A stretch of DNA of 64,000 bases. Origin: Deltaproteobacteria bacterium (GTDB taxonomy: Bacteria; Myxococcota_A; UBA9160; PR03). Position numbers and translations under genes: made by a program. The notes beneath the pieces were generated by a model. It was given only the letters and a program-made list of their open reading frames with translations, was not told the origin of the DNA and made no database searches. This document shows positions 1-64,000 of the stretch, one piece after another. Positions within the stretch are counted from its first letter, which is position 1. Each line of letters opens with the position of its first letter. The stretch lies in NCBI GenBank assembly GCA_035063765.1, contig JAPSFT010000005.1, positions 124,001 through 188,000 on the forward strand, in the 5' to 3' direction.

Positions 1-2
1 GC

Positions 3-3000
3 GCGGACGCGCCGGCCGCGGAGCTGGCACTCCTCGACCTCGCCGGCGACGGAACGGGCACGCTCTGGCGCTGGCCGCTGCCGGCGCTGCCGCGCGGCGC
101 CTGCCTGCGCGCCGCCCTCGGTGGTGCCACGGCGCCCCCGCTCGCGGTGGACGAGACCTGCGACGGGTCGAGCGAGGCCGTGCTCGCGCCGGCGAGCGAG
201 CCGGTCGTCGAGCCGGCGCCCGCCGTGCTCGCCGCCGTGCAGGACGAGCAGGTGCTCGCGGGTCGGCCGTCCAAGCCGTGCCCGCGCCCCGACATCCGCA
301 ACTACGGGACCGTGGTCGGCGTGCTCTTCTCGAAGCCGATGACGCAGGCGAGCGTGGACGTGCCCGGCGCCTACCGCTTCGAGGACGGCAACGGCGCCGA
401 GTCGGTGCAGATCCAGCCGGGCGGCCGCGTGGCGTTGCTGAACCTCGGGCAGCCGGTCGGCACGCTCGTCGCGCGCACGCTTTCGGTGGCCCCCGAGGTG
501 ACCGATCCACGCGGCAACCCGCTCACCGTGGGGTCGGTGCCGCTCCAGGCGACGGCTGCGATCGGCGTCTCGATCGCCGGGCGCGTGATCCGCGCGAGCG
601 GCGAGCCCGCCGCCGGCGTGCCGGTGACGCTCACCATCTACGACGAGGTCATGGGCTTCGCATGCGAGCCCGCCACCGCGCGGCCCGCGCAGGCGCGCAG
701 CGACGCCGAAGGGCGCTTCCACTTCGACTACGTGCCGGCGGGCATCCCCTACTCGGTGTCGGCTACCGACACGAGCGGTCTCTCGAGCGAGGCCGAGGCG
801 CTGATCCTCGCCGCGAGCAGCGACGCGCAGCTCGACCGCGCGCGGCTGCTCGAGCTCGCGAGCGGCTCGGCGGCCGGTACGCTCCTCGAGCAGTTCGCGG
901 CCGGCGCGCTGCCGCAGGCGATCGCGGCGGCCGAGGGGCTCGACCGCGCGCTCCTGCGCGACCACGTTGCCGAGGAATCGGCGCGCGTCGGCGGCGAGGT
1001 ACCGGTGGCACTGCGCTTCCGCGGCCGCGGCACCGTCCTGGGCACGGTCTTCGAGCCGGACGGGGTCACGCCGTCGCCGGGCGCGGCCGTGAACCTCTTC
1101 CCCGACCCCGACTCGCGTGAGCTCGGGCGGGGCGTGTTCTCGGACGCCTCGGGCCGCTTCGCCTTCTTCGGCGTGCCGCTCGGCGCGTTCTCGATCGATG
1201 CCGCGAGCCCGAGCGGGCGCGGGCGCACCGTCTCCGGCGTCCTGCTCGCACCCGGCGAGGGGAAGGACGTGCCGGTCGTGCTGGCTTCCGCGGTGGTGCC
1301 GCGCGGCGCGATCGAGGGCCGCGTGCTCGAGCCGGACGGCAGCGGGCACGGCGGCGCGCGCCTCTTCGTCGGGCGCTACGACGAGGTGACGGGCGAGTTC
1401 ACGCCCGTCGTGTCGGTCGCGACGGCCGACCCGCAGGGCTTCTACCGCGCCGAGAACGTCCCGGTCGGCACCTGGGTGGTGCTCGCCGTCTCCTTCGACG
1501 GCCGCCGCCGCGGTGAGCGCGCGAACGTCGGCGCGACCGCGGCCAGTGCCAGCATCGCCAACGTGATGCTGCAGGGCCGCACGACCGTGCGCGGGCGCGT
1601 CGAGTTCGCAAACGGCGCGCCCGGCGCCTTCGCGCTGGTCGCCGGCGGCGAGGCGCTGGTGCGCGCCGACGCCGACGGCCACTTCGTCGCGACCGGTGTG
1701 CCGACCGGCCGGCGCTCGATCGAGGCGGCGGTCGAGGCGGACCCCGCGCGCGGCATCGACTTCACGCGCATCGGCCGCGCGAGCCTCGACGTGATCGCGG
1801 GCCTCGAGAACTTCGTCGTGGTCCGCCTGACGCCGGCGGGCCGGATCCTCGGCGTCGTGCGCGACGCCGCCGGCAACCCGGTGCCGGACGTCGACGTCTC
1901 GATCCCGCAGGAGGGCGGCTTCCTCTGGGTCCACGCGAACGCGCAGGGCCAGTTCGAGTTCCCGAACCTGGCGCTCGACGACTACACCGTGAGCGCGCCC
2001 GCGCCGCCGCACGAGGACGCCGACGTCTCGGGTATCCTCGACACGCTCTCGGGATCGCCGACCAGCGAGGAGCTGCAGGCCGCCCTCCAGCGGGCCTTCG
2101 AGATCTTCACCGGCGTCAACGACCCGCTCCTGACCGGCGAAGGCCTCGAGTTCCGGCCGTCGCGCTGGGGCTACGTGAAGACCGCGCTCGACTTCGACGG
2201 CCAGACCGCCTTCGCCGACGTGCGCTACCTGCCCGAGGGAACGATCGCGGGCCGCGTGCTGAACGGGCAGGGCGTCCCGATCGGAGCGCGCGTGCGGCTC
2301 ACCGGGATCGGCCCGACCCGGAAAGGCGACGTCGGCTTCCAGGTCCGCGGCGAGCGCGACTCCGATCCCGCCCTCGGCACCTTCACCTTCCCGGGCCAGG
2401 CGCTGGCCGGCGACTTCGGCGTGCAGGCGGCAACCCCCTTCTACCCGGCTCCGATCTCGGTGTCGGGCCAGACCTCGCGCATCGATCCCGATCGCAGCGG
2501 CCTCGTGCTCCAGTTCCCGAGCGAGGCGCAGGTGAACGGGCGGCTCGCGGGCCACGTCTTCGCGCCCGACGGATCGCCCGTCGCGAACGCGAAGGTGAAG
2601 ATCAGCTTCGGCGACCTCGAGATCCGCAGCGACGCGAGTGGCCGCTTCGACACCCAGCTCGACCTGCCCGCCTTCGACGCCCGGGGCGAGCCGCGCGGCT
2701 ACGCCGTCGAGGCCGAGGACGAGGCGACGGGGCTGCGCGGACAGACCGTCATCGTCCTCCGCCCGGGCATCACGAACGAGGCCGACGTCCACCTGATCCC
2801 GCGCGGCGGCGCCGTGCGCGTGCGCGTCGTCGACGGCACCGGGCAGCCGGTGGCGGGCGCCGACGTGACGCTGCGGCAGGGGACCTTCCCGCACGACGAG
2901 CTTGCGGGCACGACGGACGCCGGGGGCGAGCTGCTGGTCGCGAACCTCTTCGAGGGCAGCTACGCCGCGAGCGCCTCCGCGGTGCTGGGCGTCGTGCGCC

Positions 3001-6000
3001 GGGACGGCGCGGCGGCCGTGTCGGTCGCCGCGGGCGTGGAGTCGCTCGTCGTGGTGCGGCTCGGCGCGACGGCGACCCTGCGCGGCGTCTTCGTCGCGCT
3101 CGACCGCACCACACCGATCCCCTTCGCCCAGATCCGCGTCGGCGACCTCGGCTTCGCGGCCACCGACGCAGCCGGCGCCTTCGAGGTGACCGGCGTTCCG
3201 CTCGGCACCCACCAGCTCGTCGGCCAGGACGCGCTCACCGGGCGTCTCGGCACGCTCACGGTGTCGCTCGCAACGGCCGGCGAGATCCGCGACCTGCTCC
3301 TCGTCGAGCGCACGCTCGGGCTCGTCGAGGGCGCCGTGCTCGACGCCTTCGGCGCGGGGACCGTGCCCGGCGCGCGGGTCACGCTCTCGATCGCGGACGG
3401 CTTCTCCCCACCGCGCAGCGTGACGACCGACCCGGCCGGACGCTTCGCGTTCCCGGGCGTGCCCGCGGGCGCCCTCACCCTCGCGGCGCGGCTCGAGACG
3501 CTGAGCGGCATCGAGGTCGGCAGCGCGAGCGCGACGCTCCCGGCGGGCGCAGCGAGCCTCCGCGTAGACGTGGCGCTGGCGCCGCGCACGCGCGCGAGCG
3601 TCGTCGTGCTCGAGCCGAACGGGATCGCCCCCGCGGACGCCAGCGTGACGCTCACCGGCCCGGACTTCGAGCAGACCGCCGATACCGACGCGGCCGGCCG
3701 CGCGGTCTTCGAGTCGATTCCGCTCGGGACCTACACCGTCACGGCGCGCTCGCGCGTGGCCGGCCAGACGCGCAGCCACGCCGCACAGAGTCTGCACATC
3801 GACGTGCGGCCCGCCCACCCCGAGCTGGTGCTGACGCTCGGCGGCGTGGGCCGCGTCGAGGGGCACCTCTTCGCGAGCGACGGCACGACGCCGATCGCGA
3901 ACCGGACCGTCGAGCTCACGATGGTCGGCGCGGGGGTGCGCATCTCGACGGCGACCGGCGCCGGCGGCACCTTCGCCTTCGACGACGTGGCGCTCGGGGA
4001 CTTCCGGCTCGTCGGCCGCGACGGCGCGCTCGCGGCGAGCGGGAGCGGCACGATCGCCGCGGACGGAGACCTCGCCAGCGTCGAGCTCGCGCTCGGGCCG
4101 AGCGGCCGGGTGGTGGGCCGGCTGGTCTCGCAGGACGGCGCGCTCGCGATCGCCTCCGCCGAGGTCTCGATCGCCTACCAGGCCCCGAGCGGCGCGCTCG
4201 GCCGCGACGCCTTCCGCACCGCTGCCGACGGCCTCTTCCACTTCGAGGCGATCCCCGTCGGCGCCTTCGCGCTCGAGAGCCTGTTCCCGGCGCGCCACGG
4301 CGTCCTGAGCAGGACCGGAGCGATCGCGAGCGACGGGGAGACGGTGGACCTCGGCGACGTGCGCCTCGACGAGGAGGAGCCGCACGTGGTCGCGAGCGAG
4401 CCGGTCGCGGGCGACGAGACCGTCTCGACCGGCGCGGTGGTCCGGCTCACGCTCAACGAGCCGCTCGATCCCGCCTCGATCGACCCGCGCGGTATCTTCC
4501 TGCGGCCGCTCGGCGGCGCGTTGGTTCCGGCCGACGTCGAGCTGGTCGTCGATCCCGTGGCGGGCGACCTGCGCGCGCTCGAGATCCGCCCGGACGCACC
4601 GCTCGCGAGCGAGACCGACTACGAGGCGATCGTCGTCGACGGCGACCTCCTGGATGCCCTGGGCACCGTCGTCGCCCAGGGCCCGCGTGATCTCGTCGGC
4701 CGCGCGCTCGCGGCGCCCTTCCGGCTCGCCTTCCGTACCCGCGACCAGGACCCGCCGGGGCTGCTGTCGATCTCGCCCGCCGCCGGCGCGATCCAGATCG
4801 ACCCGCGCGCCGTCGTGCGCCTCTCCTTCGACGAGCCGCTCGCACCCGCGGGCATCGACGTCACGCTCACGGGCCCGGGAGGTGCGGTGACGGGCCGCGT
4901 GGACGTGGGTGTCGGCGCGCAGGTCGTGGTCTTCACGCCCGATACTCCGCTCGCGCCGAACGCCACCTACACCGCGCGGATCGACGGCGTGCGCGACGTC
5001 GCGGGCAACCTGGCCGAGGGACTTCCCCTCTCCTCCTCGTTCACCACCCTCGACACGCTGGGCCCCGTGATCGAGTCGCTCGCGCTCGCGGGCGCAGCGG
5101 TCGGTGGCGCTACGCGCGACGTCGTGGCGACGCTCGCCGAGGTCGAGGCGGGCGTCTCGATCCGCCTCTCCGCCGACCTCGTGACGGTCGGGCAGAGCGC
5201 GCCGGACGTGCTCTCGGTGCCCTTCACGTTCCCGCTCGCGGGCTCGGTGGTCCTGCGCGCGATCGCGATCGACCGCTTCGGCAACGAAGGGCCGATCGCG
5301 GAGCTTCCCGTCACCGTTGCCGCGAACACCGCGCCCGGCGTCGTCCTCGAGCAGCTCGTTCCGGCGAGCGGGCCCGCCCCGAGCGGGTCGACGCTCTCGG
5401 TGCGCGTGCGGGGGACCGACGACGTGGGCGTCGCCGTGTTGAAGGCGGCCGCCGAGGGGGCGGGCAGCGCGCCGCTCGTGCAGAGCGCGGGGGCTCCGAT
5501 CCTGCTCGCCGTTCCCGTCTCGCCCGACGCCGGGCCGGGTGCGAGCGTTCGCGTCCACGCGGAGGCCATCGACGGCAACGGCCAGTCGAGCGGGGAGCAG
5601 GTCTTCGCGGTGGCGGTCTCCGACGGCGCTCCGCCCGCCGTGGCGTTCACGGCGCCCGCGGAAGGGACCGCGCTCGTGCCGGGCTCGCGGCTCGAGGTGG
5701 TGCTGCAGGGGAGCGACGGGTTCGGCGTGACCCGCTTCGAGCTCGTCGCGGAAGGCGCCGTCTCGGCCTCGCAGGGCCAGGACGCGCCGGGGGCTCCGGG
5801 GGGCGCCACGGCCGCCTTCGCCCTCGACCTCCCGCCCGAGCTCGCGAGCGGCGAGAGCGTGACGCTGCGCGCGCGCGCCTTCGACGCGGCGGGCCACTCG
5901 GCGGAGGCGGTGCTCGTGCTCGCGGCGCCCGACACGCGCGCACCGCGGCTCGTCGAGCTCGTGCCGGCGGAGGACGCAGCCGTGGGCGTCGCGCCGCGCA

Positions 6001-9000
6001 TCGCCGCGCGCTTCGACGAGCCGATCGCGCGCGCCTCCGCAACGGCGGCGAGCATCGGGCTCTTCGACGCCGCGGATGCGCCCGTGCCCGCCGCGATCGG
6101 ATTCGAGGACGGGGACCGGGTGGTGACGCTCACGCCTGCGGCGCCCCTGGTCGCCGGGCAGCGCTACCACGTCGTGCTCACGGACGGCCTCCAGGATCCC
6201 GCCGGCAACCCGGCCGCCGACGCGGACGGCAACCCGATCGCTGGCCTGCTGCGCGCGTTCACGGTCGGCGGCGCCGTCCTGACCGCGCCCGCGGCCGGCC
6301 AGCGCGTGATCGAGGGCCAGCGCTTCGAGGCGGCGCTCGCAGCCGAGCCCGCGCTCGGCGGACAGGCGGCCCGCTTCTACCTGAACGACGTGCTCGCGGC
6401 GACCGCGGCCCTCGACGCTGCCGGCGTGGCGCGCGCCACCCTCAGCGCGCCCACCCTCGCCGTGGCGGGCGGCCCCGCCCTGCGCGTCGCGGGGCGCCTC
6501 GTCCTGCCGGGCGGCGCCGAGCTCGCGGCCGGCGAGGTCGTGCTCGAGCTCCTTGCCGCTGCCGGCGACTTCGACGGCGACGGCATCGCGAACGGCGACG
6601 AGGTCGGCTACGGCACCGATCCCTTCGCCGACGACCGCACGCTCGACGACGACGGCGATGGCCTCACGAACACAGAGGAGTTCGCGCTCGGTACCCGCCA
6701 CGATGCGGCCGACAGCGACGGCGACGGCCTCGAAGATGGCGCCGAGCTCGCGGCCGGCCTCGATCCGCTCGACGCCGACAGCGACGACGACGGGCTCCCC
6801 GACGGCGAGGACGTGCTCGGCGGCCCGCGCATCGTCACGCTCGAGCCGGCCGCCGGCGCGGTGAACGTATCCGTGCGGCCGCGCATCCGCGTTCGCTTCG
6901 ACGAGCCCGTGGCGCCCGCCGCGGTCACGGCGGCGAGCTTCCTGCTGCTCGAGAACGCCGCCACCCCGGTTCCGGCGAGCCTCGTCTTCTCCGAAGGCGA
7001 CCGCGTGGTCGATCTCGTCCCGTCGGCGCCGCTCGCCTTCTCGACGCCCTACACGCTGCGGCTCACGAACGCGATCACCGGCACCGATGACGAGCCGATC
7101 CGCAACCCCGACGGCAGCGAGCTCACGGTGCCGCTCGAGCGCTCCTTCACCACGGGCGCCTTCGGGATCACCGAGCCGGCAGGCGGTGCACTCGTGCGCG
7201 AGCTCTCGACCCTCGCACTCACGGCGTCGGGCGATGCGGCGCTCGGCGTCGCGTCGGTGCGCTTCGAGGTGAACGGCGCCGTGGTCTCGACCGACGCATC
7301 GGCGCCGTTCGAGACGAGCTACGCCGTGCCGGCCGCGAACGTGGCGCCCGTGCTCTCGATCACCGCGATCGCCTTCGACGCGGGCGCGGTCGAGCTCGCG
7401 CGCGACACGATCGAGGTGACGGTCACGGTCGGCCTCGAGGTCGCGAGCCGCCTTCTCGGCGTGCCGCTCGCTGGCACGCGCGAGCTCGTGCTGCGGCTCC
7501 CGGTGCCGCGCGCGACGCCGCTCGAGGTCGCGATCGCGTCGCTCGACCCGGCGGTCGCGAGCGTCGCGGCGGCGCCGTTCACGATTCCGGCCGGCGCGAC
7601 CGAGCTGCGCGTTCCGGTCACGGGCGTCGCGGAGGGCTCGACCACGCTCGTCGCGACGACGCTCGAAGACGAGGTCGCGATCGCGGTGTCCGTCTCGGCG
7701 CTGACCTCCGGAGCGACGCTCGACGCGCTCGCGGCACCGGTCGGGATGGCGGCGCGGCCGTTCCCGTCGCTCGGGCAGGTTGCGGTCGCGCCCTCCGCCA
7801 CGACCACGCTCGTGCTGCGCCTCCTCGACGCGCCGGCAGCCGCGACGACGCCGCTCTCCATCCGCACGAGCGACGCCGGTGTGGCCGACGTAGGGACACC
7901 GGTCGCGGTCGCCGCCGGCTCCACGGACGCGGTGCTTCCGATCACGGCGGGTCCGAGCGGGGCTGCGGTGCTCGAGATCACCGGCGGCGGCACCGGCCGC
8001 GAGCTGCGCGTGGTGATCGGGACGCCCGGCGCCGGGAGCACGCCGCCCGTCGTGGCGCCGCCGGTCGGGATCGCGATCCTGCCCTACCCGTCGGCGGGCG
8101 ACGTGATCCTGCCCGAGTCGAGCACGCGCGCGCTGACGCTGCGCGTCCTCGGCACGCCCGCAGCGGCGGACACGGAGCTCGTGATCGCGAGCAGCGATCC
8201 CGCCGTGGCGTCGATCGCCGGTCCGGTGGTGATTCCCGCCGGCTCGACCGACGCGACCTTCACGATCACGACCGGCGCCGCCGGGACGGCGATCGTGATG
8301 CTCGTCGCGGGCGACGACGGCCGCGAGCTGCGCGTGACCTCGGGCGCTCCGAGCCCCGCGAGCACGCCGCCCGTGGTCGCGCCGCCGGTCGGGATCGCGG
8401 TGCTCGAGGCCGGGACCGCAGGGACGCTCTTCATCGAACCGGGCGACACCAGGAGCTTCGAGCTGACCCTGCTCGCCTACCCGTCGCTCGGCGACCTCCC
8501 GGTCTCGGCGACCTCGCTCGACCCGAGCGTCGCCACCGTGAGCCCCGGCGCGCAGGTGCTCCCGACCGGCGAGAGCGCGATCACGCTCACCGTCACCGCC
8601 ACGGCGGCCGGGAACGCCGAGACGCGCATCGACCTCGCCTTCGGCGTCGAGCGCAGGACACTGCGCGTGGTGGTGGGTGTGCCGGCCGCGGCGAGCGCGC
8701 CGACGACGGTCGCGCCGCCGGTCGGCCTTGGGGCCTTCGGCCTCGTGACGCCGCGCGATGGCGACCTGGTCGCGGAGCTCACGACGCTTGCGATCGGTGC
8801 CGCCGGTGACGCGTCCTTCGGTATCGCGTCGGTGCGCTTCGAGGTGAACGGGGCGGTCGTCGCGACCGACACGAGCGCGCCGTTCCGGACGGACTTCGCG
8901 GTTGCGGCCGCGAGCGAGACGCCCGTGCTCTCGATCACGGCGATCGCGTTCGACGCCGAGGGCGTGGAGGTCGGGCGCGAGACGATCACGGTCTCGGTCG

Positions 9001-9203
9001 GAGCGGGCGTCACGCTCCGGGCTCCTCGTTCGCCACGCGGCGGCCTCCGGGGGCTGGCACGGCGCCCGCCGGAGCTCGCGGCGAGGCCCCTCGATCCGAC
9101 GAGACGCTGCGACGAGGCGTCGGCGCAGCAGCGCGCGTCTCGCGTTCTTGCGATGAAGGAGATCGATCATGCGGACCGAAGGACGGCGACACGGAACGGC
9201 TAG
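3..9203 (+). CDS. Giant CarboxypepD_reg / Ig-like / TSP3 repeat surface protein (5' partial)
   Basis: The frame is open to the window edge, so the true start lies upstream; the GTG at 147 is only an internal codon. More than 3,000 residues are visible. From about nt 560 to 4350 there are many carboxypeptidase-regulatory-like beta-sandwich repeats, recognisable by recurring G-x-V-x-x-x-D-G-x-P and D-x-x-G-x-F motifs. SbsA-type bacterial Ig-like domains follow at about 4380, 4750, 5940 and 6830, each with an R-F/L-x-F/L-x-E-P-L/I motif. A calcium-binding thrombospondin-3-like stretch rich in D-x-D-x-D-G lies at about 6567-6825, and 108-residue tandem repeats and an Ig-like duplication fill 7160-9000. 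The last ~65 residues turn abruptly into Arg/Pro/Ala-rich sequence and overlap the next gene by 35 bp, so the 3' end may be truncated or frameshifted. Probably an exported structural or adhesive protein; exact role unknown. Confidence 0.85.
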   Translation, partial: ADAPAAELALLDLAGDGTGTLWRWPLPALPRGACLRAALGGATAPPLAVDETCDGSSEAVLAPASEPVVEPAPAVLAAVQDEQVLAGRPSKPCPRPDIRNYGTVVGVLFSKPMTQASVDVPGAYRFEDGNGAESVQIQPGGRVALLNLGQPVGTLVARTLSVAPEVTDPRGNPLTVGSVPLQATAAIGVSIAGRVIRASGEPAAGVPVTLTIYDEVMGFACEPATARPAQARSDAEGRFHFDYVPAGIPYSVSATDTSGLSSEAEALILAASSDAQLDRARLLELASGSAAGTLLEQFAAGALPQAIAAAEGLDRALLRDHVAEESARVGGEVPVALRFRGRGTVLGTVFEPDGVTPSPGAAVNLFPDPDSRELGRGVFSDASGRFAFFGVPLGAFSIDAASPSGRGRTVSGVLLAPGEGKDVPVVLASAVVPRGAIEGRVLEPDGSGHGGARLFVGRYDEVTGEFTPVVSVATADPQGFYRAENVPVGTWVVLAVSFDGRRRGERANVGATAASASIANVMLQGRTTVRGRVEFANGAPGAFALVAGGEALVRADADGHFVATGVPTGRRSIEAAVEADPARGIDFTRIGRASLDVIAGLENFVVVRLTPAGRILGVVRDAAGNPVPDVDVSIPQEGGFLWVHANAQGQFEFPNLALDDYTVSAPAPPHEDADVSGILDTLSGSPTSEELQAALQRAFEIFTGVNDPLLTGEGLEFRPSRWGYVKTALDFDGQTAFADVRYLPEGTIAGRVLNGQGVPIGARVRLTGIGPTRKGDVGFQVRGERDSDPALGTFTFPGQALAGDFGVQAATPFYPAPISVSGQTSRIDPDRSGLVLQFPSEAQVNGRLAGHVFAPDGSPVANAKVKISFGDLEIRSDASGRFDTQLDLPAFDARGEPRGYAVEAEDEATGLRGQTVIVLRPGITNEADVHLIPRGGAVRVRVVDGTGQPVAGADVTLRQGTFPHDELAGTTDAGGELLVANLFEGSYAASASAVLGVVRRDGAAAVSVAAGVESLVVVRLGATATLRGVFVALDRTTPIPFAQIRVGDLGFAATDAAGAFEVTGVPLGTHQLVGQDALTGRLGTLTVSLATAGEIRDLLLVERTLGLVEGAVLDAFGAGTVPGARVTLSIADGFSPPRSVTTDPAGRFAFPGVPAGALTLAARLETLSGIEVGSASATLPAGAASLRVDVALAPRTRASVVVLEPNGIAPADASVTLTGPDFEQTADTDAAGRAVFESIPLGTYTVTARSRVAGQTRSHAAQSLHIDVRPAHPELVLTLGGVGRVEGHLFASDGTTPIANRTVELTMVGAGVRISTATGAGGTFAFDDVALGDFRLVGRDGALAASGSGTIAADGDLASVELALGPSGRVVGRLVSQDGALAIASAEVSIAYQAPSGALGRDAFRTAADGLFHFEAIPVGAFALESLFPARHGVLSRTGAIASDGETVDLGDVRLDEEEPHVVASEPVAGDETVSTGAVVRLTLNEPLDPASIDPRGIFLRPLGGALVPADVELVVDPVAGDLRALEIRPDAPLASETDYEAIVVDGDLLDALGTVVAQGPRDLVGRALAAPFRLAFRTRDQDPPGLLSISPAAGAIQIDPRAVVRLSFDEPLAPAGIDVTLTGPGGAVTGRVDVGVGAQVVVFTPDTPLAPNATYTARIDGVRDVAGNLAEGLPLSSSFTTLDTLGPVIESLALAGAAVGGATRDVVATLAEVEAGVSIRLSADLVTVGQSAPDVLSVPFTFPLAGSVVLRAIAIDRFGNEGPIAELPVTVAANTAPGVVLEQLVPASGPAPSGSTLSVRVRGTDDVGVAVLKAAAEGAGSAPLVQSAGAPILLAVPVSPDAGPGASVRVHAEAIDGNGQSSGEQVFAVAVSDGAPPAVAFTAPAEGTALVPGSRLEVVLQGSDGFGVTRFELVAEGAVSASQGQDAPGAPGGATAAFALDLPPELASGESVTLRARAFDAAGHSAEAVLVLAAPDTRAPRLVELVPAEDAAVGVAPRIAARFDEPIARASATAASIGLFDAADAPVPAAIGFEDGDRVVTLTPAAPLVAGQRYHVVLTDGLQDPAGNPAADADGNPIAGLLRAFTVGGAVLTAPAAGQRVIEGQRFEAALAAEPALGGQAARFYLNDVLAATAALDAAGVARATLSAPTLAVAGGPALRVAGRLVLPGGAELAAGEVVLELLAAAGDFDGDGIANGDEVGYGTDPFADDRTLDDDGDGLTNTEEFALGTRHDAADSDGDGLEDGAELAAGLDPLDADSDDDGLPDGEDVLGGPRIVTLEPAAGAVNVSVRPRIRVRFDEPVAPAAVTAASFLLLENAATPVPASLVFSEGDRVVDLVPSAPLAFSTPYTLRLTNAITGTDDEPIRNPDGSELTVPLERSFTTGAFGITEPAGGALVRELSTLALTASGDAALGVASVRFEVNGAVVSTDASAPFETSYAVPAANVAPVLSITAIAFDAGAVELARDTIEVTVTVGLEVASRLLGVPLAGTRELVLRLPVPRATPLEVAIASLDPAVASVAAAPFTIPAGATELRVPVTGVAEGSTTLVATTLEDEVAIAVSVSALTSGATLDALAAPVGMAARPFPSLGQVAVAPSATTTLVLRLLDAPAAATTPLSIRTSDAGVADVGTPVAVAAGSTDAVLPITAGPSGAAVLEITGGGTGRELRVVIGTPGAGSTPPVVAPPVGIAILPYPSAGDVILPESSTRALTLRVLGTPAAADTELVIASSDPAVASIAGPVVIPAGSTDATFTITTGAAGTAIVMLVAGDDGRELRVTSGAPSPASTPPVVAPPVGIAVLEAGTAGTLFIEPGDTRSFELTLLAYPSLGDLPVSATSLDPSVATVSPGAQVLPTGESAITLTVTATAAGNAETRIDLAFGVERRTLRVVVGVPAAASAPTTVAPPVGLGAFGLVTPRDGDLVAELTTLAIGAAGDASFGIASVRFEVNGAVVATDTSAPFRTDFAVAAASETPVLSITAIAFDAEGVEVGRETITVSVGAGVTLRAPRSPRGGLRGLARRPPELAARPLDPTRRCDEASAQQRASRVLAMKEIDHADRRTATRNG
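7161..8999 (+). repeat. Tandem 108-aa repeats bracketed by a duplicated Ig-like module
   Basis: Within the giant surface protein, repeat units begin at the P-V-G motifs at nt 7737, 8061, 8385 and 8718, spaced exactly 324, 324 and 333 bp (108, 108 and 111 residues). Each unit ends in a linker like S-T-P-P-V-V-A-P-P. The array is bracketed by two copies of an Ig-like module, at 7161-7430 and 8736-8999, that share motifs such as A-S-V-R-F-E-V-N-G-A-V-V and P-V-L-S-I-T-A-I-A-F-D-A. The regular spacing shows recent unit duplication inside the gene. Confidence 0.85.
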
Positions 9204-10512
9204 GCTCGCGCTCGGACTGGCGGCGCTCGTCTCGGTGGGCGCGGGTCCCGCCGGCGCCCAGACGACCGACTTCTGCGGCTGTGCGGGGAGCCCGAGCCTC
9301 GGCGCATTCGTGTCGGGCGACGCTGCGACCCATCCGCCGGGAACCGTGCGCAATACGGGCTGGTTCGGGAGTGGCAATCACGGCATCCGCATTCCGCTCC
9401 CGCCGGACGGCGTCCTGGTCTTCGACAGCTTCACCGTGCAGTACTTCCCCGGCTACGGCGCCGGCCATTACACGCACGTGTTCTTCGAGCCGAACGCGGC
9501 GAACACGCCGGTCACGCTGCTCGTGAAGGGCGACGTGACGATTGCCGGCTACGGGCGCCTGCGCGTGAGCGGCTGGAGCGGTGGCGCCGGCTCGGCAGGC
9601 ACCGCGGGCAGACCAGGTGCGGGCGGCCCCGGGGGCTTCGCGGGCGGTCAGGGCGCCTACCAGCTCGTCAACTTCGCGAACCGGGGCGGCAACGGCATCG
9701 GACCGGGCGGAGGCTTCGGGGCGACCGTCGATCCGCTCGCGCTCGCCTCGGGCGGCACCTTCGTCGGCGTGCCCGAGCTGCGCCCGCTCCTCGGCGGCTC
9801 GGGCGGCGGCGGGGGCCGCTCGATCGACGGCACGGCCGGCGCGTCCGGTGGCGGCGGCGGGGGCGGCGGGGGCGCGATCCTGATCGCGGCGAACGGCACC
9901 ATCGACATCCAATCGGGGGGCCAGATCCTCGCCGACGGCGGCGCCGGCGGGGGCCGGTACGTCGATCTCTCGAGTGCCGGAGCGGGCGGCAGCGGCGGGG
10001 CGGTCCGGCTGCTCGCCCATCGCATCCAGGGCGGGGGCGCGATCTACGCGCGCGGCGGCGATCCTGGCAACGCCGACAGCCTGGGGGCCAACGCCGGCTT
10101 GCCCGGCCGCATCCGCATGGAGGCGATCTCCAACACCTTCGCCGCCGACAACACGAGCCCCGTCGCCTCGAACGCGCAGGCGCCCGGCCCGCTCGTGAAC
10201 CCGATCACGCCGACCGTCCGCATCACCGGCATCGACGGCGCCGCGACGCCGCCGAACCCGATCGGCTTCCAGAACGCGGTGGACATGATCCTGGACGCAC
10301 CGGGCGTGATCCAGGTGGACCTCGCCACCACGGACGTGCCGGCTGGCACCGGCGTCGAGGTCACGGTGAAGCCGAAGGTCGGTGCGGCGCCGACCTCGCA
10401 GAACGTGACGCTCGCGAGCTGCGCGTCCGGCGCCTGCACGGCGGCGGCGAGCTTCGACCTCGCGGCCGGGGCCTACATCGTGGAGGCGCGCGCGACCTTC
10501 CAGACGCCCTGA
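9169..10512 (+). CDS. Secreted glycine-rich protein
   Basis: The 447-residue protein starts at an ATG preceded by AAGGAG about 8 nt upstream. Residues 1-30 form a signal peptide: basic start, then an A/L/V core, with cleavage likely after A-G-A before Q-T-T-D. Residues ~125-290 are very glycine-rich, with G-G-x-G-G runs predicted to form irregular loops, and two acidic/hydrophobic beta-rich stretches flank them. The C-terminal ~110 residues look like an Ig-like fold (I-T-P-T-V-R-I-T-G-I-D-G, then alternating beta residues). It directly follows the giant repeat protein, so the two may be made together as surface or matrix components. I recognise no enzymatic motif; function unknown. Confidence 0.8.
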   Translation: MRTEGRRHGTARLALGLAALVSVGAGPAGAQTTDFCGCAGSPSLGAFVSGDAATHPPGTVRNTGWFGSGNHGIRIPLPPDGVLVFDSFTVQYFPGYGAGHYTHVFFEPNAANTPVTLLVKGDVTIAGYGRLRVSGWSGGAGSAGTAGRPGAGGPGGFAGGQGAYQLVNFANRGGNGIGPGGGFGATVDPLALASGGTFVGVPELRPLLGGSGGGGGRSIDGTAGASGGGGGGGGGAILIAANGTIDIQSGGQILADGGAGGGRYVDLSSAGAGGSGGAVRLLAHRIQGGGAIYARGGDPGNADSLGANAGLPGRIRMEAISNTFAADNTSPVASNAQAPGPLVNPITPTVRITGIDGAATPPNPIGFQNAVDMILDAPGVIQVDLATTDVPAGTGVEVTVKPKVGAAPTSQNVTLASCASGACTAAASFDLAAGAYIVEARATFQTP

Positions 10513-10677
10513 GGCCCGGCTCGCCGGAACGGCCGCGGATCGGTCATCCTCGGGTCTTCCCGGTCCGGCGCCTCGCAGTGGCGCGAGGTGCCGCACGACA
10601 AGGAGGGAAGGCACGGTGGACCGATCCGGATCCGCACGCCCGGCGCAGGCCGGCTCCTGCGGTGGGCGGCGCTGACG

Positions 10678-11049
10678 ATGGCGTGGCTCTATCTCCTCGC
10701 GGCGATCCTGCTCGAGGTCTGCGGCACCACCTCGATGAAGCTCTCGCGCGGCTTCAGCGTGCCCGGCCCGACCGTTGCGATCTTCGCCTGCTACGCCGCG
10801 AGCATCGTGTGCCTGACGCTCGCCGTGCGCCAGCTCGAGATCGGTGTCGCCTACGCGATCTGGGCCGGCCTCGGCACCGCGGTGGTCGCGGCGATCGGGG
10901 TGCTCTGGTTCGGCGAGGCCGCGACGCTCGCGAAGGGGATCTCGCTGGTCCTCGTGATCGCCGGCGTGGCCGGCCTCCGGCTCTCCTCGCAGGGCGAGCT
11001 CACGCCCCCCGGTGCGGCTGCGCCGATCACGCGCGCCGAGGACGGCTGA
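10678..11049 (+). CDS. Small multidrug resistance (SMR) efflux protein, EmrE/Qac type
   Basis: The protein has 123 residues and four predicted membrane helices, the normal SMR size of about 105-120 plus a short tail. The N-terminus M-A-W-L-Y-L-L-A-A-I-L-L-E-V-C-G-T-T-S-M-K has the membrane-embedded glutamate (E14) that binds proton and substrate in this family, and the G-T-T-x-M-K motif of the EmrE/Qac branch rather than the guanidinium-exporting Gdx branch. G-V-A-Y-A-I-W-A-G-L-G is the conserved helix-3 motif. I chose the ATG at 10678 because it matches the family N-terminus; a longer reading from GTG 10588 would add 30 unconserved residues. Its stop overlaps the end of the convergent downstream gene by 23 bp. 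Likely a proton-coupled exporter of cationic compounds. Confidence 0.9.
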   Translation: MAWLYLLAAILLEVCGTTSMKLSRGFSVPGPTVAIFACYAASIVCLTLAVRQLEIGVAYAIWAGLGTAVVAAIGVLWFGEAATLAKGISLVLVIAGVAGLRLSSQGELTPPGAAAPITRAEDG

Positions 11050-12223
11050 GCGCGCGAGGCGGGCGGGGCACGCGCCGCCCGCCGAGCACGAGCAGCGCGC
11101 CGAGCGCGACGCATCCCCCGGCGGCAGCCGGCTCGGGGACCGAGACGGGTGCCACGGCCAGGCCCATCGGCTGGCTCGTGACGCTCGCGAGCGAGGCGAC
11201 CACGGTCGGCTCCGCGCCGCTTCCCGGTGCGACGCGCACGATCGCCGGATCGCCGGCGAAGGGCAGCGCGGTGTCCAGCACGTAGAGCAGGCCGTCGAGG
11301 CCCGTCACGAGCGCCTTGGGACAGCGCAGCGGCGTGCCGTCGGCGACCTCGACCGTGCCCTCGGCGAAGCTCATGGGGTCGATCGGGACGAGCTGCTTGT
11401 AGAGCGTCCCATAGGCGACCAGGCGCGTCCCGGCCGGGTCGCACGAGAGGAAGAAGGGGGGGGTCAGCTTGGTCTTCTCGAGGGAGAGGATCGTCCGGAA
11501 CGTGATCGTGTCGAAGGGATTCACCGGGACTTCGTAGAGGTACGGCTCGACGTCCCAGGCGGGCAGGTCCGGCGAATGGTCGGTCGGTGGCAGCTCGGGG
11601 AAGATCGAGTCGTACTCGAGCAGCGGATCGCTGATCACGCCCGTGTCGAGTGCGACCTGCCAGTAGCCCTGGCCGTCGCCCATCGCGACCAGGAGCTGAT
11701 CCCCCGAGACCGCGACGCCGCGCGCGTTCGCCCAGCGCGCGTCGGTGGAGAGCGCATCGGAGGCGATGCCGAAGGCCTCGAGGCCGATCACGTGGCGGAT
11801 CTCGCTCGAGCCGCGCGCCGAGATCCACATCTCGTAGGCGCCTTCCGTCTGGCGCAGCGCGAGCCCGAACGGAGCCGTGCCCACCGCGAGCGGCGCTCCC
11901 CCGCCGGTCTCCATCACGACGAACTGATCGCCCGTCGCGGCGTCGATCCCGACGAGCTGGCTCGTGGCCTCGTCGACGACGAGGATCACCCCGAAGTCGG
12001 TCATGACGATGCCGGCCGGCTCGACGAGCAGGTCGGCTCCCCCCGCGCGCGGCGAGACCACCCAGACCTGGCCCGTGTCGGGCCGGACCCCGACCACCCG
12101 GCGGTTGGTGCGATCGGTGACGAGCAGGTCGCCGGCGAGGATCGCCTGCGCGGCGCTCGCGACGAGCAGGCTCGCGACGAGTCCTGCGACCATCGACACG
12201 CGAGAGCGAAGGGGCGCGGCCAT
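11027..12223 (-). CDS. Secreted beta-propeller-like protein with PEP-CTERM-type tail
   Basis: The protein has 398 residues, starting at the ATG at 12223 behind a GGAAGGAAG ribosome site. A signal peptide (about 24 residues ending A-A-Q-A) leads into repeated short segments of the form D-L-L-V-T-D, V-I-L-V-V-D and G-L-L-Y-V-L-D, typical of NHL/SMP-30-like beta-propellers. The last 30 residues read V-P-E-P-A, a hydrophobic helix (A-L-G-A-L-L-V-L-G-G), then R-R and basic residues. This is the tripartite layout of PEP-CTERM sorting signals, which exosortases cleave in the inner membrane of Gram-negative bacteria. No exosortase is visible here. The 3' end overlaps the SMR gene tail-to-tail. Probably displayed on or released from the cell surface; ligand unknown. 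Confidence 0.8.
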   Translation of the reverse strand: MAAPLRSRVSMVAGLVASLLVASAAQAILAGDLLVTDRTNRRVVGVRPDTGQVWVVSPRAGGADLLVEPAGIVMTDFGVILVVDEATSQLVGIDAATGDQFVVMETGGGAPLAVGTAPFGLALRQTEGAYEMWISARGSSEIRHVIGLEAFGIASDALSTDARWANARGVAVSGDQLLVAMGDGQGYWQVALDTGVISDPLLEYDSIFPELPPTDHSPDLPAWDVEPYLYEVPVNPFDTITFRTILSLEKTKLTPPFFLSCDPAGTRLVAYGTLYKQLVPIDPMSFAEGTVEVADGTPLRCPKALVTGLDGLLYVLDTALPFAGDPAIVRVAPGSGAEPTVVASLASVTSQPMGLAVAPVSVPEPAAAGGCVALGALLVLGGRRVPRPPRALSRPRRA

Positions 12224-12306
12224 GTGGTTGGTCTTCCTTCCGTCTGGATGGGGGCAGGACATACGCGCCAGCGCGTCACGTCGATATGCGCGCGGTCATA
12301 CCCGGC

Positions 12307-12347
12307 TGCGTCCTGCGGCCACACCGGCAGGTGACCTGCAGGACGCA
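12307..12347. repeat. Nested inverted repeat between GH2 and PEP-CTERM genes
   Basis: A perfect 10-bp inverted repeat (TGCGTCCTGC at 12307-12316, complement at 12338-12347) encloses a second perfect palindrome, CAGGTGACCTG at 12328-12338. It lies between the end of the GH2 gene and the start of the PEP-CTERM-like gene, both on the minus strand. It could be a terminator for the hydrolase gene or an operator for the next gene; it has no T-run. Confidence 0.45.
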
Positions 12348-12363
12348 CGCAACGGGGGGCGGA

Positions 12364-14625
12364 TCAGCCGCGGGTGCCGGCCACGGGCTTCGGGACGGCG
12401 GTGAGGCGCGCGTGGAGGGCGACGAGCTGCTCGTCGGAGAGGCCGGCGTTCGCGGCGCCGAGGACGAAGTCGAGCGGGAAGCCGCGGGCGACCTCGAGGC
12501 GCGGGTCGTCGAGGAGCCGGGGGCCGAACTCCTCGACCAGGATCGCCCGCGTCGCGGGGTCGTCGAGGAGCTCGCCGAGGAGGCTCCAGGTGCCGTAGCG
12601 GCCGGGGTCGATCGCGATGCCGGCGCTCTCGTACCAGGAGGCCATGGCGCCCCGGTCTTGCACCCGCCGGGGCGCCGGGCACACGTAGGAGGGGTCGGGG
12701 GCGCCGGCCAGGCGGAAGGTCGCCTCGTCGCGCTGGCCGCCGGCCAGGGCCACGACGGTGGTCTCGCCCGGGCCGAGCCGCAGCCGCCAGCGGAAGACCC
12801 GATCCGGCGAGCGGCGGACGCCGAGGTCCCGGCCGCCGGCGAGCAGGCGCACCTCGGGATGGTTCGCGTACACCTTGAGCTCGAGCTCGGGGTCGTGGCG
12901 GTTCACGAAGCGCCGGCCACAGACGTGCAGCACCGGCTCGCGGGACCAGTGGGCCTTGTACCACCAGAAGGCGTCCTTGCGGATCCGGCGGTCGCGCGTG
13001 ACCAGGCCCTTCATGTTGAAGCCGCGCGTGCCGCCCTCGTCGCGGATCGCCGAGGCGAAGTCGAAGAGGTTCCAGACGAAGGTGGCCCACAGCCAGGGCC
13101 GCTCCTCGATCGCCCGCCAGTAGACCTCGTGGAAGAGGGCCTGGTACTCCTCGGTGTAGTCACCGGGCACCGGCTCGCCCGCGTGGAAGTCGGGGCGGGC
13201 ATCGGCGCCGTACTCGCTGAGCCCGAGCGGCACGTCCGGGTTGGCGGCGCGGTGCGCGTCGAGGGCGGGGCCCACCCCCTCGGCCCGCTCGTGGTACCAG
13301 CCGTGGTAGAGGTTCAGCGCGTTCAGGTCCGCGATCCGGTTGATCGGGTCGTCGGGCCGGACGAGGGTGAGCTGCGCCTGGGCGGTCGGCCGGTCGGGAT
13401 CCTCCTTCCGGGCCAGGGCGGCCAGGGCAGCCGCGACCGGGCGCGGATCGGCAACCTGCTCGCCGATCACCGCCTCGTTCTGGACGCCCCAGCACAGGAT
13501 CGAGGGATGGTGGCGCTGCTGGCGGATCAGCTCGGTGAGCTGGGCGGCGGCGTTGGTGAGCGGGTCCTCGGGCGAGACCTTCGCGTTGACGGGGATCTCC
13601 GCCCACACCACGATGCCGCGCTCGTCGCACAGGTCGAGGACGTCCCCGGCGTGCTGGTAGTGCGCGAGGCGCAGCGCCGTCGCGCCGAGCTCGTCGACGA
13701 GGTCGATGTCGCGCTCGATCTCGGCGCGCGACACCGCCGGCGTGCCGTTCACGTCGTGGTGGCGGCTGACGCCGTGGAGCCGGTAGGGGCGGCCGTTGAG
13801 GGTCACCCCGCTTCGGGGGTCGATCGCGAAGGTGCGCAGGCCGAAGGGCAGCTCCACGCGATCGCCGGCCACCTCGGCCACCACCCGGTAGCGGTGCGGA
13901 TCGCGCCGCCCGTCCCAGCGGCGGGGGCGCTCGATCACGAGCTCGGCGGCGGCTTCGGCCAGCGCGCCGGGAGCGATCGTCACGCCGGCCGTCGCGGAGG
14001 CCACGGGGGTGCCGTCGCCGTCACGCAGGCCGATCGCAACCTCCTCGCGCGCGCGGGTGGCGCCGTCGTTGGCGACCCGGACCGTCACCCGCACCCGGGC
14101 CGTGTCGCCGTCGAGCGCGAGCGGGCGAACGACCACGCCCGGCCCGCCGTGGTCGAGGAGGTCGACGTGGACCGGGCCCACCACGAGGAGCCGCACCGGG
14201 CGGTAGAGGCCCCCGAAGATCGTGTGGTCGCCGGTCAGCGGGTAGACGTCGCCGGCCGGCGCGTTGTCGACCCGCACCGCGAGGAGCCCGCGCCCGGCGG
14301 CGTCGAGCGCGCCCGTGAGGTCGCAGCGGAAGGCCGAGTAGCCGCCCCGGTGGTGGGCCAGATGCGTGCCGCCGACGTAGACGTCGGCGACCGTGCCCGC
14401 CGCCCCGATCTCGAGGAACGCCCGGCGCCCGGCGGCCACCTCCGGCACCACCAGCGCGCGGCGGTACCAGCCCGGCCCGCGATCGTCCCCGGGCGCGGGC
14501 ACGCCGCCCGGCGAGGTGTTCCACGCGTGGGGGAGCGTCACCGGGTGCCACGGGCCCTCGCCGCCGGCGCCCCCGTCGCCCCTCGCGAGCTCCCACCCCT
14601 CCGCGAGCGTCTCGATCCGCCGCAC
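12364..14625 (-). CDS. Glycoside hydrolase family 2 (beta-galactosidase/glucuronidase-like)
   Basis: The protein has 753 residues and a GTG start behind AGGAGG. It follows the GH2 order: an N-terminal jelly-roll sugar-binding domain (about 15-165, with the L-P-H-A-W-N motif), an immunoglobulin-like domain (about 170-270) and a TIM barrel (about 275-590). The acid/base is E384 in G-V-Q-N-E-A-V and the nucleophile is E471 in G-L-S-E-Y-G-A-D. H-x-x-H-P-S-I-x-x-W and the late T-F-V-W-N-L-F-D-F motif are also typical. There is no signal peptide, so it is probably cytoplasmic. After a short beta domain it carries an unusual ~85-residue helical C-terminus. The neighbouring GH32/43-like gene on the same strand suggests a shared glycan substrate; the exact sugar cannot be read from sequence. 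Confidence 0.9.
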   Translation of the reverse strand: MRRIETLAEGWELARGDGGAGGEGPWHPVTLPHAWNTSPGGVPAPGDDRGPGWYRRALVVPEVAAGRRAFLEIGAAGTVADVYVGGTHLAHHRGGYSAFRCDLTGALDAAGRGLLAVRVDNAPAGDVYPLTGDHTIFGGLYRPVRLLVVGPVHVDLLDHGGPGVVVRPLALDGDTARVRVTVRVANDGATRAREEVAIGLRDGDGTPVASATAGVTIAPGALAEAAAELVIERPRRWDGRRDPHRYRVVAEVAGDRVELPFGLRTFAIDPRSGVTLNGRPYRLHGVSRHHDVNGTPAVSRAEIERDIDLVDELGATALRLAHYQHAGDVLDLCDERGIVVWAEIPVNAKVSPEDPLTNAAAQLTELIRQQRHHPSILCWGVQNEAVIGEQVADPRPVAAALAALARKEDPDRPTAQAQLTLVRPDDPINRIADLNALNLYHGWYHERAEGVGPALDAHRAANPDVPLGLSEYGADARPDFHAGEPVPGDYTEEYQALFHEVYWRAIEERPWLWATFVWNLFDFASAIRDEGGTRGFNMKGLVTRDRRIRKDAFWWYKAHWSREPVLHVCGRRFVNRHDPELELKVYANHPEVRLLAGGRDLGVRRSPDRVFRWRLRLGPGETTVVALAGGQRDEATFRLAGAPDPSYVCPAPRRVQDRGAMASWYESAGIAIDPGRYGTWSLLGELLDDPATRAILVEEFGPRLLDDPRLEVARGFPLDFVLGAANAGLSDEQLVALHARLTAVPKPVAGTRG

Positions 14626-14701
14626 GGCCTCGCCTCCTGCCCGGGGTCGTCCGGAGCCCGGTTCGCGAGGACACTAGCGGCTGCGGCCGCTGCGCCCGCG
14701 C

Positions 14702-15613
14702 CTAGGCGCAGACGCGCAGGCCCCTGGCACCGGCCTCGATCGGGACCGGGTCGCTGATGCGGTCGCCGGCGTCGCTCCACAGCGTGCCCAGGAGGGCGAG
14801 GCGCCCGGCGCGCTCGACGACCCGCCCCGCGTAGGGCCGCTCCCGGAGGCCGGCCGGGAAGAGCGGCGCCGGGTCGGCCATGCGGAACGGCCCGAGCGGC
14901 CCCGCGCCGACCATCGCGTACAGGTGCCCGGGCTCTCCGGGCGCCGCGGCGTCGTCCCCGAGGCGGAGGCCCGCCGGCGTCGAGAACACGAGGTAGTGAC
15001 GGCCGGCCGCCGACACCACCTGCGGGCACTCGAGCTCCTCGGCGAAGGGCTCGACGTCGAGGGGCGGCAGGAGCTCCCAGTGCACGAGGTCCCGGCTGCG
15101 CGCGACCCCGACGGCGCCCGCCGGTCCCCCGGCCTCCGCCGCCGTTGCGCACACGAGCTGGTGCGCCACCCCGTCCACCTCGAAGAGGAAGGGATCGCGC
15201 CAGTGGGGGAAGCGCCGGCGCCCGCGACTCTCGGAGGTGTAGATCCGTTCGTCGATCGCCGTGACCGGGTTCGCGTCGAGCTTCTGCCAGTGGTGGAGAT
15301 CCGTGGACCACGCCATCCCGACGGCTGGAAGCGGGCCGAGCCAGTTGCCGGTGTAGGCCATCCAGAAGCGGCCTCCCCGGCGCAGCACGGATCCCGTCGC
15401 GAGGCAGGCCCCGTCCCAGGCGCCGGCCGGCCCGCGGCGCAGGGCTACGCCGTGATGGGTCCAGGTGCGGAGGTCCGCGCTCGATGCGTGGCCGATGTCC
15501 CAGGCCGTGTGCCGGGGCACGCCTTCGGGGCAGACCAGGAAGAAGGCGTGGATGCGCCCGGCGTCGGCGTGGAACCAGGCGTCGCCGAGGTGATGGGACG
15601 GGAGGGTCAGCAC
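14702..15613 (-). CDS. Five-bladed propeller glycoside hydrolase (GH32/GH43-like)
   Basis: The protein has 303 residues and a GTG start behind GCGGAG. It has the blade pattern of the GH32/43/68 superfamily, with recurrent W-T/W-x-L motifs such as D-L-R-T-W-T, D-L-H-H-W-Q-K-L and D-L-V-H-W-E-L-L. The R-D-P motif (H-W-R-D-P-F-L-F) supplies the transition-state-stabilising aspartate and E-L-E-C-P-Q matches the E-C-P acid/base motif of GH32. The usual N-terminal N-D-P-N-G nucleophile motif is not obvious; G-D-A-W-F-H occupies that region, so the enzyme may be divergent or act on a different sugar. It has no signal peptide and lacks the C-terminal beta-sandwich of full-length GH32 enzymes. It lies 76 bp upstream of the GH2 gene on the same strand, so the two are probably co-transcribed. 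Confidence 0.75.
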   Translation of the reverse strand: MLTLPSHHLGDAWFHADAGRIHAFFLVCPEGVPRHTAWDIGHASSADLRTWTHHGVALRRGPAGAWDGACLATGSVLRRGGRFWMAYTGNWLGPLPAVGMAWSTDLHHWQKLDANPVTAIDERIYTSESRGRRRFPHWRDPFLFEVDGVAHQLVCATAAEAGGPAGAVGVARSRDLVHWELLPPLDVEPFAEELECPQVVSAAGRHYLVFSTPAGLRLGDDAAAPGEPGHLYAMVGAGPLGPFRMADPAPLFPAGLRERPYAGRVVERAGRLALLGTLWSDAGDRISDPVPIEAGARGLRVCA

Positions 15614-15740
15614 GGGTGCTCTCCGCGCGGCCGGCGAAGCAGGTCCGCCGTGCTGAGGTAGCCGAGGTCGCTGGTCCCCGGCCAGCGGCCTGGCGCCGTG
15701 TCGCCCACCGGCGCATCCTGACCGGCGAGGAGGAATCGGG

Positions 15741-16133
15741 ATGGCGGATCGGGAGCGATGGCTGCGCGCCGCGCTGCTCGCCTTCGGGGTCTCGTTCCTG
15801 CTGGTCTATCCCCTGATGGTGTTCTGGCCCTCGGGATGGGCCTGGGAGCCGCGCCAGCACGAGTACGAGCTGATGATGGTCGGCATCTACGGGACGCTCG
15901 GCGTGTTCCTGCTGCGCGCTGCGCGCGAGCCGGCGGCGCACCGGAGCCTGATCTGGTTCACGGTCTGGTCGAGCCTCGTGCACGGCGGGATCATGGCCGT
16001 CCAGGCTGTCGTCGACCCGGCGGAGCACGGCCACCTGCCCGGCGACGTGGCGGCGCTCTTCCTGGTCGGGGCCGTGCTGGCGAGCCTCATGCCGCGCGGC
16101 GGCGCGGGGCGCGAGGAGCCGCGCGCGGCCTGA
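15741..16133 (+). CDS. Small four-helix membrane protein (DUF6632-like)
   Basis: The protein has 130 residues and starts at an ATG preceded by GAGGAGGAA. Four hydrophobic helices are visible, with conserved-looking motifs Y-G-T-L-G-V-F-L-L-R-A-A-R-E-P and H-R-S-L-I-W-F-T-V-W-S-S-L-V-H-G. That pattern recalls the DUF6632 family of small bacterial membrane proteins, whose function is unknown. It stands alone on the plus strand, divergent from the GH32/43-like gene and convergent with the acyl-CoA dehydrogenase 9 bp away. I cannot assign a role. Confidence 0.75.
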   Translation: MADRERWLRAALLAFGVSFLLVYPLMVFWPSGWAWEPRQHEYELMMVGIYGTLGVFLLRAAREPAAHRSLIWFTVWSSLVHGGIMAVQAVVDPAEHGHLPGDVAALFLVGAVLASLMPRGGAGREEPRAA

Positions 16134-16142
16134 GGACACGCG

Positions 16143-17369
16143 CTACGCGAGCAGCGAGCGCGCGATCGTCTGGAGCTGGATCTCGTTGGTTCCGCCGCCG
16201 ATCTCGAACATCTTGGCGTCGCGGGCGAGCTTCTCGAGCGGGAGGTCGGCCATGTATCCCGACCCGCCGTGGATCTGCACCGCGGCCAGCGCGGCGCGTG
16301 TCGCCTCCTCGGCGCAGTAGAGCTTGGCGGCCGACGCGAGGCGCGCGTCGAGCCGGCCGTGCTTCTGCGCCCAGGCGAGCTTCAGGACCAGGTTGCGCGC
16401 GTTCTCGAGCGCGAGCGCCATGCGCGCGAGCGGGAAGGCGACGCCCTGGAACTCCCCGATCGCCCGCCCGAACTGCCGCCGGTCGCGCGCGTAGCGCACC
16501 GACTCCTCGACGCAGCGCTCGAGGATGCCGAGGCACATGCTCGGCATCACCGAGCGCTCGAGGTTGAGCGTCTCGAGCGCGGCGGCGCCGCGCGCGCGCG
16601 CGCTGCTCTCGAGCGAGCCGACGACGTGGTCGAGCGGCACGTGGCAGCCGTCGAGGAAGACGTCGCCGGTGGGCGAGTCGTGCATGCCCATCTTGCGCAG
16701 CGGCGGGCCGGTCTCGAGCCCCTGCGTCCCGCGCTCGACCACGACGGGACGGGCGACCGGCTCGCCATCCTCGCGCTCGACACGGGCGAAGACCGTGAGC
16801 ACGTCGGCGTAGGGGGCGTTGCTGATGAAGGTCTTGCGCCCCTGCAGCCGCAGGCCGTCGCCTTCGCGGACGGCCGTCGTACGCATGCCGCCGAAGGCGT
16901 CGCTTCCGGCCTCGGGCTCGGTGAGCGCCCAGGCGCCGATCTTCTCGAAGCGCAGCACGGGGAGCGCGAAGCGCTCGACGAGCGCGGCCGAGCCGCGCGC
17001 GAGGATCGTCATGCCACAGCCGAGCGTCGCCATCAGGACCATGCCGAAGCCCGGCGAGACGCGGCACAGCTCCTTGAAGAGCACGCTCGTGAGCAGCGGG
17101 TCGCCGCCGAGGCCGCCGGCTTCGCCCTCGCCGCCCGGCTCCTCGGAGCCGGGCCGCGCCTGCCCGCCACTGCGGAGCCGCGCGAGGCGCCGCTCGGCCG
17201 TCGCCGCGAGCGCTTCCGCGATGCCGAGCTCACGGCCGAGCTTGCGGAGCAGCGGGTAGGGCAGGGCCTCGCCGCGCTCGAGCGCCGGCACGGCCGGTGC
17301 GAGCTCGCGCTCGCACCAGGCGCGGACCGCGCTCTCGAAGGCCCGATGCGTCTCGTCGAGCTCGAACAC
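16143..17369 (-). CDS. Acyl-CoA dehydrogenase
   Basis: The FAD-dependent dehydrogenase has about 408 residues from the GTG at 17369, which has GGGAGGG at ideal spacing; an ATG at 17405 would add 12 residues. The order is the family norm: N-terminal helical domain, middle beta domain with W-A-L-T-E-P-E-A-G-S-D-A (FAD/acyl contact), and C-terminal helical bundle with Y-A-x-D-R-R-Q-F-G-R-A-I-G-E-F-Q and Q-I-H-G-G-S-G-Y. The stretch around E-I-G-G-G-T-N-E-I-Q near the end is the FAD and tail motif; the catalytic base is probably in the D-L-P-L-E-K-L-A-R-D region. A short low-complexity insert (about residues 80-100, G/E-rich) is unusual. It catalyses alpha,beta-dehydrogenation of an acyl-CoA; substrate unknown. 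It is divergent from the heme-copper operon. Confidence 0.9.
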   Translation of the reverse strand: MFELDETHRAFESAVRAWCERELAPAVPALERGEALPYPLLRKLGRELGIAEALAATAERRLARLRSGGQARPGSEEPGGEGEAGGLGGDPLLTSVLFKELCRVSPGFGMVLMATLGCGMTILARGSAALVERFALPVLRFEKIGAWALTEPEAGSDAFGGMRTTAVREGDGLRLQGRKTFISNAPYADVLTVFARVEREDGEPVARPVVVERGTQGLETGPPLRKMGMHDSPTGDVFLDGCHVPLDHVVGSLESSARARGAAALETLNLERSVMPSMCLGILERCVEESVRYARDRRQFGRAIGEFQGVAFPLARMALALENARNLVLKLAWAQKHGRLDARLASAAKLYCAEEATRAALAAVQIHGGSGYMADLPLEKLARDAKMFEIGGGTNEIQLQTIARSLLA

Positions 17370-17437
17370 GGGGCAGCCCTCCCGGGTGGGCGCGAAGGCG
17401 ATCATCTCCCAGGGCCGGGCGTCGCGCCAAGGGGCGC

Positions 17438-17467
17438 TTGGTCCTCCGATTGGCGCCGCTGGACCAA
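17438..17467. promoter_or_regulatory. Inverted repeat in divergent promoter of heme-copper operon
   Basis: TTGGTCC at 17438-17444 is mirrored by GGACCAA at 17461-17467 with 16 nt between, and an overlapping CCAAG...CTTGG dyad lies at 17428-17440. The site sits in the ~140-bp gap between the acyl-CoA dehydrogenase and the subunit II gene, where a regulator could control either. It does not match a canonical FNR/NNR box. Confidence 0.4.
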
Positions 17468-17508
17468 TTGTTCTACGCCCGGAATCGAAGGATGGCAGAA
17501 GGAACCCC

Positions 17509-18054
17509 GTGATCCTGCAGGACGTGGTCTGGACCCTCGCGCTGGTGGGGATCGGGCTGGTCGCTCTCGTCTTCGCGGCCGTCGTCCTCCAGGCGGGCAG
17601 GCCCGCAGAGGAAGCGGCGGCCCGCCGCTTCGCCGCCCGGGCGCGCCGGCTGCAGGCCGGGCTCTTCGCGGTGCTGCTCGCCGGCTTCGTGGCGGGGAGC
17701 TGGGCCACCCTGCATCGCTTCCCGATCCCGCCCCAGCACGGCACGGTCGCCGCGCGACAGGTCGTGGAGGCGATCGGACGCCAGTGGTCGTGGCAGATCA
17801 CTCCCGCCACCGTGGAGAGCGGCAGCGTCGTGGAGTTCCGCGTCACCGCTGCCGACGTCAACCATGGGTTCGCACTCTACGCGCCCGGTGGTCGGATCGT
17901 GACCCAGACCCAGGCGATGCCCGGCTACACGAACCGGCTGCTGCACACCTTCGACGAACCCGGAACCTACACGATACAATGTCTCGAGTACTGCGGTATC
18001 GGCCACGGACCCATGAAGGCCACCCTCCAGGTGGTCGCACCGGCGAGCGAATGA
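17509..18054 (+). CDS. Heme-copper oxidoreductase subunit II with CuA site (sNOR/oxidase type)
   Basis: The protein has 181 residues from a GTG with AAGGA upstream. Two N-terminal membrane helices (about 7-28 and 50-70) are followed by a periplasmic cupredoxin domain. A complete CuA ligand set is visible: H119 in V-N-H-G-F, then C158, E160, C162, H166 and M169 in C-L-E-Y-C-G-I-G-H-G-P-M. The short length and this motif resemble ba3-type and sNOR-type subunits II rather than the longer caa3 form. It accepts electrons, presumably from a cytochrome c or cupredoxin, and passes them to subunit I. Its stop overlaps the next start (ATGA), so the subunits are translationally coupled. Confidence 0.88.
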   Translation: MILQDVVWTLALVGIGLVALVFAAVVLQAGRPAEEAAARRFAARARRLQAGLFAVLLAGFVAGSWATLHRFPIPPQHGTVAARQVVEAIGRQWSWQITPATVESGSVVEFRVTAADVNHGFALYAPGGRIVTQTQAMPGYTNRLLHTFDEPGTYTIQCLEYCGIGHGPMKATLQVVAPASE

Positions 18055-19556
18055 CCATGGCATCCCTCACCCTGTATCCGGACGAGGAGCAGCTCACGGG
18101 CGGCGAGCGGGTCACCTTCGACCTGTACATGATCACGGCGGTGATCCTCTTCGTGCTGCTGATGCTGGTCGGTCTGACCATGCGCATGACGCAGGCGAAA
18201 TGGCTGCCCGTGCCGGCCGGCCTCTTCTACGAGCTGTTGTCCCTGCACGGGATGGGCATGGTGGGAACCATGTCCCTGGCCACGACCGGGGTCATGTGGT
18301 TCTTCCTGCGCAGGTACGTGCGATTGCACCTCTGGGCCTTCGCCGCGAACTACCTCCTGTTCCTGCTCGGGTTGCTCTGCGTCGTCCTCTCGATCTTCGC
18401 GGGCGGCTACGGCGCGCTGTGGACCTTCCTCTATCCGCTGCCGGTCCGCGGGATGGGGCTCTGGACACCGGATACCGCGGCCCTGTTCATGCTGGGGGGC
18501 CTCCTGATCGGAACCGGCTCGCTCCTGTTCTACCTCGACGCAGCCGCGGGCATCATCGCGGTGCACGGGAACCTGGGCCGTGCCCTGGGCCTGCCGTGGC
18601 TGCTGGGCGGCCGGATCGACCCCGACCATCCGAAGGCGGTCGTGGCCAGCACGCTGGTGATCATCGCGAACTCCCTGGGCATCCTGGCCGGCGCCGTCGT
18701 GCTCGTGATGAGCCTGATCAACGTCTTCTATCCGCAGGTGACGCTCGACGCCCTGGTGGCCAAGAACCTGATCTACTGGTTCGGGCACATGTACATCAAC
18801 GCCACGATCTACATGGGCGTGATCGCCGTGTACGAGCTCCTCCCGCGCTACACCGGCAAGCCCTATCCGATCTCGCGCCCGTTCCTGTGGTCGTGGGCGG
18901 CGAGCACCCTGTTCGTGATCGTCGTCTTCCCCCACCACCTGCTCATGGACTTCGCGCAGCCGCGCTGGCTGTCGACCGTGGGGCAGGTGGTCTCCTGGAG
19001 CGCGGGGTTCCCGGTCTTCCTGGTGACCGCCTACGGCGGCCTCGTCAACCTCCATCGCTCGGCTATCCGCTGGACGATGCCGTCGCGACTCCTGGTCCTG
19101 TCCCTCTTCGGGTGGGCGGCGGGCATCGTGCCGGCCATCCTGGATGGCACGATCCGCAACAACCTGGTGATGCACAACACCCAGTGGGTGCCGGGGCACT
19201 TCCATTTCTACCTGCTGATCGGGGTGCTCGCGATGGTGCTGGCGCTGCTCTTCCACGTCATCGGCAGCCGCGGGCAGGCAGCGCCGGACTCGCGCGCCGA
19301 CCGGCTGGGCTTCCCGGTCTATCTGGTCGGGGGCCTGGCCTTCGCGCTCGCGTTCCTGGGCGGTGGCCGCGCGAGCGTGCCGCGGCGCATGGCCGAGCAC
19401 CTGGAGGAGTGGACCTTCACCGACAAGATCGGATCGATCGCCGCGCTCCTGGTCGTGCTGGCGATGGTGTCCTTCGCGATCCGGATCACGGTCGGCCTGT
19501 GGAGGGCCTCGCCGTCCAGGGATGCCGGTGCCGGCACTACGGACGCTGCTGGCTAG
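18051..19556 (+). CDS. Heme-copper oxidoreductase subunit I, nitric-oxide-reductase-like
   Basis: The protein has 501 residues and about twelve membrane helices. All six metal-binding histidines are present: H66 (L-H-G-M-G-M) and H385 for the low-spin heme, H383 (G-H-F-H-F) for the active-site heme, and H246, H295 and H296 (P-H-H) for CuB or its equivalent. Spacing matches cytochrome oxidases. The oxidase motif H-P-E-V-Y is replaced by H-M-Y-I-N, so the tyrosine four residues after H246 is N250. The K-channel lysine region reads S-A-G-F-P-V-F, with proline in the lysine position. Loss of both residues, and the gene order (subunit II, subunit I, SenC, membrane protein), recall the sNOR cluster of ammonia oxidizers. 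I infer NO reduction; a divergent oxygen reductase remains possible. Confidence 0.85.
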   Translation: MTMASLTLYPDEEQLTGGERVTFDLYMITAVILFVLLMLVGLTMRMTQAKWLPVPAGLFYELLSLHGMGMVGTMSLATTGVMWFFLRRYVRLHLWAFAANYLLFLLGLLCVVLSIFAGGYGALWTFLYPLPVRGMGLWTPDTAALFMLGGLLIGTGSLLFYLDAAAGIIAVHGNLGRALGLPWLLGGRIDPDHPKAVVASTLVIIANSLGILAGAVVLVMSLINVFYPQVTLDALVAKNLIYWFGHMYINATIYMGVIAVYELLPRYTGKPYPISRPFLWSWAASTLFVIVVFPHHLLMDFAQPRWLSTVGQVVSWSAGFPVFLVTAYGGLVNLHRSAIRWTMPSRLLVLSLFGWAAGIVPAILDGTIRNNLVMHNTQWVPGHFHFYLLIGVLAMVLALLFHVIGSRGQAAPDSRADRLGFPVYLVGGLAFALAFLGGGRASVPRRMAEHLEEWTFTDKIGSIAALLVVLAMVSFAIRITVGLWRASPSRDAGAGTTDAAG

Positions 19557-20145
19557 CCTGCTGATCCTGGCGGCGGGCCTTGCGACGCTCGCGGGCGCCA
19601 CGGACGGATTCCGGGCCTTCACGGCGGAGGCCGCGCGTCGCCTCGAGGTGAGCGAGCACCCGCGCGCGCTGCCGGCGGCGTCGCTGGAGACCGCGGGCGG
19701 GCAGGCGATCGACCTCGCGAGCCTGCGCGGGCGCTGGCTGCTGGTGGAGTTCATCTTCACCCGGTGCACCACGTACTGCTCGGTGCAGGGCCGGGATCTC
19801 GCACGACTCCAGGATCGGCTGGCCCGCCCGATCGCAGACGGCCAGGTCGCGCTGCTGAGCATCAGCTTCGATCCGGCCCACGACGGCCCGCCGGAGCTGG
19901 CTGCCTATCTGCGCCACGCGGGAAGCCACGGCGCGGGATGGATCGCGGCACGCCCGGCCAGCGCCCCGGATCTCGAGACGCTGCTGCACGCCTTCGGGGT
20001 GACGGTGATTCCCGATGGGATCGGTGGCTACGTGCACAATGCGGCGATCTCGGTGGTCGATCCCCGGGGCCGACTGGTCGCGATCATGGACTGGGACGCA
20101 CCGGCCGTGGCCGAGCAGTACGTCCTGCGCAGGCTGCCCCGATGA
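19522..20145 (+). CDS. SCO1/SenC copper chaperone
   Basis: The protein has 207 residues: a membrane anchor (about 8-28) and a periplasmic thioredoxin-like domain. The copper ligands of the family are present: C82 and C86 in T-R-C-T-T-Y-C and H172 in G-G-Y-V-H-N. L-S-I-S-F-D-P-A-H-D matches the family motif S-I-D-P-x-x-D. It delivers copper to, or maintains the thiols of, the CuA centre of subunit II. The start overlaps the end of the subunit I gene by 35 bp and its stop overlaps the next gene (ATGA), so it belongs to the same operon. SenC follows the two oxidase subunits in sNOR-type clusters. Confidence 0.88.
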   Translation: MPVPALRTLLASLLILAAGLATLAGATDGFRAFTAEAARRLEVSEHPRALPAASLETAGGQAIDLASLRGRWLLVEFIFTRCTTYCSVQGRDLARLQDRLARPIADGQVALLSISFDPAHDGPPELAAYLRHAGSHGAGWIAARPASAPDLETLLHAFGVTVIPDGIGGYVHNAAISVVDPRGRLVAIMDWDAPAVAEQYVLRRLPR

Positions 20146-20819
20146 TGGCGTCGCCGCACGCGAGGCCGCGCCTCGCGGTGGGCCTGTGGCTCGCGCTCGC
20201 GCTGCCGCCCGCCCGGCACGCCCTCGAAGCGACGATGACGCTCCACATGCTGGTCCAGATCCCCCTGCTCGCACTCGCCGGATGGTGGCTCGCCCCGTGC
20301 CTGCCGGCTCGCGCGAGGGAGAGCCTGGACGCGTGGAACCACCGCGGCATCAGCGGCCTCCTGCTCGCCTCGCTCGCCGCGATGGTCTGGATGCTGCCGC
20401 GGGCGATCGATGCGGCCCTGGAGGAACCGTGGGTCGCGATCGCGAAGTTCGTCGGCGTGCCCCTCCTGATCGGCCTGCCGCTGGCGCTGAGCTGGCCGCG
20501 GACCGGCTTCGTCGTACGGGGGGTCTTCCTGCTCGAGGTCGTCGCGACGGCGTTCCGGCTGAGCCGGCTCTACCTGCTCGCCCCGGCACGGCTGTGCAGC
20601 AACTACCTCGCGAGCGACCAGCAGCGGCTCGGGCAGACGCTGCTCGGGATCGGGGTGGCGACGAGTCTGTGGATCGCCTGGAGGCTCGTGTGGGGGCGCT
20701 CCGGGCTCGAAGCCGCGCGCACGGGCGCCGAGAGCGGTGGGCGTGCCGCGCAAGGCGATGCAGCGGCTCCGCCCGCCGGCGCGCGTGCGCGCCTGCACGG
20801 ATCGGGTCAGGGTGCGTAG
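20142..20819 (+). CDS. Membrane protein, fourth gene of heme-copper operon
   Basis: The protein has 225 residues and about six hydrophobic segments. It starts at the first of two ATG codons, overlapping the SenC stop by 4 bp. An early M-T-L-H-M-L-V-Q-I-P-L-L-A-L-A-G segment and a later R-L-C-S-N-Y-L-x-x-D-Q-Q-x-L-G-Q stretch look conserved, but I cannot name the family with certainty; the position matches the unnamed 'orf1' that closes norSY-senC clusters. The last ~40 residues are low-complexity. Its 3' end overlaps the convergent monooxygenase gene by 13 bp. Probably needed for assembly or stability of the terminal reductase. Confidence 0.75.
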   Translation: MMASPHARPRLAVGLWLALALPPARHALEATMTLHMLVQIPLLALAGWWLAPCLPARARESLDAWNHRGISGLLLASLAAMVWMLPRAIDAALEEPWVAIAKFVGVPLLIGLPLALSWPRTGFVVRGVFLLEVVATAFRLSRLYLLAPARLCSNYLASDQQRLGQTLLGIGVATSLWIAWRLVWGRSGLEAARTGAESGGRAAQGDAAAPPAGARARLHGSGQGA

Positions 20820-22273
20820 CGGAACTCGGGGCCGTCGAGGTCGATCGCCGGGATCGCCATCCGCTCGCTCCAGTAGTCCTGGGTGTGCTGCCACTCGGGC
20901 TTGTCGCCCCGGCGCGGAAGCTGGTCGAGGGCGCGCAGCAGGTAGCCGGGGTTGAAGTTGTTCGGGTCGATCCAGTCGAGGATCGGCATGTCCGCGTCCT
21001 CGGGCCGCAGACCGACCTCGACCTTGCGCAGGCCCTTCGCCTCCATGTGGTTCAGCAGCCGGCACACGAAGTCCGCGAGCAGGTCGACCCGCAGCGTCCA
21101 GCTGGCCCGGAAGTAGCCGAAGATCCAGAGCAGGTTCGGCACGCCCGTGAACATCATGCCGCGGTAGGTGACCGTGTCGTGGAGGTCGATCGCCTTGCCG
21201 TCGACCGTGAAGGCGACGTCGCCGAGCACGCAGATCCGGAAGCCGGTCGCGGCCACGATGATGTCGGCCTCGAGCTCGCGGCCCGAGCGGAGGCGCACGC
21301 CCTTCTTGGTGAAGCGCTCGATCTCGTCGGTGACCATCGAGGCCTTGCCGGCCTGGATGCCCTTGAACAGGTCGCCGTCGGGCACGAAGGCGAGCCGCTG
21401 CTGCCAGGGGCGGTAGGTCGGCGTGAAGTGCTCCTTCACGTACTCCTCGGGCAGGTAGGCCCGCACGCCGTTCAGGAGCTGCTCCGTGGCGAACTCGGGC
21501 TGGTCGATGCAGAGCTGGGTCAGGAGCTGGAGGTCGCGCAGGATCTTGCGCCGCACGATCTCGTGGATCCAGGTCTCGTCGATCTCGAGCTCGCGCAGCG
21601 TGTCCGCGAGCTCGTGGCGGTTGGGGCCGGGGTAGAAGTAGGTGGGCGAGCGCTGCAGGACCGTGGTGTGCCGGGTGTCGGCCGCGATCGCCGGCACCAC
21701 CGTGGCGGTCGTCGCGCCCGATCCGATCACGAGCACGTTCTTGTCGCGGTAGTCGAGGTCCTCGGGCCAGGTCTGGGCGTGGACCAGCGTGCCCTCGAAG
21801 AGCTCCATGTCCTTCCATTCCGGCGTGTACCCCTGGTCGTGGTGGTAGTAGCCCTGGCACATCCAGAGGAAGTTCGCGGAGAAGTGGAGCGTCTCCCCGG
21901 TGTCGGTGCGCCTGGCCTCGACCGTCCACAGGTTCTCGCGGCTCGACCACGAGGCCGAGAGCACCTTGTGGCGGTAGCGGATGTGACGGCCGAGGTCGTT
22001 CTCGGCGATCACCTCGCCCAGGTACTTCAGGATCTCCTCGCCCGTCGCGACCGGCGCCGTGGTCCACGGCTTGAAGCGGTAGCCGAAGGTGTAGAGGTCG
22101 CTGTCGGAGCGGACGCCCGGGTACTTGTGGGTCCGCCAGGTGCCGCCGAAGGCATCGAGCGCGTCGAGCACGACGAAGCTCTTGCCGGGGCACTGCTGCG
22201 TCAGGTGATAGGCGCCTCCCACGCCGGAGATGCCGGCGCCGACGATCAGGACGTCGAAGTGCTCGGTGGGCAT
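20807..22273 (-). CDS. Baeyer-Villiger flavin monooxygenase (EthA-like)
   Basis: The protein has 488 residues, the same length as the mycobacterial monooxygenase EthA, which it resembles throughout. It has an N-terminal FAD Rossmann motif G-A-G-I-S-G-V-G, the R-Y/K-Y-P-G-V-R-S-D-S-D motif, the Baeyer-Villiger fingerprint F-E-G-T-L-V-H-A-Q-T-W-P, and a second NADPH-binding Rossmann motif G-S-G-A-T-T-A-T. I-V-A-A-T-G-F marks the late FAD contact. Such enzymes insert oxygen next to a ketone or oxidise sulfur using NADPH and O2. Substrate unknown; there is no linked ester-hydrolase operon. It is transcribed divergently from the GH3 gene across 223 bp. Confidence 0.92.
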   Translation of the reverse strand: MPTEHFDVLIVGAGISGVGGAYHLTQQCPGKSFVVLDALDAFGGTWRTHKYPGVRSDSDLYTFGYRFKPWTTAPVATGEEILKYLGEVIAENDLGRHIRYRHKVLSASWSSRENLWTVEARRTDTGETLHFSANFLWMCQGYYHHDQGYTPEWKDMELFEGTLVHAQTWPEDLDYRDKNVLVIGSGATTATVVPAIAADTRHTTVLQRSPTYFYPGPNRHELADTLRELEIDETWIHEIVRRKILRDLQLLTQLCIDQPEFATEQLLNGVRAYLPEEYVKEHFTPTYRPWQQRLAFVPDGDLFKGIQAGKASMVTDEIERFTKKGVRLRSGRELEADIIVAATGFRICVLGDVAFTVDGKAIDLHDTVTYRGMMFTGVPNLLWIFGYFRASWTLRVDLLADFVCRLLNHMEAKGLRKVEVGLRPEDADMPILDWIDPNNFNPGYLLRALDQLPRRGDKPEWQHTQDYWSERMAIPAIDLDGPEFRYAP

Positions 22274-22496
22274 CGGGTCGCTGCTCCTGTTCCGCTTCGA
22301 GCCGGTTCGCGCGCATGCTTCGAGCGCGCCCGCTCCGGCTCCTGGCGGCGCGATCGCGGCCGCGCGCGGCCACGGGCGTGCATCGGGGCCGGAGGGTATG
22401 CCAGGATCCCGCGCCGGGCTCGAACGGGGTCAAGGACCGGAATCGTTCCGCGGTCCGTGCGGCGCGCCCCGGGGCGATCCCCTGCCAGGAACCACC
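22274..22496. other. Divergent intergenic region
   Basis: These 223 bp separate the start codons of the monooxygenase (leftward) and GH3 beta-glucosidase (rightward) genes and should hold promoters for both. I see an AGGA ribosome site at 22487-22490 before the GH3 start, and no convincing promoter hexamers or palindromes. Confidence 0.4.
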
Positions 22497-24983
22497 ATGC
22501 CGGACCCCCGCATCGCACGATGGCTCGCCGAGCTCACCCTGGACGAGAAGGCCGCCCTCGTGGCGGGCGCCGACCTCTGGCACACGGCAGCGATCCCCCG
22601 GCTCGGCATCCCCGCCCTGCGCGTCACCGACGGGCCGAACGGCGCGCGCGGCGTGTCGTTCCGCGGGGCCCTCACGTCGGCCTGCTTCCCGTGCGGGGCG
22701 GCGCAGGGGGCGTCCTTCGATCCGGCGCTGGTCGAGCGGATCGGGGCGGCGCTCGCCGAGGAGGCGCGCAGCAAGGGCGCCGGGGTGCTCCTCGCGCCGA
22801 CCGTGAACCTCCAGCGGACGCCGACGGGCGGGCGCAACTTCGAGTGCGCCTCGGAGGACCCCTTCCTCGCGGCGCGCATGGCGGCAGCCTTCGTGCGCGG
22901 CGTGCAGGGGCGCGGCGTCGGCGCGTGCGTGAAGCACTTCGCCTGCAACGACGCCGAGTGGGAGCGACACCGGGCGAGCGTCGAGGTGGACGAGCGGGCG
23001 CTGCGCGAGCTCTACCTCGCACCCTTCGAGGCCGCCGTGCGCGAGGCGGGCGCGTGGTCGGTGATGGCGGCCTACAACCGGCTCGGGGGCCTGCACTGCA
23101 GCGAGCACGAGCGGCTGCTCACCGGGATCCTGCGCGAGGAGTGGGGCTTCGACGGGGTCGTGATCTCGGACTGGTTCGCGACCCGCTCCGGCCCGGCCTC
23201 GATCCGGGCCGGCATGGACCTCGAGATGCCGGGGCCGCCGCGCCACTACGGCGCGAAGCTGGCCGGTGCCGTGAAGGCCGGCGAGGCGGACGCGGCCGCG
23301 CTCGACACCTCCGTGCGCCGGGTCCTCGGCCTGCTCGCACGTACCGGCGCGCTCGATGCCGGGGCGCCGCTGCCCGAGCGCAGCGAGGACCGGCCCGAGC
23401 ACCGCGCGCTCGCGCGCGAGGCCGCGGCCGCGGGGATGGTGCTCCTGCGCAACGCAGGCGACGCGCTGCCGCTCGCGGGCCGGCGCCCGGGAGCCGGTGG
23501 CGCCGGGACGCCGGTGCGCGCCGGGATCGTGGACCGGCTCGCGGTGATCGGACCGAACGCCGATCGCGCCGTGATCCAGGGCGGGGGCAGCGCGCGGGTG
23601 ACGCCCCATGACCCGGTGTCGCCGCTCGCGGGCATTGCCGAGCGGGCCGCGCCAGCGGGGATCGAGCTGCTCTTCGCGCGCGGCCCCACCTGCTACCGCA
23701 CGCTCCCGGCCCTCGAAGCCGCCGACGTCGAGGGCGCGATCGAGCTCGAGGTCTTCGCGGGCGCGGAGCCCGGCGAGGCGCCCCTGCGCCGCGAGCGCAC
23801 GCGCAGCGGCGAAGTGCTCTGGCTCACCCCGCCTGCCCCGATCGCGGCCGGCGAGCGCTTCTCGGCGCGCCTGCGCACGCGCCTGCGCGCGCGCGAGGGC
23901 GGCGCGCAGCGGCTCTCGCTGGTGAGCGCGGGCCGCGCGCGGCTGCGCGTGGACGGCCGCGAGGCGATCGATCTCTGGGGCGGGCGCGAGCGCGGGAGCG
24001 CCTTCTTCGGGCTCGGATCGCAGGAGGTGGAGATCGCCCTCCCGCTCGCCAGCGGCGCCTCGGTGGAGATCGAGGTGGACTTCGCGCACGATCGCCCGGG
24101 GCTGCCCGCGGGCCTGCGCGTCGGCTTCGCGCCGCCCGAGCCCTCCGACGCGCTCGCGCGCGCGGTCGCCGCCGCGCACGGCGCGGACGCGGCCGTGGTC
24201 GTCGTGGGGCTCGACGAGGACTGGGAGAGCGAGGGCCGCGACCGGGACTCCTTCGCGCTCCCCGGCCGGCAGGACGAGCTCGTGGCGGCGGTGGCCGCCG
24301 CGAACCCGCGCACGATCGTGGTCGTGAACGCGGGCTCGCCCGTTGCGATGCCCTGGGCCGAGGACGCCGCGGCCCTGCTCCAGCTCTGGTACCCCGGCCA
24401 GGAGGGTGGCCGCGCGCTCGCCGACGTGCTCTTCGGCGACGCCGACCCCGGCGGGCGCCTTCCGCTCACGATCCCGCTGCGCATGGAGGACACGCCGGCC
24501 TTCCTCTCCTGCCCCGGCGAGGGCCTGACCCTGCGCTACGACGAGGGCGTCTTCGCGGGCTACCGCTGGTACGACGCGCGCGGGGTCGAGCCGCGCTTCC
24601 CCTTCGGGCACGGGCTCTCGTACGCGCGCTTCGCGTACGGGGCGCTGCGCCTCGTGCGGGAGGAGGTCGCGGCCGGCGAGGAGGTTGCGGCCGAGATCGA
24701 GGTCACGAACACGGGCCCGCGCGCGGGCGTCGAAGTGGTGCAGCTCTATCTCGAGCCGCCGCCCGGGCCGTGGCGGCGGCCACCGCGGGCGCTCGCCGGC
24801 TTTGCGAAGCTGCGCCTCGCGCCGGGCGAACGCGGCGTCGCGCGCTTCCGCGTGGCGCCGCGCGCGCTCGCCATCTGGGACGGCGCGGCGCAGCGCTGGC
24901 ACGTCGAGCCCGGCGCCTACGCGCTCGCGGCCGGGCGCTCCTCGCGCGATCTGCGCGCGCGCGCCGGCTTCCGGGTGTCCTGA
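22497..24983 (+). CDS. GH3 beta-glucosidase with PA14 domain
   Basis: The protein has 828 residues from the ATG at 22497 with AGGA upstream. Residues 1-~290 form the GH3 TIM barrel, with the sugar-binding G-K/V-K-H-F-A motif and the nucleophile D225 in V-V-I-S-D-W-F. The alpha/beta sandwich domain follows and is interrupted by a PA14 domain (about 390-535), as in the Kluyveromyces and Agrobacterium enzymes of this subfamily. The C-terminus (about 715-820) is the fibronectin-III-like domain. The acid/base probably lies in E-D-W-E-S-E-G-x-D-R, a motif of this group. There is no signal peptide, so it is probably cytoplasmic and acts on short imported glucosides. The gene after it is 58 bp away on the same strand. 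Confidence 0.92.
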   Translation: MPDPRIARWLAELTLDEKAALVAGADLWHTAAIPRLGIPALRVTDGPNGARGVSFRGALTSACFPCGAAQGASFDPALVERIGAALAEEARSKGAGVLLAPTVNLQRTPTGGRNFECASEDPFLAARMAAAFVRGVQGRGVGACVKHFACNDAEWERHRASVEVDERALRELYLAPFEAAVREAGAWSVMAAYNRLGGLHCSEHERLLTGILREEWGFDGVVISDWFATRSGPASIRAGMDLEMPGPPRHYGAKLAGAVKAGEADAAALDTSVRRVLGLLARTGALDAGAPLPERSEDRPEHRALAREAAAAGMVLLRNAGDALPLAGRRPGAGGAGTPVRAGIVDRLAVIGPNADRAVIQGGGSARVTPHDPVSPLAGIAERAAPAGIELLFARGPTCYRTLPALEAADVEGAIELEVFAGAEPGEAPLRRERTRSGEVLWLTPPAPIAAGERFSARLRTRLRAREGGAQRLSLVSAGRARLRVDGREAIDLWGGRERGSAFFGLGSQEVEIALPLASGASVEIEVDFAHDRPGLPAGLRVGFAPPEPSDALARAVAAAHGADAAVVVVGLDEDWESEGRDRDSFALPGRQDELVAAVAAANPRTIVVVNAGSPVAMPWAEDAAALLQLWYPGQEGGRALADVLFGDADPGGRLPLTIPLRMEDTPAFLSCPGEGLTLRYDEGVFAGYRWYDARGVEPRFPFGHGLSYARFAYGALRLVREEVAAGEEVAAEIEVTNTGPRAGVEVVQLYLEPPPGPWRRPPRALAGFAKLRLAPGERGVARFRVAPRALAIWDGAAQRWHVEPGAYALAAGRSSRDLRARAGFRVS

Positions 24984-25041
24984 GCAGCGCCCGGGCGCTG
25001 CGCACGACGCCGTGGCAAGCGTGTGCGAAGCTCGCAGCGGC

Positions 25042-26673
25042 ATGAGCGTTACCTCCGCGCCGCCTCCCGAGGCTCCCGCTCCCGACGCTGCCACCGCTGA
25101 CCCCTGGTCGCCCCTGCGCCTGGCGGTCTTCCGTTCGCTCTGGATCGCGGGCCTTGCCTCGAACGTCGGCACCTGGATGCAGAACGTCGGCGCCGCCTGG
25201 CTCATGACCACGCTCGCGCCGACGCCTTTCTGGGTCTCACTGGTGCAGGCCGCCTCGAGCCTGCCTTTCTTCCTGCTCGCGATTCCGGCCGGCGCGCTGG
25301 CCGACGTCGTCGACCGCCGCCGGCTGCTGCTCGCCGCGCAGGCGTGGCTCGCGGTCTCCGCGGCCGCGCTGGCGGCGCTCGCGCTCACCGGCGTGATCGG
25401 GCCCGCGGGGCTCCTCGCGCTCACCTTCTCGATCGGCGTCGGCAGCACCTTCGTCGCGCCGGCCTTCCTCGCGCTCATTCCCGAGCTCGTGCCGCGCGAG
25501 GAGATCCCCGAGGCCGTCTCGCTCAACGGCATCTCGATGAACCTCGCGCGCGCGGCGGGCCCGGCGGCCGGCGGGCTCGTGGTGGCGGCGGCCGGCGCCG
25601 GCGCCGCCTTCGGGGCGAACGCGCTCTCGTACCTGGGCGTGATCGGCGTGCTGGCCCGCTGGCGGCGGGCGCCGGCCGAGACGCGGCTCCCGCCCGAGGA
25701 CCTGATCGGCGCCATGCGCGCCGGCCTGCGCTACGTGCGCCACAGCGCGCCGCTGCGCCTCGTGCTGATCCGGGTCGCCGTCTTCGTCCTCCCGGCGAGC
25801 GCCGTGTGGGCGCTGCTCCCGCTCTACGCGCGCGAGCAGCTCGCGCTCGGGCCGGCGGGCTACGGGGGGCTCCTCGCCTTCTTCGGCGCCGGCGCCGTCG
25901 CGGCCGGCGTGGGCCTGCCGCGTCTGCGCGCGCGGGTCGGCCCGCAGCGCGTCACCACGCTCTCCGCGCTCGGCTTCGCGGCGGCGATGCTCCTGCTCGG
26001 CATCGTGCCCCCGCTCCCGGTGGCGGCGGGCGCGCTCGCGCTCGCGGGGGCGGGCTGGCTCGCGCTGCTCACGACGCTCAGCGCCGCCGCCCAGCTCGTG
26101 CTCCCCGCCTGGGTGCGCGCGCGCGGCCTCTCGGTGTACCTGCTGGTGCTGATGGGAGGCCTCGCGCTCGGCAGCGCCGCCTGGGGGCTCGGCGCGGAGT
26201 CGATCGGGGTGCCGGCCGCCTTCGAGCTCGCCGGCGCCGCCGTCGCGCTGTCGCGGCTCTTCGTGTGGCGGCTGCGGCTGCCCGCGGGCGACGCGCCCGA
26301 TCTCACGCCGGCGGCGCGCTGGCCCGATCCGCAGCTCGGGGTCGCGGTGGCCGCCGATCGCGGGCCGGTGCTGGTGACCGTCGAGTACCAGGTCGAGGCC
26401 GGCGACGCCGAGCCCTTCGCGGCAGCGATGCGCGCGCTCGGCGAGATCCGCCTGCGCGACGGCGCGCTGCGCTGGGGCCTGTGGGGCGACGCCGCCCGAC
26501 CGGGCCACTACCTCGAGTCGTTCGTGATCGAGTCCTGGCTCGAGCACCTGCGCCAGCACGAGCGGATGACGGCCGCCGACCGCGAGGTGCAGGCGATCGC
26601 GCAGCGCTTCCACCGCGGCGGCGCCGCGCCGCGCGTTACCCACTACGTCCACGAGCGGATCCCGAAGGCCTGA
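25042..26673 (+). CDS. MFS exporter with fused C-terminal monooxygenase-like domain
   Basis: The protein has 543 residues. Residues ~20-415 contain 11-12 membrane helices typical of EntS-like major facilitator exporters, with N-V-G-T-W-M-Q-N-V-G-A-A-W-L-M in helix 1, the loop-2 motif G-A-L-A-D-V-V-D-R-R and P-E-L-V-P-R-E-E-I-P-E-A. The last ~110 residues are soluble and resemble the ferredoxin-like antibiotic-biosynthesis-monooxygenase fold (V-T-V-E-Y-Q-V, then W-G-L-W-x-D, then F-V-I-E-S-W-x-E-H-x-R-Q-H-E-R). This fusion occurs in a recognised MFS subgroup. It probably exports a small molecule with the tail binding or sensing it; substrate unknown. The start follows the GH3 gene closely, but the ribosome site is weak. 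Confidence 0.88.
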   Translation: MSVTSAPPPEAPAPDAATADPWSPLRLAVFRSLWIAGLASNVGTWMQNVGAAWLMTTLAPTPFWVSLVQAASSLPFFLLAIPAGALADVVDRRRLLLAAQAWLAVSAAALAALALTGVIGPAGLLALTFSIGVGSTFVAPAFLALIPELVPREEIPEAVSLNGISMNLARAAGPAAGGLVVAAAGAGAAFGANALSYLGVIGVLARWRRAPAETRLPPEDLIGAMRAGLRYVRHSAPLRLVLIRVAVFVLPASAVWALLPLYAREQLALGPAGYGGLLAFFGAGAVAAGVGLPRLRARVGPQRVTTLSALGFAAAMLLLGIVPPLPVAAGALALAGAGWLALLTTLSAAAQLVLPAWVRARGLSVYLLVLMGGLALGSAAWGLGAESIGVPAAFELAGAAVALSRLFVWRLRLPAGDAPDLTPAARWPDPQLGVAVAADRGPVLVTVEYQVEAGDAEPFAAAMRALGEIRLRDGALRWGLWGDAARPGHYLESFVIESWLEHLRQHERMTAADREVQAIAQRFHRGGAAPRVTHYVHERIPKA

Positions 26674-26678
26674 GCGGT

Positions 26679-27056
26679 TCAGCCCACGCGCTCGGGCAGG
26701 GTCTCGATGCGGCCGCTCGAGCCGATCAGCGACGACGCGAACCAGGCCGCCAGCGCCGACACGATCGCGCCGAGCACCGCCGTCCCGAGGCCGGCCAGCG
26801 CGAAGCCGGGCAGCAGCCAGGCGACCAGCATCAGCATGAGGCCGTTCACCACGAGCAGGAACAGGCCGAGCGTCACGATCGTGAGCGGCAGCGTCAGGAC
26901 CACGAGCAGGGGACGCACGAAGGCGTTGACGAACCCGAGGAGGAAGGCCGCGACCAGCAGGGTGCCGGGGCCGTCGAAGGCCATCCCCGGCACGATCTTC
27001 GCCGCCACCCACAGGCCGAAGGCCGAGATCGCCAGGCGCAGGAGGAAGCCCGCCAT
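26679..27056 (-). CDS. Small membrane protein, phage-holin 4-TM superfamily (PF04020-like)
   Basis: The protein has 125 residues and four predicted membrane helices. The pattern L-R-L-A-I-S-A-F-G-L-W-V, then F-V-N-A-F-V-R-P-L-L, then P-L-T-I-V-T-L-G-L-F-L-L-V-V-N-G-L is that of the widespread 'mycobacterial 4 TMS phage holin / YvlD' family. Despite the name these are usually chromosomal housekeeping membrane proteins, and nothing phage-like is nearby. It is divergent from the oxidoreductase gene with a gap of only 17 bp, and converges on the MFS gene. Confidence 0.88.
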   Translation of the reverse strand: MAGFLLRLAISAFGLWVAAKIVPGMAFDGPGTLLVAAFLLGFVNAFVRPLLVVLTLPLTIVTLGLFLLVVNGLMLMLVAWLLPGFALAGLGTAVLGAIVSALAAWFASSLIGSSGRIETLPERVG

Positions 27057-27073
27057 GGCGGTATTCTAGCCGG

Positions 27074-28126
27074 ATGAGCGACCCCGCCACGCCGAGCGCC
27101 TCCCCCTCGCCCGTGCGGCCGGCCCCGCTCCGGATCGGCATCCTCGGCGCCGCCCGGATCGCGCCGATGGCGCTCGTGCGGCCCGCTGCGCGGGTGCCCG
27201 AGGTCATGGTGGTGGCCGTGGCCGCGCGCGACCCCGCGAAGGCGCGCCGCTTCGCGGCCCGCCACGGCGTCCCCCGCGTGCTCGACTCCTACGAGGCGCT
27301 GCTCGCGGACCCGGACGTCGACGCCCTCTACAATCCGCTCCCGAACGGCCTGCACTGCGAATGGACGATCCGCGCGCTGCACGCGGGCAAGCACGTGCTC
27401 TGCGAGAAGCCGATCGCGTCCAACGCCGCCGAGGCCGAGCGCATGGCCGCGACGGCGCGCGAGACGGGCCGCACGCTCGTCGAGGCCTTCCACTGGCGCT
27501 ACCACCCGCTCGCCGAGCGCATGCGCGCCGTGGTCGCGGGCGGGGAGCTCGGCCGCCTGCGCCACCTCGAGGCCTGGTTCTGCTTCCCGATGATCTTCCC
27601 GAACGACATCCGCTGGCGCTGGGACCTGGCCGGCGGCGCGCTCATGGACACCGGCTGCTACACGATCTCGATGCTGCGCCACCTGGCGGCCGCGGATCCC
27701 GCGGTGCCGGCGTCGGAGCCCACGGTGACGAGCGCGCGCGCCTGGCTGCGCACGCCGCAGGTGGACCGGCGCTTCGAGGCGGCGCTGCGCTGGCCCGACG
27801 GCCGAACCGGGCGGATCGTCTGCGGCCTGCTGACCGGCACGATCGTGCGGACCTCGTTGCGCGCGGTCGGCGACACCGGTGAGATGCGCGTCCTGAACCC
27901 CCTCGTGCCCCACCTCGGCAACTGGCTGCGCGTGCGCGGCGCGAGCGGGCGGCGCTCCGAGCAGGTGCCGCGCGGCGAGAGCACCTACACGCACCAGCTC
28001 CGCGCCTTCGCCGCCGCGGTGGGTCACGGCGCGCCGGTTCCCACCGGCCCCGCCGACGCCGTCGCGAACATGCGCGTGATCGACGCGGCCTACCGCGCGG
28101 CCGGGCTCCGGCCGCGGGCCACCTGA
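27074..28126 (+). CDS. Gfo/Idh/MocA-family oxidoreductase
   Basis: The protein has 350 residues. The N-terminal Rossmann fold (about 20-140) carries G-I-L-G-A-A-R-I-A in place of G-x-G-x-x-G and the conserved C-E-K-P-I-A motif, whose lysine is catalytic in the family. The C-terminal alpha/beta domain contains G-G-A-L-M-D-T-G-C-Y and E-A-F-H-W-R-Y-H-P. The last two motifs resemble trans-1,2-dihydrobenzene-1,2-diol / D-xylose NADP dehydrogenases of this family, so the substrate is probably a sugar or cyclic diol. The 5' 20 residues are Pro/Ser-rich and probably flexible. It is probably transcribed alone. Confidence 0.9.
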   Translation: MSDPATPSASPSPVRPAPLRIGILGAARIAPMALVRPAARVPEVMVVAVAARDPAKARRFAARHGVPRVLDSYEALLADPDVDALYNPLPNGLHCEWTIRALHAGKHVLCEKPIASNAAEAERMAATARETGRTLVEAFHWRYHPLAERMRAVVAGGELGRLRHLEAWFCFPMIFPNDIRWRWDLAGGALMDTGCYTISMLRHLAAADPAVPASEPTVTSARAWLRTPQVDRRFEAALRWPDGRTGRIVCGLLTGTIVRTSLRAVGDTGEMRVLNPLVPHLGNWLRVRGASGRRSEQVPRGESTYTHQLRAFAAAVGHGAPVPTGPADAVANMRVIDAAYRAAGLRPRAT

Positions 28127-28213
28127 GTCCCAACGTGGGTGCGGGCGCGGAACTCCGCTTCCACGGCGCGCTTGGCGCGCAATACGACGACCGCATGCTG
28201 AGCGCGCGATCAG

Positions 28214-28945
28214 TCACCCCCCGCCAGGGTGCAGATCCATGAGCGTCAATTCGTGCACCCGGAGCACGGCCTGGAAGTCGGGGTCTTCAGGGGAGAGGTC
28301 GCTGACTCTGCCTGGCTCGATGCGCGGCTCTCCGCCGCTAGCTTCGCTCATCTCGAAGATCGCCCAGTTCTCGAGCTCGTCTCCGAGACGCGACAGGTAA
28401 CAGATGCCGTGATAGCTCGGCTCGACCGACCCCACTTCCGTCATCTCGAAGATGCAGCGCGAGATCTCCTGCGTGAGACGACGCGGTGCAGTCAGCCGGA
28501 TCGTGCCTGCATCGAGATCCGGGAGTCCGTAGTGCACCAGTCGCGCTGCCAGGAGCCGTCGCAGATGGGCCAGCGAACGGCGTCTTCCGACGTGGGCGAA
28601 CGTGCCGAGAACCGAGGCCTCACCCATGACGCGCCTGCGAAGCCAGGATGCCGGCACCATCCCGGGAGGGATGGCATCGGCTTCCGCTGCGATTCGCGCG
28701 AGGCCCGCGACGACCGCCGGATCGGGTCGGAACCGCGCGAGTACCTCCAGGAAGGCGCCTTGGCGCTGACTCGCGGCGTACAGGACGCGGTAGATCCCTC
28801 GCGGATCGTCCCAGCGGTTTCCGAACGTATGATCGTCGCTGACGTGCGCCCAATTGGGCCACGTCCACGGATCCGGCCGGCGTGAGATGCGAAAGAGACG
28901 GGACGGCGGCCGAACGACCTCGAGTGCCCGTGCCGCTTCGGCCAA
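28214..28945 (-). CDS. RES-domain toxin
   Basis: The protein has 243 residues, with a TTG start 3 bp after the antitoxin stop. RES-domain features are visible: an early arginine in L-F-R-I-S-R, the G-N-R-W-D-D-P segment, then I-Y-R-V-L-Y-A-A-S-Q-R-Q-G-A-F-L-E-V with the catalytic-site tyrosine and glutamate, and a late Y-H-G-I-C-Y-L-S-R region. RES toxins (ParT, MbcT) consume NAD+ or ADP-ribosylate a target and arrest growth until bound by their Xre/MbcA-type partner. The order here, antitoxin first and then toxin, is the normal one. TTG may keep toxin output low, though no better upstream start exists in frame. Length is normal for the family. Confidence 0.85.
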   Translation of the reverse strand: MAEAARALEVVRPPSRLFRISRRPDPWTWPNWAHVSDDHTFGNRWDDPRGIYRVLYAASQRQGAFLEVLARFRPDPAVVAGLARIAAEADAIPPGMVPASWLRRRVMGEASVLGTFAHVGRRRSLAHLRRLLAARLVHYGLPDLDAGTIRLTAPRRLTQEISRCIFEMTEVGSVEPSYHGICYLSRLGDELENWAIFEMSEASGGEPRIEPGRVSDLSPEDPDFQAVLRVHELTLMDLHPGGG

Positions 28946-28948
28946 CCG

Positions 28949-29341
28949 CTATCCACCGATCACGAAGGCCCGTGCCGCCGCCAGCACCAGGGGCCCGACC
29001 TCGTCGAGATCGCCCTCCCGCAGCAGGCGGGCGGGCGAACGATCATCGAGCTCGGGGTTCAGCCCCTGGAACCACGCCTGCGCGACCTGGGCGTCGTCAT
29101 GATCTGCGATCAGCTTGGCGACGATCAGGGCGAGCTGGAGCCGCTGGGGAAGGTGCGGCCGTGGCTCTCGGTCGCCAGTCTCCCACTCGGCCACCGCACG
29201 TGCGTCGTTCACGTCGGCGACGTACGCGGTGAGTCTCCGGCCGAGAAGATGCGAGAGCTCCTTCGCCACCACGGGGAACGGAAGGCGCATCACGTAGCTA
29301 TGGGCCTCGAGGTCGGGTCGAGAGGTGCTTCGCGCTTGCAT
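28949..29341 (-). CDS. Antitoxin, Xre/MbcA/ParS toxin-binding family
   Basis: The protein has 130 residues, with an ATG start behind GGGAGGA. The middle region (V-A-E-W-E-T-G-D-R-E-P-R-P) resembles the end of a helix-turn-helix, and the C-terminal ~55 residues match the Xre/MbcA/ParS toxin-binding domain (A-Q-A-W-F-Q-G-L-N-P-E-L, then P-A-R-L-L-R-E-G). These antitoxins bind and inhibit RES toxins and usually repress their own promoter. It lies directly upstream of the RES gene with a 3-bp gap and is therefore co-translated with it. Candidate operator palindromes lie just upstream. Confidence 0.82.
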   Translation of the reverse strand: MQARSTSRPDLEAHSYVMRLPFPVVAKELSHLLGRRLTAYVADVNDARAVAEWETGDREPRPHLPQRLQLALIVAKLIADHDDAQVAQAWFQGLNPELDDRSPARLLREGDLDEVGPLVLAAARAFVIGG

Positions 29342-29850
29342 CCGAGTCCTCCCATGAGACGGCTCGACCCTAGCATGAAAGCCAGATCAATCACCATCCA
29401 ATTACGGATGAATACCGAGATAATCTCGCCGGAACGCCACACGAGCTTGATCCCCGGCGTCCCTAGACCACGACGAAATAGCCTAGAATCTTATTGATTT
29501 CAATATTTTATGATCGTTGTTTCCTTTGGACCTCACTCTGCCGGAGAGGATTCCGGCTCACCCCTCCGGGTCTCCGAGTGCCCGGTCGCCGCGCAGACGC
29601 TTGTCGGCCATCCGGGCCACGAGTGCGCCTCAACCCTGCCCCGTTGCGCGCGTGGTCCGCGGCGCTGGCCTCGAGGACCACGACCCCCACACGGCTCGAG
29701 CGGACGCGGGAGGAGGGATGGGTTCCGTCGGTCGAGGCGGGCGCCGCGGGGCGAGGAAATGAACGAACGGCGAGCGAATCCTCGCTACCGTGCCCGGCGC
29801 TGGGTGCTGGAACGTAGCCACTCGTGGATGAACCGTTCCGACACAGGACA
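29342..29850. other. Gene-poor, locally AT-rich region upstream of the toxin-antitoxin operon
   Basis: About 509 bp without an intact gene. The segment 29380-29530 is clearly richer in A+T than its surroundings (for example TCTTATTGATTTCAATATTT around 29489). It probably contains the toxin-antitoxin promoter, the palindromes noted separately, and the IS5-type transposase scrap near 29759-29845. Low GC next to a mobile-element remnant suggests an insertion history. Confidence 0.6.
29416..29428. promoter_or_regulatory. Perfect 13-bp palindrome, candidate antitoxin operator
   Basis: CGAGATAATCTCG is a perfect odd palindrome centred on 29422, about 75 bp upstream of the antitoxin start; a weaker ATCC...GGAT dyad lies at about 29396-29409. 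Xre-type antitoxins bind such dyads to autoregulate, so this is a reasonable operator, but the assignment is inference. Confidence 0.4.
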
Positions 29851-29854
29851 CTAG
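29759..29854 (+). pseudogene. IS5-family transposase C-terminal remnant
   Basis: The translated segment R-A-N-P-R-Y-R-A-R-R-W-V-L-E-R-S-H-S-W-M-N-R matches the signature around the last catalytic glutamate of IS5-family transposases (R-R-W-V-V-E-R-T-H-S-W-L-N-R-F). It is followed by unrelated residues and a stop at 29852. No upstream transposase sequence, terminal inverted repeat or target duplication is recognisable, so only about 25 codons remain. It marks an old insertion sequence beside the toxin-antitoxin pair. Confidence 0.65.
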
Positions 29855-30582
29855 AGCGAGAGCGCACGGAAGCGTTCCTGCGCGTAGACGAGCAGCGACA
29901 CCGAGGCGCCTTCCGAGAGCTGCTCGAAGCGGATGCCCATCCCGAAGGGCAGGTTGCGCCGCATCACGTTGCCCGGGACGTTGGTCATGACGACGCGACC
30001 CGCGGCGCTGAGCGGTCCGCCCTGGGGCAGCGCAAGGTCGAGCGACACGCGCGCCCGCGTCATCGACGGCTGGCCGACCGTGACGAAGGCGCCCGTCGCG
30101 GAGATCGAGTAGACGCGGCCCTCCTTCACGCGGCCCGCGCCCGTGTGGATCACCACCGGCCAGTCGGCGGGCGCGCGCACCGTGCGGCGGCGCCCGCGCA
30201 TGCGCTCGAGGCCGGCGAGCGCGCGGTTCACCTGGAAGCGCAGCGTGTGGGTGTCGCAGGGGTCGAAGACGGCGAGCTCGATCCCGGCGTCGCGCAGGCG
30301 GCGGCGGCCCTCGGCATCCGGCTCGCGGCCGCCGGCCAGGAACACGAGCTCGCCCCCTGCGCCGATCGTGCGCAGCGAGAGCAGCGCCGCGCGCAGGTTC
30401 GTCACCGGCAGGTCGGAAGGCACCACCACCGCGCCCACGCGCGAGCCCGCCACGCGCAGGAAGGCGCGTGCCTGGTCCGGCGTCTTGGCCGGGACGGCGC
30501 GATAGCCCATCCGCCCGAGCCGCGCGCGCAGGAGCTCCATCTCGGGCGCGCTGGCGCCGAGCACGAGCAGGTCCTTGTCCAC
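29851..30582 (-). CDS. Pseudo-receiver PilZ-domain protein
   Basis: The protein has about 243 residues from the GTG at 30582, which has GGGGAGGGG upstream and begins right at the domain; an in-frame ATG at 30657 would add 25 unconserved residues. Residues 1-~115 have the alternating beta/alpha pattern of a response-regulator receiver (D-L-L-V-L-G at the first strand), but the phosphorylation-site strand reads V-V-V-P-S-D-L-P, so the aspartate is displaced and phosphorylation is doubtful. Residues ~125-225 are a PilZ domain with R-G-R-R-R-T-V-R and Y-S-I-S-A-T-G-A-F, matching the c-di-GMP motifs R-x-x-x-R and (D/N)-x-S-x-x-G approximately. Probably a c-di-GMP effector with an inactive receiver. 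The partner is unknown. Confidence 0.8.
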   Translation of the reverse strand: MDKDLLVLGASAPEMELLRARLGRMGYRAVPAKTPDQARAFLRVAGSRVGAVVVPSDLPVTNLRAALLSLRTIGAGGELVFLAGGREPDAEGRRRLRDAGIELAVFDPCDTHTLRFQVNRALAGLERMRGRRRTVRAPADWPVVIHTGAGRVKEGRVYSISATGAFVTVGQPSMTRARVSLDLALPQGGPLSAAGRVVMTNVPGNVMRRNLPFGMGIRFEQLSEGASVSLLVYAQERFRALSL

Positions 30583-30699
30583 GCGCCCCTCCCCGGCCCG
30601 AGCGGGCCCCCTGGAAGGCGCTTCGGTGCAGGGCAGGCGCGTGGTGGTGACGGTCATCACCGCGCCGCTCCCGGCGAGGCGCGCGCGCGTGACGGCCCG

Positions 30700-31353
30700 T
30701 CACGGCTGCGGGGCGTCAGGCTCCTCGTGCGGCGGGTGCTCGCCGGGCTCCTCGTCGTCCTCAGGCGGCGCCGGGGCCGGCTCGGCGTTCTCGAGCACGA
30801 TCCGCACGTCGGCGGGCAGCTCCACCTCGACGTCGCGATCGAGCAGCGCCTCGCTCTCGCCGCCGGCCATGAGCCAGACCCACACCGCGTCGCGGCGCAG
30901 GTCCACCACCAGGGCGGCGGCGTCGGTGCCGCCGCCGTGCTGCTTGTTGCCCGTCACGTAGAGGATGCCGTCCTCCTCGAGCAAGGGGCTCTGCACCTCG
31001 GTGTTGGTGACGAAGGTGGCGAAGCGCTCGCCGAGCAGCGCATGGAGCCGGCCCGCGAGCGGCTCGCGGCGCCAGAGGTCGACGTCGCGCGGGTACTGGC
31101 CGACGAGCTCGCGCAGCGGCGCGAGCGGGCTCGGGTAGCCGGCGGGCAGCGTGACGACGGCCGGGGCGGCGGGCGCCGCCTCGGCGGGCGCCGGCGGGGC
31201 CGTGGCCTCCCGGCCGTCGAGCTCGCAGGCGAGCGCGGCCGCGGCGAGCAGCGCGGCGAGCGCCCGGCGGGTGCGTCGGGCTCGCTCCCGGAAGCGGCCG
31301 GCAGCGGGCGGCAGGCCCGCGCGGCGGCGGATCGCGTAGACGGGCTCGGCCAT
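30700..31353 (-). CDS. Exported lipoprotein, unknown function
   Basis: The protein has 217 residues; the ATG is preceded by GGGGAGGAG. A basic start and hydrophobic core (A-L-A-A-L-L-A-A-A-A-L-A-C) end in a lipobox-like cysteine, then an Ala/Pro linker leads to a ~110-residue globular domain (from T-L-P-A-G-Y to W-V-W-L-M-A-G-G). The C-terminal ~35 residues are Pro/Glu-rich. F-V-T-N-T-E-V-Q-S-P-L and Y-V-T-G-N-K-Q-H-G-G look like a conserved core, but I do not recognise the family. It is divergent from the parvulin gene 68 bp away. Confidence 0.75.
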   Translation of the reverse strand: MAEPVYAIRRRAGLPPAAGRFRERARRTRRALAALLAAAALACELDGREATAPPAPAEAAPAAPAVVTLPAGYPSPLAPLRELVGQYPRDVDLWRREPLAGRLHALLGERFATFVTNTEVQSPLLEEDGILYVTGNKQHGGGTDAAALVVDLRRDAVWVWLMAGGESEALLDRDVEVELPADVRIVLENAEPAPAPPEDDEEPGEHPPHEEPDAPQP

Positions 31354-31421
31354 CGCTCCTCCCCGGTCTGCCGCGAGCGTATCGCGAAGAGGTGGGTAGG
31401 ATCACGGCCCTCGGAGGCCTC

Positions 31422-32299
31422 GTGGCGCAGGGAGGGTCGCGGTCGATCGCCTGGCTCGGGGCCGGCGCGCTGGTGGGCCTCGTCGCGGCGGGCCTGTCCC
31501 TGCTCGGCTCGGGCGCCGGCGCCCCGGCGCTGCCCGAGGGCGCCGTCGCCACCGTGAACGGCGCCGCCCTGCGCGCCGCCGACTACCAGCGCGCGCTGGC
31601 CGCACTCGAGAGCGACCGGCGCAACCCCGTCGGCGCAGCGGAGGAGCGCTTCGTGCTCGACCGGCTGGTGGACGAGGAGCTGCTGGTCCAGCGCGCGCTC
31701 GAGCTCGGCCTCGCGAAGAGCGACCGCCTCGTGCGCAACCAGCTCGTCACCGCGATGATCGCGGCCGTCACCGAGGACGCCGCCCTCGCCGAGCCCGACG
31801 AGGCTACGCTGCGCGCCTTCCACGCCGGGCATCCCGATCGCTTCACCGAGCCCGGGCGCCTGCGCGCCCGCCAGCTCTGGGTGCGCGCGGCGCCCCTGCG
31901 CAGCGAGGCCGAGGCGCGCGCGCGCGCCGCCGATGCCGCCGCGCGGCTGCGTGCGGGCGCGCCCTTCGACGCCGTGGCCGCGGCGCTCGGCGATCCGCTC
32001 GTGGCGCCGCTGCCGGATGCGCCGCTGCCTGCCGCGAAGCTCGCCGGCTACGCCGGCCCCGATGCGCTCGCCGCGCTCGCCGCCGCCGCGCCGGGCGCGG
32101 TGAGCGAGCCCCTCGCCTTCGCGGGCGGCTTCCAGGTGCTGTTGCTGTCGGCGCGCGAGGCGCCGGTCTCCCTGCCCTACGACGCCGTTGCCGACGACGT
32201 GCGCGCCGAGTGGCGCCGCCGCGCCGGCGACGAGGCGCTGCGCCGCTACCTCGCGGAGCTGCGCGAGCGCGCCGAGATCGAGATCGCGGGGCCGGCCTC

Positions 32300-32303
<4 letters not shown>
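31422..32303 (+). CDS. Parvulin-like peptidyl-prolyl isomerase (membrane-anchored)
   Basis: The protein has about 293 residues from the GTG at 31422, which follows GGAGG by 4 nt; GTG 31392 would add ten residues. A signal anchor (about 8-30) leads to a SurA/PpiD-type N-terminal helical chaperone region (A-T-V-N-G-A-A-L-R-A-A-D-Y, then L-D-R-L-V-D-E-E-L-L-V-Q-R-A-L-E-L-G-L) and a parvulin-like PPIase segment (R-A-R-Q-L-W-V, G-A-P-F-D-A-V-A, then G-A-V-S-E-P-L). The PPIase core is short and divergent, so chaperone activity may dominate. It assists folding of exported proteins. The stop overlaps the next start (GTGA); the pair of a PPIase and a HupE/UreJ-like protein recurs in many genomes. Confidence 0.85.
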
Positions 32304-33529
<1,226 letters not shown>

Positions 33530-33628
33530 CCGCGGCCGGCGGGGCTGCGAACCCCCGGGCATTCGCCGGCTTCCCCGCCTCAAGTTCGCCTCCGCGAGCG
33601 CCGAAGAACGGCCGGCGGGGAGGGATCG

Positions 33629-33943
33629 ATGGCGGGCTCGCAGGCGTTCGAATGGCTGTGTGAGGCGATCGAGGCGGGAACGTCGCTCGAGCGCCTCGAG
33701 GCACGCGGCACGGTCCGCATCGCGCTCAAGGAGGCAGGCCTCGAGGCGCGCACCGCAACCCCCGCGGAGCTCGCGGTGGTCGTCGCGAGGATCCTCCCGC
33801 GCGAGCTGCGCCAGCGCGGCGTGGCCGACGAGGCAGCCGTGTGCAGCCGCCTCTCGGCAGGCCTGCGCACCCTCGACGTGGGGAGCGCGGCTGCCCAGGA
33901 CACGCCCGACGCCATCTTCCGGCGCCTCGGCGGGGAGCTGTAG
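33629..33943 (+). CDS. Small protein of unknown function
   Basis: The protein has 104 residues, ATG start preceded by GGGGAGGG at good spacing, so it is likely translated. It is soluble and mostly helical: F-E-W-L-C-E-A-I-E-A-G-T-S-L-E-R-L-E-A-R-G-T-V-R, then A-E-L-A-V-V-V-A-R-I-L-P-R-E-L-R-Q-R. I do not recognise the family. The gene sits between the HupE/UreJ-like and carotenoid oxygenase genes, with gaps of 99 and 51 bp on either side, so an operon is possible but not certain. Confidence 0.65.
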   Translation: MAGSQAFEWLCEAIEAGTSLERLEARGTVRIALKEAGLEARTATPAELAVVVARILPRELRQRGVADEAAVCSRLSAGLRTLDVGSAAAQDTPDAIFRRLGGEL

Positions 33944-33994
33944 GGGGCCCTCCGGCGTTCCCGGCCCGGGTCGGTTGACACCGCCGGCGATCCG

Positions 33995-35356
33995 GTGGAC
34001 GGTGTCGCTGTGTCCGCCCCCGGCAACCCGTACCTCTCGGGCAACTTCGCCCCGGTGGCGCGGGAGCTCAGCGCCTTCGACCTGCCCGTCACGGGCGAGA
34101 TCCCGCACGAGCTCCGGGGCCGTCTCCTGCGGATCGGCCCGAACCCGGTCACGCCGCCCGACCCCGGGACCTATCACTGGTTCACCGGGAACGGCATGGT
34201 GCACGGCCTGCGCCTGCGCGACGGGCGCGCCGAGTGGTACCGCAACCGCTACGTGCGCGACGACGCCGTCGCGGCCGCGCAGGGCCTGCCGCTCACACCC
34301 GGGCCTCGCCACGGGATGGGATCGGGTGTCGCCAACACCAACGTGATCGAGCACGCCGGCCGCACCTTCGCGATCGTGGAGGCCGGTGGCCTGCCGGTCG
34401 AGCTCACCCCCGAGCTCGAGACCGTTGCCTACTCGGACTTCGGCGGCACCCTGCCCGGCTCCTTCACTGCACACCCGAAGCGCGATCCCGACACCGGCGA
34501 GCTGCACGCGATGGTCTACTACTGGGCGTGGGACTACGTCCAGTACGTCGTGGTCGGCACCGACGCGCGCGTGCGCCGGACCGTGAACGTCCCGGTGCCC
34601 GGCAAGCCGATGCTCCACGACTGCGCGATCACCGAGCGCTACGTCGTGATCCTCGACCTGCCCTGCACCTTCCGGCCCGAGAACCTCGAGAACGGCATGC
34701 CGTTCCCCTACGCGTGGGATCCCGACTACGGCGCGCGCGTGGGCCTGCTCCCGCGCGAGGACGCCGACGCCGCCCGCGTGCGCTGGCTCGAGGTGCCCCT
34801 CTGCTACGTCTTCCACCCGCTCAACGCCTACGAGACGGCCGACGGCCGGGTCGTGATGGACGTCTGCCGCCACCCGAAGATGTTCGCCCGCGACCCGAAC
34901 GGCCCGAACGAGGGCCGCCCCACGCTCGACCGCTGGGTGATCGACCCCTCGTCGGCCAAGGTCTCGACCGACACCCTCTCGGATCGCGGCCACGAGTTCC
35001 CGCGCCACGACGAGCGCCGGATCGGCCGGCCGATCCGCTACGGCTACACGGGAACCCTCGGCGACGGGCTCGCGATGGGCCCGATCTACAAGCACGACCT
35101 GCTGAAGCGCACCACCGAGGTCCACGGCGCCGCACCCGGCCGCCGGTTCCTCGAGCCCGTCTTCGTCCCGCGCACCCCTGACGCCGCCGAGGACGACGGC
35201 TGGATCCTGGCCTACGTCTACGACGCCCCCTCGGACCGCAGCGAGGTCGTGATCCTCCACGCCCAGGACTTCGCCGCCGCCCCCCTCGCGCGCATCCACC
35301 TGCCCCAGCGCGTGCCCTTCGGCTTCCACGGCAACTGGGTGCCGGATCCCCACTGA
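33995..35356 (+). CDS. Carotenoid/stilbene cleavage oxygenase
   Basis: The protein has 453 residues, typical for the RPE65/lignostilbene dioxygenase family. Four iron-ligand histidines of the seven-bladed propeller are visible in their usual contexts: F-T-A-H-P-K-R, P-M-L-H-D-C-A-I-T, Y-V-F-H-P-L-N-A-Y-E, and the C-terminal G-F-H-G-N-W-V-P. The N-terminal N-P-Y-L-S-G-N-F-A-P-V and L-R-I-G-P-N-P segments are also family marks. A GTG is used; an alternative GTG is at 34010. Such enzymes split carotenoids, stilbenes or apocarotenoids with non-heme Fe(II) and O2. No carotenoid genes are nearby, but an aryl polyene cluster starts 72 bp downstream on the other strand. Confidence 0.92.
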   Translation: MDGVAVSAPGNPYLSGNFAPVARELSAFDLPVTGEIPHELRGRLLRIGPNPVTPPDPGTYHWFTGNGMVHGLRLRDGRAEWYRNRYVRDDAVAAAQGLPLTPGPRHGMGSGVANTNVIEHAGRTFAIVEAGGLPVELTPELETVAYSDFGGTLPGSFTAHPKRDPDTGELHAMVYYWAWDYVQYVVVGTDARVRRTVNVPVPGKPMLHDCAITERYVVILDLPCTFRPENLENGMPFPYAWDPDYGARVGLLPREDADAARVRWLEVPLCYVFHPLNAYETADGRVVMDVCRHPKMFARDPNGPNEGRPTLDRWVIDPSSAKVSTDTLSDRGHEFPRHDERRIGRPIRYGYTGTLGDGLAMGPIYKHDLLKRTTEVHGAAPGRRFLEPVFVPRTPDAAEDDGWILAYVYDAPSDRSEVVILHAQDFAAAPLARIHLPQRVPFGFHGNWVPDPH

Positions 35357-35428
35357 GGCGGGGCCCGAGGCCCTCCAGAGCGCCGACGGGCCGCCCGACG
35401 CCCGAACGCAGCACGCTTCCGCCGCCGA

Positions 35429-36754
35429 TCACATCGTCGATGCTTTCGCGAGGATCTCGTTTACCCGCTCGATCGCTGCGGGGCTGTGCAGGATCGCCGC
35501 ATGCCCCGCGTCGACGCCGAGCAGCGAGGACGCCTCATGCTGGGCTTCGAGCCGAAGCTGACTGGTGAGGGCGATGACGCCATCGGAGGACGGGCCCGGG
35601 CGGCGCTGCCTCCGCTGGTAGCCGAACAGCAGGTGGAAGGCGACGCCGTCTGGAAGCCGGCGGGGCTGCCCTCCGAGATGGAACAGGGCTTCGAGGAAGG
35701 CGCTCTTCGGCGCGACGTCGAGCCACGAGGGCGCCATCGGCAGCCCTCGCCGGGCGGCCCGGGCTGCGTGAGCGGCGCTGCCCTGTCCGCTCCACGGGGT
35801 CGAAAGCGTGACCAAGAGCCGCACCGGATCCTGGCTCACCAGGGCGGCGTGCTCGAAGACGAACGCCCGAGCGACCAGGCCCCCCATGCTGTGCGCGACC
35901 ACGTAGATCCGCTTGCATCGATGGCGTAGGGTCAGCTTCAGGATCACCTGCGACAGATGCTTGGCGATACGGTCCAGATGGGCACCCGACGGGTAGTAGT
36001 AGAACCACGGCTGGAAGCGCGCGGGATCGAGGTGCTTGGCGAGCGCTGCGAACCCGCGCGGGCTCCCGAGGATGCCGTGGACGAAGAGCACGGGAATGCG
36101 GGTGGGGTCGTACGGCTCCGCAAAGTACACGCCTGCCTCGCTGCGGACGATGAAGTCCAGCGGCCGCCAGAGGCCTTCCTCTGCACGCTCGGGGGAGAAG
36201 CGCGGGTCGTCGAGCGGGACCACCTGGCCCACCACGGTGATGCGTCCGAGGCTCCAGTCGAGCTGGTCGGCGGAGCTGCGCGCCTGGAGCGCTGCAATGT
36301 CCAGCGGCGCGCCGATGGACGCTCTCCGATCGGGATCGATCACCAGCTCGACGTCCATCCGGCGGGCGCCGGGCCCGAGGCGGAAGACCGGACCCTCGCG
36401 GGGGAGAAGCACCGGCTCGGTCGGCTGCAGCACGCCGTCGGCGTTGCGGTCCTCGAACGCACCCAACCGGTACAGGCCGGGTGTCGTCAGGAAGCGCCAC
36501 GGCCCGGGGCGCTCGAGCACGAAGTGATCGGCGATCTGCTGCTCGCCCTCGCGCTCCCGGAGCAGGACCACGACGAGGGGGCCCTGGCCGGCCCGGGCCA
36601 TCCGGACCGTGCCCGCCAGGTTGGAGAGCGCTGCGGCCTCGTCGAGCTGCTCGCGGAGGCCTCGAAATGCGCAGCCCGCGACCAGACAGGTCAGGAGCAC
36701 CCCAGCGGCGATCCCGCCCCATCGCACCCGCCTCGCGCCGGCCCGCGCCGTCAT
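35429..36754 (-). CDS. Lipoprotein alpha/beta hydrolase (lipase/esterase-like), last gene of aryl polyene operon
   Basis: The protein has 441 residues from the ATG at 36754, overlapping the ketosynthase stop by 4 bp (ATGA). The signal ends in a lipobox L-V-A-G-C, so it is probably anchored in the outer or inner membrane. Residues ~25-195 are a beta-rich N-terminal domain. Residues ~200-440 form an alpha/beta hydrolase: V-L-F-V-H-G-I-L-G-S-P (oxyanion region) and the nucleophile S289 in A-H-S-M-G-G-L. H-A-A-I-L near the end is the probable catalytic histidine. Tight coupling to the polyene ketosynthase suggests it trims or transfers the acyl product in the envelope. It is not part of the usual core set; substrate unknown. 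Confidence 0.85.
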   Translation of the reverse strand: MTARAGARRVRWGGIAAGVLLTCLVAGCAFRGLREQLDEAAALSNLAGTVRMARAGQGPLVVVLLREREGEQQIADHFVLERPGPWRFLTTPGLYRLGAFEDRNADGVLQPTEPVLLPREGPVFRLGPGARRMDVELVIDPDRRASIGAPLDIAALQARSSADQLDWSLGRITVVGQVVPLDDPRFSPERAEEGLWRPLDFIVRSEAGVYFAEPYDPTRIPVLFVHGILGSPRGFAALAKHLDPARFQPWFYYYPSGAHLDRIAKHLSQVILKLTLRHRCKRIYVVAHSMGGLVARAFVFEHAALVSQDPVRLLVTLSTPWSGQGSAAHAARAARRGLPMAPSWLDVAPKSAFLEALFHLGGQPRRLPDGVAFHLLFGYQRRQRRPGPSSDGVIALTSQLRLEAQHEASSLLGVDAGHAAILHSPAAIERVNEILAKASTM

Positions 36755-37989
36755 CGATCCGATCCGATCCGCAGGATCAGCGAGGTGTTGACCCCGCCGA
36801 ACGCGAAGTTGTTGCTCATCACGATCGGTGCGTCGATCGTCGCTGGCACCCCGCGCACGTGCGAAAGCGGCGCGCAGCGGCCGTCCACCTCCTCCAGGTT
36901 CCGCGTCGGCGCCACCCATCCGTCGCGGGTCATCTGGATGGTGATCCAGGCTTCGATCGCGCCGCACGCGCCGAGGGTGTGCCCCAGGTGGCCCTTCAGC
37001 GAGCTCACCGGGATGTGCTCTCCGAAGACCTGGTTCGTCGCGATGCTCTCCGCGATGTCACCGGCCTCCGTCGCCGTTCCGTGCGCGTTGACGTACGCGA
37101 TATCCGCCGGCGACAACGAAGCGTCCTGCAGCGCCAGCTCCATCACGCTCCGCATCCCCTCCGCATCGGGCTTCGTGAGATGGCGGCCGTCGCAGTTCGT
37201 CCCCCAGCCGACGATCTCGGCGAGGATCGGAGCACCCCGCTGCAGGGCGAACTCGCGCTCCTCGAGGACGAGTGTGGCCGCACCCTCCGCGACGACCAAG
37301 CCGTCGCGTGCGACATCGAAGGGCCGCGGGGTCCGGTCCGGCTCGTCGTTCCGTTTGGAGGTGGCGAACAGGACGTCGAAGACGGCGACGTCGATGGCGT
37401 GGAACTCCTCCGCGCCGCCAGTGATCATCACCCGTTGTCGGCCTTCGCGAATGGCCTCGTAACCGTAGCCGATGCCCTGGCTCCCCGAGGTGCACGCGCT
37501 GCACGCGGTGACGATTCGCCCTCGCACCCCGAAGAACTGGGCCAGATTGGCGGCCACGGTATGGCTCATGAACTGCAGGTAGTCGGTTGCGCGGATCCCG
37601 CGCAGCGAGCGGTTTCCGATGATGCTCGTCGCGTACACCGCCATCGCGGGCGGGCTCCCTGCCGTCGACCCGTAGGAGATCCCTGCCGACCCGTCGTGCA
37701 ACACGGGGTGTCCCGTCAGCCCAGCGCTCGCGAGAGCGATCTCGGTGGCACGCGTCGCAAGCAGCGACACGCGCCCCATGCTGCGAATGCTCTTGCGGGG
37801 GTAGTGGGCGGGAACCTCGAAGCCGGGGACGAGCGCACCCAGCCGCGTTGCCATGCCCTCGATCTCTCCGAGTTCGGGGACCACGCGGACGCCGGAGCGC
37901 CCTTCGCGCAGCGCCTGCGCGACCTCCGGCCACTCGATCCCGAGCGGACACAGGCCGGCCATACCTGTCACGACGACCCGATGCTTCAA
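36751..37989 (-). CDS. apeR: Aryl polyene 3-ketoacyl-ACP synthase (ApeR-type)
   Basis: The condensing enzyme has 412 residues of the KAS II/FabF family. Its catalytic triad is intact: C163 in T-A-C-S-A-C, then N-A-H-G-T-A-T and L-K-G-H-L-G-H-T-L-G-A. The C-terminal N-N-F-A-F-G-G-V-N-T-S motif is standard. It starts at TTG, 4 bp overlapping the ketoreductase stop (TTGA), so it is translated by coupling, and it ends overlapping the lipoprotein hydrolase. Position after dehydratase (ApeP-like) and ketoreductase (ApeQ-like) matches ApeR of E. coli clusters. In that system ApeR extends or primes the polyene chain on ACP. Confidence 0.9.
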   Translation of the reverse strand: MKHRVVVTGMAGLCPLGIEWPEVAQALREGRSGVRVVPELGEIEGMATRLGALVPGFEVPAHYPRKSIRSMGRVSLLATRATEIALASAGLTGHPVLHDGSAGISYGSTAGSPPAMAVYATSIIGNRSLRGIRATDYLQFMSHTVAANLAQFFGVRGRIVTACSACTSGSQGIGYGYEAIREGRQRVMITGGAEEFHAIDVAVFDVLFATSKRNDEPDRTPRPFDVARDGLVVAEGAATLVLEEREFALQRGAPILAEIVGWGTNCDGRHLTKPDAEGMRSVMELALQDASLSPADIAYVNAHGTATEAGDIAESIATNQVFGEHIPVSSLKGHLGHTLGACGAIEAWITIQMTRDGWVAPTRNLEEVDGRCAPLSHVRGVPATIDAPIVMSNNFAFGGVNTSLILRIGSDR

Positions 37990-38708
37990 CCGAGCCCTCC
38001 GCTCACTCCGATCACCTGGCCGGTGACGTAGGAGGCATCGCTCGAGAACAGGAATCCGACGACACCCGCGACCTCCTCGGGGGTACCGATCCGACGCATC
38101 GGAATCAGCTTCGTGATCTCCTCGACCGGTGCGCCGGCGATCATCTCGGTGGCGATGAGGCCGGGCGCCACGCTGTTCACCGTGATCGATCGCCTTGCCA
38201 GCTCGAGCGCGAGCGACCGCGTCGCTCCGATCAGCCCTGCCTTCGAAGCGCTGTAGTTCACCTGCCCCCGATTGCCGGCGACACCCGAGACCGAGGAGAT
38301 CGTCACGATCCGTCCCCCCTCGCGGAGACGCACCATCGGCATCACCAGCGGGCGGACCACGTTGAAGAATCCATCCAGGTTCGTCCGCAGTACCCGGTCC
38401 CACGCCTCCCCCGACATGGCCGGGAAGGCGGCATCTGCATGCGTTCCCGCGTTGCAGACGATCCCGAAGTAGGCGCCATGGGCCTCGACGTCGCCCTCGA
38501 GCTCGCGGCCGGTGGTCTCCCGATCGCTGACGTCGAAGCGCAGCATCCGGGCCGTGCCCCCACCGTCCAGGATCTCCTGGTGCACGGCGGCCGCCCGCTC
38601 CGGGTTGTCCCGGTGGTGGATCGTGACAGCGAAGCCATCCCGCGCCAGCCGGAGAGCGATCGCGCGGCCGATTCCGCGGCTCGCACCGGTCACCAGCACC
38701 CTACGCAT
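37986..38708 (-). CDS. apeQ: 3-oxoacyl-ACP reductase, aryl polyene type (ApeQ/FabG-like SDR)
   Basis: The classical short-chain dehydrogenase has 240 residues: cofactor motif T-G-A-S-R-G-I-G (residues 7-14), N-A-G, catalytic S in I-S-S-V-S-G and Y-S-A-S-K, and the V-N-S-V-A-P-G-L-I-x-T loop. It reduces the beta-keto group on each extension round, using NADPH (R near the first turn). It overlaps the ApeP-like dehydratase by 8 bp and the ketosynthase by 4 bp. Family size and motifs are those of FabG; the operon fixes the role in polyene synthesis. Confidence 0.9.
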   Translation of the reverse strand: MRRVLVTGASRGIGRAIALRLARDGFAVTIHHRDNPERAAAVHQEILDGGGTARMLRFDVSDRETTGRELEGDVEAHGAYFGIVCNAGTHADAAFPAMSGEAWDRVLRTNLDGFFNVVRPLVMPMVRLREGGRIVTISSVSGVAGNRGQVNYSASKAGLIGATRSLALELARRSITVNSVAPGLIATEMIAGAPVEEITKLIPMRRIGTPEEVAGVVGFLFSSDASYVTGQVIGVSGGLG

Positions 38709-39168
38709 CGAAAGCCGCCTCGCCGCTGCGACGGCGAAGGCCGTAGAGGCGCCCCTCCGCGAGCAACTCGCCGGTCTCGAGGTCGCGCAGCATGCAATCG
38801 AACTCCGCCACCGCACCCCTGCCGGCGCGCCGATGGGCCACGGCTTCGATCCACCGGCCTCGGAAGCGGTCACAGTGGAATCGCAGGTTCCGGACGCTGA
38901 CGAGGAGTATCGAATGCCCGGGCTCGCCGACGCCCGTGCCCACCGCCGCGGCCGCCGCATGCACGGCACTGCATTGTGCCATGTATTCGAGCCCGACCCA
39001 CAGCGGGATCGAGCCGTCGCGATCCCGGAACAGATCCTGGGTCGAAACATCGACCACACAGGCCGTCTCGCTGGGCCCGTGCCGCAGGATCCGGTCGACC
39101 AGGACCATCGGCCCATCGTGCGGAAGCAGTTCGCGTACGTCGAGCTCGTGGTCGACCTGCGCGCTCAT
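38701..39168 (-). CDS. apeP: Hotdog-fold 3-hydroxyacyl-ACP dehydratase (ApeP-like)
   Basis: The protein has 155 residues from the ATG at 39168, overlapping the upstream gene stop (ATGA). The pattern E-L-L-P-H-D-G-P-M-V-L-V-D-R-I-L is the N-terminal signature of ApeP dehydratases, followed by the hotdog helix region W-V-G-L-E-Y-M-A-Q-C, where the glutamate is catalytic in the FabZ family. In E. coli ApeP works as a heterodimer with ApeI, and an ApeI-like gene is two genes upstream here. It removes water from the hydroxyacyl-ACP to give the conjugated double bond. Confidence 0.87.
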   Translation of the reverse strand: MSAQVDHELDVRELLPHDGPMVLVDRILRHGPSETACVVDVSTQDLFRDRDGSIPLWVGLEYMAQCSAVHAAAAAVGTGVGEPGHSILLVSVRNLRFHCDRFRGRWIEAVAHRRAGRGAVAEFDCMLRDLETGELLAEGRLYGLRRRSGEAAFDA

Positions 39169-40862
39169 CGTTCGGAGACCTCGTCGTCGCTCCAGAAATC
39201 GAAGAAGTTGAACCACTGGTAGGGTGCTCGCAGGCACGCGGCCGTGAGATGGTCCGCGTAGGCCTGGGCGAGCGCCCGGAGCTGCTCGTCGCGCGCATCC
39301 CGCCCCGGTGGACGGTTCGCTCGATCGGCCAGCTCGTGGACGTGGATCACGTAGCGGGAGCCTTCCGAGCGCAGCGCCGTCATCAGGTAGAGCGGCGCGT
39401 CGAGCACCGACGCGAGCCGGAAGGGTGCGATCGGCAGCCGCGCCGTCCGGCCCAGGACCTTCACCGCGCAGGCGCGGCGGGGATCCTCCGAGGGCGCGAG
39501 GCGATCGGCGAGGATCGCCACCACCTCGCCGCGCTGGAGGCAGGCACGGGCGCGCACGACATGCTCCATCGAGCCCGGCACGATCGGGATCACGCGGACC
39601 GGAGCCGCCATGCCGGCGCTGGCCGTCAAGCGCTCGAAGAGCGCATTGATGCGCGGTGCATGACGGGTGTACATCAGCACGTTCACCGGGATCGGCGAGC
39701 GCTCACCGATCAAGCGCATGGCGTCGAAGCTGCCGAGATGGGAGCCGAGGACGAGCGCGCCGCGGCCTTCGCGGGCGATCCGATCGAGATGTGCGGAGCC
39801 CTCGATCTCGAAGCGGAAGTCGCCGTGCCGGCCGAGCCAGAAGCCGATCCGATCGAAGATCGAGAGGCCGAAGCTCGTGAAATGCCGCAGCACCTCGCGC
39901 CCGCCGGGATCCGCACCCACGATGCGGGCACCCTCGGGGTAGGCCGCGATGCGGCGCAGATAGCGCTGCGACGCGTGCCGTGCCGACGGCGAGGTGAGCC
40001 AGAAATAGGCGACGATCGGAAAGACGCACAGCCGGGCGAGACGCCGGCCGAGATGGCGGTAGATCCACGCGACCACCTGCATGCCCACGATCGACCCGCG
40101 TTCGCGACTCCGGTGCCAGGGCTCCGCCTCCTGGGTTCGCCGGTCCACGAGGAGGCGCGGCAGCCGGAGCAGCGCGCCGGCCGCGAGGACCGCGTGGGTC
40201 TTCGAGATCCGCAGGTTGTCCCGGAGCATGTCGAAGTGCGAGATGCCATCCGGTGGATACCGGACGTGCGTCGCGACGTTGACGACGGGAGCCCCCGCCC
40301 AGACCATGCGCACCGCGAACTCGGGATCGAACTCCATGTGCCGCCCGCACGGCACCGCATCGATCACGCTCACGGCCCGGGCGAGCGGCACGCATCGGTA
40401 GCCGCACAGGGGATCGGCGATCGCGAGGGACCAGGTCTCGATCCAGACCCATATCCGGGAGAGCCACCGTCCCCACCGACGCGCGCGCGGAGCCGTCTCG
40501 TCGAAGATCGGCGCACCGAGGACGAGCGCCTCGGGGTCCCGCTCCGCGGCAGCGAGGAACCGCCCCGCGTCCGCAGCGTCGTGCTGGCCGTCCGCATCGA
40601 TCTGGAGCGCGTGGGTGAAGCCGGCCGCAAGGGCCGCCCGATAGCCCGTCTGCAGCGCCGCGCCGCGCCCCCGGTTCTCCGGGTGACGCAGATGGTGCGT
40701 CCACGGGTGGCGCTGGGCGATCTCCGTGAGGATGCCCCGCGTCTCGGAGGCGCTTCCGTCGTCGACCAGGATCGCGGGAAGACCGAGCGGAGCGAGGGCG
40801 TCACAGAGGGCGGCGATGGCGCCCGGTTGGTCGTAGATCGTGATCAGGATGCAGGGCTTCAC
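39165..40862 (-). CDS. Fused glycosyltransferase family 2 - LpxL-like acyltransferase
   Basis: The protein has 565 residues and starts at GTG in a 4-bp overlap. Residues 1-~235 are a GT2 domain: L-V-D-D-G-S, the D-A-D-G-Q-H metal site and D-P-L-C-G-Y-R. Residues ~270-560 are an LpxL/HtrB-like lysophospholipid acyltransferase domain with H-L-G-S-F-D-A (the H-x4-D motif) and late A-D-R-L-A-P. This fusion is a standard member of aryl polyene clusters (the ApeJ position). It probably links the polyene acyl chain to a lipid or sugar-lipid anchor at the inner membrane. Confidence 0.85.
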   Translation of the reverse strand: MKPCILITIYDQPGAIAALCDALAPLGLPAILVDDGSASETRGILTEIAQRHPWTHHLRHPENRGRGAALQTGYRAALAAGFTHALQIDADGQHDAADAGRFLAAAERDPEALVLGAPIFDETAPRARRWGRWLSRIWVWIETWSLAIADPLCGYRCVPLARAVSVIDAVPCGRHMEFDPEFAVRMVWAGAPVVNVATHVRYPPDGISHFDMLRDNLRISKTHAVLAAGALLRLPRLLVDRRTQEAEPWHRSRERGSIVGMQVVAWIYRHLGRRLARLCVFPIVAYFWLTSPSARHASQRYLRRIAAYPEGARIVGADPGGREVLRHFTSFGLSIFDRIGFWLGRHGDFRFEIEGSAHLDRIAREGRGALVLGSHLGSFDAMRLIGERSPIPVNVLMYTRHAPRINALFERLTASAGMAAPVRVIPIVPGSMEHVVRARACLQRGEVVAILADRLAPSEDPRRACAVKVLGRTARLPIAPFRLASVLDAPLYLMTALRSEGSRYVIHVHELADRANRPPGRDARDEQLRALAQAYADHLTAACLRAPYQWFNFFDFWSDDEVSER

Positions 40863-41236
40863 CGGGATGCCCGTTCCAGATCGAGGCGTCCCACCGACAG
40901 GATCCGAGCGCCGTCTGCAAGCTCGAAGTCGAGTCTGCCCGGCTGCCGGCAGGAGCGCAGCCGGATGGTCAGGCGCTGACCGGGGAGGATCGGCCTCCGG
41001 AACTTGAGCAGCGGAATCGAGCAGAGGGCGTGCGCCCCGCGCCAGCGCGACACCGCCTCCATCACCCATGCGACCTGGAGCGCTCCGGGCAGGATCGGGT
41101 TGCCCGGGAAGTGGCCGGGCCAGACGGCCAGATCCTCGGGTACCACCAGATCGAGCTCGAGCCGATCGCGTGTACTGCGCTCCGCGACGACGGCGGGCTC
41201 CAGCCGGGGGCGATCAGGTTTCGTCGTGGGACCCAC
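40859..41236 (-). CDS. apeI: Hotdog-fold dehydratase (ApeI-like)
   Basis: The protein has about 125 residues from a GTG at 41236; TAGGTG lies upstream and no better start is present. The key motif is W-P-G-H-F-P-G-N-P-I-L-P-G, the FabA/FabZ-type dehydratase site with its catalytic histidine, followed by A-W-V-M-E-A-V. It is expected to pair with the ApeP-like protein as a heterodimeric dehydratase during polyene elongation. It overlaps the GT2-acyltransferase by 4 bp (GTGA) and follows the membrane-protein gene by 11 bp. It is short for a dehydratase, as usual for ApeI. Confidence 0.83.
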   Translation of the reverse strand: MGPTTKPDRPRLEPAVVAERSTRDRLELDLVVPEDLAVWPGHFPGNPILPGALQVAWVMEAVSRWRGAHALCSIPLLKFRRPILPGQRLTIRLRSCRQPGRLDFELADGARILSVGRLDLERASR

Positions 41237-41247
41237 GAGCGGTGCAC

Positions 41248-41853
41248 CTAGTCGGCACGCGGGGGGAACAAGCGCTGGAACAGGGGGTCGGTCGGCGCGC
41301 CGAGGTAGATCCGGAACCGCCACTGGCGGTAGCTGTACTCGGCCGCGAAGAGCAGGCCGATCAGCAGGTACGCGACGAGACCCGTATACAGCGTCCAGGC
41401 CTCCACGGTTCCGTACAGCGCGAGGAACGCCGAGGTGGCACCGTTCACGAGGAAGAACGCCGCCCAGACGAGCGTGACGCGACGGCAGTAACGCGACTGT
41501 TCGACGTCGAGCGACCCCAGGGACACCCGCGCGATCGCCTCGACGACCGACTCCACGCGAAGGAGTGACCCCGCGAAGGCGACGAAGAGAGCGAAGCTTC
41601 CCAGCGCAGGAGCGAACAGGAGAGCGATCGGGTCGTTCCAGATCGCGGTGGTGACCAGCGCGACCCCCACCGCCGCGACGGGCAGCGCACCCGCCCGCGC
41701 ATACGCCAGTCCCCGGTGGGGCGAGGTCAACACGGTCCGCAACGCCAGTAGCGCCAGCGCTCCGAGCGCCACTGCTCGCGGGCTTGCGTGCCCCAGGGCC
41801 AGGTAGATCGCAAAGGGATAGGCGAGGAACAGGATCGCCTGGACCACCCTCAT
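41248..41853 (-). CDS. Aryl polyene cluster membrane protein (COG4648/ApeG-like)
   Basis: The protein has 201 residues and about six membrane helices. The ATG overlaps the second ACP stop (ATGA). The segment L-D-V-E-Q-S-R-Y-C-R-R-V-T-L-V-W-A-A-F-F-L-V-N-G and Y-L-L-I-G-L-L-F-A-A-E-Y (split here) match the COG4648 membrane proteins that sit between the ACPs and the ligase in polyene clusters. Function unproven; probably a scaffold or lipid-transfer component for the synthase at the inner membrane. Confidence 0.82.
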   Translation of the reverse strand: MRVVQAILFLAYPFAIYLALGHASPRAVALGALALLALRTVLTSPHRGLAYARAGALPVAAVGVALVTTAIWNDPIALLFAPALGSFALFVAFAGSLLRVESVVEAIARVSLGSLDVEQSRYCRRVTLVWAAFFLVNGATSAFLALYGTVEAWTLYTGLVAYLLIGLLFAAEYSYRQWRFRIYLGAPTDPLFQRLFPPRAD

Positions 41854-42134
41854 CCAGTGGCCCGCCCGGCCCGTGCGAGCTTCTCGTGCAACAGATCGAC
41901 GACGTCCTGGACGACGCGGATCGCCTTCAATTCCTCCTCGCTCACCTCGAGCCCTGTCTCCTCCTCGAGCCCTACCACGAGGTCGATGGCGTCGATGCTG
42001 TCGAGGTCGAGGTCGTCGACGAGGTGTGAATCGGGTCGGATCCGGTCGGGTGCGAGGTCGAACGAGCGAGCGAGGACGTCGAGCACGCGATCCAGGATCT
42101 CGGGCTTGGTGAGGGCGCGTGTGATGGTCGGCAT
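41850..42134 (-). CDS. Acyl carrier protein 2
   Basis: The protein has 94 residues. The phosphopantetheine serine is S46 in L-D-L-D-S-I-D-A, within the acidic four-helix ACP fold. It carries growing acyl chains. The gene lies 9 bp after the first ACP and overlaps the COG4648 gene. Two ACPs are usual for aryl polyene type II synthases (ApeE/ApeF); I cannot say which of the two carries starter or extender. Confidence 0.9.
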   Translation of the reverse strand: MPTITRALTKPEILDRVLDVLARSFDLAPDRIRPDSHLVDDLDLDSIDAIDLVVGLEEETGLEVSEEELKAIRVVQDVVDLLHEKLARAGRATG

Positions 42135-42143
42135 GCCGGAACC

Positions 42144-42413
42144 TCAGCGGGGAAGCGAGTCCGCAACGAAGCGAGCGAGACTCCGGACCGATGCGAATCG
42201 CTCCCGATTGGCGCCGGCGTCGTCATCGACGACGATCCCGTAGCGCTTCTCGAGGGCGACCGCGATCTCGAGCGCATCGATCGAGTCGAGCCCGAGGCCG
42301 GAATCGAAGAGCGGCTCCGTCGAGTCGAGTTCCGAAGGGATCAGATCCTCGAGCGCCAGCGCCTCGACGATGAGCTCCTTGATCTCCGACTCGAGTATCT
42401 CAACTGTCTTCAT
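42144..42413 (-). CDS. Acyl carrier protein 1
   Basis: The protein has 89 residues from the ATG at 42413. The phosphopantetheine serine is S44 in L-G-L-D-S-I-D-A-L. It overlaps the acyltransferase gene by 14 bp. It differs clearly in its helix-1 sequence from the second ACP, so the pair is not a recent duplication. Role: acyl carrier for the polyene synthase. Confidence 0.9.
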   Translation of the reverse strand: MKTVEILESEIKELIVEALALEDLIPSELDSTEPLFDSGLGLDSIDALEIAVALEKRYGIVVDDDAGANRERFASVRSLARFVADSLPR

Positions 42414-43266
42414 GCTGCTCCCTGGTCTCGAAGTAGCGTCGCAGACCTGCCGTTGCCTCGCGGGCAACCCGCGGCACCGCGGCTGAACTCCCGGCCGCAA
42501 GGTCTTCTGCTCGCAGGGGGGGGCCGACGTCGAGCGAGAGGATCAGCTTCCGGTCGGGAACGTCCCACCAGGGCTGCCCCCTCTTCAGAGCCGGAGGGTT
42601 GCAGCGGATGACGACGGGGGTCATCGGGACGCCGCTCCGCATCGAGATGTGTGCGGCGCCCCGCTGGAAGCGATGGAGGCCAGTGTGCGGCGACCGTGTG
42701 CCTTCCGGAAAGACGATCACCGAGCGCCCGGACCGGAGACGCTCCACGCAGGCCTCCACGACCTCCGGGCCACTCGAATTCGGAACGTAGCCGGCCACCT
42801 CGACGACGCGGCGCAGGAACGGATTCCGCCAGGCCTCGGCCTTCACGATGCAATCGGCCTGTGGCATCCGGGAAGCGAGGAACACGACGTCGAGCAGCGT
42901 CGGATGGTTGGCGACGACGAGCCGGGGCCCTCGTCGGAGTGCGTCGCTTCCCGTCCACCGCAGCTCGAAGAGTCGCAGGAGGGTCCCGAAGGCCACGAAG
43001 GTTGCGAATGCGCGTTGGATGAGGCGCTGCGCAGCGAGCTCGCGTGCTCGGCCTCGGTACCGGACGACGAGGAAGGGGAAGCCGAAGGTTGCGAGGAAGA
43101 GGGATCCTACGCCGAAGGTGGCGAAGAGGAGACCCGTCCCCGCTCGTCTCAGGACATGCTCGAGCCGCGAGCGCCGGGCCCGGGGCCCGTCCCCGGAGAG
43201 CTGGCCCCGGGCTGTGCTCGCGAACCCGCTCGCCACCGCTCGATCCGCCCCCACGCGATCGCTCAC
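42400..43266 (-). CDS. Lysophospholipid-type acyltransferase (PlsC/ApeD-like), first gene of leftward operon
   Basis: The protein has 288 residues with a GTG start. A membrane segment at about 42-75 precedes the PlsC domain, with N-H-P-T-L-L-D (the H-x4-D catalytic motif) and F-P-E-G-T-R-S (glycerol-phosphate site). It transfers acyl groups, here presumably the polyene acid or a fatty acid, to a lysolipid. It heads a ten-gene leftward operon and is divergent from the LolA-like gene over ~113 bp. Confidence 0.87.
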   Translation of the reverse strand: MSDRVGADRAVASGFASTARGQLSGDGPRARRSRLEHVLRRAGTGLLFATFGVGSLFLATFGFPFLVVRYRGRARELAAQRLIQRAFATFVAFGTLLRLFELRWTGSDALRRGPRLVVANHPTLLDVVFLASRMPQADCIVKAEAWRNPFLRRVVEVAGYVPNSSGPEVVEACVERLRSGRSVIVFPEGTRSPHTGLHRFQRGAAHISMRSGVPMTPVVIRCNPPALKRGQPWWDVPDRKLILSLDVGPPLRAEDLAAGSSAAVPRVAREATAGLRRYFETREQHEDS

Positions 43267-43379
43267 CCTCCGGCCGGTCAGGGTTGCGTCTCCGCCGCAT
43301 GCGAGGGCAGACTACCACGCGTCTTCAGAGGATGTAAATCGGCTCGGAGTGCCACTCGATCGACTCGAAGCCCGAGAGC
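43267..43379. promoter_or_regulatory. Divergent promoter region of the aryl polyene operons
   Basis: These 113 bp lie between the acyltransferase (leftward) and LolA-like (rightward) starts and must carry the promoters for both operons. An AT-richer GATGTAAAT at about 43333-43341 is the only -10-like element I see. No dyad symmetry is convincing. Confidence 0.4.
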
Positions 43380-44021
43380 TTGTGCCGCCGCGCGAATGTG
43401 GTCCTCGCATGGCTGCTGCTCGCCGCGCTCCCGGCGCTGGGCGGGTCCGCCGCTGGGACGACGGATCTGGATCGGATCCTGCAGCGCTTTGCCGAGATGC
43501 CCGGTTTCTCGGCCCACTTCCAGGAAGAGCGTCGGCTGGCTCTGCTCCAGGCTCCGCTTCGAAGCGAGGGCGCGATCTACTTCCAGCCACCTGATCGGCT
43601 TGCCCGTCACGTAGAACGCCCGGCACCCTCCGCGACGATCGTCCGCGGCAACGAGATCACGGTCGTGGATGGCGGCGATCTGCGCTCTCTGGACCTCGCC
43701 GCCGCGCCGGTGCTCTCCGCGTTCGTGGAGGGCCTGCGCCTGCTCCTCCGGGGTGATGCCGGAGGGATCCGCACGCTGTTCTCGGTGGAGCTCGCGACCG
43801 AAGCGAACGGGGCCTGGAAGCTCCGTCTCACGCCTCGCCGCGACGCGGTTCGGGCAGCCATTCTGTCGATCGTGGTCAGCGGACAGGACGTCAGGCCCGG
43901 GGAGATGCGCATCTTCGAGCGCGGGGGAGACGAGACGCGGATCCGGTTCTCGAGGGTCGACGTGGCCCACCGTTTCGATGCTGCCGAGTCGGAGCGCCTG
44001 TTCCGCGCGCCGCCGCCGTGA
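43380..44021 (+). CDS. LolA-like periplasmic lipoprotein carrier (ApeL-like)
   Basis: The protein has 213 residues with a GTG start and a signal peptide (V-V-L-A-W-L-L-L-A-A-L, cleavage near G-S-A-A-G). The LolA half-barrel pattern shows in F-S-A-H-F-Q-E-E-R, I-Y-F-Q-P-P-D-R-L-A-R and V-D-G-G-D-L-R. Such proteins in polyene clusters probably carry the lipidated pigment across the periplasm. It overlaps the exporter gene by 4 bp (GTGA). Confidence 0.85.
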   Translation: MCRRANVVLAWLLLAALPALGGSAAGTTDLDRILQRFAEMPGFSAHFQEERRLALLQAPLRSEGAIYFQPPDRLARHVERPAPSATIVRGNEITVVDGGDLRSLDLAAAPVLSAFVEGLRLLLRGDAGGIRTLFSVELATEANGAWKLRLTPRRDAVRAAILSIVVSGQDVRPGEMRIFERGGDETRIRFSRVDVAHRFDAAESERLFRAPPP

Positions 44022-46393
44022 GCCGCCGCCGATCGACGATTGCTGCGTTCGTGCTGTTGACCGCATCGCTGGCTGGGTATGTCGCGTGCGAAGCCAGGAT
44101 CTCGAGTGATCTCGGCCTGTTCCTCGCCAGCGAGCAAGACCGGGATCTCTCCGCCGTAGCTGGGCAGATGCTCCGCTCGCAGCGGATGCGGACGATGATC
44201 CTTGCCCTCTCGTCGCCGGACCTCGAGGACTCGATCGCGGCGGCGCGTGAATGGTCGCTCGAGCTGGCCACGCATCCGATGGTCGAGGCGGCGCGCGCGG
44301 GACCCGATCCGGACTTCCTCGACGCCGCATTCTCGCTCTACTTCCCGCGGCGCTGGATGCTCCTGTCGGCGGAGCCCGAGCGAGAGCTGCCAGCGCGGTT
44401 GTCCCTGGAAGGGTTGCGCGCAGCGGCGCGGCGGCTGCTCGGCGAACTGAGCCGACCCGAAGGAGCGCTGATCCGCCGTTGGGCGGGTGCCGACCCGTTG
44501 ATGATCTGGCCGACCCAGCTCCGGGAGCTTGCAGGTGCGCAGCGGTCGGTCACCGTGCGAAATGGCACGTTCGTGGCTGGTGATCCGCCCCGGGCAGTCC
44601 TCTTCGTCACGACGAGGGAATCCGCCTTCGATGCGGAGAACCAGGAGCCGTTCCTCCACTTCGTGGCCCAGTCCTTCGCCGCGCTCGATGCCCGCTGGCC
44701 GGTGGATCTGGCGCTCGAGCAGAGCGGTCCCCATCGCTTCGCCGTGGCCTCCGAGCAGCACGCGCGAGCCGATGCGGCCTGGATCTCGGTCGTGTCGCTG
44801 GGCGCGCTCATCGTCGGATTCCATCTGGTATACCGGTCCTGGGCGGTGCTGCTGTTGATCCTGGCTCCTCTCGGTTTCGGAGTCCTCGGTGCTACCGCGG
44901 CAACCGTTCTCGTGTTCGGTGACCTGCACGCGTTGACCCTGGCCTTCGGAGCCACCCTGATCGGCATCTGCACGGACTACCCCGTGCATCTGCTCACCCA
45001 CGGCGCCTTCCGGCCACCGGGAGCCGAGCGCAGCGGGGTGGTCCACCGGATCCGTGCCCCCATCCTGCTCGCCGCAGCGACGAGTGCTGCAGGTTTCGCC
45101 GGAATCGCGACATCCCAGCTTCCCGGGATCCAGCAGATCGGATGTTTCGCAGTGGCCGGGGTGGCGTCCGCAGCCCTGGCGACCGTCGTCCTGGTTCCCG
45201 AGCTGGCGCCCGCCCGCGTCGCGCCCACTCCGCTGGCGAAGCGCTGGGTCCGGCGTACGGAGCAGTGGCTGAGCGGGAGCGAGCGCAGGCGCGTGCCGGC
45301 CGCGCTCCTCGTCCTCGCCGCAGCGGGGTTCGCCGCAGCCGGGGCCGCATACGTGCGCTGGGACGACGACGTGTTCGCGTGGAACGCGCCACTCGAGCCG
45401 GAGTGGCTACGAGAGGACCACAGGCTGCGCGATGCACTGCAACTCGGTGATGCCGGCCAACTCGTCGTGGTGATCGCGGCCGACGACGAGCTGGCCCTGA
45501 AGCAGAACGATGCCGTCTACTCGCGGCTCCTCCGTGCGCGGAGCGAGGGTGCAATCGGAAGCTTCCGCTCGCTGCATCCGATCCTCCCGTCCCGGGAGCT
45601 CCAGCTCCGCAACCTGGATGTCGTCGGATCTGTTCCGCACCTGAGCAGCCGGATCGCACGTGCCTTCGAGCAGGAGGGCTTCCGGCGCGACGCCTTTGCG
45701 GACGCCCTGGCGACGCCCGACGTGGAGCCCCTGGTCGTCAAGGACCTGCTTGCCTCCCCTCTGCGCCTGCTCGTCGAGACGTATCGCTTGGAGCTGTCCG
45801 ACGGACGAGTGGCGTTGCTGACCTGGCTCGACGACGTGCGCGATCCCGAGGCCCTCCACGCGGCAATCGCCGACGTCCCGAACGCGTACCGTTACGACCA
45901 GCGCCGTTTCGTGGGATCTCTCTACGCGAAGCTGCGTGCACGAACGCTCCGTCTCCTGGCTGCAGGTTCACTGGGAGTGATTGCACTGGTCTGGGTGCGG
46001 TACCGGCGCCTCGATCGGACCGTCGCGGCCGCCGCACCAGGATTCCTGGCCGCCGTCTCCACGCTCGGGCTGCTGTCGCTTGCCGGCGTACCGTTGACCC
46101 TCCTTCATCTCCTGGGCCTCCTCCTGGTCATGAGCCTCGGGGTCGACTACGGCATCTTCCTGGCGGAATCGCGTTCCGATCCACGGTCCGAAGGAGTATC
46201 CTTGTTCAGCGTCACACTCGATTGGCTCTCGACGCTGCTCTCGTTCGGTTTGCTGGCCGGCTCCTCGTTCCCGGCACTTCGTGCTCTCGGAGTCTCGACT
46301 GCGATCGGAATCACGCTCACACTGTTTCTCGCGCTCGCCGCTCGGGCGCTGCTTCCCCCGCGACCGTGCGCGACGGAGAGGAGGTTCCCATGA
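44018..46393 (+). CDS. MMPL/RND-family lipid exporter (ApeM-like)
   Basis: The protein has 791 residues with a GTG start and about twelve helices in two halves (roughly residues 8-30, 250-410, then 430-450 and 650-790), with large periplasmic loops after the first helix of each half. The D-Y-P-V-H-L and D-Y-G-I-F-L motifs in helices 4 and 10 are the family's proton-relay positions. This COG4258 group accompanies polyene and lipid clusters. It probably extracts the lipid-linked polyene from the inner membrane. Its stop overlaps the next start (ATGA). Confidence 0.88.
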   Translation: MSRRRSTIAAFVLLTASLAGYVACEARISSDLGLFLASEQDRDLSAVAGQMLRSQRMRTMILALSSPDLEDSIAAAREWSLELATHPMVEAARAGPDPDFLDAAFSLYFPRRWMLLSAEPERELPARLSLEGLRAAARRLLGELSRPEGALIRRWAGADPLMIWPTQLRELAGAQRSVTVRNGTFVAGDPPRAVLFVTTRESAFDAENQEPFLHFVAQSFAALDARWPVDLALEQSGPHRFAVASEQHARADAAWISVVSLGALIVGFHLVYRSWAVLLLILAPLGFGVLGATAATVLVFGDLHALTLAFGATLIGICTDYPVHLLTHGAFRPPGAERSGVVHRIRAPILLAAATSAAGFAGIATSQLPGIQQIGCFAVAGVASAALATVVLVPELAPARVAPTPLAKRWVRRTEQWLSGSERRRVPAALLVLAAAGFAAAGAAYVRWDDDVFAWNAPLEPEWLREDHRLRDALQLGDAGQLVVVIAADDELALKQNDAVYSRLLRARSEGAIGSFRSLHPILPSRELQLRNLDVVGSVPHLSSRIARAFEQEGFRRDAFADALATPDVEPLVVKDLLASPLRLLVETYRLELSDGRVALLTWLDDVRDPEALHAAIADVPNAYRYDQRRFVGSLYAKLRARTLRLLAAGSLGVIALVWVRYRRLDRTVAAAAPGFLAAVSTLGLLSLAGVPLTLLHLLGLLLVMSLGVDYGIFLAESRSDPRSEGVSLFSVTLDWLSTLLSFGLLAGSSFPALRALGVSTAIGITLTLFLALAARALLPPRPCATERRFP

Positions 46394-46830
46394 GATCAGC
46401 ACTTCCCCTACTCGCCCTGATCGCCGTGCTTGCTGTGCCGCCGCCGGCCTGGGCACGAAACACGCTTCTCGATCTACCCGTCGAAGAAGCGAAGAAGAGC
46501 GGGCACTCGAGCCGTCTCCTCGACGTTCCGTTCTACATGGCCGGGCAGAAGCACCCGCCGATCGCGAAGTCGCTCGGTGAGTTCAGCTCCAACCGGCGCA
46601 CGAACGCGTTCAACAAGTCGGACCGGAGCGCCTGCCAAATCGCCTTCCTCTCGGCGATCATCGCGCTGCAGCAGCGGGCCCGGGCGGAGGGCGGAAACGC
46701 GGTCGTCGAGATCCGCTCGATCACGCGACACGAGGATCTGAGCAGCCCGAGTCAGTACCGGTGCGCAGCAGGGAACGTCGTCGCGAACGTCGTCCTGACC
46801 GGTCGGGTCGTGAAGCTGAAGGGCAGGTGA
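46390..46830 (+). CDS. Small secreted protein of polyene clusters ('excinuclease-like' misnomer)
   Basis: The protein has 146 residues with a signal peptide ending P-A-W-A-R, and a strong GAGGAGG ribosome site. It has a YbjQ/TIGR-like alpha/beta pattern: Q-I-A-F-L-S-A-I-I-A-L-Q-Q-R-A-R-A-E-G-G-N-A (split) and V-V-E-I-R-S-I-T. Homologues in polyene clusters are often labelled 'excinuclease ATPase subunit', but no ATPase motif exists here and the protein is exported. Function unknown; the operon position suggests envelope transport of the polyene. Confidence 0.75.
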   Translation: MRSALPLLALIAVLAVPPPAWARNTLLDLPVEEAKKSGHSSRLLDVPFYMAGQKHPPIAKSLGEFSSNRRTNAFNKSDRSACQIAFLSAIIALQQRARAEGGNAVVEIRSITRHEDLSSPSQYRCAAGNVVANVVLTGRVVKLKGR

Positions 46831-47492
46831 CACGCGTCGGGGGGCCGAGGCGCGTTTTCGCCGTCGTTCTGCTCGCTTCCTTCGCGTGTGCTCACGCGGT
46901 CCCGGAGCGGGTGGGTGAGGATCCGCCGGTGTTGGTCGACGCGAACGACATCGACGGGAGCTTCCTGCTCGAGCAGGAGATCCGATTTCGCTGGAACGGA
47001 CGCACGGGCAGCTCGCGTGCGGTGATCCAGCACGCCTGTGGCGAGCTCACCGTGCTGCTCCTGACGCCCTTCGGGACACCGGGTGTCGTCGTGAGGCAAC
47101 GCGGTACGCACGTGGAAAGCGAGGTCCGGGCAGGAACCCGTCTTCCCTTCGAGCCCCGGCGCGTCCTCCGTGACATCCACCGCGGGCTCTTCGTCCGGCT
47201 CGCGGGACCTCCGGTCGAGGACGGCCGGCGCGAGGCCGCCTTGCCGGGGGGAGAAAGGGTGGAGGAGGTCTGGGCCGAGGGGCGCCTGCGGGAGCGCAGC
47301 TATCGGACGAGCGGCGAACCGCGAGAGCAGGTGCAGGTGCTGTACCCGGAGGGCCTCGCGGAGGGCGAGATCCCCGCAGCGCTCTCGATCGAGAGCCGAC
47401 GATTCGGATACCGTCTCGATATCACGACGCTCTCACGCGTTGCCGTCGGCTGCTCGCCGCAGGATTCCCTCCCAGGCGGACCTCCGCGCTGA
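46827..47492 (+). CDS. DUF3261-like envelope protein (ApeN-like)
   Basis: The protein has 221 residues; GTG overlaps the previous stop (GTGA). A signal sequence (V-F-A-V-V-L-L-A-S-F-A-C) may end in a lipid-modified cysteine. The rest is beta-rich with G-E-L-T-V-L-L-L-T-P-F-G-T-P and F-G-Y-R-L-D-I-T. That pattern resembles DUF3261 proteins of aryl polyene clusters, which look like LolB partners of LolA. It probably receives the pigment at the outer membrane. Confidence 0.75.
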   Translation: MTRVGGPRRVFAVVLLASFACAHAVPERVGEDPPVLVDANDIDGSFLLEQEIRFRWNGRTGSSRAVIQHACGELTVLLLTPFGTPGVVVRQRGTHVESEVRAGTRLPFEPRRVLRDIHRGLFVRLAGPPVEDGRREAALPGGERVEEVWAEGRLRERSYRTSGEPREQVQVLYPEGLAEGEIPAALSIESRRFGYRLDITTLSRVAVGCSPQDSLPGGPPR

Positions 47493-47525
47493 TAGGATGA
47501 CGACCATCTCATCAGGGAGGGCTCG

Positions 47526-47915
47526 ATGCACGAACGACGTTTCGCCAGGGGTTGCTCGCTCCTCGTCGCGTCATCGTTGCTGATGATGGCGTGCAGGACG
47601 GCGCCGATCCTGAATCCGAGCGTCACGCTGCCGGAGGCGAAGACCGAAGCGGAGACGGCCCACGCGATCAAGCTTGCGGGAGCCCGCCTCGGCTGGGAGA
47701 TGGTCGACGATGGCCCTGGCCTCATGACGGGGACCCTCCACCTGCGAAAGCACGTCGCAGTCGTGGAGATCCACTACGACGCCGACAGCTACCAGATCCA
47801 GTACAAGGACAGCGAGGCCTTGATGCACCAGGGAGACAAGATCCACCGGAACTACAACCGCTGGGTCAACAACCTCTCCGAGGAGATCAAGAGCGCCCTC
47901 GGCTACGGCGGTTGA
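47526..47915 (+). CDS. Small lipoprotein
   Basis: The protein has 129 residues, ATG with AGGGAGGG upstream. Lipobox L-M-M-A-C at residues ~19-23, then a ~100-residue domain with V-V-E-I-H-Y-D-A-D-S-Y-Q-I-Q-Y and a helical end. I do not recognise the family. It lies 33 bp after the DUF3261-like gene and probably closes that operon. Its 3' end overlaps the convergent radical SAM gene by 13 bp. Confidence 0.75.
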   Translation: MHERRFARGCSLLVASSLLMMACRTAPILNPSVTLPEAKTEAETAHAIKLAGARLGWEMVDDGPGLMTGTLHLRKHVAVVEIHYDADSYQIQYKDSEALMHQGDKIHRNYNRWVNNLSEEIKSALGYGG

Positions 47916-49264
47916 TCGTCCGGGGGACGGTCGCTCGTGCCGATCGGGCCCGGCCGCATGTGCTGCCAGAGCGGACCATACATACCGCGCCGGCGCAGAC
48001 GCCGGAACAGCTTCTCGTCGAAGTTGACGCCCAGCGGTGGGATGCTCCAGTGCGGGCGGCCGGCGGCGCGTTCGAGCAGCAGGTCGGCAGCGCGTCCTCG
48101 GAGTCGCTGGTGCGCTGCTCGCAGCGCGGGGTCGACCGCCTCGCGGTCGTCCACCCAGAGCATGAAGATGGCGCTCCACGGATCGAGGTCGTCGACGAAA
48201 TCCAGGGTTCGTCGCACGTCGTCGATCGTCTCGCCCCGGGTCGCCAGGATGAAGGTATGGCAATCGCGCAACCCGACGTCCGCACAGATCTCGTGGAGGT
48301 CGCGTACCTGGCGGGTCGTGAAGCCCTTGCGCAGGCGAGCGAGCACCTCGTCGTTCCCCGAGTCGGATCCGATCTCCATTCCCGCACAACCCGCGTCGCG
48401 TGCAAGCTGCGCCAGCTCCCGGTCGAAGCCGAGCGGGTTCGCATAGCAGGTCCAGGGCACGCGCCAACGGCGGGCGATCAACTCCCGACATACGGTCTTG
48501 GCGTGGCTCCGCGGCAGGTTGAAGACCGAATCGACGACGAAGAAGTGACGGATACGCGGATGCAGATCGAGGGCGAGAACCATCTCGTCCACGACTGCCG
48601 ATGGCGTTCGCAGGCGTCCCGAGCGGCCCTCGATGAGCGGGTAGGTGCAGTAGTCACAGCGCAGCGGACAGCCGCGTTTCGTCTGCACCGATTCGATCGC
48701 GAAGCGCTCGTAGTAGCGGGTGTCCACGAGCGCACGATCGGGAACGGGTAGGGCGTCGAGCGCGAGGAAGGGGCCCGGTGCGTTGCGGCGCAGGGTCCCG
48801 CGCTCGAACCAGTGGAGATTGCCGATCTCCTCGAATCCACTGCCCTTCTCGAGCGTCTCGACCAGGGCAGGGAACGTGGCCTCCGCCTCGCCCGACAGGC
48901 CGAAGTCGGGCTGCAGCCGCCGCATGATCTCGTCCGGCATCACGCTGAATCCGGCCCCACCCAGGACGATTGGCGCCGAGCTCACGGATCGCGCCGCGGC
49001 GACCAGCTCTTCGTAGTAGGCAAGGTTGTCCGCGACTCCGGCGTAGTGGTTGTTCTGGATGTTCCTGAGGCCGATCGCGACCAGATCAGGACCCTGTGCG
49101 GCGAGCTGTCTGCGCAAGGCGCGGACCGGCTCGCGCTCGAAGCACAGGTCGACGAGTGACCGGGGATGGCGTTCGGGGGTACTGGCCACGACGTAGAGCA
49201 GCCCGAGGGGTACGACCGCGTCCGGCAGCTTCTCCCGATTGGCCGATACGAATGCGATCTTCAC
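47903..49264 (-). CDS. B12-binding-domain radical SAM protein
   Basis: The protein has about 453 residues from the GTG at 49264. The N-terminal ~170 residues form a Rossmann-like cobalamin-binding domain (G-P-D-L-V-A-I-G-L, then I-V-L-G-G-A-G-F-S). The radical SAM domain has the 4Fe-4S cysteines C199, C203 and C206 in R-G-C-P-L-R-C-D-Y-C and the G-x-E-I-G-S-D-S-G motif. No D-x-H-x-x-G B12 motif is evident, so base-on binding cannot be claimed. The gene is inverted between the two rightward polyene operons. It could methylate or rearrange the aryl head or chain, but this is inference; such genes are not part of the canonical cluster. Confidence 0.85.
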   Translation of the reverse strand: MKIAFVSANREKLPDAVVPLGLLYVVASTPERHPRSLVDLCFEREPVRALRRQLAAQGPDLVAIGLRNIQNNHYAGVADNLAYYEELVAAARSVSSAPIVLGGAGFSVMPDEIMRRLQPDFGLSGEAEATFPALVETLEKGSGFEEIGNLHWFERGTLRRNAPGPFLALDALPVPDRALVDTRYYERFAIESVQTKRGCPLRCDYCTYPLIEGRSGRLRTPSAVVDEMVLALDLHPRIRHFFVVDSVFNLPRSHAKTVCRELIARRWRVPWTCYANPLGFDRELAQLARDAGCAGMEIGSDSGNDEVLARLRKGFTTRQVRDLHEICADVGLRDCHTFILATRGETIDDVRRTLDFVDDLDPWSAIFMLWVDDREAVDPALRAAHQRLRGRAADLLLERAAGRPHWSIPPLGVNFDEKLFRRLRRRGMYGPLWQHMRPGPIGTSDRPPDDQPP

Positions 49265-49397
49265 GGTGCGCCTACGGGTCCGGTGGAGACCCGCATCATA
49301 CACGCGGGCGGCGAGTGCGGGAGGCGGAACGAAGCGCGAGGGGTCCGCTAGAATGCGCGAACGCGCGACGACGGCAGGCGCGCCGGGGAGGGCCAGG

Positions 49398-49913
49398 ATG
49401 GCGGGAGCTGGGTCGTCGGTGCGCGAGGCCGTGGCAGCCGGCGACCGGCGGGCGCGTGAACCCAGGCTTCACGAGGTCCAGGTCGCGATCGAAGTCCCCT
49501 TCCACGACGTCGACGCGCTCGGAATCGTCTGGCACGGCCACTACTACAAGTACCTGGAGCTCGCCCGAACCGCACTGTTCCGATCCCGCGGCCTGGATGC
49601 ACGGGATCTCGTGGACCTCGGCTACGGCATGGTGATGATCGAGAGCCGCTGCCGTCACGTCTCCCCGCTCCGCTACGGGGAGCGAGCGCGGGTGGCTGCA
49701 TGGCTCGCGGACGTGAAACACCGGATCCGGATCGATTACGAAGTGACCCGCGAGCCGTGCGGCTCCCGCGTCGCGAAAGCCGTGACCGTCCTGGCTACAC
49801 TCGACCGGGACCGTCGCTTGTTGCTGTGTACGCCGGCCCAGATCCTCGCCCGACTGACGGAGTCCGGGCGGAGTGTCGGCGACACCGTCAGTGCGAGCTC
49901 GGCCGCACCATGA
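49398..49913 (+). CDS. 4-hydroxybenzoyl-CoA thioesterase-type hotdog protein (ApeK-like)
   Basis: The protein has about 171 residues from the ATG at 49398, with GGGAGGG upstream; an ATG at 49353 would add 15 residues. The YbgC-type site reads P-F-H-D-V-D-A-L-G-I-V-W-H-G-H-Y, with the catalytic aspartate in D-V-D and the conserved W-H-x-x-Y. It hydrolyses a thioester, probably releasing or proofreading acyl chains in polyene synthesis. Its stop overlaps the chorismatase start (ATGA). Confidence 0.87.
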   Translation: MAGAGSSVREAVAAGDRRAREPRLHEVQVAIEVPFHDVDALGIVWHGHYYKYLELARTALFRSRGLDARDLVDLGYGMVMIESRCRHVSPLRYGERARVAAWLADVKHRIRIDYEVTREPCGSRVAKAVTVLATLDRDRRLLLCTPAQILARLTESGRSVGDTVSASSAAP

Positions 49914-50821
49914 CCCGCGCCGGTGGGGAGTGCTGCCCGTCGGTGCCGGTCCGGGTGGGTCTTCCCGCGCGGCCGGCCTGGCTGGAGGCGATCGTGGCGG
50001 GGGAGCCGCGGGCGATCCCGACGGGCGACGAAGGATTCTCGCTCGAGATGGCCGGCTCCGGCTCGTTGACGCTCCTTCACGCCGTGGTGCGCCAGGCGCG
50101 GCTCCTCGACGACCGCGCCTTGCGCAGCGCAGCGCGGCGGATCTACGGCCGCATCGGTCGCGCGCTCGACGAGGCGAAGCTGCATGCGTGGCGGTACTGG
50201 AACTACGTACCCGCGATCGGCGCTGCCGCCGAGATCGCCGGATCCCGCTACCAGGTATTCAACATCGGCCGTTACGAGGCCCTCCAGGACGCATGGGGAG
50301 CCTCGTTCGTGAGGCACCTCGCCGCTGCATCGGCCGTCGGACACGATGGAGAGGACCTCGTGATCGACGTCCTCGCAGGCGCGGTGCCCGGACGATCGGT
50401 CGCGAATCCGCGGCAGGCGGCGCCATGGCGCTACACACGACGATGGGGACCCCGTCCTCCCTGCTTCGCGCGTGCCATGATCGTCCCTGCATGGGAGCGG
50501 GCAACGGCCCATCGGTTCCTGATCGCTTCGGGAACCGCCAGCATCGTGGACGAGGACTCGCTGCACCCGGGTGATCTCCGGGCGCAGCTCGAGGAGACCT
50601 GCCGCAACCTCACCGCGTTGCTCTCGGCGGCCGTCGGCTCCGGGGTGGCGCGCTACCAGGAGCTGCGGATCTACGTCGCACGCGAGGCCGATGTCGAGAT
50701 CGCCACGGATCTGCTGCATCGGACCTTCCCCGCGCTCTCCCACCTCGAGGCCGGTGTCGCGAGTCTCTGCCGCGAAGAGCTGCTGGTCGAGGTGGAGGGT
50801 CTGGCCTCGATCGATGTCTGA
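49910..50821 (+). CDS. Chorismatase (FkbO/Hyg5/XanB2 family)
   Basis: The protein has 303 residues with an ATG overlapping the thioesterase stop. Family marks are R-Y-Q-V-F-N-I-G-R-Y-E-A-L, G-E-D-L-V-I-D-V-L-A-G, N-P-R-Q-A-A-P-W-R-Y, F-A-R-A-M-I-V and S-G-T-A-S-I-V-D-E-x-S-L-H-P-G-D. These enzymes split pyruvate from chorismate to give 3- or 4-hydroxybenzoate; XanB2 does this for xanthomonadin. Coupling to the aryl ligase 8 bp downstream indicates it supplies the aromatic starter. Product regiochemistry depends on active-site residues I cannot resolve here. Confidence 0.87.
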   Translation: MTRAGGECCPSVPVRVGLPARPAWLEAIVAGEPRAIPTGDEGFSLEMAGSGSLTLLHAVVRQARLLDDRALRSAARRIYGRIGRALDEAKLHAWRYWNYVPAIGAAAEIAGSRYQVFNIGRYEALQDAWGASFVRHLAAASAVGHDGEDLVIDVLAGAVPGRSVANPRQAAPWRYTRRWGPRPPCFARAMIVPAWERATAHRFLIASGTASIVDEDSLHPGDLRAQLEETCRNLTALLSAAVGSGVARYQELRIYVAREADVEIATDLLHRTFPALSHLEAGVASLCREELLVEVEGLASIDV

Positions 50822-52319
50822 TCCCTCGCGTCAGTCCGCCATCCTTGACGCCCTCTCGGGCCACGCGCAATGCAGACCGGACGCGGTCGCCTACCGCGAG
50901 TCCTCGGGGCGCTCTCTGACCTGGCGGGATCTCCGACGGGCAGTCACCGGTTTCGCCGCGCGCCTGCTCGCGATCGACGCGGCCCCCGTCGTCGCGATCT
51001 CCTCCCCGAACCGGCTCGAACTCCCGGTGGCGTTGCTCGGGGCGCTGCGTGCCGGCGCGGAGATCCTTCCGCTGGCGCCGGACCTCCCGGTAGCCCAGAT
51101 CGCCGACCTCCTCGGGAGAACGCACACCTCGATCTCCATCGGAGGGCCCGAGGTGCTCACGGCCGCAGCGGCTGCCGGCTGCAGGAAGGGGATCGCGCTC
51201 GATCGCCTGCTCGCCGAGGCGCCCGAGACCGGCGAGCCGCCGCCGGCCCCCGGCGGTGCACTCCTCCTCACGACCTCGGGAACGACCGGCACACCGAAGA
51301 TCGTTCGGCGGCGACTCGCGGCACTCGATGCCGTGGCAACCTCGTGCGCTCGAGCGATCGGCGTCTGCGCGGATGATCGGCTGCTGCTAACGATCCCGCT
51401 CCACCACTCCTACGGCATCGATCAGGGCTTGCTGACCGCGGTCTTCGCCGGCTGCACGGTCGAGCTCCGCGACGGTTTCGAGCTCTCGAGCGTCCGCGCT
51501 GCCTTGCAGGACGGGGTCACCGTCCTGCCGGCGGTGCCCTTCCTGTTCGACGTCCTCGTCCGCTCGGAGGGCGCCTCGACGTGGCCGGGCAGGAGTCTCC
51601 GGCTGGCGATCTCGGCGGGAGGCCCCCTTCCCCGTTCCGTCTTCGACGAGTTCCTGGCCGTGAGCGGCGTCGCGATCGGTCAGCTCTACGGTGCCACCGA
51701 GTTCGGCTCGATCACCTGGTCGGATCCTGCGCGCGCCGGCTTCGCTCCCCAGAGCGTGGGCACCCCCTTGCCGGGCGTGCAGATCCGTGTGCTCGCCGAG
51801 GACGACACGCTGGCGGAGCGGCCGCTCCCGGTCGGATGCGAGGGACGTGTCGCGATCGCGTCTCCATCGCTCTTCGCCGGGTATCTGGACGGGTCGACCC
51901 TCCACCCTGGTTCCTTCTACCGGACCGCCGATCTCGGGCGTTTCGACGCGTCGGGCAATCTCGAGATCACGGGTCGGATCTCGCTCCTGATCGACGTGGG
52001 AGGCCGCAAGGTGAACCCGATCGAGATCGAAGCGCTGCTCGAGGCCCATCCGGACGTGTCGGCCGCGGTAGTCGTCCCGATTCCCTACTCGCGCACGGTC
52101 TCACGCCTGAAGGCCTTCGTCGTCCCCTCGGGCCGAAGCGAGATCCGCAGCAGCGAGCTTCGTGCCTACCTCGAAGAACGGGTGCCCAGCTACAAGATCC
52201 CACGCGTCTTCGAGGTTCGTGACGCATTGCCACGCTCGCCGACCGGCAAGTTGCTGCGAAGAGCGCTCACCGAGGAGCGGATGTACGCCGCGGGGCGCGC
52301 TTCGAGCGCCGACGGATGA
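50814..52319 (+). CDS. Aryl/acyl adenylate-forming ligase (ApeH-like)
   Basis: The protein has 501 residues. Adenylation motifs are L-T-T-S-G-T-T-G-T-P-K (P-loop-like), G-A-T-E-F-G-S-I, Y-R-T-A-D-L-G and the hinge region R-I-S-L-L-I-D-V-G-G-R-K-V-N-P. P-R-S-P-T-G-K-L carries the usual late lysine. In polyene clusters this ligase activates hydroxybenzoate and loads it on ACP. It overlaps the chorismatase by 8 bp and the ketosynthase by 4 bp. Confidence 0.88.
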   Translation: MSDPSRQSAILDALSGHAQCRPDAVAYRESSGRSLTWRDLRRAVTGFAARLLAIDAAPVVAISSPNRLELPVALLGALRAGAEILPLAPDLPVAQIADLLGRTHTSISIGGPEVLTAAAAAGCRKGIALDRLLAEAPETGEPPPAPGGALLLTTSGTTGTPKIVRRRLAALDAVATSCARAIGVCADDRLLLTIPLHHSYGIDQGLLTAVFAGCTVELRDGFELSSVRAALQDGVTVLPAVPFLFDVLVRSEGASTWPGRSLRLAISAGGPLPRSVFDEFLAVSGVAIGQLYGATEFGSITWSDPARAGFAPQSVGTPLPGVQIRVLAEDDTLAERPLPVGCEGRVAIASPSLFAGYLDGSTLHPGSFYRTADLGRFDASGNLEITGRISLLIDVGGRKVNPIEIEALLEAHPDVSAAVVVPIPYSRTVSRLKAFVVPSGRSEIRSSELRAYLEERVPSYKIPRVFEVRDALPRSPTGKLLRRALTEERMYAAGRASSADG

Positions 52320-53533
52320 GCCAGATGCGCAGTGCGTCTCCTTGCCGGCTCGTCGACGTCGGTGTCGTTTGCGCACTCGGAAGCGGCATCCGGCAGATCT
52401 GGCCTCGCCTCGCGGCGGGTGACGGTTCCGGCCTGGTCGAGCGCGATCTCGGGGCCGGACCACGGCTCTTCGGGGTCGTCTCCGCGCCGCTGCCTCCGAT
52501 CGAGGCCGGCCTCGGGGAGCTCGATTGCCGCAACAACCGGATCGCGCTGCTCGTCTTGCGCCAGATCGACGAGCAGATCGCGAGCGCTCGCCGGCGTTTC
52601 GGCGCCGATCGCCTCGCCGTGGTCGTCGGGACGAGCACCTCTGGCCTCTCCGACGCGGAGCAGGCCTTCGCGGCGAGGAGGGAATCAGGAGCCCTACCCG
52701 AGCACTTCGCACTCGGCCAGCTCGAGCAAGGGGGGCTCGCCGACTTCGTCGCGCGCACGACCGGAGCCCGTGGTCATGCCTACACCCTCTCGACGGCCTG
52801 CTCGTCGGGCGCGAAGGCCATGGCGGCCGCTCGGTCCCTGCTTGCCCTCGACGCCTGCGATGCCGTGATCACGGGTGGTGTCGACTCCCTCTGTCGCCTC
52901 ACGGCCCAGGGTTTCGCGGCCCTGCAGGCGATCGCGCGGGGCCGCAGCAACCCGATGAGCAGGAACCGGGACGGACTGAATCTCGGCGAGGGAGGAGCGC
53001 TATTCCTGATGACGCGCGACGCGGGCGGCATCCAGCTCCTCGGATCGGGAGAGTCGAGCGACGCTCATCACATGTCGGCCCCCGAGCCCGGCGGATCAGG
53101 GATGGCAGCGTGCATGCGCAGCGCCCTCGAGGACGCTGGACTCGCGCCGGAGCAGATCGGCTACCTCAACCTGCACGGCACCGGGACTCCCCACAACGAC
53201 GCCTCCGAGGCGAGGGCCGTCGCGGAGGTGCTCGGACTCGGCGTCCCGTGCAGCTCGACCAAGCCGCTGGTGGGCCATGCGCTCGGCGCCTCGGGCGCGC
53301 TCGAGGCGGCGTTCTGCTGGATGATGCTCGCCCATGGCGACGTGGCAGGCTCGCCGATCCCGCCGCATCGATGGGACGGGGCGGCCGACCTGGAGCTGCC
53401 GCAGATCGCCCTCGCGCGCGAGCACGACCGGGTGGCCGGGCCCGCGGTCGTCATGTCCAACTCGTTCGGCTTCGGCGGCTCGAACAGCAGCCTCGTGCTC
53501 GGCGGAGACGAGACAGCGTGCGAGCGGCCCTGA
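52316..53533 (+). CDS. apeO: Aryl polyene ketosynthase (ApeO-type)
   Basis: The KAS has 405 residues with an intact triad: C162 in S-T-A-C-S-S-G, H in N-L-H-G-T-G-T and H in K-P-L-V-G-H-A-L-G-A. N-S-F-G-F-G-G-S-N-S-S is the C-terminal loop. It overlaps the ligase by 4 bp and the chain-length-factor-like gene by 16 bp, like the ApeO-ApeC heterodimer. It performs the main chain extensions. Confidence 0.87.
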   Translation: MSQMRSASPCRLVDVGVVCALGSGIRQIWPRLAAGDGSGLVERDLGAGPRLFGVVSAPLPPIEAGLGELDCRNNRIALLVLRQIDEQIASARRRFGADRLAVVVGTSTSGLSDAEQAFAARRESGALPEHFALGQLEQGGLADFVARTTGARGHAYTLSTACSSGAKAMAAARSLLALDACDAVITGGVDSLCRLTAQGFAALQAIARGRSNPMSRNRDGLNLGEGGALFLMTRDAGGIQLLGSGESSDAHHMSAPEPGGSGMAACMRSALEDAGLAPEQIGYLNLHGTGTPHNDASEARAVAEVLGLGVPCSSTKPLVGHALGASGALEAAFCWMMLAHGDVAGSPIPPHRWDGAADLELPQIALAREHDRVAGPAVVMSNSFGFGGSNSSLVLGGDETACERP

Positions 53534-54246
53534 ACCGCTGGTGCGCATGGGCGCCGGGGATCGAGGCGGAAGCCGACTGGCTTCGCTGGGCGGCGGCGCC
53601 GGCGGAACTGACCGGGCGGGGCACTCCCGACCTGTCGTTCGTCCCTGCGCTCCAGCGGCGTCGCCTCGACCCCCTGGCTCGCTCGATGCTGCACGTTGCC
53701 GCGCGGTGTGCCGGTGACGCCCTGGCGTCACTCCCGAGCGTCTTCGCGTCCCGCCATGGCCCGATCGACACCACCGTGGCCCTGCTCGTCGATCTAGCCG
53801 TGGGCACAGCCCTCTCTCCGACCCGGTTCAGCCACTCGGTTCACAACACGCAACACGGTCTCTTCTCGATCTGGGCTCGCAACACCGAGCCGGCATGCAC
53901 CGTCTCGGCACGCTCCGAGACCTTCGTCAGCGGGTTCGTGGAGGCCCTCGCACTGGCGCATCGGGCACGAGCGGACCGGGTCCTGCTGGTCGTCGGGGAC
54001 ATCGCGCTGCCGGAGCCCTTCGACGGTTGGCAGGAGGAGCCCCACGGGGGATACGCCCTCGCATTGCTCCTGGAGCCCGATGGCGCAGGACCGGCTGTCT
54101 CGCTGTCGGCAACGGAGGCACCCTCTCGACCGTGCGGATGGCCCCCAGCGCTCGAGTTCCTGCGCTGGTGGATCCGCGAGGAGCCGTCGCTCCGTATCGC
54201 CGGGACTCGCCGATCGTGGGAGTGGACGCGTGAAGACGCAGGCTGA
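53518..54246 (+). CDS. apeC: Ketosynthase-like chain-length factor (ApeC-like)
   Basis: The protein has 242 residues from a GTG. It corresponds to an N-terminal ketosynthase-like half only (Ketoacyl-synt_2 type): S-V-H-N-T-Q-H-G-L-F-S-I and a short C-terminus, with no cysteine/histidine/histidine triad. That is the expected state of ApeC, which pairs with the active ketosynthase encoded just upstream and sets chain length. It overlaps the upstream gene by 16 bp and the methyltransferase by 17 bp. Confidence 0.85.
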   Translation: MRAALNRWCAWAPGIEAEADWLRWAAAPAELTGRGTPDLSFVPALQRRRLDPLARSMLHVAARCAGDALASLPSVFASRHGPIDTTVALLVDLAVGTALSPTRFSHSVHNTQHGLFSIWARNTEPACTVSARSETFVSGFVEALALAHRARADRVLLVVGDIALPEPFDGWQEEPHGGYALALLLEPDGAGPAVSLSATEAPSRPCGWPPALEFLRWWIREEPSLRIAGTRRSWEWTREDAG

Positions 54247-54958
54247 GTTCCGACGTCGACGGATGCGGGGGTGGACCCCCGACACGAGGTTCGGCGAGTG
54301 GTTCCAACGCACGGACGTCTGGCGGCGATATGTCCTGGCCGTCGCGCTCGACGAGCTGCAGGCCATGCAGGGATCGGCGCCGCGCTTCGGGCGGCTCCTC
54401 GACGCCGGCTGTGGCGCAGGCCTGGGATTCGCAGAGATCACGCAGCGCTTCGAGCCCGACGAGATCGTGGGAGTCGATGTGGATCCACAGCAGGTCAGGC
54501 GCGCGATGGTGACGGCGCGCGAGAGCGCGATTCCCGTCCGTCTCGTACGCGCGGAGCTCTCCCGGATGCCCGTGCAGAGTCGATGCTTCGACGTGGTTCT
54601 CTGTCACCAGACGCTCCATCACGTCACGAATGCTTCTGGTGTACTTGCCGAGTTCTTCCGTCTGCTGCGGCCGGGCGGCCTGCTGCTCCTGGCGGAATCC
54701 TGCCGGCCCTTCCTGGAATCGATTCCGGTCCGGGTTCTGTTCCGACATCCCGCACAGGGCCTCCGGAAGGCCGGCGCCCATCTCGATCTCCTGCGATCCA
54801 CGGGCTTCGAAGTGCTGCGAACGGCCACTCCGCGTCCCTTCTGGTCGGAGCCGGTGGTCAGCCTGCGGACCACGCTGGGTTTCTCAAGGAAGGCACTCCG
54901 GGAGCCGAAGGAGTTGCTCGTGGTCGCCCGCCGCCCGTTCGTGTCGCCGAACGAATAG
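54230..54958 (+). CDS. SAM-dependent methyltransferase (ApeB-like)
   Basis: The protein has 242 residues from the GTG at 54230. The class I SAM-binding motif is L-L-D-A-G-C-G-A-G-L-G-F (about residues 53-64), then V-G-V-D-V-D-P-Q-Q and V-V-L-C-H-Q-T-L-H-H-V. Its place after ketosynthase and chain-length factor matches the head-group methyltransferase of aryl polyene clusters, which C- or O-methylates the aromatic ring. Target position is unknown. Confidence 0.87.
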   Translation: MKTQAEFRRRRMRGWTPDTRFGEWFQRTDVWRRYVLAVALDELQAMQGSAPRFGRLLDAGCGAGLGFAEITQRFEPDEIVGVDVDPQQVRRAMVTARESAIPVRLVRAELSRMPVQSRCFDVVLCHQTLHHVTNASGVLAEFFRLLRPGGLLLLAESCRPFLESIPVRVLFRHPAQGLRKAGAHLDLLRSTGFEVLRTATPRPFWSEPVVSLRTTLGFSRKALREPKELLVVARRPFVSPNE

Positions 54959-55008
54959 GCTTGGAGCCCCTAGGCCTCGGGCGTATCATCCGGCGCTGGA
55001 GTGAGCCC

Positions 55009-55887
55009 ATGAGCATCTCGGCCGGACATCGTTCCCAGTGGGTGCTGCGGGTGCCGTGCTCGTCGACCCTCGTCGTCCTGCTGATCACGCTCGGCTGCGC
55101 ATCCTCTCCGAACACGCCCACACCAGACACGCTCGAGTCCCTGAACCGTCCCGTGTTCGGGGCGAACCAGACGTTCGACAAGTACGCCTTCCGCCCGGTC
55201 GCGCGGGGATGGAAGGCCGTGACCCCGAAGGTCATGAGGCGTTCGATCTCGAACTCCTATCGGAATCTCACCTTTCCGAAGCGGTTCGTGAGCAACATGG
55301 GGCAGGGAGAGGTCCGGAATGCGCATGTCGAGCTTGCTCGCTTCCTCGTCAACTCGACGCTCGGCATCGGCGGGCTCTTCGATCCCGCCACTCGACTGGG
55401 TCTGGGCAAGTACGACGAGGACATCGGGACGATGCTGGCGAGATGGGGCGTGCCCTCCGGGCCCTACCTGGTCATCCCGGTCCTGGGCCCATCGACACCT
55501 CGCGACTCCTTCGGCGACGTCGTGGCGCTGGCCTTGAATCCACTCCTGTGGGCCGGGGTCAGCATTCCCCCACTCGGCCTGCTCTTCGCGATCAATGGGC
55601 GTGCCGAGATGGACGACCAGATCGAGGCGTCCCGGCGCGTCGCCCTCGATTACTACGTCTTCGTTCGCGACGCGTTCATCCAGAGCCGCACGCGGACCGA
55701 GTACGTGACGCGGGAAGAGAGTCCGCCAGGCGACCTCTACGACCTCTACGACCTCCCGGAGGCGCCGCCCCTAGTCCTTCCCCAGGTGGCATGCGATGGC
55801 AAGGAGTCGCAGGGTGAGTCCCAGGCGGGATGCGACGGGGAGCAGCAGCAGCCCGAGCCCGCGGCGTCGGCCGCCGGCGGCGCGTAG
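55009..55887 (+). CDS. mlaA: MlaA/VacJ-family outer-membrane lipoprotein
   Basis: The protein has 292 residues. The lipobox is L-I-T-L-G-C. Family motifs N-R-P-V-F-G-A-N, F-V-N-S-T-L-G-I-G-G-L-F-D-P-A, D-I-G-T-M-L-A-R-W-G-V and G-P-Y-L-V-I-P-V-L-G-P-S-T-P-R-D are all clear. MlaA pulls phospholipid from the outer leaflet of the outer membrane. The C-terminal ~40 residues are Gln/Ser/Pro-rich with a repeated C-D-G-(K/E) motif. A dedicated mlaA inside a polyene cluster is unusual and suggests lipid-linked pigment transport. No mlaBCDEF genes are nearby. Confidence 0.88.
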   Translation: MSISAGHRSQWVLRVPCSSTLVVLLITLGCASSPNTPTPDTLESLNRPVFGANQTFDKYAFRPVARGWKAVTPKVMRRSISNSYRNLTFPKRFVSNMGQGEVRNAHVELARFLVNSTLGIGGLFDPATRLGLGKYDEDIGTMLARWGVPSGPYLVIPVLGPSTPRDSFGDVVALALNPLLWAGVSIPPLGLLFAINGRAEMDDQIEASRRVALDYYVFVRDAFIQSRTRTEYVTREESPPGDLYDLYDLPEAPPLVLPQVACDGKESQGESQAGCDGEQQQPEPAASAAGGA

Positions 55888-55960
55888 CAGCCAACCACCA
55901 CTCCACGGCCTTGATTCCCTCACCCGTTCCGGTGTAAATGGGCACCTGGACGAGGTGACG

Positions 55961-56443
55961 ATGAGCGCTGGTTCGATCACAGGGCTGTCGCGCCTGGTGG
56001 CGGCCTCAGCCGCACTCTGCGCGATCGCCGGATGCGTCAACACGAACCTGAGTGGCTCTCTGCTGCCCGGCGTCGAGCTCCACGACGAGATGACCTACTA
56101 CGTCGAGAAGTTCGACCCTGACGGACGGGGGCTCCAGGACGTCATCCGGGACGAACTCGTGGCGCTCGGGCACCCCGCGACGTCTGGCGCAGCGGGATCT
56201 GCGCCGGAAGGAACCGATGTCATCGTCACCTACGAGGATCGCTGGATGTGGGACATCACCATGTACCTGATCCAGCTCGACATCCAGTTCCAGGATCCCT
56301 CGACTGGACGGGTCCTTGCGACCGGCCAGTCGTACCGGACGTCGCTCGCCCGCAAGAGCCCCGCCGAGATGGCGCGCGAAGTCCTGCGCAAGATCTTCGG
56401 GATGCCCGCGGAGAAGCCGCCGCGAAGGAAGAGGAGCCGATGA
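55961..56443 (+). CDS. Lipoprotein, DUF4136-like
   Basis: The protein has 160 residues; ATG at 55961. Signal and lipobox A-I-A-G-C at about residue 25. A D-V-I-V-T-Y-E-D-R-W-M-W-D-I-T segment and an I-Q-F-Q-D-P-S-T-G strand pattern recall small outer-membrane lipoproteins of the DUF4136 type. Basic R-R-K-R-S-R C-terminus. It overlaps the next gene by 4 bp (ATGA), so the two act together. Function unknown. Confidence 0.72.
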   Translation: MSAGSITGLSRLVAASAALCAIAGCVNTNLSGSLLPGVELHDEMTYYVEKFDPDGRGLQDVIRDELVALGHPATSGAAGSAPEGTDVIVTYEDRWMWDITMYLIQLDIQFQDPSTGRVLATGQSYRTSLARKSPAEMAREVLRKIFGMPAEKPPRRKRSR

Positions 56444-56961
56444 GGCCCGGCGCGGCCACGTCGGCAGGCCTTCTCGCTTCGACCTTCCTGGTCCTCGCCG
56501 GTTGCGCGCAGGCCCCGAAGGGGAAGAGCATCGCTCCCGCAACGCTGGCGGTCGATCACACGCACGAGGCACCCGTGGAGGTCCACGTGCGCGGCGGCGG
56601 AGACGGGTACCGTCTCTCGAACGAAGCCCTGCACGAGGCGATCGTGCTGGCGATCGAGCGGTCGCAGGTGTTCGGGAAGGTGCTGGACGACGGCGCGCCG
56701 TACCGGCTCGACGTGGTCATCGGCGGTGTTCACCAGCCCCCCATCGGGTGGAACTTCACCGTCGAGGTGAAGACGGTCTGGAACCTCTCCACCGCCGACA
56801 CCAACGAGACGATCTGGCAGGAGACGATCACGGGCACGGACCAGGCGACCCCCGGGGACGCAGTCGTGGCCGTCAACCGGCTGCGGATCGCGACCGAGCG
56901 TGCGGCCCGGGCGTGCGTCGAGGAAGGCATCCGCAGGCTCTCGGCCCTCGACCTCCAATAG
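56440..56961 (+). CDS. Lipoprotein of unknown function
   Basis: The protein has 173 residues; ATG behind GAGGAG and overlapping the previous stop. Lipobox V-L-A-G-C at about residue 22. The rest is alpha/beta: L-H-E-A-I-V-L-A-I-E-R-S and Y-R-L-D-V-V-I-G-G. The layout resembles the YajG/LptE-like small lipoproteins with one sheet and two helices, but I cannot place it firmly. It may form a complex with the preceding lipoprotein. Confidence 0.72.
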   Translation: MRPGAATSAGLLASTFLVLAGCAQAPKGKSIAPATLAVDHTHEAPVEVHVRGGGDGYRLSNEALHEAIVLAIERSQVFGKVLDDGAPYRLDVVIGGVHQPPIGWNFTVEVKTVWNLSTADTNETIWQETITGTDQATPGDAVVAVNRLRIATERAARACVEEGIRRLSALDLQ

Positions 56962-57033
56962 GGCTCAAGGAGCCACCCGATCCGCCGATACGCCAGCGGG
57001 CCTTCCCTCTGGCGGGGCTCTGGGAGGATCGAG

Positions 57034-57396
57034 ATGCTTCGACGCTTGCTCTTCGGTGGGGTCTGTGCGCTGCTCGTCGCGGGCCCGGCGCAGGCCGAGA
57101 ACGAAAGACGGGGCGAGAAGATGCTCGACGTCGGCTCGCGCGTCGTCTTCGGGATCCCGCTCACGATCGCGGGTGGCGTGCTCATGATTCCGGCGGGCCT
57201 CGCGACGCTGGTCACCCGGCCGAGCGAGATCGACACGACCTTCGACTACCTGGTGATGGGCCCGGTCCGCTACACGTGGGTCGATCCGCTCGGCGAGCAC
57301 CCCGACCCGGCCGCCCAGCCGGCGACCTTCCGCCGCGACCGCTACGCCGCCGGGTCCCAGCCCGCGGTGCCGCAGGGAACGCCGTCGGGGGACTGA
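57034..57396 (+). CDS. Small exported protein with two membrane segments
   Basis: The protein has 120 residues; ATG behind GGGAGGA. Signal peptide ends P-A-Q-A-E. A hydrophobic stretch I-P-L-T-I-A-G-G-V-L-M-I-P-A-G-L forms one membrane or membrane-binding segment, and the C-terminal ~40 residues are polar and Pro-rich. It closes the polyene region 73 bp after the lipoprotein. I do not recognise the family. Confidence 0.7.
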   Translation: MLRRLLFGGVCALLVAGPAQAENERRGEKMLDVGSRVVFGIPLTIAGGVLMIPAGLATLVTRPSEIDTTFDYLVMGPVRYTWVDPLGEHPDPAAQPATFRRDRYAAGSQPAVPQGTPSGD

Positions 57397-57400
57397 GCGA

Positions 57401-57437
57401 GGGCGCGCCGCGCCGGCCGGGCCCCGGCGGCGCGGCT
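57401..57437. terminator. Possible terminator hairpin after the polyene cluster
   Basis: An imperfect but strong GC hairpin (GCCGCGCCGG and CCGGCGGCGCGGC with a three-base bulge) follows the last cluster gene. There is no T-run, so rho-independent action is uncertain. Confidence 0.35.
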
Positions 57438-57472
57438 CCTCCCCGGTCGCCCATCCGCATTCATTACAGTTT

Positions 57473-57502
57473 TTGACAGGATCCTGGTTCGACGTGTAAC
57501 AT
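57473..57502 (+). promoter_or_regulatory. Sigma-70-like promoter of the paaX-type gene
   Basis: TTGACA at 57473-57478, an 18-bp spacer and TAACAT at 57497-57502 form a consensus-like promoter in otherwise GC-rich DNA. The start codon ATG is at 57510, only 7 bp after the -10, so the transcript is probably leaderless. TTACA (57464-57468) and TGTAA (57495-57499) form a spaced dyad around it that could be an operator. Confidence 0.65.
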
Positions 57503-57509
57503 CCGGGCG

Positions 57510-58361
57510 ATGGCCGACGCGGTCTCTGCCCGCAGCCTGATCCTGGATCTGCTCTCCACCCTGCGCCGGGGCTCGATGCCCGTGCGTGCTCTGGTCGAGG
57601 CGGGGGCGCTCTTCGGGCTCGCCGAGGGCAGCGTGCGGGTCGCGCTCACGCGGCTCCTCGCCGAGGGTCTCGTCGAACGCGACGAGCGCGGCTCGTATCG
57701 GCTCGGCGCGGGCGCGCGTGCGGTCAGCGAGCGGGTGACGGGCTGGCGGCGGCTCGACGAGCGGCTGCGCGTCTGGAACGGGAGCTGGCTCGTCGTGCTC
57801 GCGGCGAAGGCCGCGCGGCCGGCGGGGCGGAGGGCGCGCGCGGCGCACGAGCGCGCGCTGCGCCTGCTCGGCTTCCGCGAGCTGGCTCCGGGCACGGCGC
57901 TGCGGCCGGACAACCTGGCGGGCGGGATCGACGCCGCGCGCGCGGAGCTCGTGCGCCTCGGGCTCGCCGCGGGCTCGCTCAGCGCCGAGCTGCGCGCGCT
58001 CGATCCCGTCACCGACGCGCGGGCGCGCGGGCTCTGGGACGGCGCGGCGCTGGTCGCCGGCTACCGGCGCGGCGTCCGCGAGCTCGACCGGAGCCGGCGG
58101 CGGCTCGCGCAGCGCTCCGAGAGCGCCGCGATGGTCGAGTCGTTCCGGCTGGGCGGCGCGATGCTGCGGCGCCTCGCGCTCGACCCGCTCCTGCCCGAGC
58201 CGATCGTGCCCGGCGCCGAGCGCGCGGCGCTCGTCGAGGCGATGCGCCGCTACGACGAGGCCGGCCGGGCCTGCTGGGCGCCGTTCCTGGAGCGCCACGG
58301 GGTGCGCCACCGGCGTGCACCCGCCGACACCCGCGCCCTCGCCCGGGGAGGACTCCCGTGA
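57510..58361 (+). CDS. PaaX-family transcriptional regulator
   Basis: The protein has 283 residues. The N-terminal winged helix (L-I-L-D-L-L, then V-R-V-A-L-T-R-L-L-A-E-G-L-V-E-R) and the PaaX central domain (W-R-R-L-D-E-R-L-R-V-W-N-G-S-W) are typical of PaaX, which represses phenylacetate genes in response to phenylacetyl-CoA. Here there are no paa genes, so the effector is probably another acyl-CoA. Its stop overlaps the desaturase start (GTGA), suggesting it controls lipid modification. Confidence 0.88.
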   Translation: MADAVSARSLILDLLSTLRRGSMPVRALVEAGALFGLAEGSVRVALTRLLAEGLVERDERGSYRLGAGARAVSERVTGWRRLDERLRVWNGSWLVVLAAKAARPAGRRARAAHERALRLLGFRELAPGTALRPDNLAGGIDAARAELVRLGLAAGSLSAELRALDPVTDARARGLWDGAALVAGYRRGVRELDRSRRRLAQRSESAAMVESFRLGGAMLRRLALDPLLPEPIVPGAERAALVEAMRRYDEAGRACWAPFLERHGVRHRRAPADTRALARGGLP

Positions 58362-59383
58362 CCGCTGCCGACCCGACCCTCGCGGCCGGTGCCCCGGACC
58401 TCGACGCCGGCCCGCGCACCAACGCCGCCTGGCACGAGCGCTTCACGCGCGCCGAGATCCAGGACCTGCTGCGCGTGTCGAGCGCGCGCGGCTGGCTCTC
58501 GATCGCGATCAACTGGGGGCTCGTCGCGGCCGCGTTCGCCCTGGTGGCCGCGTGGCCGAATCCGCTCACCGTCGTCGTGGCGCTCTTCGTGATCGGCGCG
58601 CGCCAGCTCGGCTGCGCGATCCTGATGCACGACGCCGCGCACCGCACGCTGCTCGCGGACCGGCGCTGGAACGACTGGGCCGGAAGCTGGCTGTGCGCCT
58701 ATCCGGTCTGGACGGACCTCTTCGCCTACCGGCCCTACCACCTCCAGCACCACGCGAAGAACTGGACGGCGGAGGATCCCGATCTCGGGCTCGTGACGCC
58801 CTTCCCGATCACCCGGGCGAGCCTGCGCCGCAAGCTCGTGCGCGACCTCACGGGCCGGACGGGCCGCAAGTTCGCGCACGCCGCGTGGGCGCGCGCGCGC
58901 GCGCGATGGCGCGCGGGCGACGCCGACGGCCGCCGCGCGCTGGTCGGCTTCCTCGTCACCAACGGCCTCCTGCTCGCGGTCCTGACCGCCTTCGGCAGGC
59001 CCTGGCTGTACCTGCTCTGGGCCGGCGCCTGGCTCACGACCCACACGCTGGTGACCCGGGTGCGCGCGATCGCCGAGCACGCGATGGTGCCGGACCCCGC
59101 CGATCCCCTGCGCAACACCCGCACCACGCTCGTGCGCGGGTGGGAGCGCCTGCTCGTGGCGCCGAACCACGTGAACTTCCACCTCGAGCACCACCTCCTG
59201 ATGACGGTCCCGCACTACCGGCTCCCGCGCATGCACCGGATGCTCGCCGAGCGCGGCCTGCTCGACGGGGCGCTGGTCACCAGGGGCTACCGCGCCGTGC
59301 TCGCGCGGGCCGCGTCGCGGCGCGAGCCGGTGCCGGCGCCCGCGGCTCCGGCCGGCGTGCCCCCGCGCGTCCCGCCGTTCTAG
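58358..59383 (+). CDS. Membrane fatty acid desaturase
   Basis: The protein has 341 residues with a GTG start in a 4-bp overlap. Three histidine boxes are visible: H-D-A-A-H (with a preceding helix), H-L-Q-H-H and H-L-E-H-H. Four hydrophobic segments flank them. Diiron desaturases of this type insert double bonds in acyl lipids using O2 and reduced ferredoxin. The chain position cannot be read from sequence. Coupling with the PaaX-type regulator indicates lipid-responsive control. Confidence 0.88.
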   Translation: MTAADPTLAAGAPDLDAGPRTNAAWHERFTRAEIQDLLRVSSARGWLSIAINWGLVAAAFALVAAWPNPLTVVVALFVIGARQLGCAILMHDAAHRTLLADRRWNDWAGSWLCAYPVWTDLFAYRPYHLQHHAKNWTAEDPDLGLVTPFPITRASLRRKLVRDLTGRTGRKFAHAAWARARARWRAGDADGRRALVGFLVTNGLLLAVLTAFGRPWLYLLWAGAWLTTHTLVTRVRAIAEHAMVPDPADPLRNTRTTLVRGWERLLVAPNHVNFHLEHHLLMTVPHYRLPRMHRMLAERGLLDGALVTRGYRAVLARAASRREPVPAPAAPAGVPPRVPPF

Positions 59384-59416
59384 GTATCCTCGCCAGCTCC
59401 GTCGAGGAGGACCGCC

Positions 59417-60241
59417 ATGCCCCCCGATCCCTTCCACAACCGGGTCGCTGTCGTGACGGGAGGGGCCGGCGGGATCGGCTTCGCGCTGGCCGAGGCCTTC
59501 GCGGCGCGCGGCGCCCGGATCGTGCTCGCCGACCTCGACGAGGCCGGGATGGCGGCGCGCGCGAAGGGACTCGCCGCGCGCGGCACCGAGGTGCTCTGCG
59601 TCCCGACCGACGTGACCCGGCGCGCGAGCGTGGTGGCGCTCGCCGACGCGGTCTGGGAGCGCTTCGGCGCGGCCCACCTGATCTGCAACAACGCCGGCAT
59701 CGCGCTCGCCGGCCCGCTGCTCCAGGCCACGCCCGACGACTGGCGCCTCACCATGGACGTCAACTTCTGGGGCGTCGTGCACGGCGTCGACGCCTTCGCG
59801 CCGCGCCTGGTCGCCCAGGGTCAGGGCGGCCACATCCTGAACACCGCCTCGATGGCGGGGCTCGTCGGGATGGGCTGGCTCGGGATCTACTGCGCGTCGA
59901 AGTTCGCGGTGGTCGGCCTCACCGAGTCGCTGCGCCGCGAGCTCGCCGCGCACGGGATCGGCGTCTCCGCCCTGTGTCCGATGATCGTCGCGACCGAGAT
60001 CGACCGGAACTCGGCGCGGCTGCGCGGGCGCGAGGCGCCGGACGCCCCCGCCGTCGACCAGCCGCCGGCCGGCGCGCTGAAGGGGGGCGTCATCGCGACG
60101 GAGGAGGTCGCGCGCCGGGTGGTGCGCGGGATCGAGCGCAACGAGCTCTACATCCTCACCCACCCCGAGCAGCGCGAGTTCCTGCGCCGGCGCGCCGAGC
60201 GCCTCGACGCGGTGTTCGCGCCGGAGCGCTGGGATCTCTAG
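59417..60241 (+). CDS. Short-chain dehydrogenase/reductase
   Basis: The classical SDR has 274 residues: T-G-G-A-G-G-I-G cofactor loop, N-N-A-G-I, catalytic serine in N-T-A-S-M-A and Y-C-A-S-K. A late R-R-V-V-R-G-I-E-R-N segment is common in SDRs acting on lipid or steroid substrates. It lies 33 bp after the desaturase and is probably co-transcribed. Substrate unknown. Confidence 0.88.
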   Translation: MPPDPFHNRVAVVTGGAGGIGFALAEAFAARGARIVLADLDEAGMAARAKGLAARGTEVLCVPTDVTRRASVVALADAVWERFGAAHLICNNAGIALAGPLLQATPDDWRLTMDVNFWGVVHGVDAFAPRLVAQGQGGHILNTASMAGLVGMGWLGIYCASKFAVVGLTESLRRELAAHGIGVSALCPMIVATEIDRNSARLRGREAPDAPAVDQPPAGALKGGVIATEEVARRVVRGIERNELYILTHPEQREFLRRRAERLDAVFAPERWDL

Positions 60242-60244
60242 CTC

Positions 60245-60292
60245 AGAGCCTGTGAAGGAATCGGCGACCGAGCCGATTCCTTCACAGGCTCT
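60245..60292. repeat. Perfect 21-bp inverted repeat between convergent genes
   Basis: The arms are 60245-60265 (starting AGAGCCTG) and 60272-60292, exactly complementary over 21 bp, with a 6-nt loop. It sits exactly between the SDR and the convergent LAB_N gene, whose stop codon touches the right arm. It lacks a T-run. It is a probable bidirectional terminator or a short palindromic mobile repeat. Confidence 0.6.
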
Positions 60293-60582
60293 CAGGGCCC
60301 GGACGGGCTCTCGCGCATCCCGTTGCGCCGCAGGAGCACGAGGTTCCGCACGTAGACGATGCAGTTCGGCAGGAAGGCCAGCGTGAAGACCGGGTCGCGG
60401 CGGTGGATCGCGTAGGCGAGCAGGACCAGCGAGCCGGCGATGCTCAGGTACCAGAAGACGACCGGCACGTAGCTGCGACCGGCGCGCTCCGACGCGATCC
60501 ACTGCACGAGGAAGCGCGAGAAGAAGGCGGCGTTGCCGGTGAGCCCGATGGCCAGCCACAGGGGCGAGTCGTTCCAGTCCAT
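60292..60582 (-). CDS. LAB_N-domain membrane protein (lipid-A-disaccharide synthase N-terminal-like)
   Basis: The protein has 96 residues and three predicted helices. The pattern F-F-S-R-F-L-V-Q-W-I-A-S-E-R-A-G-R-S and P-V-V-F-W-Y-L-S-I-A-G-S is that of the LAB_N domain (PF07578) found as small membrane proteins and fused to LpxB and glycosyltransferases. Function is unknown but linked to lipid A or polyisoprenoid sugar modification. The gene is alone on its strand. Confidence 0.9.
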   Translation of the reverse strand: MDWNDSPLWLAIGLTGNAAFFSRFLVQWIASERAGRSYVPVVFWYLSIAGSLVLLAYAIHRRDPVFTLAFLPNCIVYVRNLVLLRRNGMRESPSGP

Positions 60583-60733
60583 GGCGGCGCAGCGTAGCCC
60601 CGGCCGGCCGCCGGGGACGGCGCGCGCCGAGCCTCCCCGAGCCGGGCGCGGGGGCCTTCCCCTCGCACGAACTTACCCCGCGGACGGTCCCTTCTGATAT
60701 CGTGCCGGGTTCCCCCGGCGCCTGGAGGTCTGG

Positions 60734-63700
60734 ATGCGGGCTCGAAGCGGTGTCTGGCAGCGTTCTCCCTGGGTGGCGGCCGCGCTGCTCCTCGCGCTCT
60801 GGCCGGCGCCCGGCGCCGCCGAGCTGCCGTGGCCGACCTGCGCCGCGGCGGGCTGCAGCGATCCCGCCGACTTCTCCTCCTACCTCTTCGTCGCGCCGGG
60901 CACGACGCCGGACGACTACAGCGCGAGCTCCGGCGAAGCCTGGAAGTACGTCCCCGGCAGCGGCATGGACATCACCGGGATCTGGGAGCACACCACCGGC
61001 CGGCCCGACGTCGTGATCGCCGTCCTCGACAGCGGCAACTACTGGGACAACACCGACCTCGCGCGCAAGATCGCGCTCAACACCGGCGAGCTGCCGGTGC
61101 CCGCGGCCTGCGCGTCGCACGACTGCAACGGCGACGGCTTCGTCTCGGTCGACGACTTCACCGACGCCTGCGCCGCCGACCCGAACGGCAACGGCCACTG
61201 CGACGGCCAGGACCTGATCCGCTTCCATTCCGACGGCGTGGACGACGACGCCAACGGCTTCGTCGACGACATCGCCGGCTGGGACTTCGCCGACGACGAC
61301 AACGACCCCGAGGACGAGGTCCGCTACGGCCACGGCAACGGCGAGGCCTCGGACGAGGTGGCCGAGGCGAACAACGGCGGCGGCTTCCCGGGCTTCGCGC
61401 CCTCGGCCCTCTACCTCCCGCTGAAGGTCGCCGACAGCTTCATCGCGATCGACCAGGAGTTCGCGCGCGCGGTGGTCTACGCGGTGGACCGCCAGGTGGG
61501 CGTGATCTCCGAGGCGCTCGGCACCGTCAACTCCTCGGCGGCCGGCCAGGCGGCGGTGGATTACGCGTACCGCAACGGGATCCCGCTGATCGCGAGCGCC
61601 GCCGACGAGGAGAGCCGCCACCACAACTACCCGGCGGCCTACGCGCACGTGATCTGGGTCAACTCGGTGACCAAGGGAGACGGCACCTTCGTCGACGAGG
61701 CCGCCAACGGCTTCGAGCTCCTGAACGGCTGCACCAACTACGGCGGCAAGGCGTGGGTCGCGATCCCGTCGGCATCCTGCTCGTCGGAGGCCACCTCGCG
61801 CGCGGGCGGGCTCACCGCGCTGCTCGTCTCGCACGCCTGGAACCAGATCGACCGCGGCCTGTTCGACCCCTATCCCGGCCTCGACACCCCCTTCTCCGCC
61901 GAGGAGGTGCGCCAGCTCCTGCGGCTCTCGGCGCGCGACGTCGATCACTCGGCGAGCCCGGGCATCGTGATGACGGTCCTCGGCCAGGTCCTGACCGGCG
62001 CGCTCTCGGCGCCCGCGCTCGGCCTGCACTTCGGCACGAGCCACTTCCCGAGCCAGCCCGGCTGGGACCAGTTCACCGGCTACGGCCGGCCCGACGGGCG
62101 GCCGCTGCTCGCGCTCGTGACCCCCACCACGATCCCGCCCGAGGCCGATCTCAGCGGCGGCCCGGCCTGGTTCGACACGATCGACCCCGCCGCGACGCCG
62201 AACGTGGCGCTGGTCGGCAGCGCGCGCGCGGTGCGCGCCGGCAACGACTTCGACTGGACGCTCGAGATCGGCTGCGGCGTGCAGCCGCTCACCTACACCG
62301 AGCTCGGGAGCGGCGCCAGCGGCGGCACGCCCCTCGAGGAGGCGGTGCTCGCCGCCTGGTCACCCGTCGCGACGGCGGCCGCCTGCCACTTCGACCCGTC
62401 CGCACCGATGGCGGGCGATCCCGACGCCCACAGCGTGACGCTGCGCCTGCGCGTCACCGACTCCTTCGGCAACGTCGGTGAGGACCGCCGGACGCTCGCG
62501 ATCCACCACGACCCGGCGCTCCGCTACCGGCGCCGGCTCGGGGGCTCCGGCGAGAGCTCGCCCGCGCTCGCCGACGTGAACCGCGACGGCGTCCTCGACA
62601 TCGTGCGCGGCAGCGGCGACGGCTCGGTGCGCGCGATCGACGGCGCGAGCGGCGCCGACCTGCCGGGCTTCCCGGTCTGGACCGCGGCCTTCAGCGAGAG
62701 CCTCGCCTACGGCTACACGAGCGGGCAGGTGCCGATCCCGCACGAGGCGGTGATCGCCTCGGTGGCCGCCGACGACCTCGACGGCGACGGCCACGTCGAG
62801 ATCGTGGCAGCGGGCATGCAGGGCGGGCTCTACGTGTGGGACGACCACGGCGAGCTCCGCCCCGGCTTCCCGGTCACGACCGACCCGGCGCTCTCGGATC
62901 CCGCGAACCGCGACCCCCTCAACGACACCGACCCCGGCATCGTGGGCGCCCCCACGCTCGTGGACCTCGATCCGCCGGGCGTCGATCCCGTGCTCGAGAT
63001 CGCGCACTCCGCGCTCGACGGGCACCTCTACGCCTGGCGCGCCGACGGCTCGCCGGTGGCGGGCTTCCCGGTGCGGCTCGCGGACCGGGCCAAGGTCTCG
63101 ATCGACCCCGCGACCGGGAAGGCCACGCCGCTGCCCGGCGTGGAGGTGCGCAACCGCGCCGCCAAGAGCCTCTCCTCGCCCGCCGCCGGCGACCTCGACG
63201 GCGACGGCCGGCCCGAGCTCGTCGTCGCGACGAACGAGGAGTATCGCGGCACGGGCAACGCCTTCGCGATCGAGTCGCCGCTGCTCAGCACGCTCGCGAT
63301 GCTCGCCGGCGATGCCTTCGACGACCTGCGCTTCGACACGACGGGCCGGGTCTACGCGGTGCGCGCCGAGGGCAACGACGCGGCGGGCGGCCCCTTCGCG
63401 CCGGGCTGGCCGGTCGCGGTGCCGGTGCTCGCGCCGGGCATCCTGCCGACCGTCGGGACCGGCACGCCGGGCTCGCCGGCGATCGTCCCGGTGGACGGAA
63501 CGCCGCGCGTCATGCTCTTCGCCTCGACGGGCCCGCCGGTGCTCGTGAACGGCGACGGGAGCCCCGCGCTCGGCACGCTCGGGGGCCTCCCGCGCGTGCT
63601 GGCCCACGACTTCCCGGGCGGCTTCCCGAACGTCCCGGCGACCGCCGGCTCGCCGGACGCGCCCTTCTTCGCCGCCTTCGGCTCCGCGGCGGTCGGCGAC

Positions 63701-64000
63701 ATCACCGGCGACGGCGAGCCGGAGCTGGTCGCTCCGACCGGCGGCCTGCGCATGCTGCTCGACGTCGTGGTTCCGGCCCAGCAGGGGCTCGGCGACGCGC
63801 CGGCGCCGAGCGGCTTCGTGGGCGCCGGGATCGCGCACCACCACATCAGCGCCTGGAACGCCGGGACCGGAGCGCTCCTGCCCGCCTTCCCGCGCGTCAT
63901 GGACGACATGCAGTTCATCGGCACGCCGGCGCTCGCCGACGTGGACGGCGACGGTGTCGCCGAGGTCCTGAACGGGAGCGGCGCCTACCAGGTGCGCGCC
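60734..64000 (+). CDS. Subtilisin-like secreted protease with FG-GAP/VCBS repeats (3' partial)
   Basis: The ATG at 60734 has GGAGG upstream and the frame stays open for 1,089 codons to the window edge. A signal peptide (about 30 residues ending P-G-A-A-E) precedes a peptidase S8 domain. Candidate triad: D99 in A-V-L-D-S-G, H200 in Y-G-H-G and S355 in A-T-S-R-A. The D-to-H distance is enlarged by Ca-binding-like D-x-N/D-x-D-G insertions; the H-to-S distance (155) is normal. At the oxyanion-hole position A-A-G-N is replaced by S-A-A-D (D291). From about residue 610 FG-GAP/VCBS beta-propeller repeats appear (for example A-D-V-N-R-D-G, A-A-G-D-L-D-G-D-G, G-D-I-T-G-D-G). Activity is uncertain; location is extracellular. 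Confidence 0.87.
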   Translation, partial: MRARSGVWQRSPWVAAALLLALWPAPGAAELPWPTCAAAGCSDPADFSSYLFVAPGTTPDDYSASSGEAWKYVPGSGMDITGIWEHTTGRPDVVIAVLDSGNYWDNTDLARKIALNTGELPVPAACASHDCNGDGFVSVDDFTDACAADPNGNGHCDGQDLIRFHSDGVDDDANGFVDDIAGWDFADDDNDPEDEVRYGHGNGEASDEVAEANNGGGFPGFAPSALYLPLKVADSFIAIDQEFARAVVYAVDRQVGVISEALGTVNSSAAGQAAVDYAYRNGIPLIASAADEESRHHNYPAAYAHVIWVNSVTKGDGTFVDEAANGFELLNGCTNYGGKAWVAIPSASCSSEATSRAGGLTALLVSHAWNQIDRGLFDPYPGLDTPFSAEEVRQLLRLSARDVDHSASPGIVMTVLGQVLTGALSAPALGLHFGTSHFPSQPGWDQFTGYGRPDGRPLLALVTPTTIPPEADLSGGPAWFDTIDPAATPNVALVGSARAVRAGNDFDWTLEIGCGVQPLTYTELGSGASGGTPLEEAVLAAWSPVATAAACHFDPSAPMAGDPDAHSVTLRLRVTDSFGNVGEDRRTLAIHHDPALRYRRRLGGSGESSPALADVNRDGVLDIVRGSGDGSVRAIDGASGADLPGFPVWTAAFSESLAYGYTSGQVPIPHEAVIASVAADDLDGDGHVEIVAAGMQGGLYVWDDHGELRPGFPVTTDPALSDPANRDPLNDTDPGIVGAPTLVDLDPPGVDPVLEIAHSALDGHLYAWRADGSPVAGFPVRLADRAKVSIDPATGKATPLPGVEVRNRAAKSLSSPAAGDLDGDGRPELVVATNEEYRGTGNAFAIESPLLSTLAMLAGDAFDDLRFDTTGRVYAVRAEGNDAAGGPFAPGWPVAVPVLAPGILPTVGTGTPGSPAIVPVDGTPRVMLFASTGPPVLVNGDGSPALGTLGGLPRVLAHDFPGGFPNVPATAGSPDAPFFAAFGSAAVGDITGDGEPELVAPTGGLRMLLDVVVPAQQGLGDAPAPSGFVGAGIAHHHISAWNAGTGALLPAFPRVMDDMQFIGTPALADVDGDGVAEVLNGSGAYQVRA

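Follow-up and report, generated by a model that had tools for sequence, protein, structure and literature searches.

Does the heme-copper operon at positions 17509-20819 of the window, i.e., of the whole 64,000-nucleotide stretch of DNA that was analysed, encode an oxygen reductase or an NO reductase? The sequence-only reading had described a four-gene operon here (subunit II, subunit I, SenC and a membrane protein) and favoured NO reduction with CuA electron input in a non-nitrifier setting. The window lies on a contig of 295 kb, within a host genome of 4.4 Mb that is 96% complete and belongs to an order that includes a Myxococcota MAG.

Four overlapping reading frames on the plus strand (norS, norY, SCO/SenC and orf1) together with Pfam matches confirmed the operon. 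The first gene, norS (17509..18054), begins with GTG and encodes subunit II, with a membrane region at its N-terminus followed by a CuA cupredoxin domain (COX2, 2.9e-9). It is followed by norY (18051..19556), whose ATG lies within an ATGA overlap with norS and whose product is subunit I of the heme-copper superfamily (COX1, 2.5e-44). The SCO/SenC copper chaperone gene comes third (about 19522..20145; SCO1-SenC, 1.2e-13); its start at 19522 is the probable one, in a frame already open from 19363. Its CxxxC motif and histidine (C112, C116 and H202, numbered from 19432) were at least 97% conserved among 85 homologs. All NCBIfam matches of the operon proteins fell far under their cut-offs, which is unsurprising for a protein outside both the aa3 oxidases and the reach of the NOR models. 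Upstream of the operon, beyond a divergent acyl-CoA dehydrogenase gene, a DUF6632 gene (Pfam, 1.6e-40) was observed at 15741-16133.

The last gene, orf1 (20142..20819), encodes a mostly helical membrane protein and is found downstream of the SCO gene in practically every relative. In the Pfam search of the window proteins, no family scored above the cut-off for orf1. Its predicted model was confident and helical (pLDDT 89.9), and the comparison of this model with the PDB gave no clear fold match (best Z of 6.2 over 60 residues). Residues G47, W83, P86, D90, G111, C152 and Q160 were invariant. We also considered a CtaG-type factor, a candidate which was rejected on a profile-comparison probability of only 1.5% and on the lack of a clear PDB match; a Caa3_CtaG gene is included in the sNOR cluster of Thermomicrobium. 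The product of orf1 is probably an assembly factor dedicated to NorSY.

With regard to the active site, the six metal-ligand histidines reported for NorY (H66, H246, H295, H296, H383 and H385) were all present. In a conservation set of 86 sequences, one pair of which represents the same contig, H246, H295 and H296 were found in 86/86, and the other histidine ligands in all sequences that cover the place. The motif H246-M-Y-I-N250 stands where oxidases have HPEVY, and Asn250 occupied the position of the cross-linked tyrosine in every one of the 86 relatives, in agreement with the claimed absence of that residue. The A- and B-type references carry HPEVY or HxxVY, so NorY is devoid of the cross-linked tyrosine motif of these oxygen reductases; the eNOR references have Gln at this position, and with Asn there NorY does not bear the eNOR hallmark. 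According to a published table, the residue is Asn in sNOR, Gln in eNOR, Asp in gNOR and Asn in Bacillus CuANOR (PMC8756737, Table A4). The full CuA set described for subunit II was likewise recovered in NorS, where the ligands H119, C158, E160, C162, H166 and M169 were each at least 97% conserved among 84 homologs.

Three tyrosines near the site were compared. Tyr248, within the HMYIN motif, varied among relatives (Y, F, V, I or L) and is therefore no stand-in for the lost tyrosine. Tyr254 (window 18810-18812) lies at N250+4, one helical turn below, and was invariant in 86/86 sNORs, while the A, B and eNOR references have no tyrosine there; we regard it as a candidate sNOR-specific functional residue. 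As regards the lack of a conserved proton channel ascribed to sNOR, Tyr261 is a tyrosine kept at the position of ba3 Tyr248. The K-channel lysine was absent from NorY under either alignment used, as had been claimed, but the proline assigned to its position depended on the alignment: pairwise and profile alignments to aa3 set P321 against the lysine, whereas in the multiple alignment with A- and B-type proteins P321 faces a conserved proline and V325 faces Lys/Thr. The missing lysine does not discriminate in any case, since B-type oxidases are also without it. A predicted NorY model built from 55 sequences (pLDDT 87.7, pTM 0.90) adopted the heme-copper subunit I fold, with a Z of 38 to aa3 chains.

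Clustering with bona fide oxygen reductases was examined in a superfamily tree of 46 proteins, and NorY fell instead into a 28-row sNOR clade (support 100/100). This clade takes in the copies from Nitrosomonas, Nitrococcus, Ruegeria and Thermomicrobium, and lies apart from the A-type, B-type, eNOR, cbb3 and c/qNOR references. Since the join of sNOR with B-type and eNOR was poorly supported (89/45), we make no claim on the origin of sNOR. The assignment to sNOR thus holds by the Asn residue, the gene order and the tree. Judged by its sequence, NorSY is an sNOR, an ordinary member of an already known family whose biochemistry is unsettled.

We consider it likely, with a probability of about 0.78, that the operon encodes a two-subunit, CuA-containing NO reductase together with a copper chaperone and a probable assembly factor, NO being the presumed substrate and the electron donor a presumed one as well. 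The best reading of the reaction would be a CuA-fed conversion of 2 NO to N2O. Electrons from a periplasmic donor, either cytochrome c or a cupredoxin, would enter at the CuA of NorS, then reach a low-spin heme bound by H66 and H385, and finally the heme/CuB site, where H246, H295 and H296 would bind CuB, H383 the heme, and two NO would be joined to N2O. The SCO protein may load the copper. With Asn250 in the place of the tyrosine that forms the radical, four-electron O2 cleavage should be unfavourable. The earlier proposal of NO reduction with CuA electron input is thus supported as to the sNOR assignment, while the reaction itself stays putative, and an oxidase alternative has been published (PMC6967387).

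The gene content of the host fits NO reduction by NorSY, since it comprises an eNOR, a cNOR-like NorB, nirK, a clade II nosZ and a separate aa3-type oxidase with HPEVY. The nirK is fused to cytochrome c, and its presence with clade II nosZ indicates that NO is likely produced and that N2O could be consumed. A search for amoA gave no match in the host genome and was positive in the Nitrosomonas control, which bears out the non-nitrifier setting. A need for the sNOR does not follow, as the host has other NO-consuming enzymes. Co-occurrence of nirK within the order was discarded as an argument for NO use; with sNOR in only 3/80 genomes it is uninformative.

Some of these other genes were of note in their own right. 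The eNOR (G000:C9:163810-166264) bears the Gln motif GHMSQQ, with a SCO gene downstream and, upstream, a subunit II that is 51% identical to the Defluviimonas subunit. The cNOR-like NorB (G000:C8:187790-189013) reads HLWVEGVWM in its active-site region, with Met in place of the second glutamate; the Aquabacterium relative has HLWVEGVWE. A qNOR-like gene outside the window (G000:C17:84280-86607) bears published NO-dismutase signatures (Nod-like): His560 is replaced by Asn (GISHNFYW) and the catalytic Glu by Gln (FSTLQV), and in the quinol site His328 is replaced by Thr and Glu332 by Arg. About 2 kb upstream of this gene is the nirK with the fused cytochrome c. Near-full-length Nod-like copies occur in seven further genomes of the order, at 70-90% identity and with the Asn and Gln kept; in at least three of these (G002, G076 and G008), nirK is on the same contig.

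The alternative that survives best, unlikely as we judge it, would make NorSY a terminal oxidase of high affinity that reduces O2 despite lacking the cross-linked tyrosine, with Tyr254 as one possible substitute donor. Transcripts of the N. europaea sNOR rise under O2 limitation, an induction which was read by its authors as pointing to a possible high-affinity oxidase (PMC6967387), and no activity of a purified sNOR was found in the sNOR literature cited here. The CuB/heme ligands and the CuA are all oxidase-like, and the invariance of Tyr254 across the sNORs, together with its absence from the references, would also suit this function. Nevertheless, loss of the tyrosine marks the NO reductases of the superfamily (N in sNOR, Q in eNOR, D in gNOR; PMC8756737), and the host owns an aa3-type oxidase with the intact motif. 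We therefore hold to NO reduction; that NorSY physiologically reduces O2 with Tyr254 as the alternative donor is distinctly doubtful, and would, if true, make a Tyr-less heme-copper enzyme a true oxidase. More improbable again is an NO/O2 reductase, bifunctional or serving detoxification, that would act under microoxic conditions and have no fixed respiratory role, a possibility consistent with the eNOR, cNOR-like and Nod-like genes beside the sNOR and with the multiple NORs per genome that are common in Bacillota denitrifiers (PMC11388526).

The distribution of the family was surveyed in 84,980 species genomes, in which 526 relatives were found. The best 80 of these were 47-81% identical, and practically all of them, Nitrosomonas and Nitrococcus included, kept the order norS-norY-SCO-orf1, so the arrangement is not due to chance. 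This also upholds the resemblance noted earlier to the cluster that ammonia oxidizers carry, norSY-senC-orf1 (PMC4940428). Among these best 80, the closest copies were gammaproteobacterial (Rhodanobacter and others), and close copies were also present in MAGs labelled Gemmatimonadota and Armatimonadota. Beyond nitrifiers, sNOR is on record in Bacillota (PMC11388526) and Methylomirabilis (PMC8906906), and the Ruegeria sNOR is a plasmid copy outside nitrifiers. Consequently, the occurrence of sNOR in a non-nitrifier carries only weak novelty. On another plasmid, pW43B of Parasedimentitalea marina (L007 3908-5379), an unannotated norY is divided between two frames; either a mutation or a sequencing error would account for this apparent frameshift.

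Within the host order, sNOR was patchy: it was present in 3/80 genomes, and was not found in the genus mate or in four other members of the family. One of the carriers (G012) has its copy on a 9,054-base contig matching JADLGR010000065.1, which is Myxococcota in tree taxonomy. In the tree, the host NorY pairs with its sister, the copy of a gammaproteobacterial MAG to which it is 80% identical, and GC falls to 66-68% over norY. Just upstream of the operon, the acyl-CoA dehydrogenase is 85-90% identical in the order relatives G004 and G012, and just downstream an FMO-like gene is 77% identical in the family member G005. The patchiness, together with the closeness to gammaproteobacterial copies, suggests transfer; in the simplest reading, the host probably acquired the operon by horizontal transfer from a source of gammaproteobacterial type, which is the presumed direction. 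A binning error that placed the operon of a gammaproteobacterium in this genome would also match the sister copy, the GC dip and the sNOR-free genus mate, but it is highly improbable given flanking genes native to the lineage, a contig of this length and another order member that has an sNOR of its own, at 70% identity.

These results add an sNOR host from an order related to Myxococcota, with a copy that is patchily distributed there and was probably transferred. The usual annotation of sNOR genes is cytochrome c oxidase subunit I, so NO reduction in hosts of this kind would be undercounted. N250, Y254 and Y261 offer sharp mutational targets for the unsettled NO-or-O2 question of sNOR.

Compared with known systems, eNOR and bNOR (CuANOR) are heme-copper NO reductases that likewise lack the tyrosine. 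For CuANOR, which lies outside the references compared here, the published table (PMC8756737) lists Asn, while eNOR differs by its Gln (GHxxQQ) and its own clade. The norSY-senC-orf1 cluster of Nitrosomonas and Nitrosospira (e.g., NE0683-86) shares with the present operon the gene order, Asn, full CuA, SCO and orf1; NorY identity is, however, about 50%, and the present host is without amoA. The megaplasmid sNOR of Ruegeria pomeroyi has the same norS-norY-SCO-orf1 order and an Asn motif (HVFIN), but is 46% identical, and there a formate/nitrite transporter gene comes after the four genes. Lastly, the sNORs of Rhodanobacteraceae, Lysobacteraceae, Steroidobacteraceae, Burkholderiales and Gemmatimonadota MAGs show mostly 58-81% identity and the same four-gene order, the sole difference being the host lineage.
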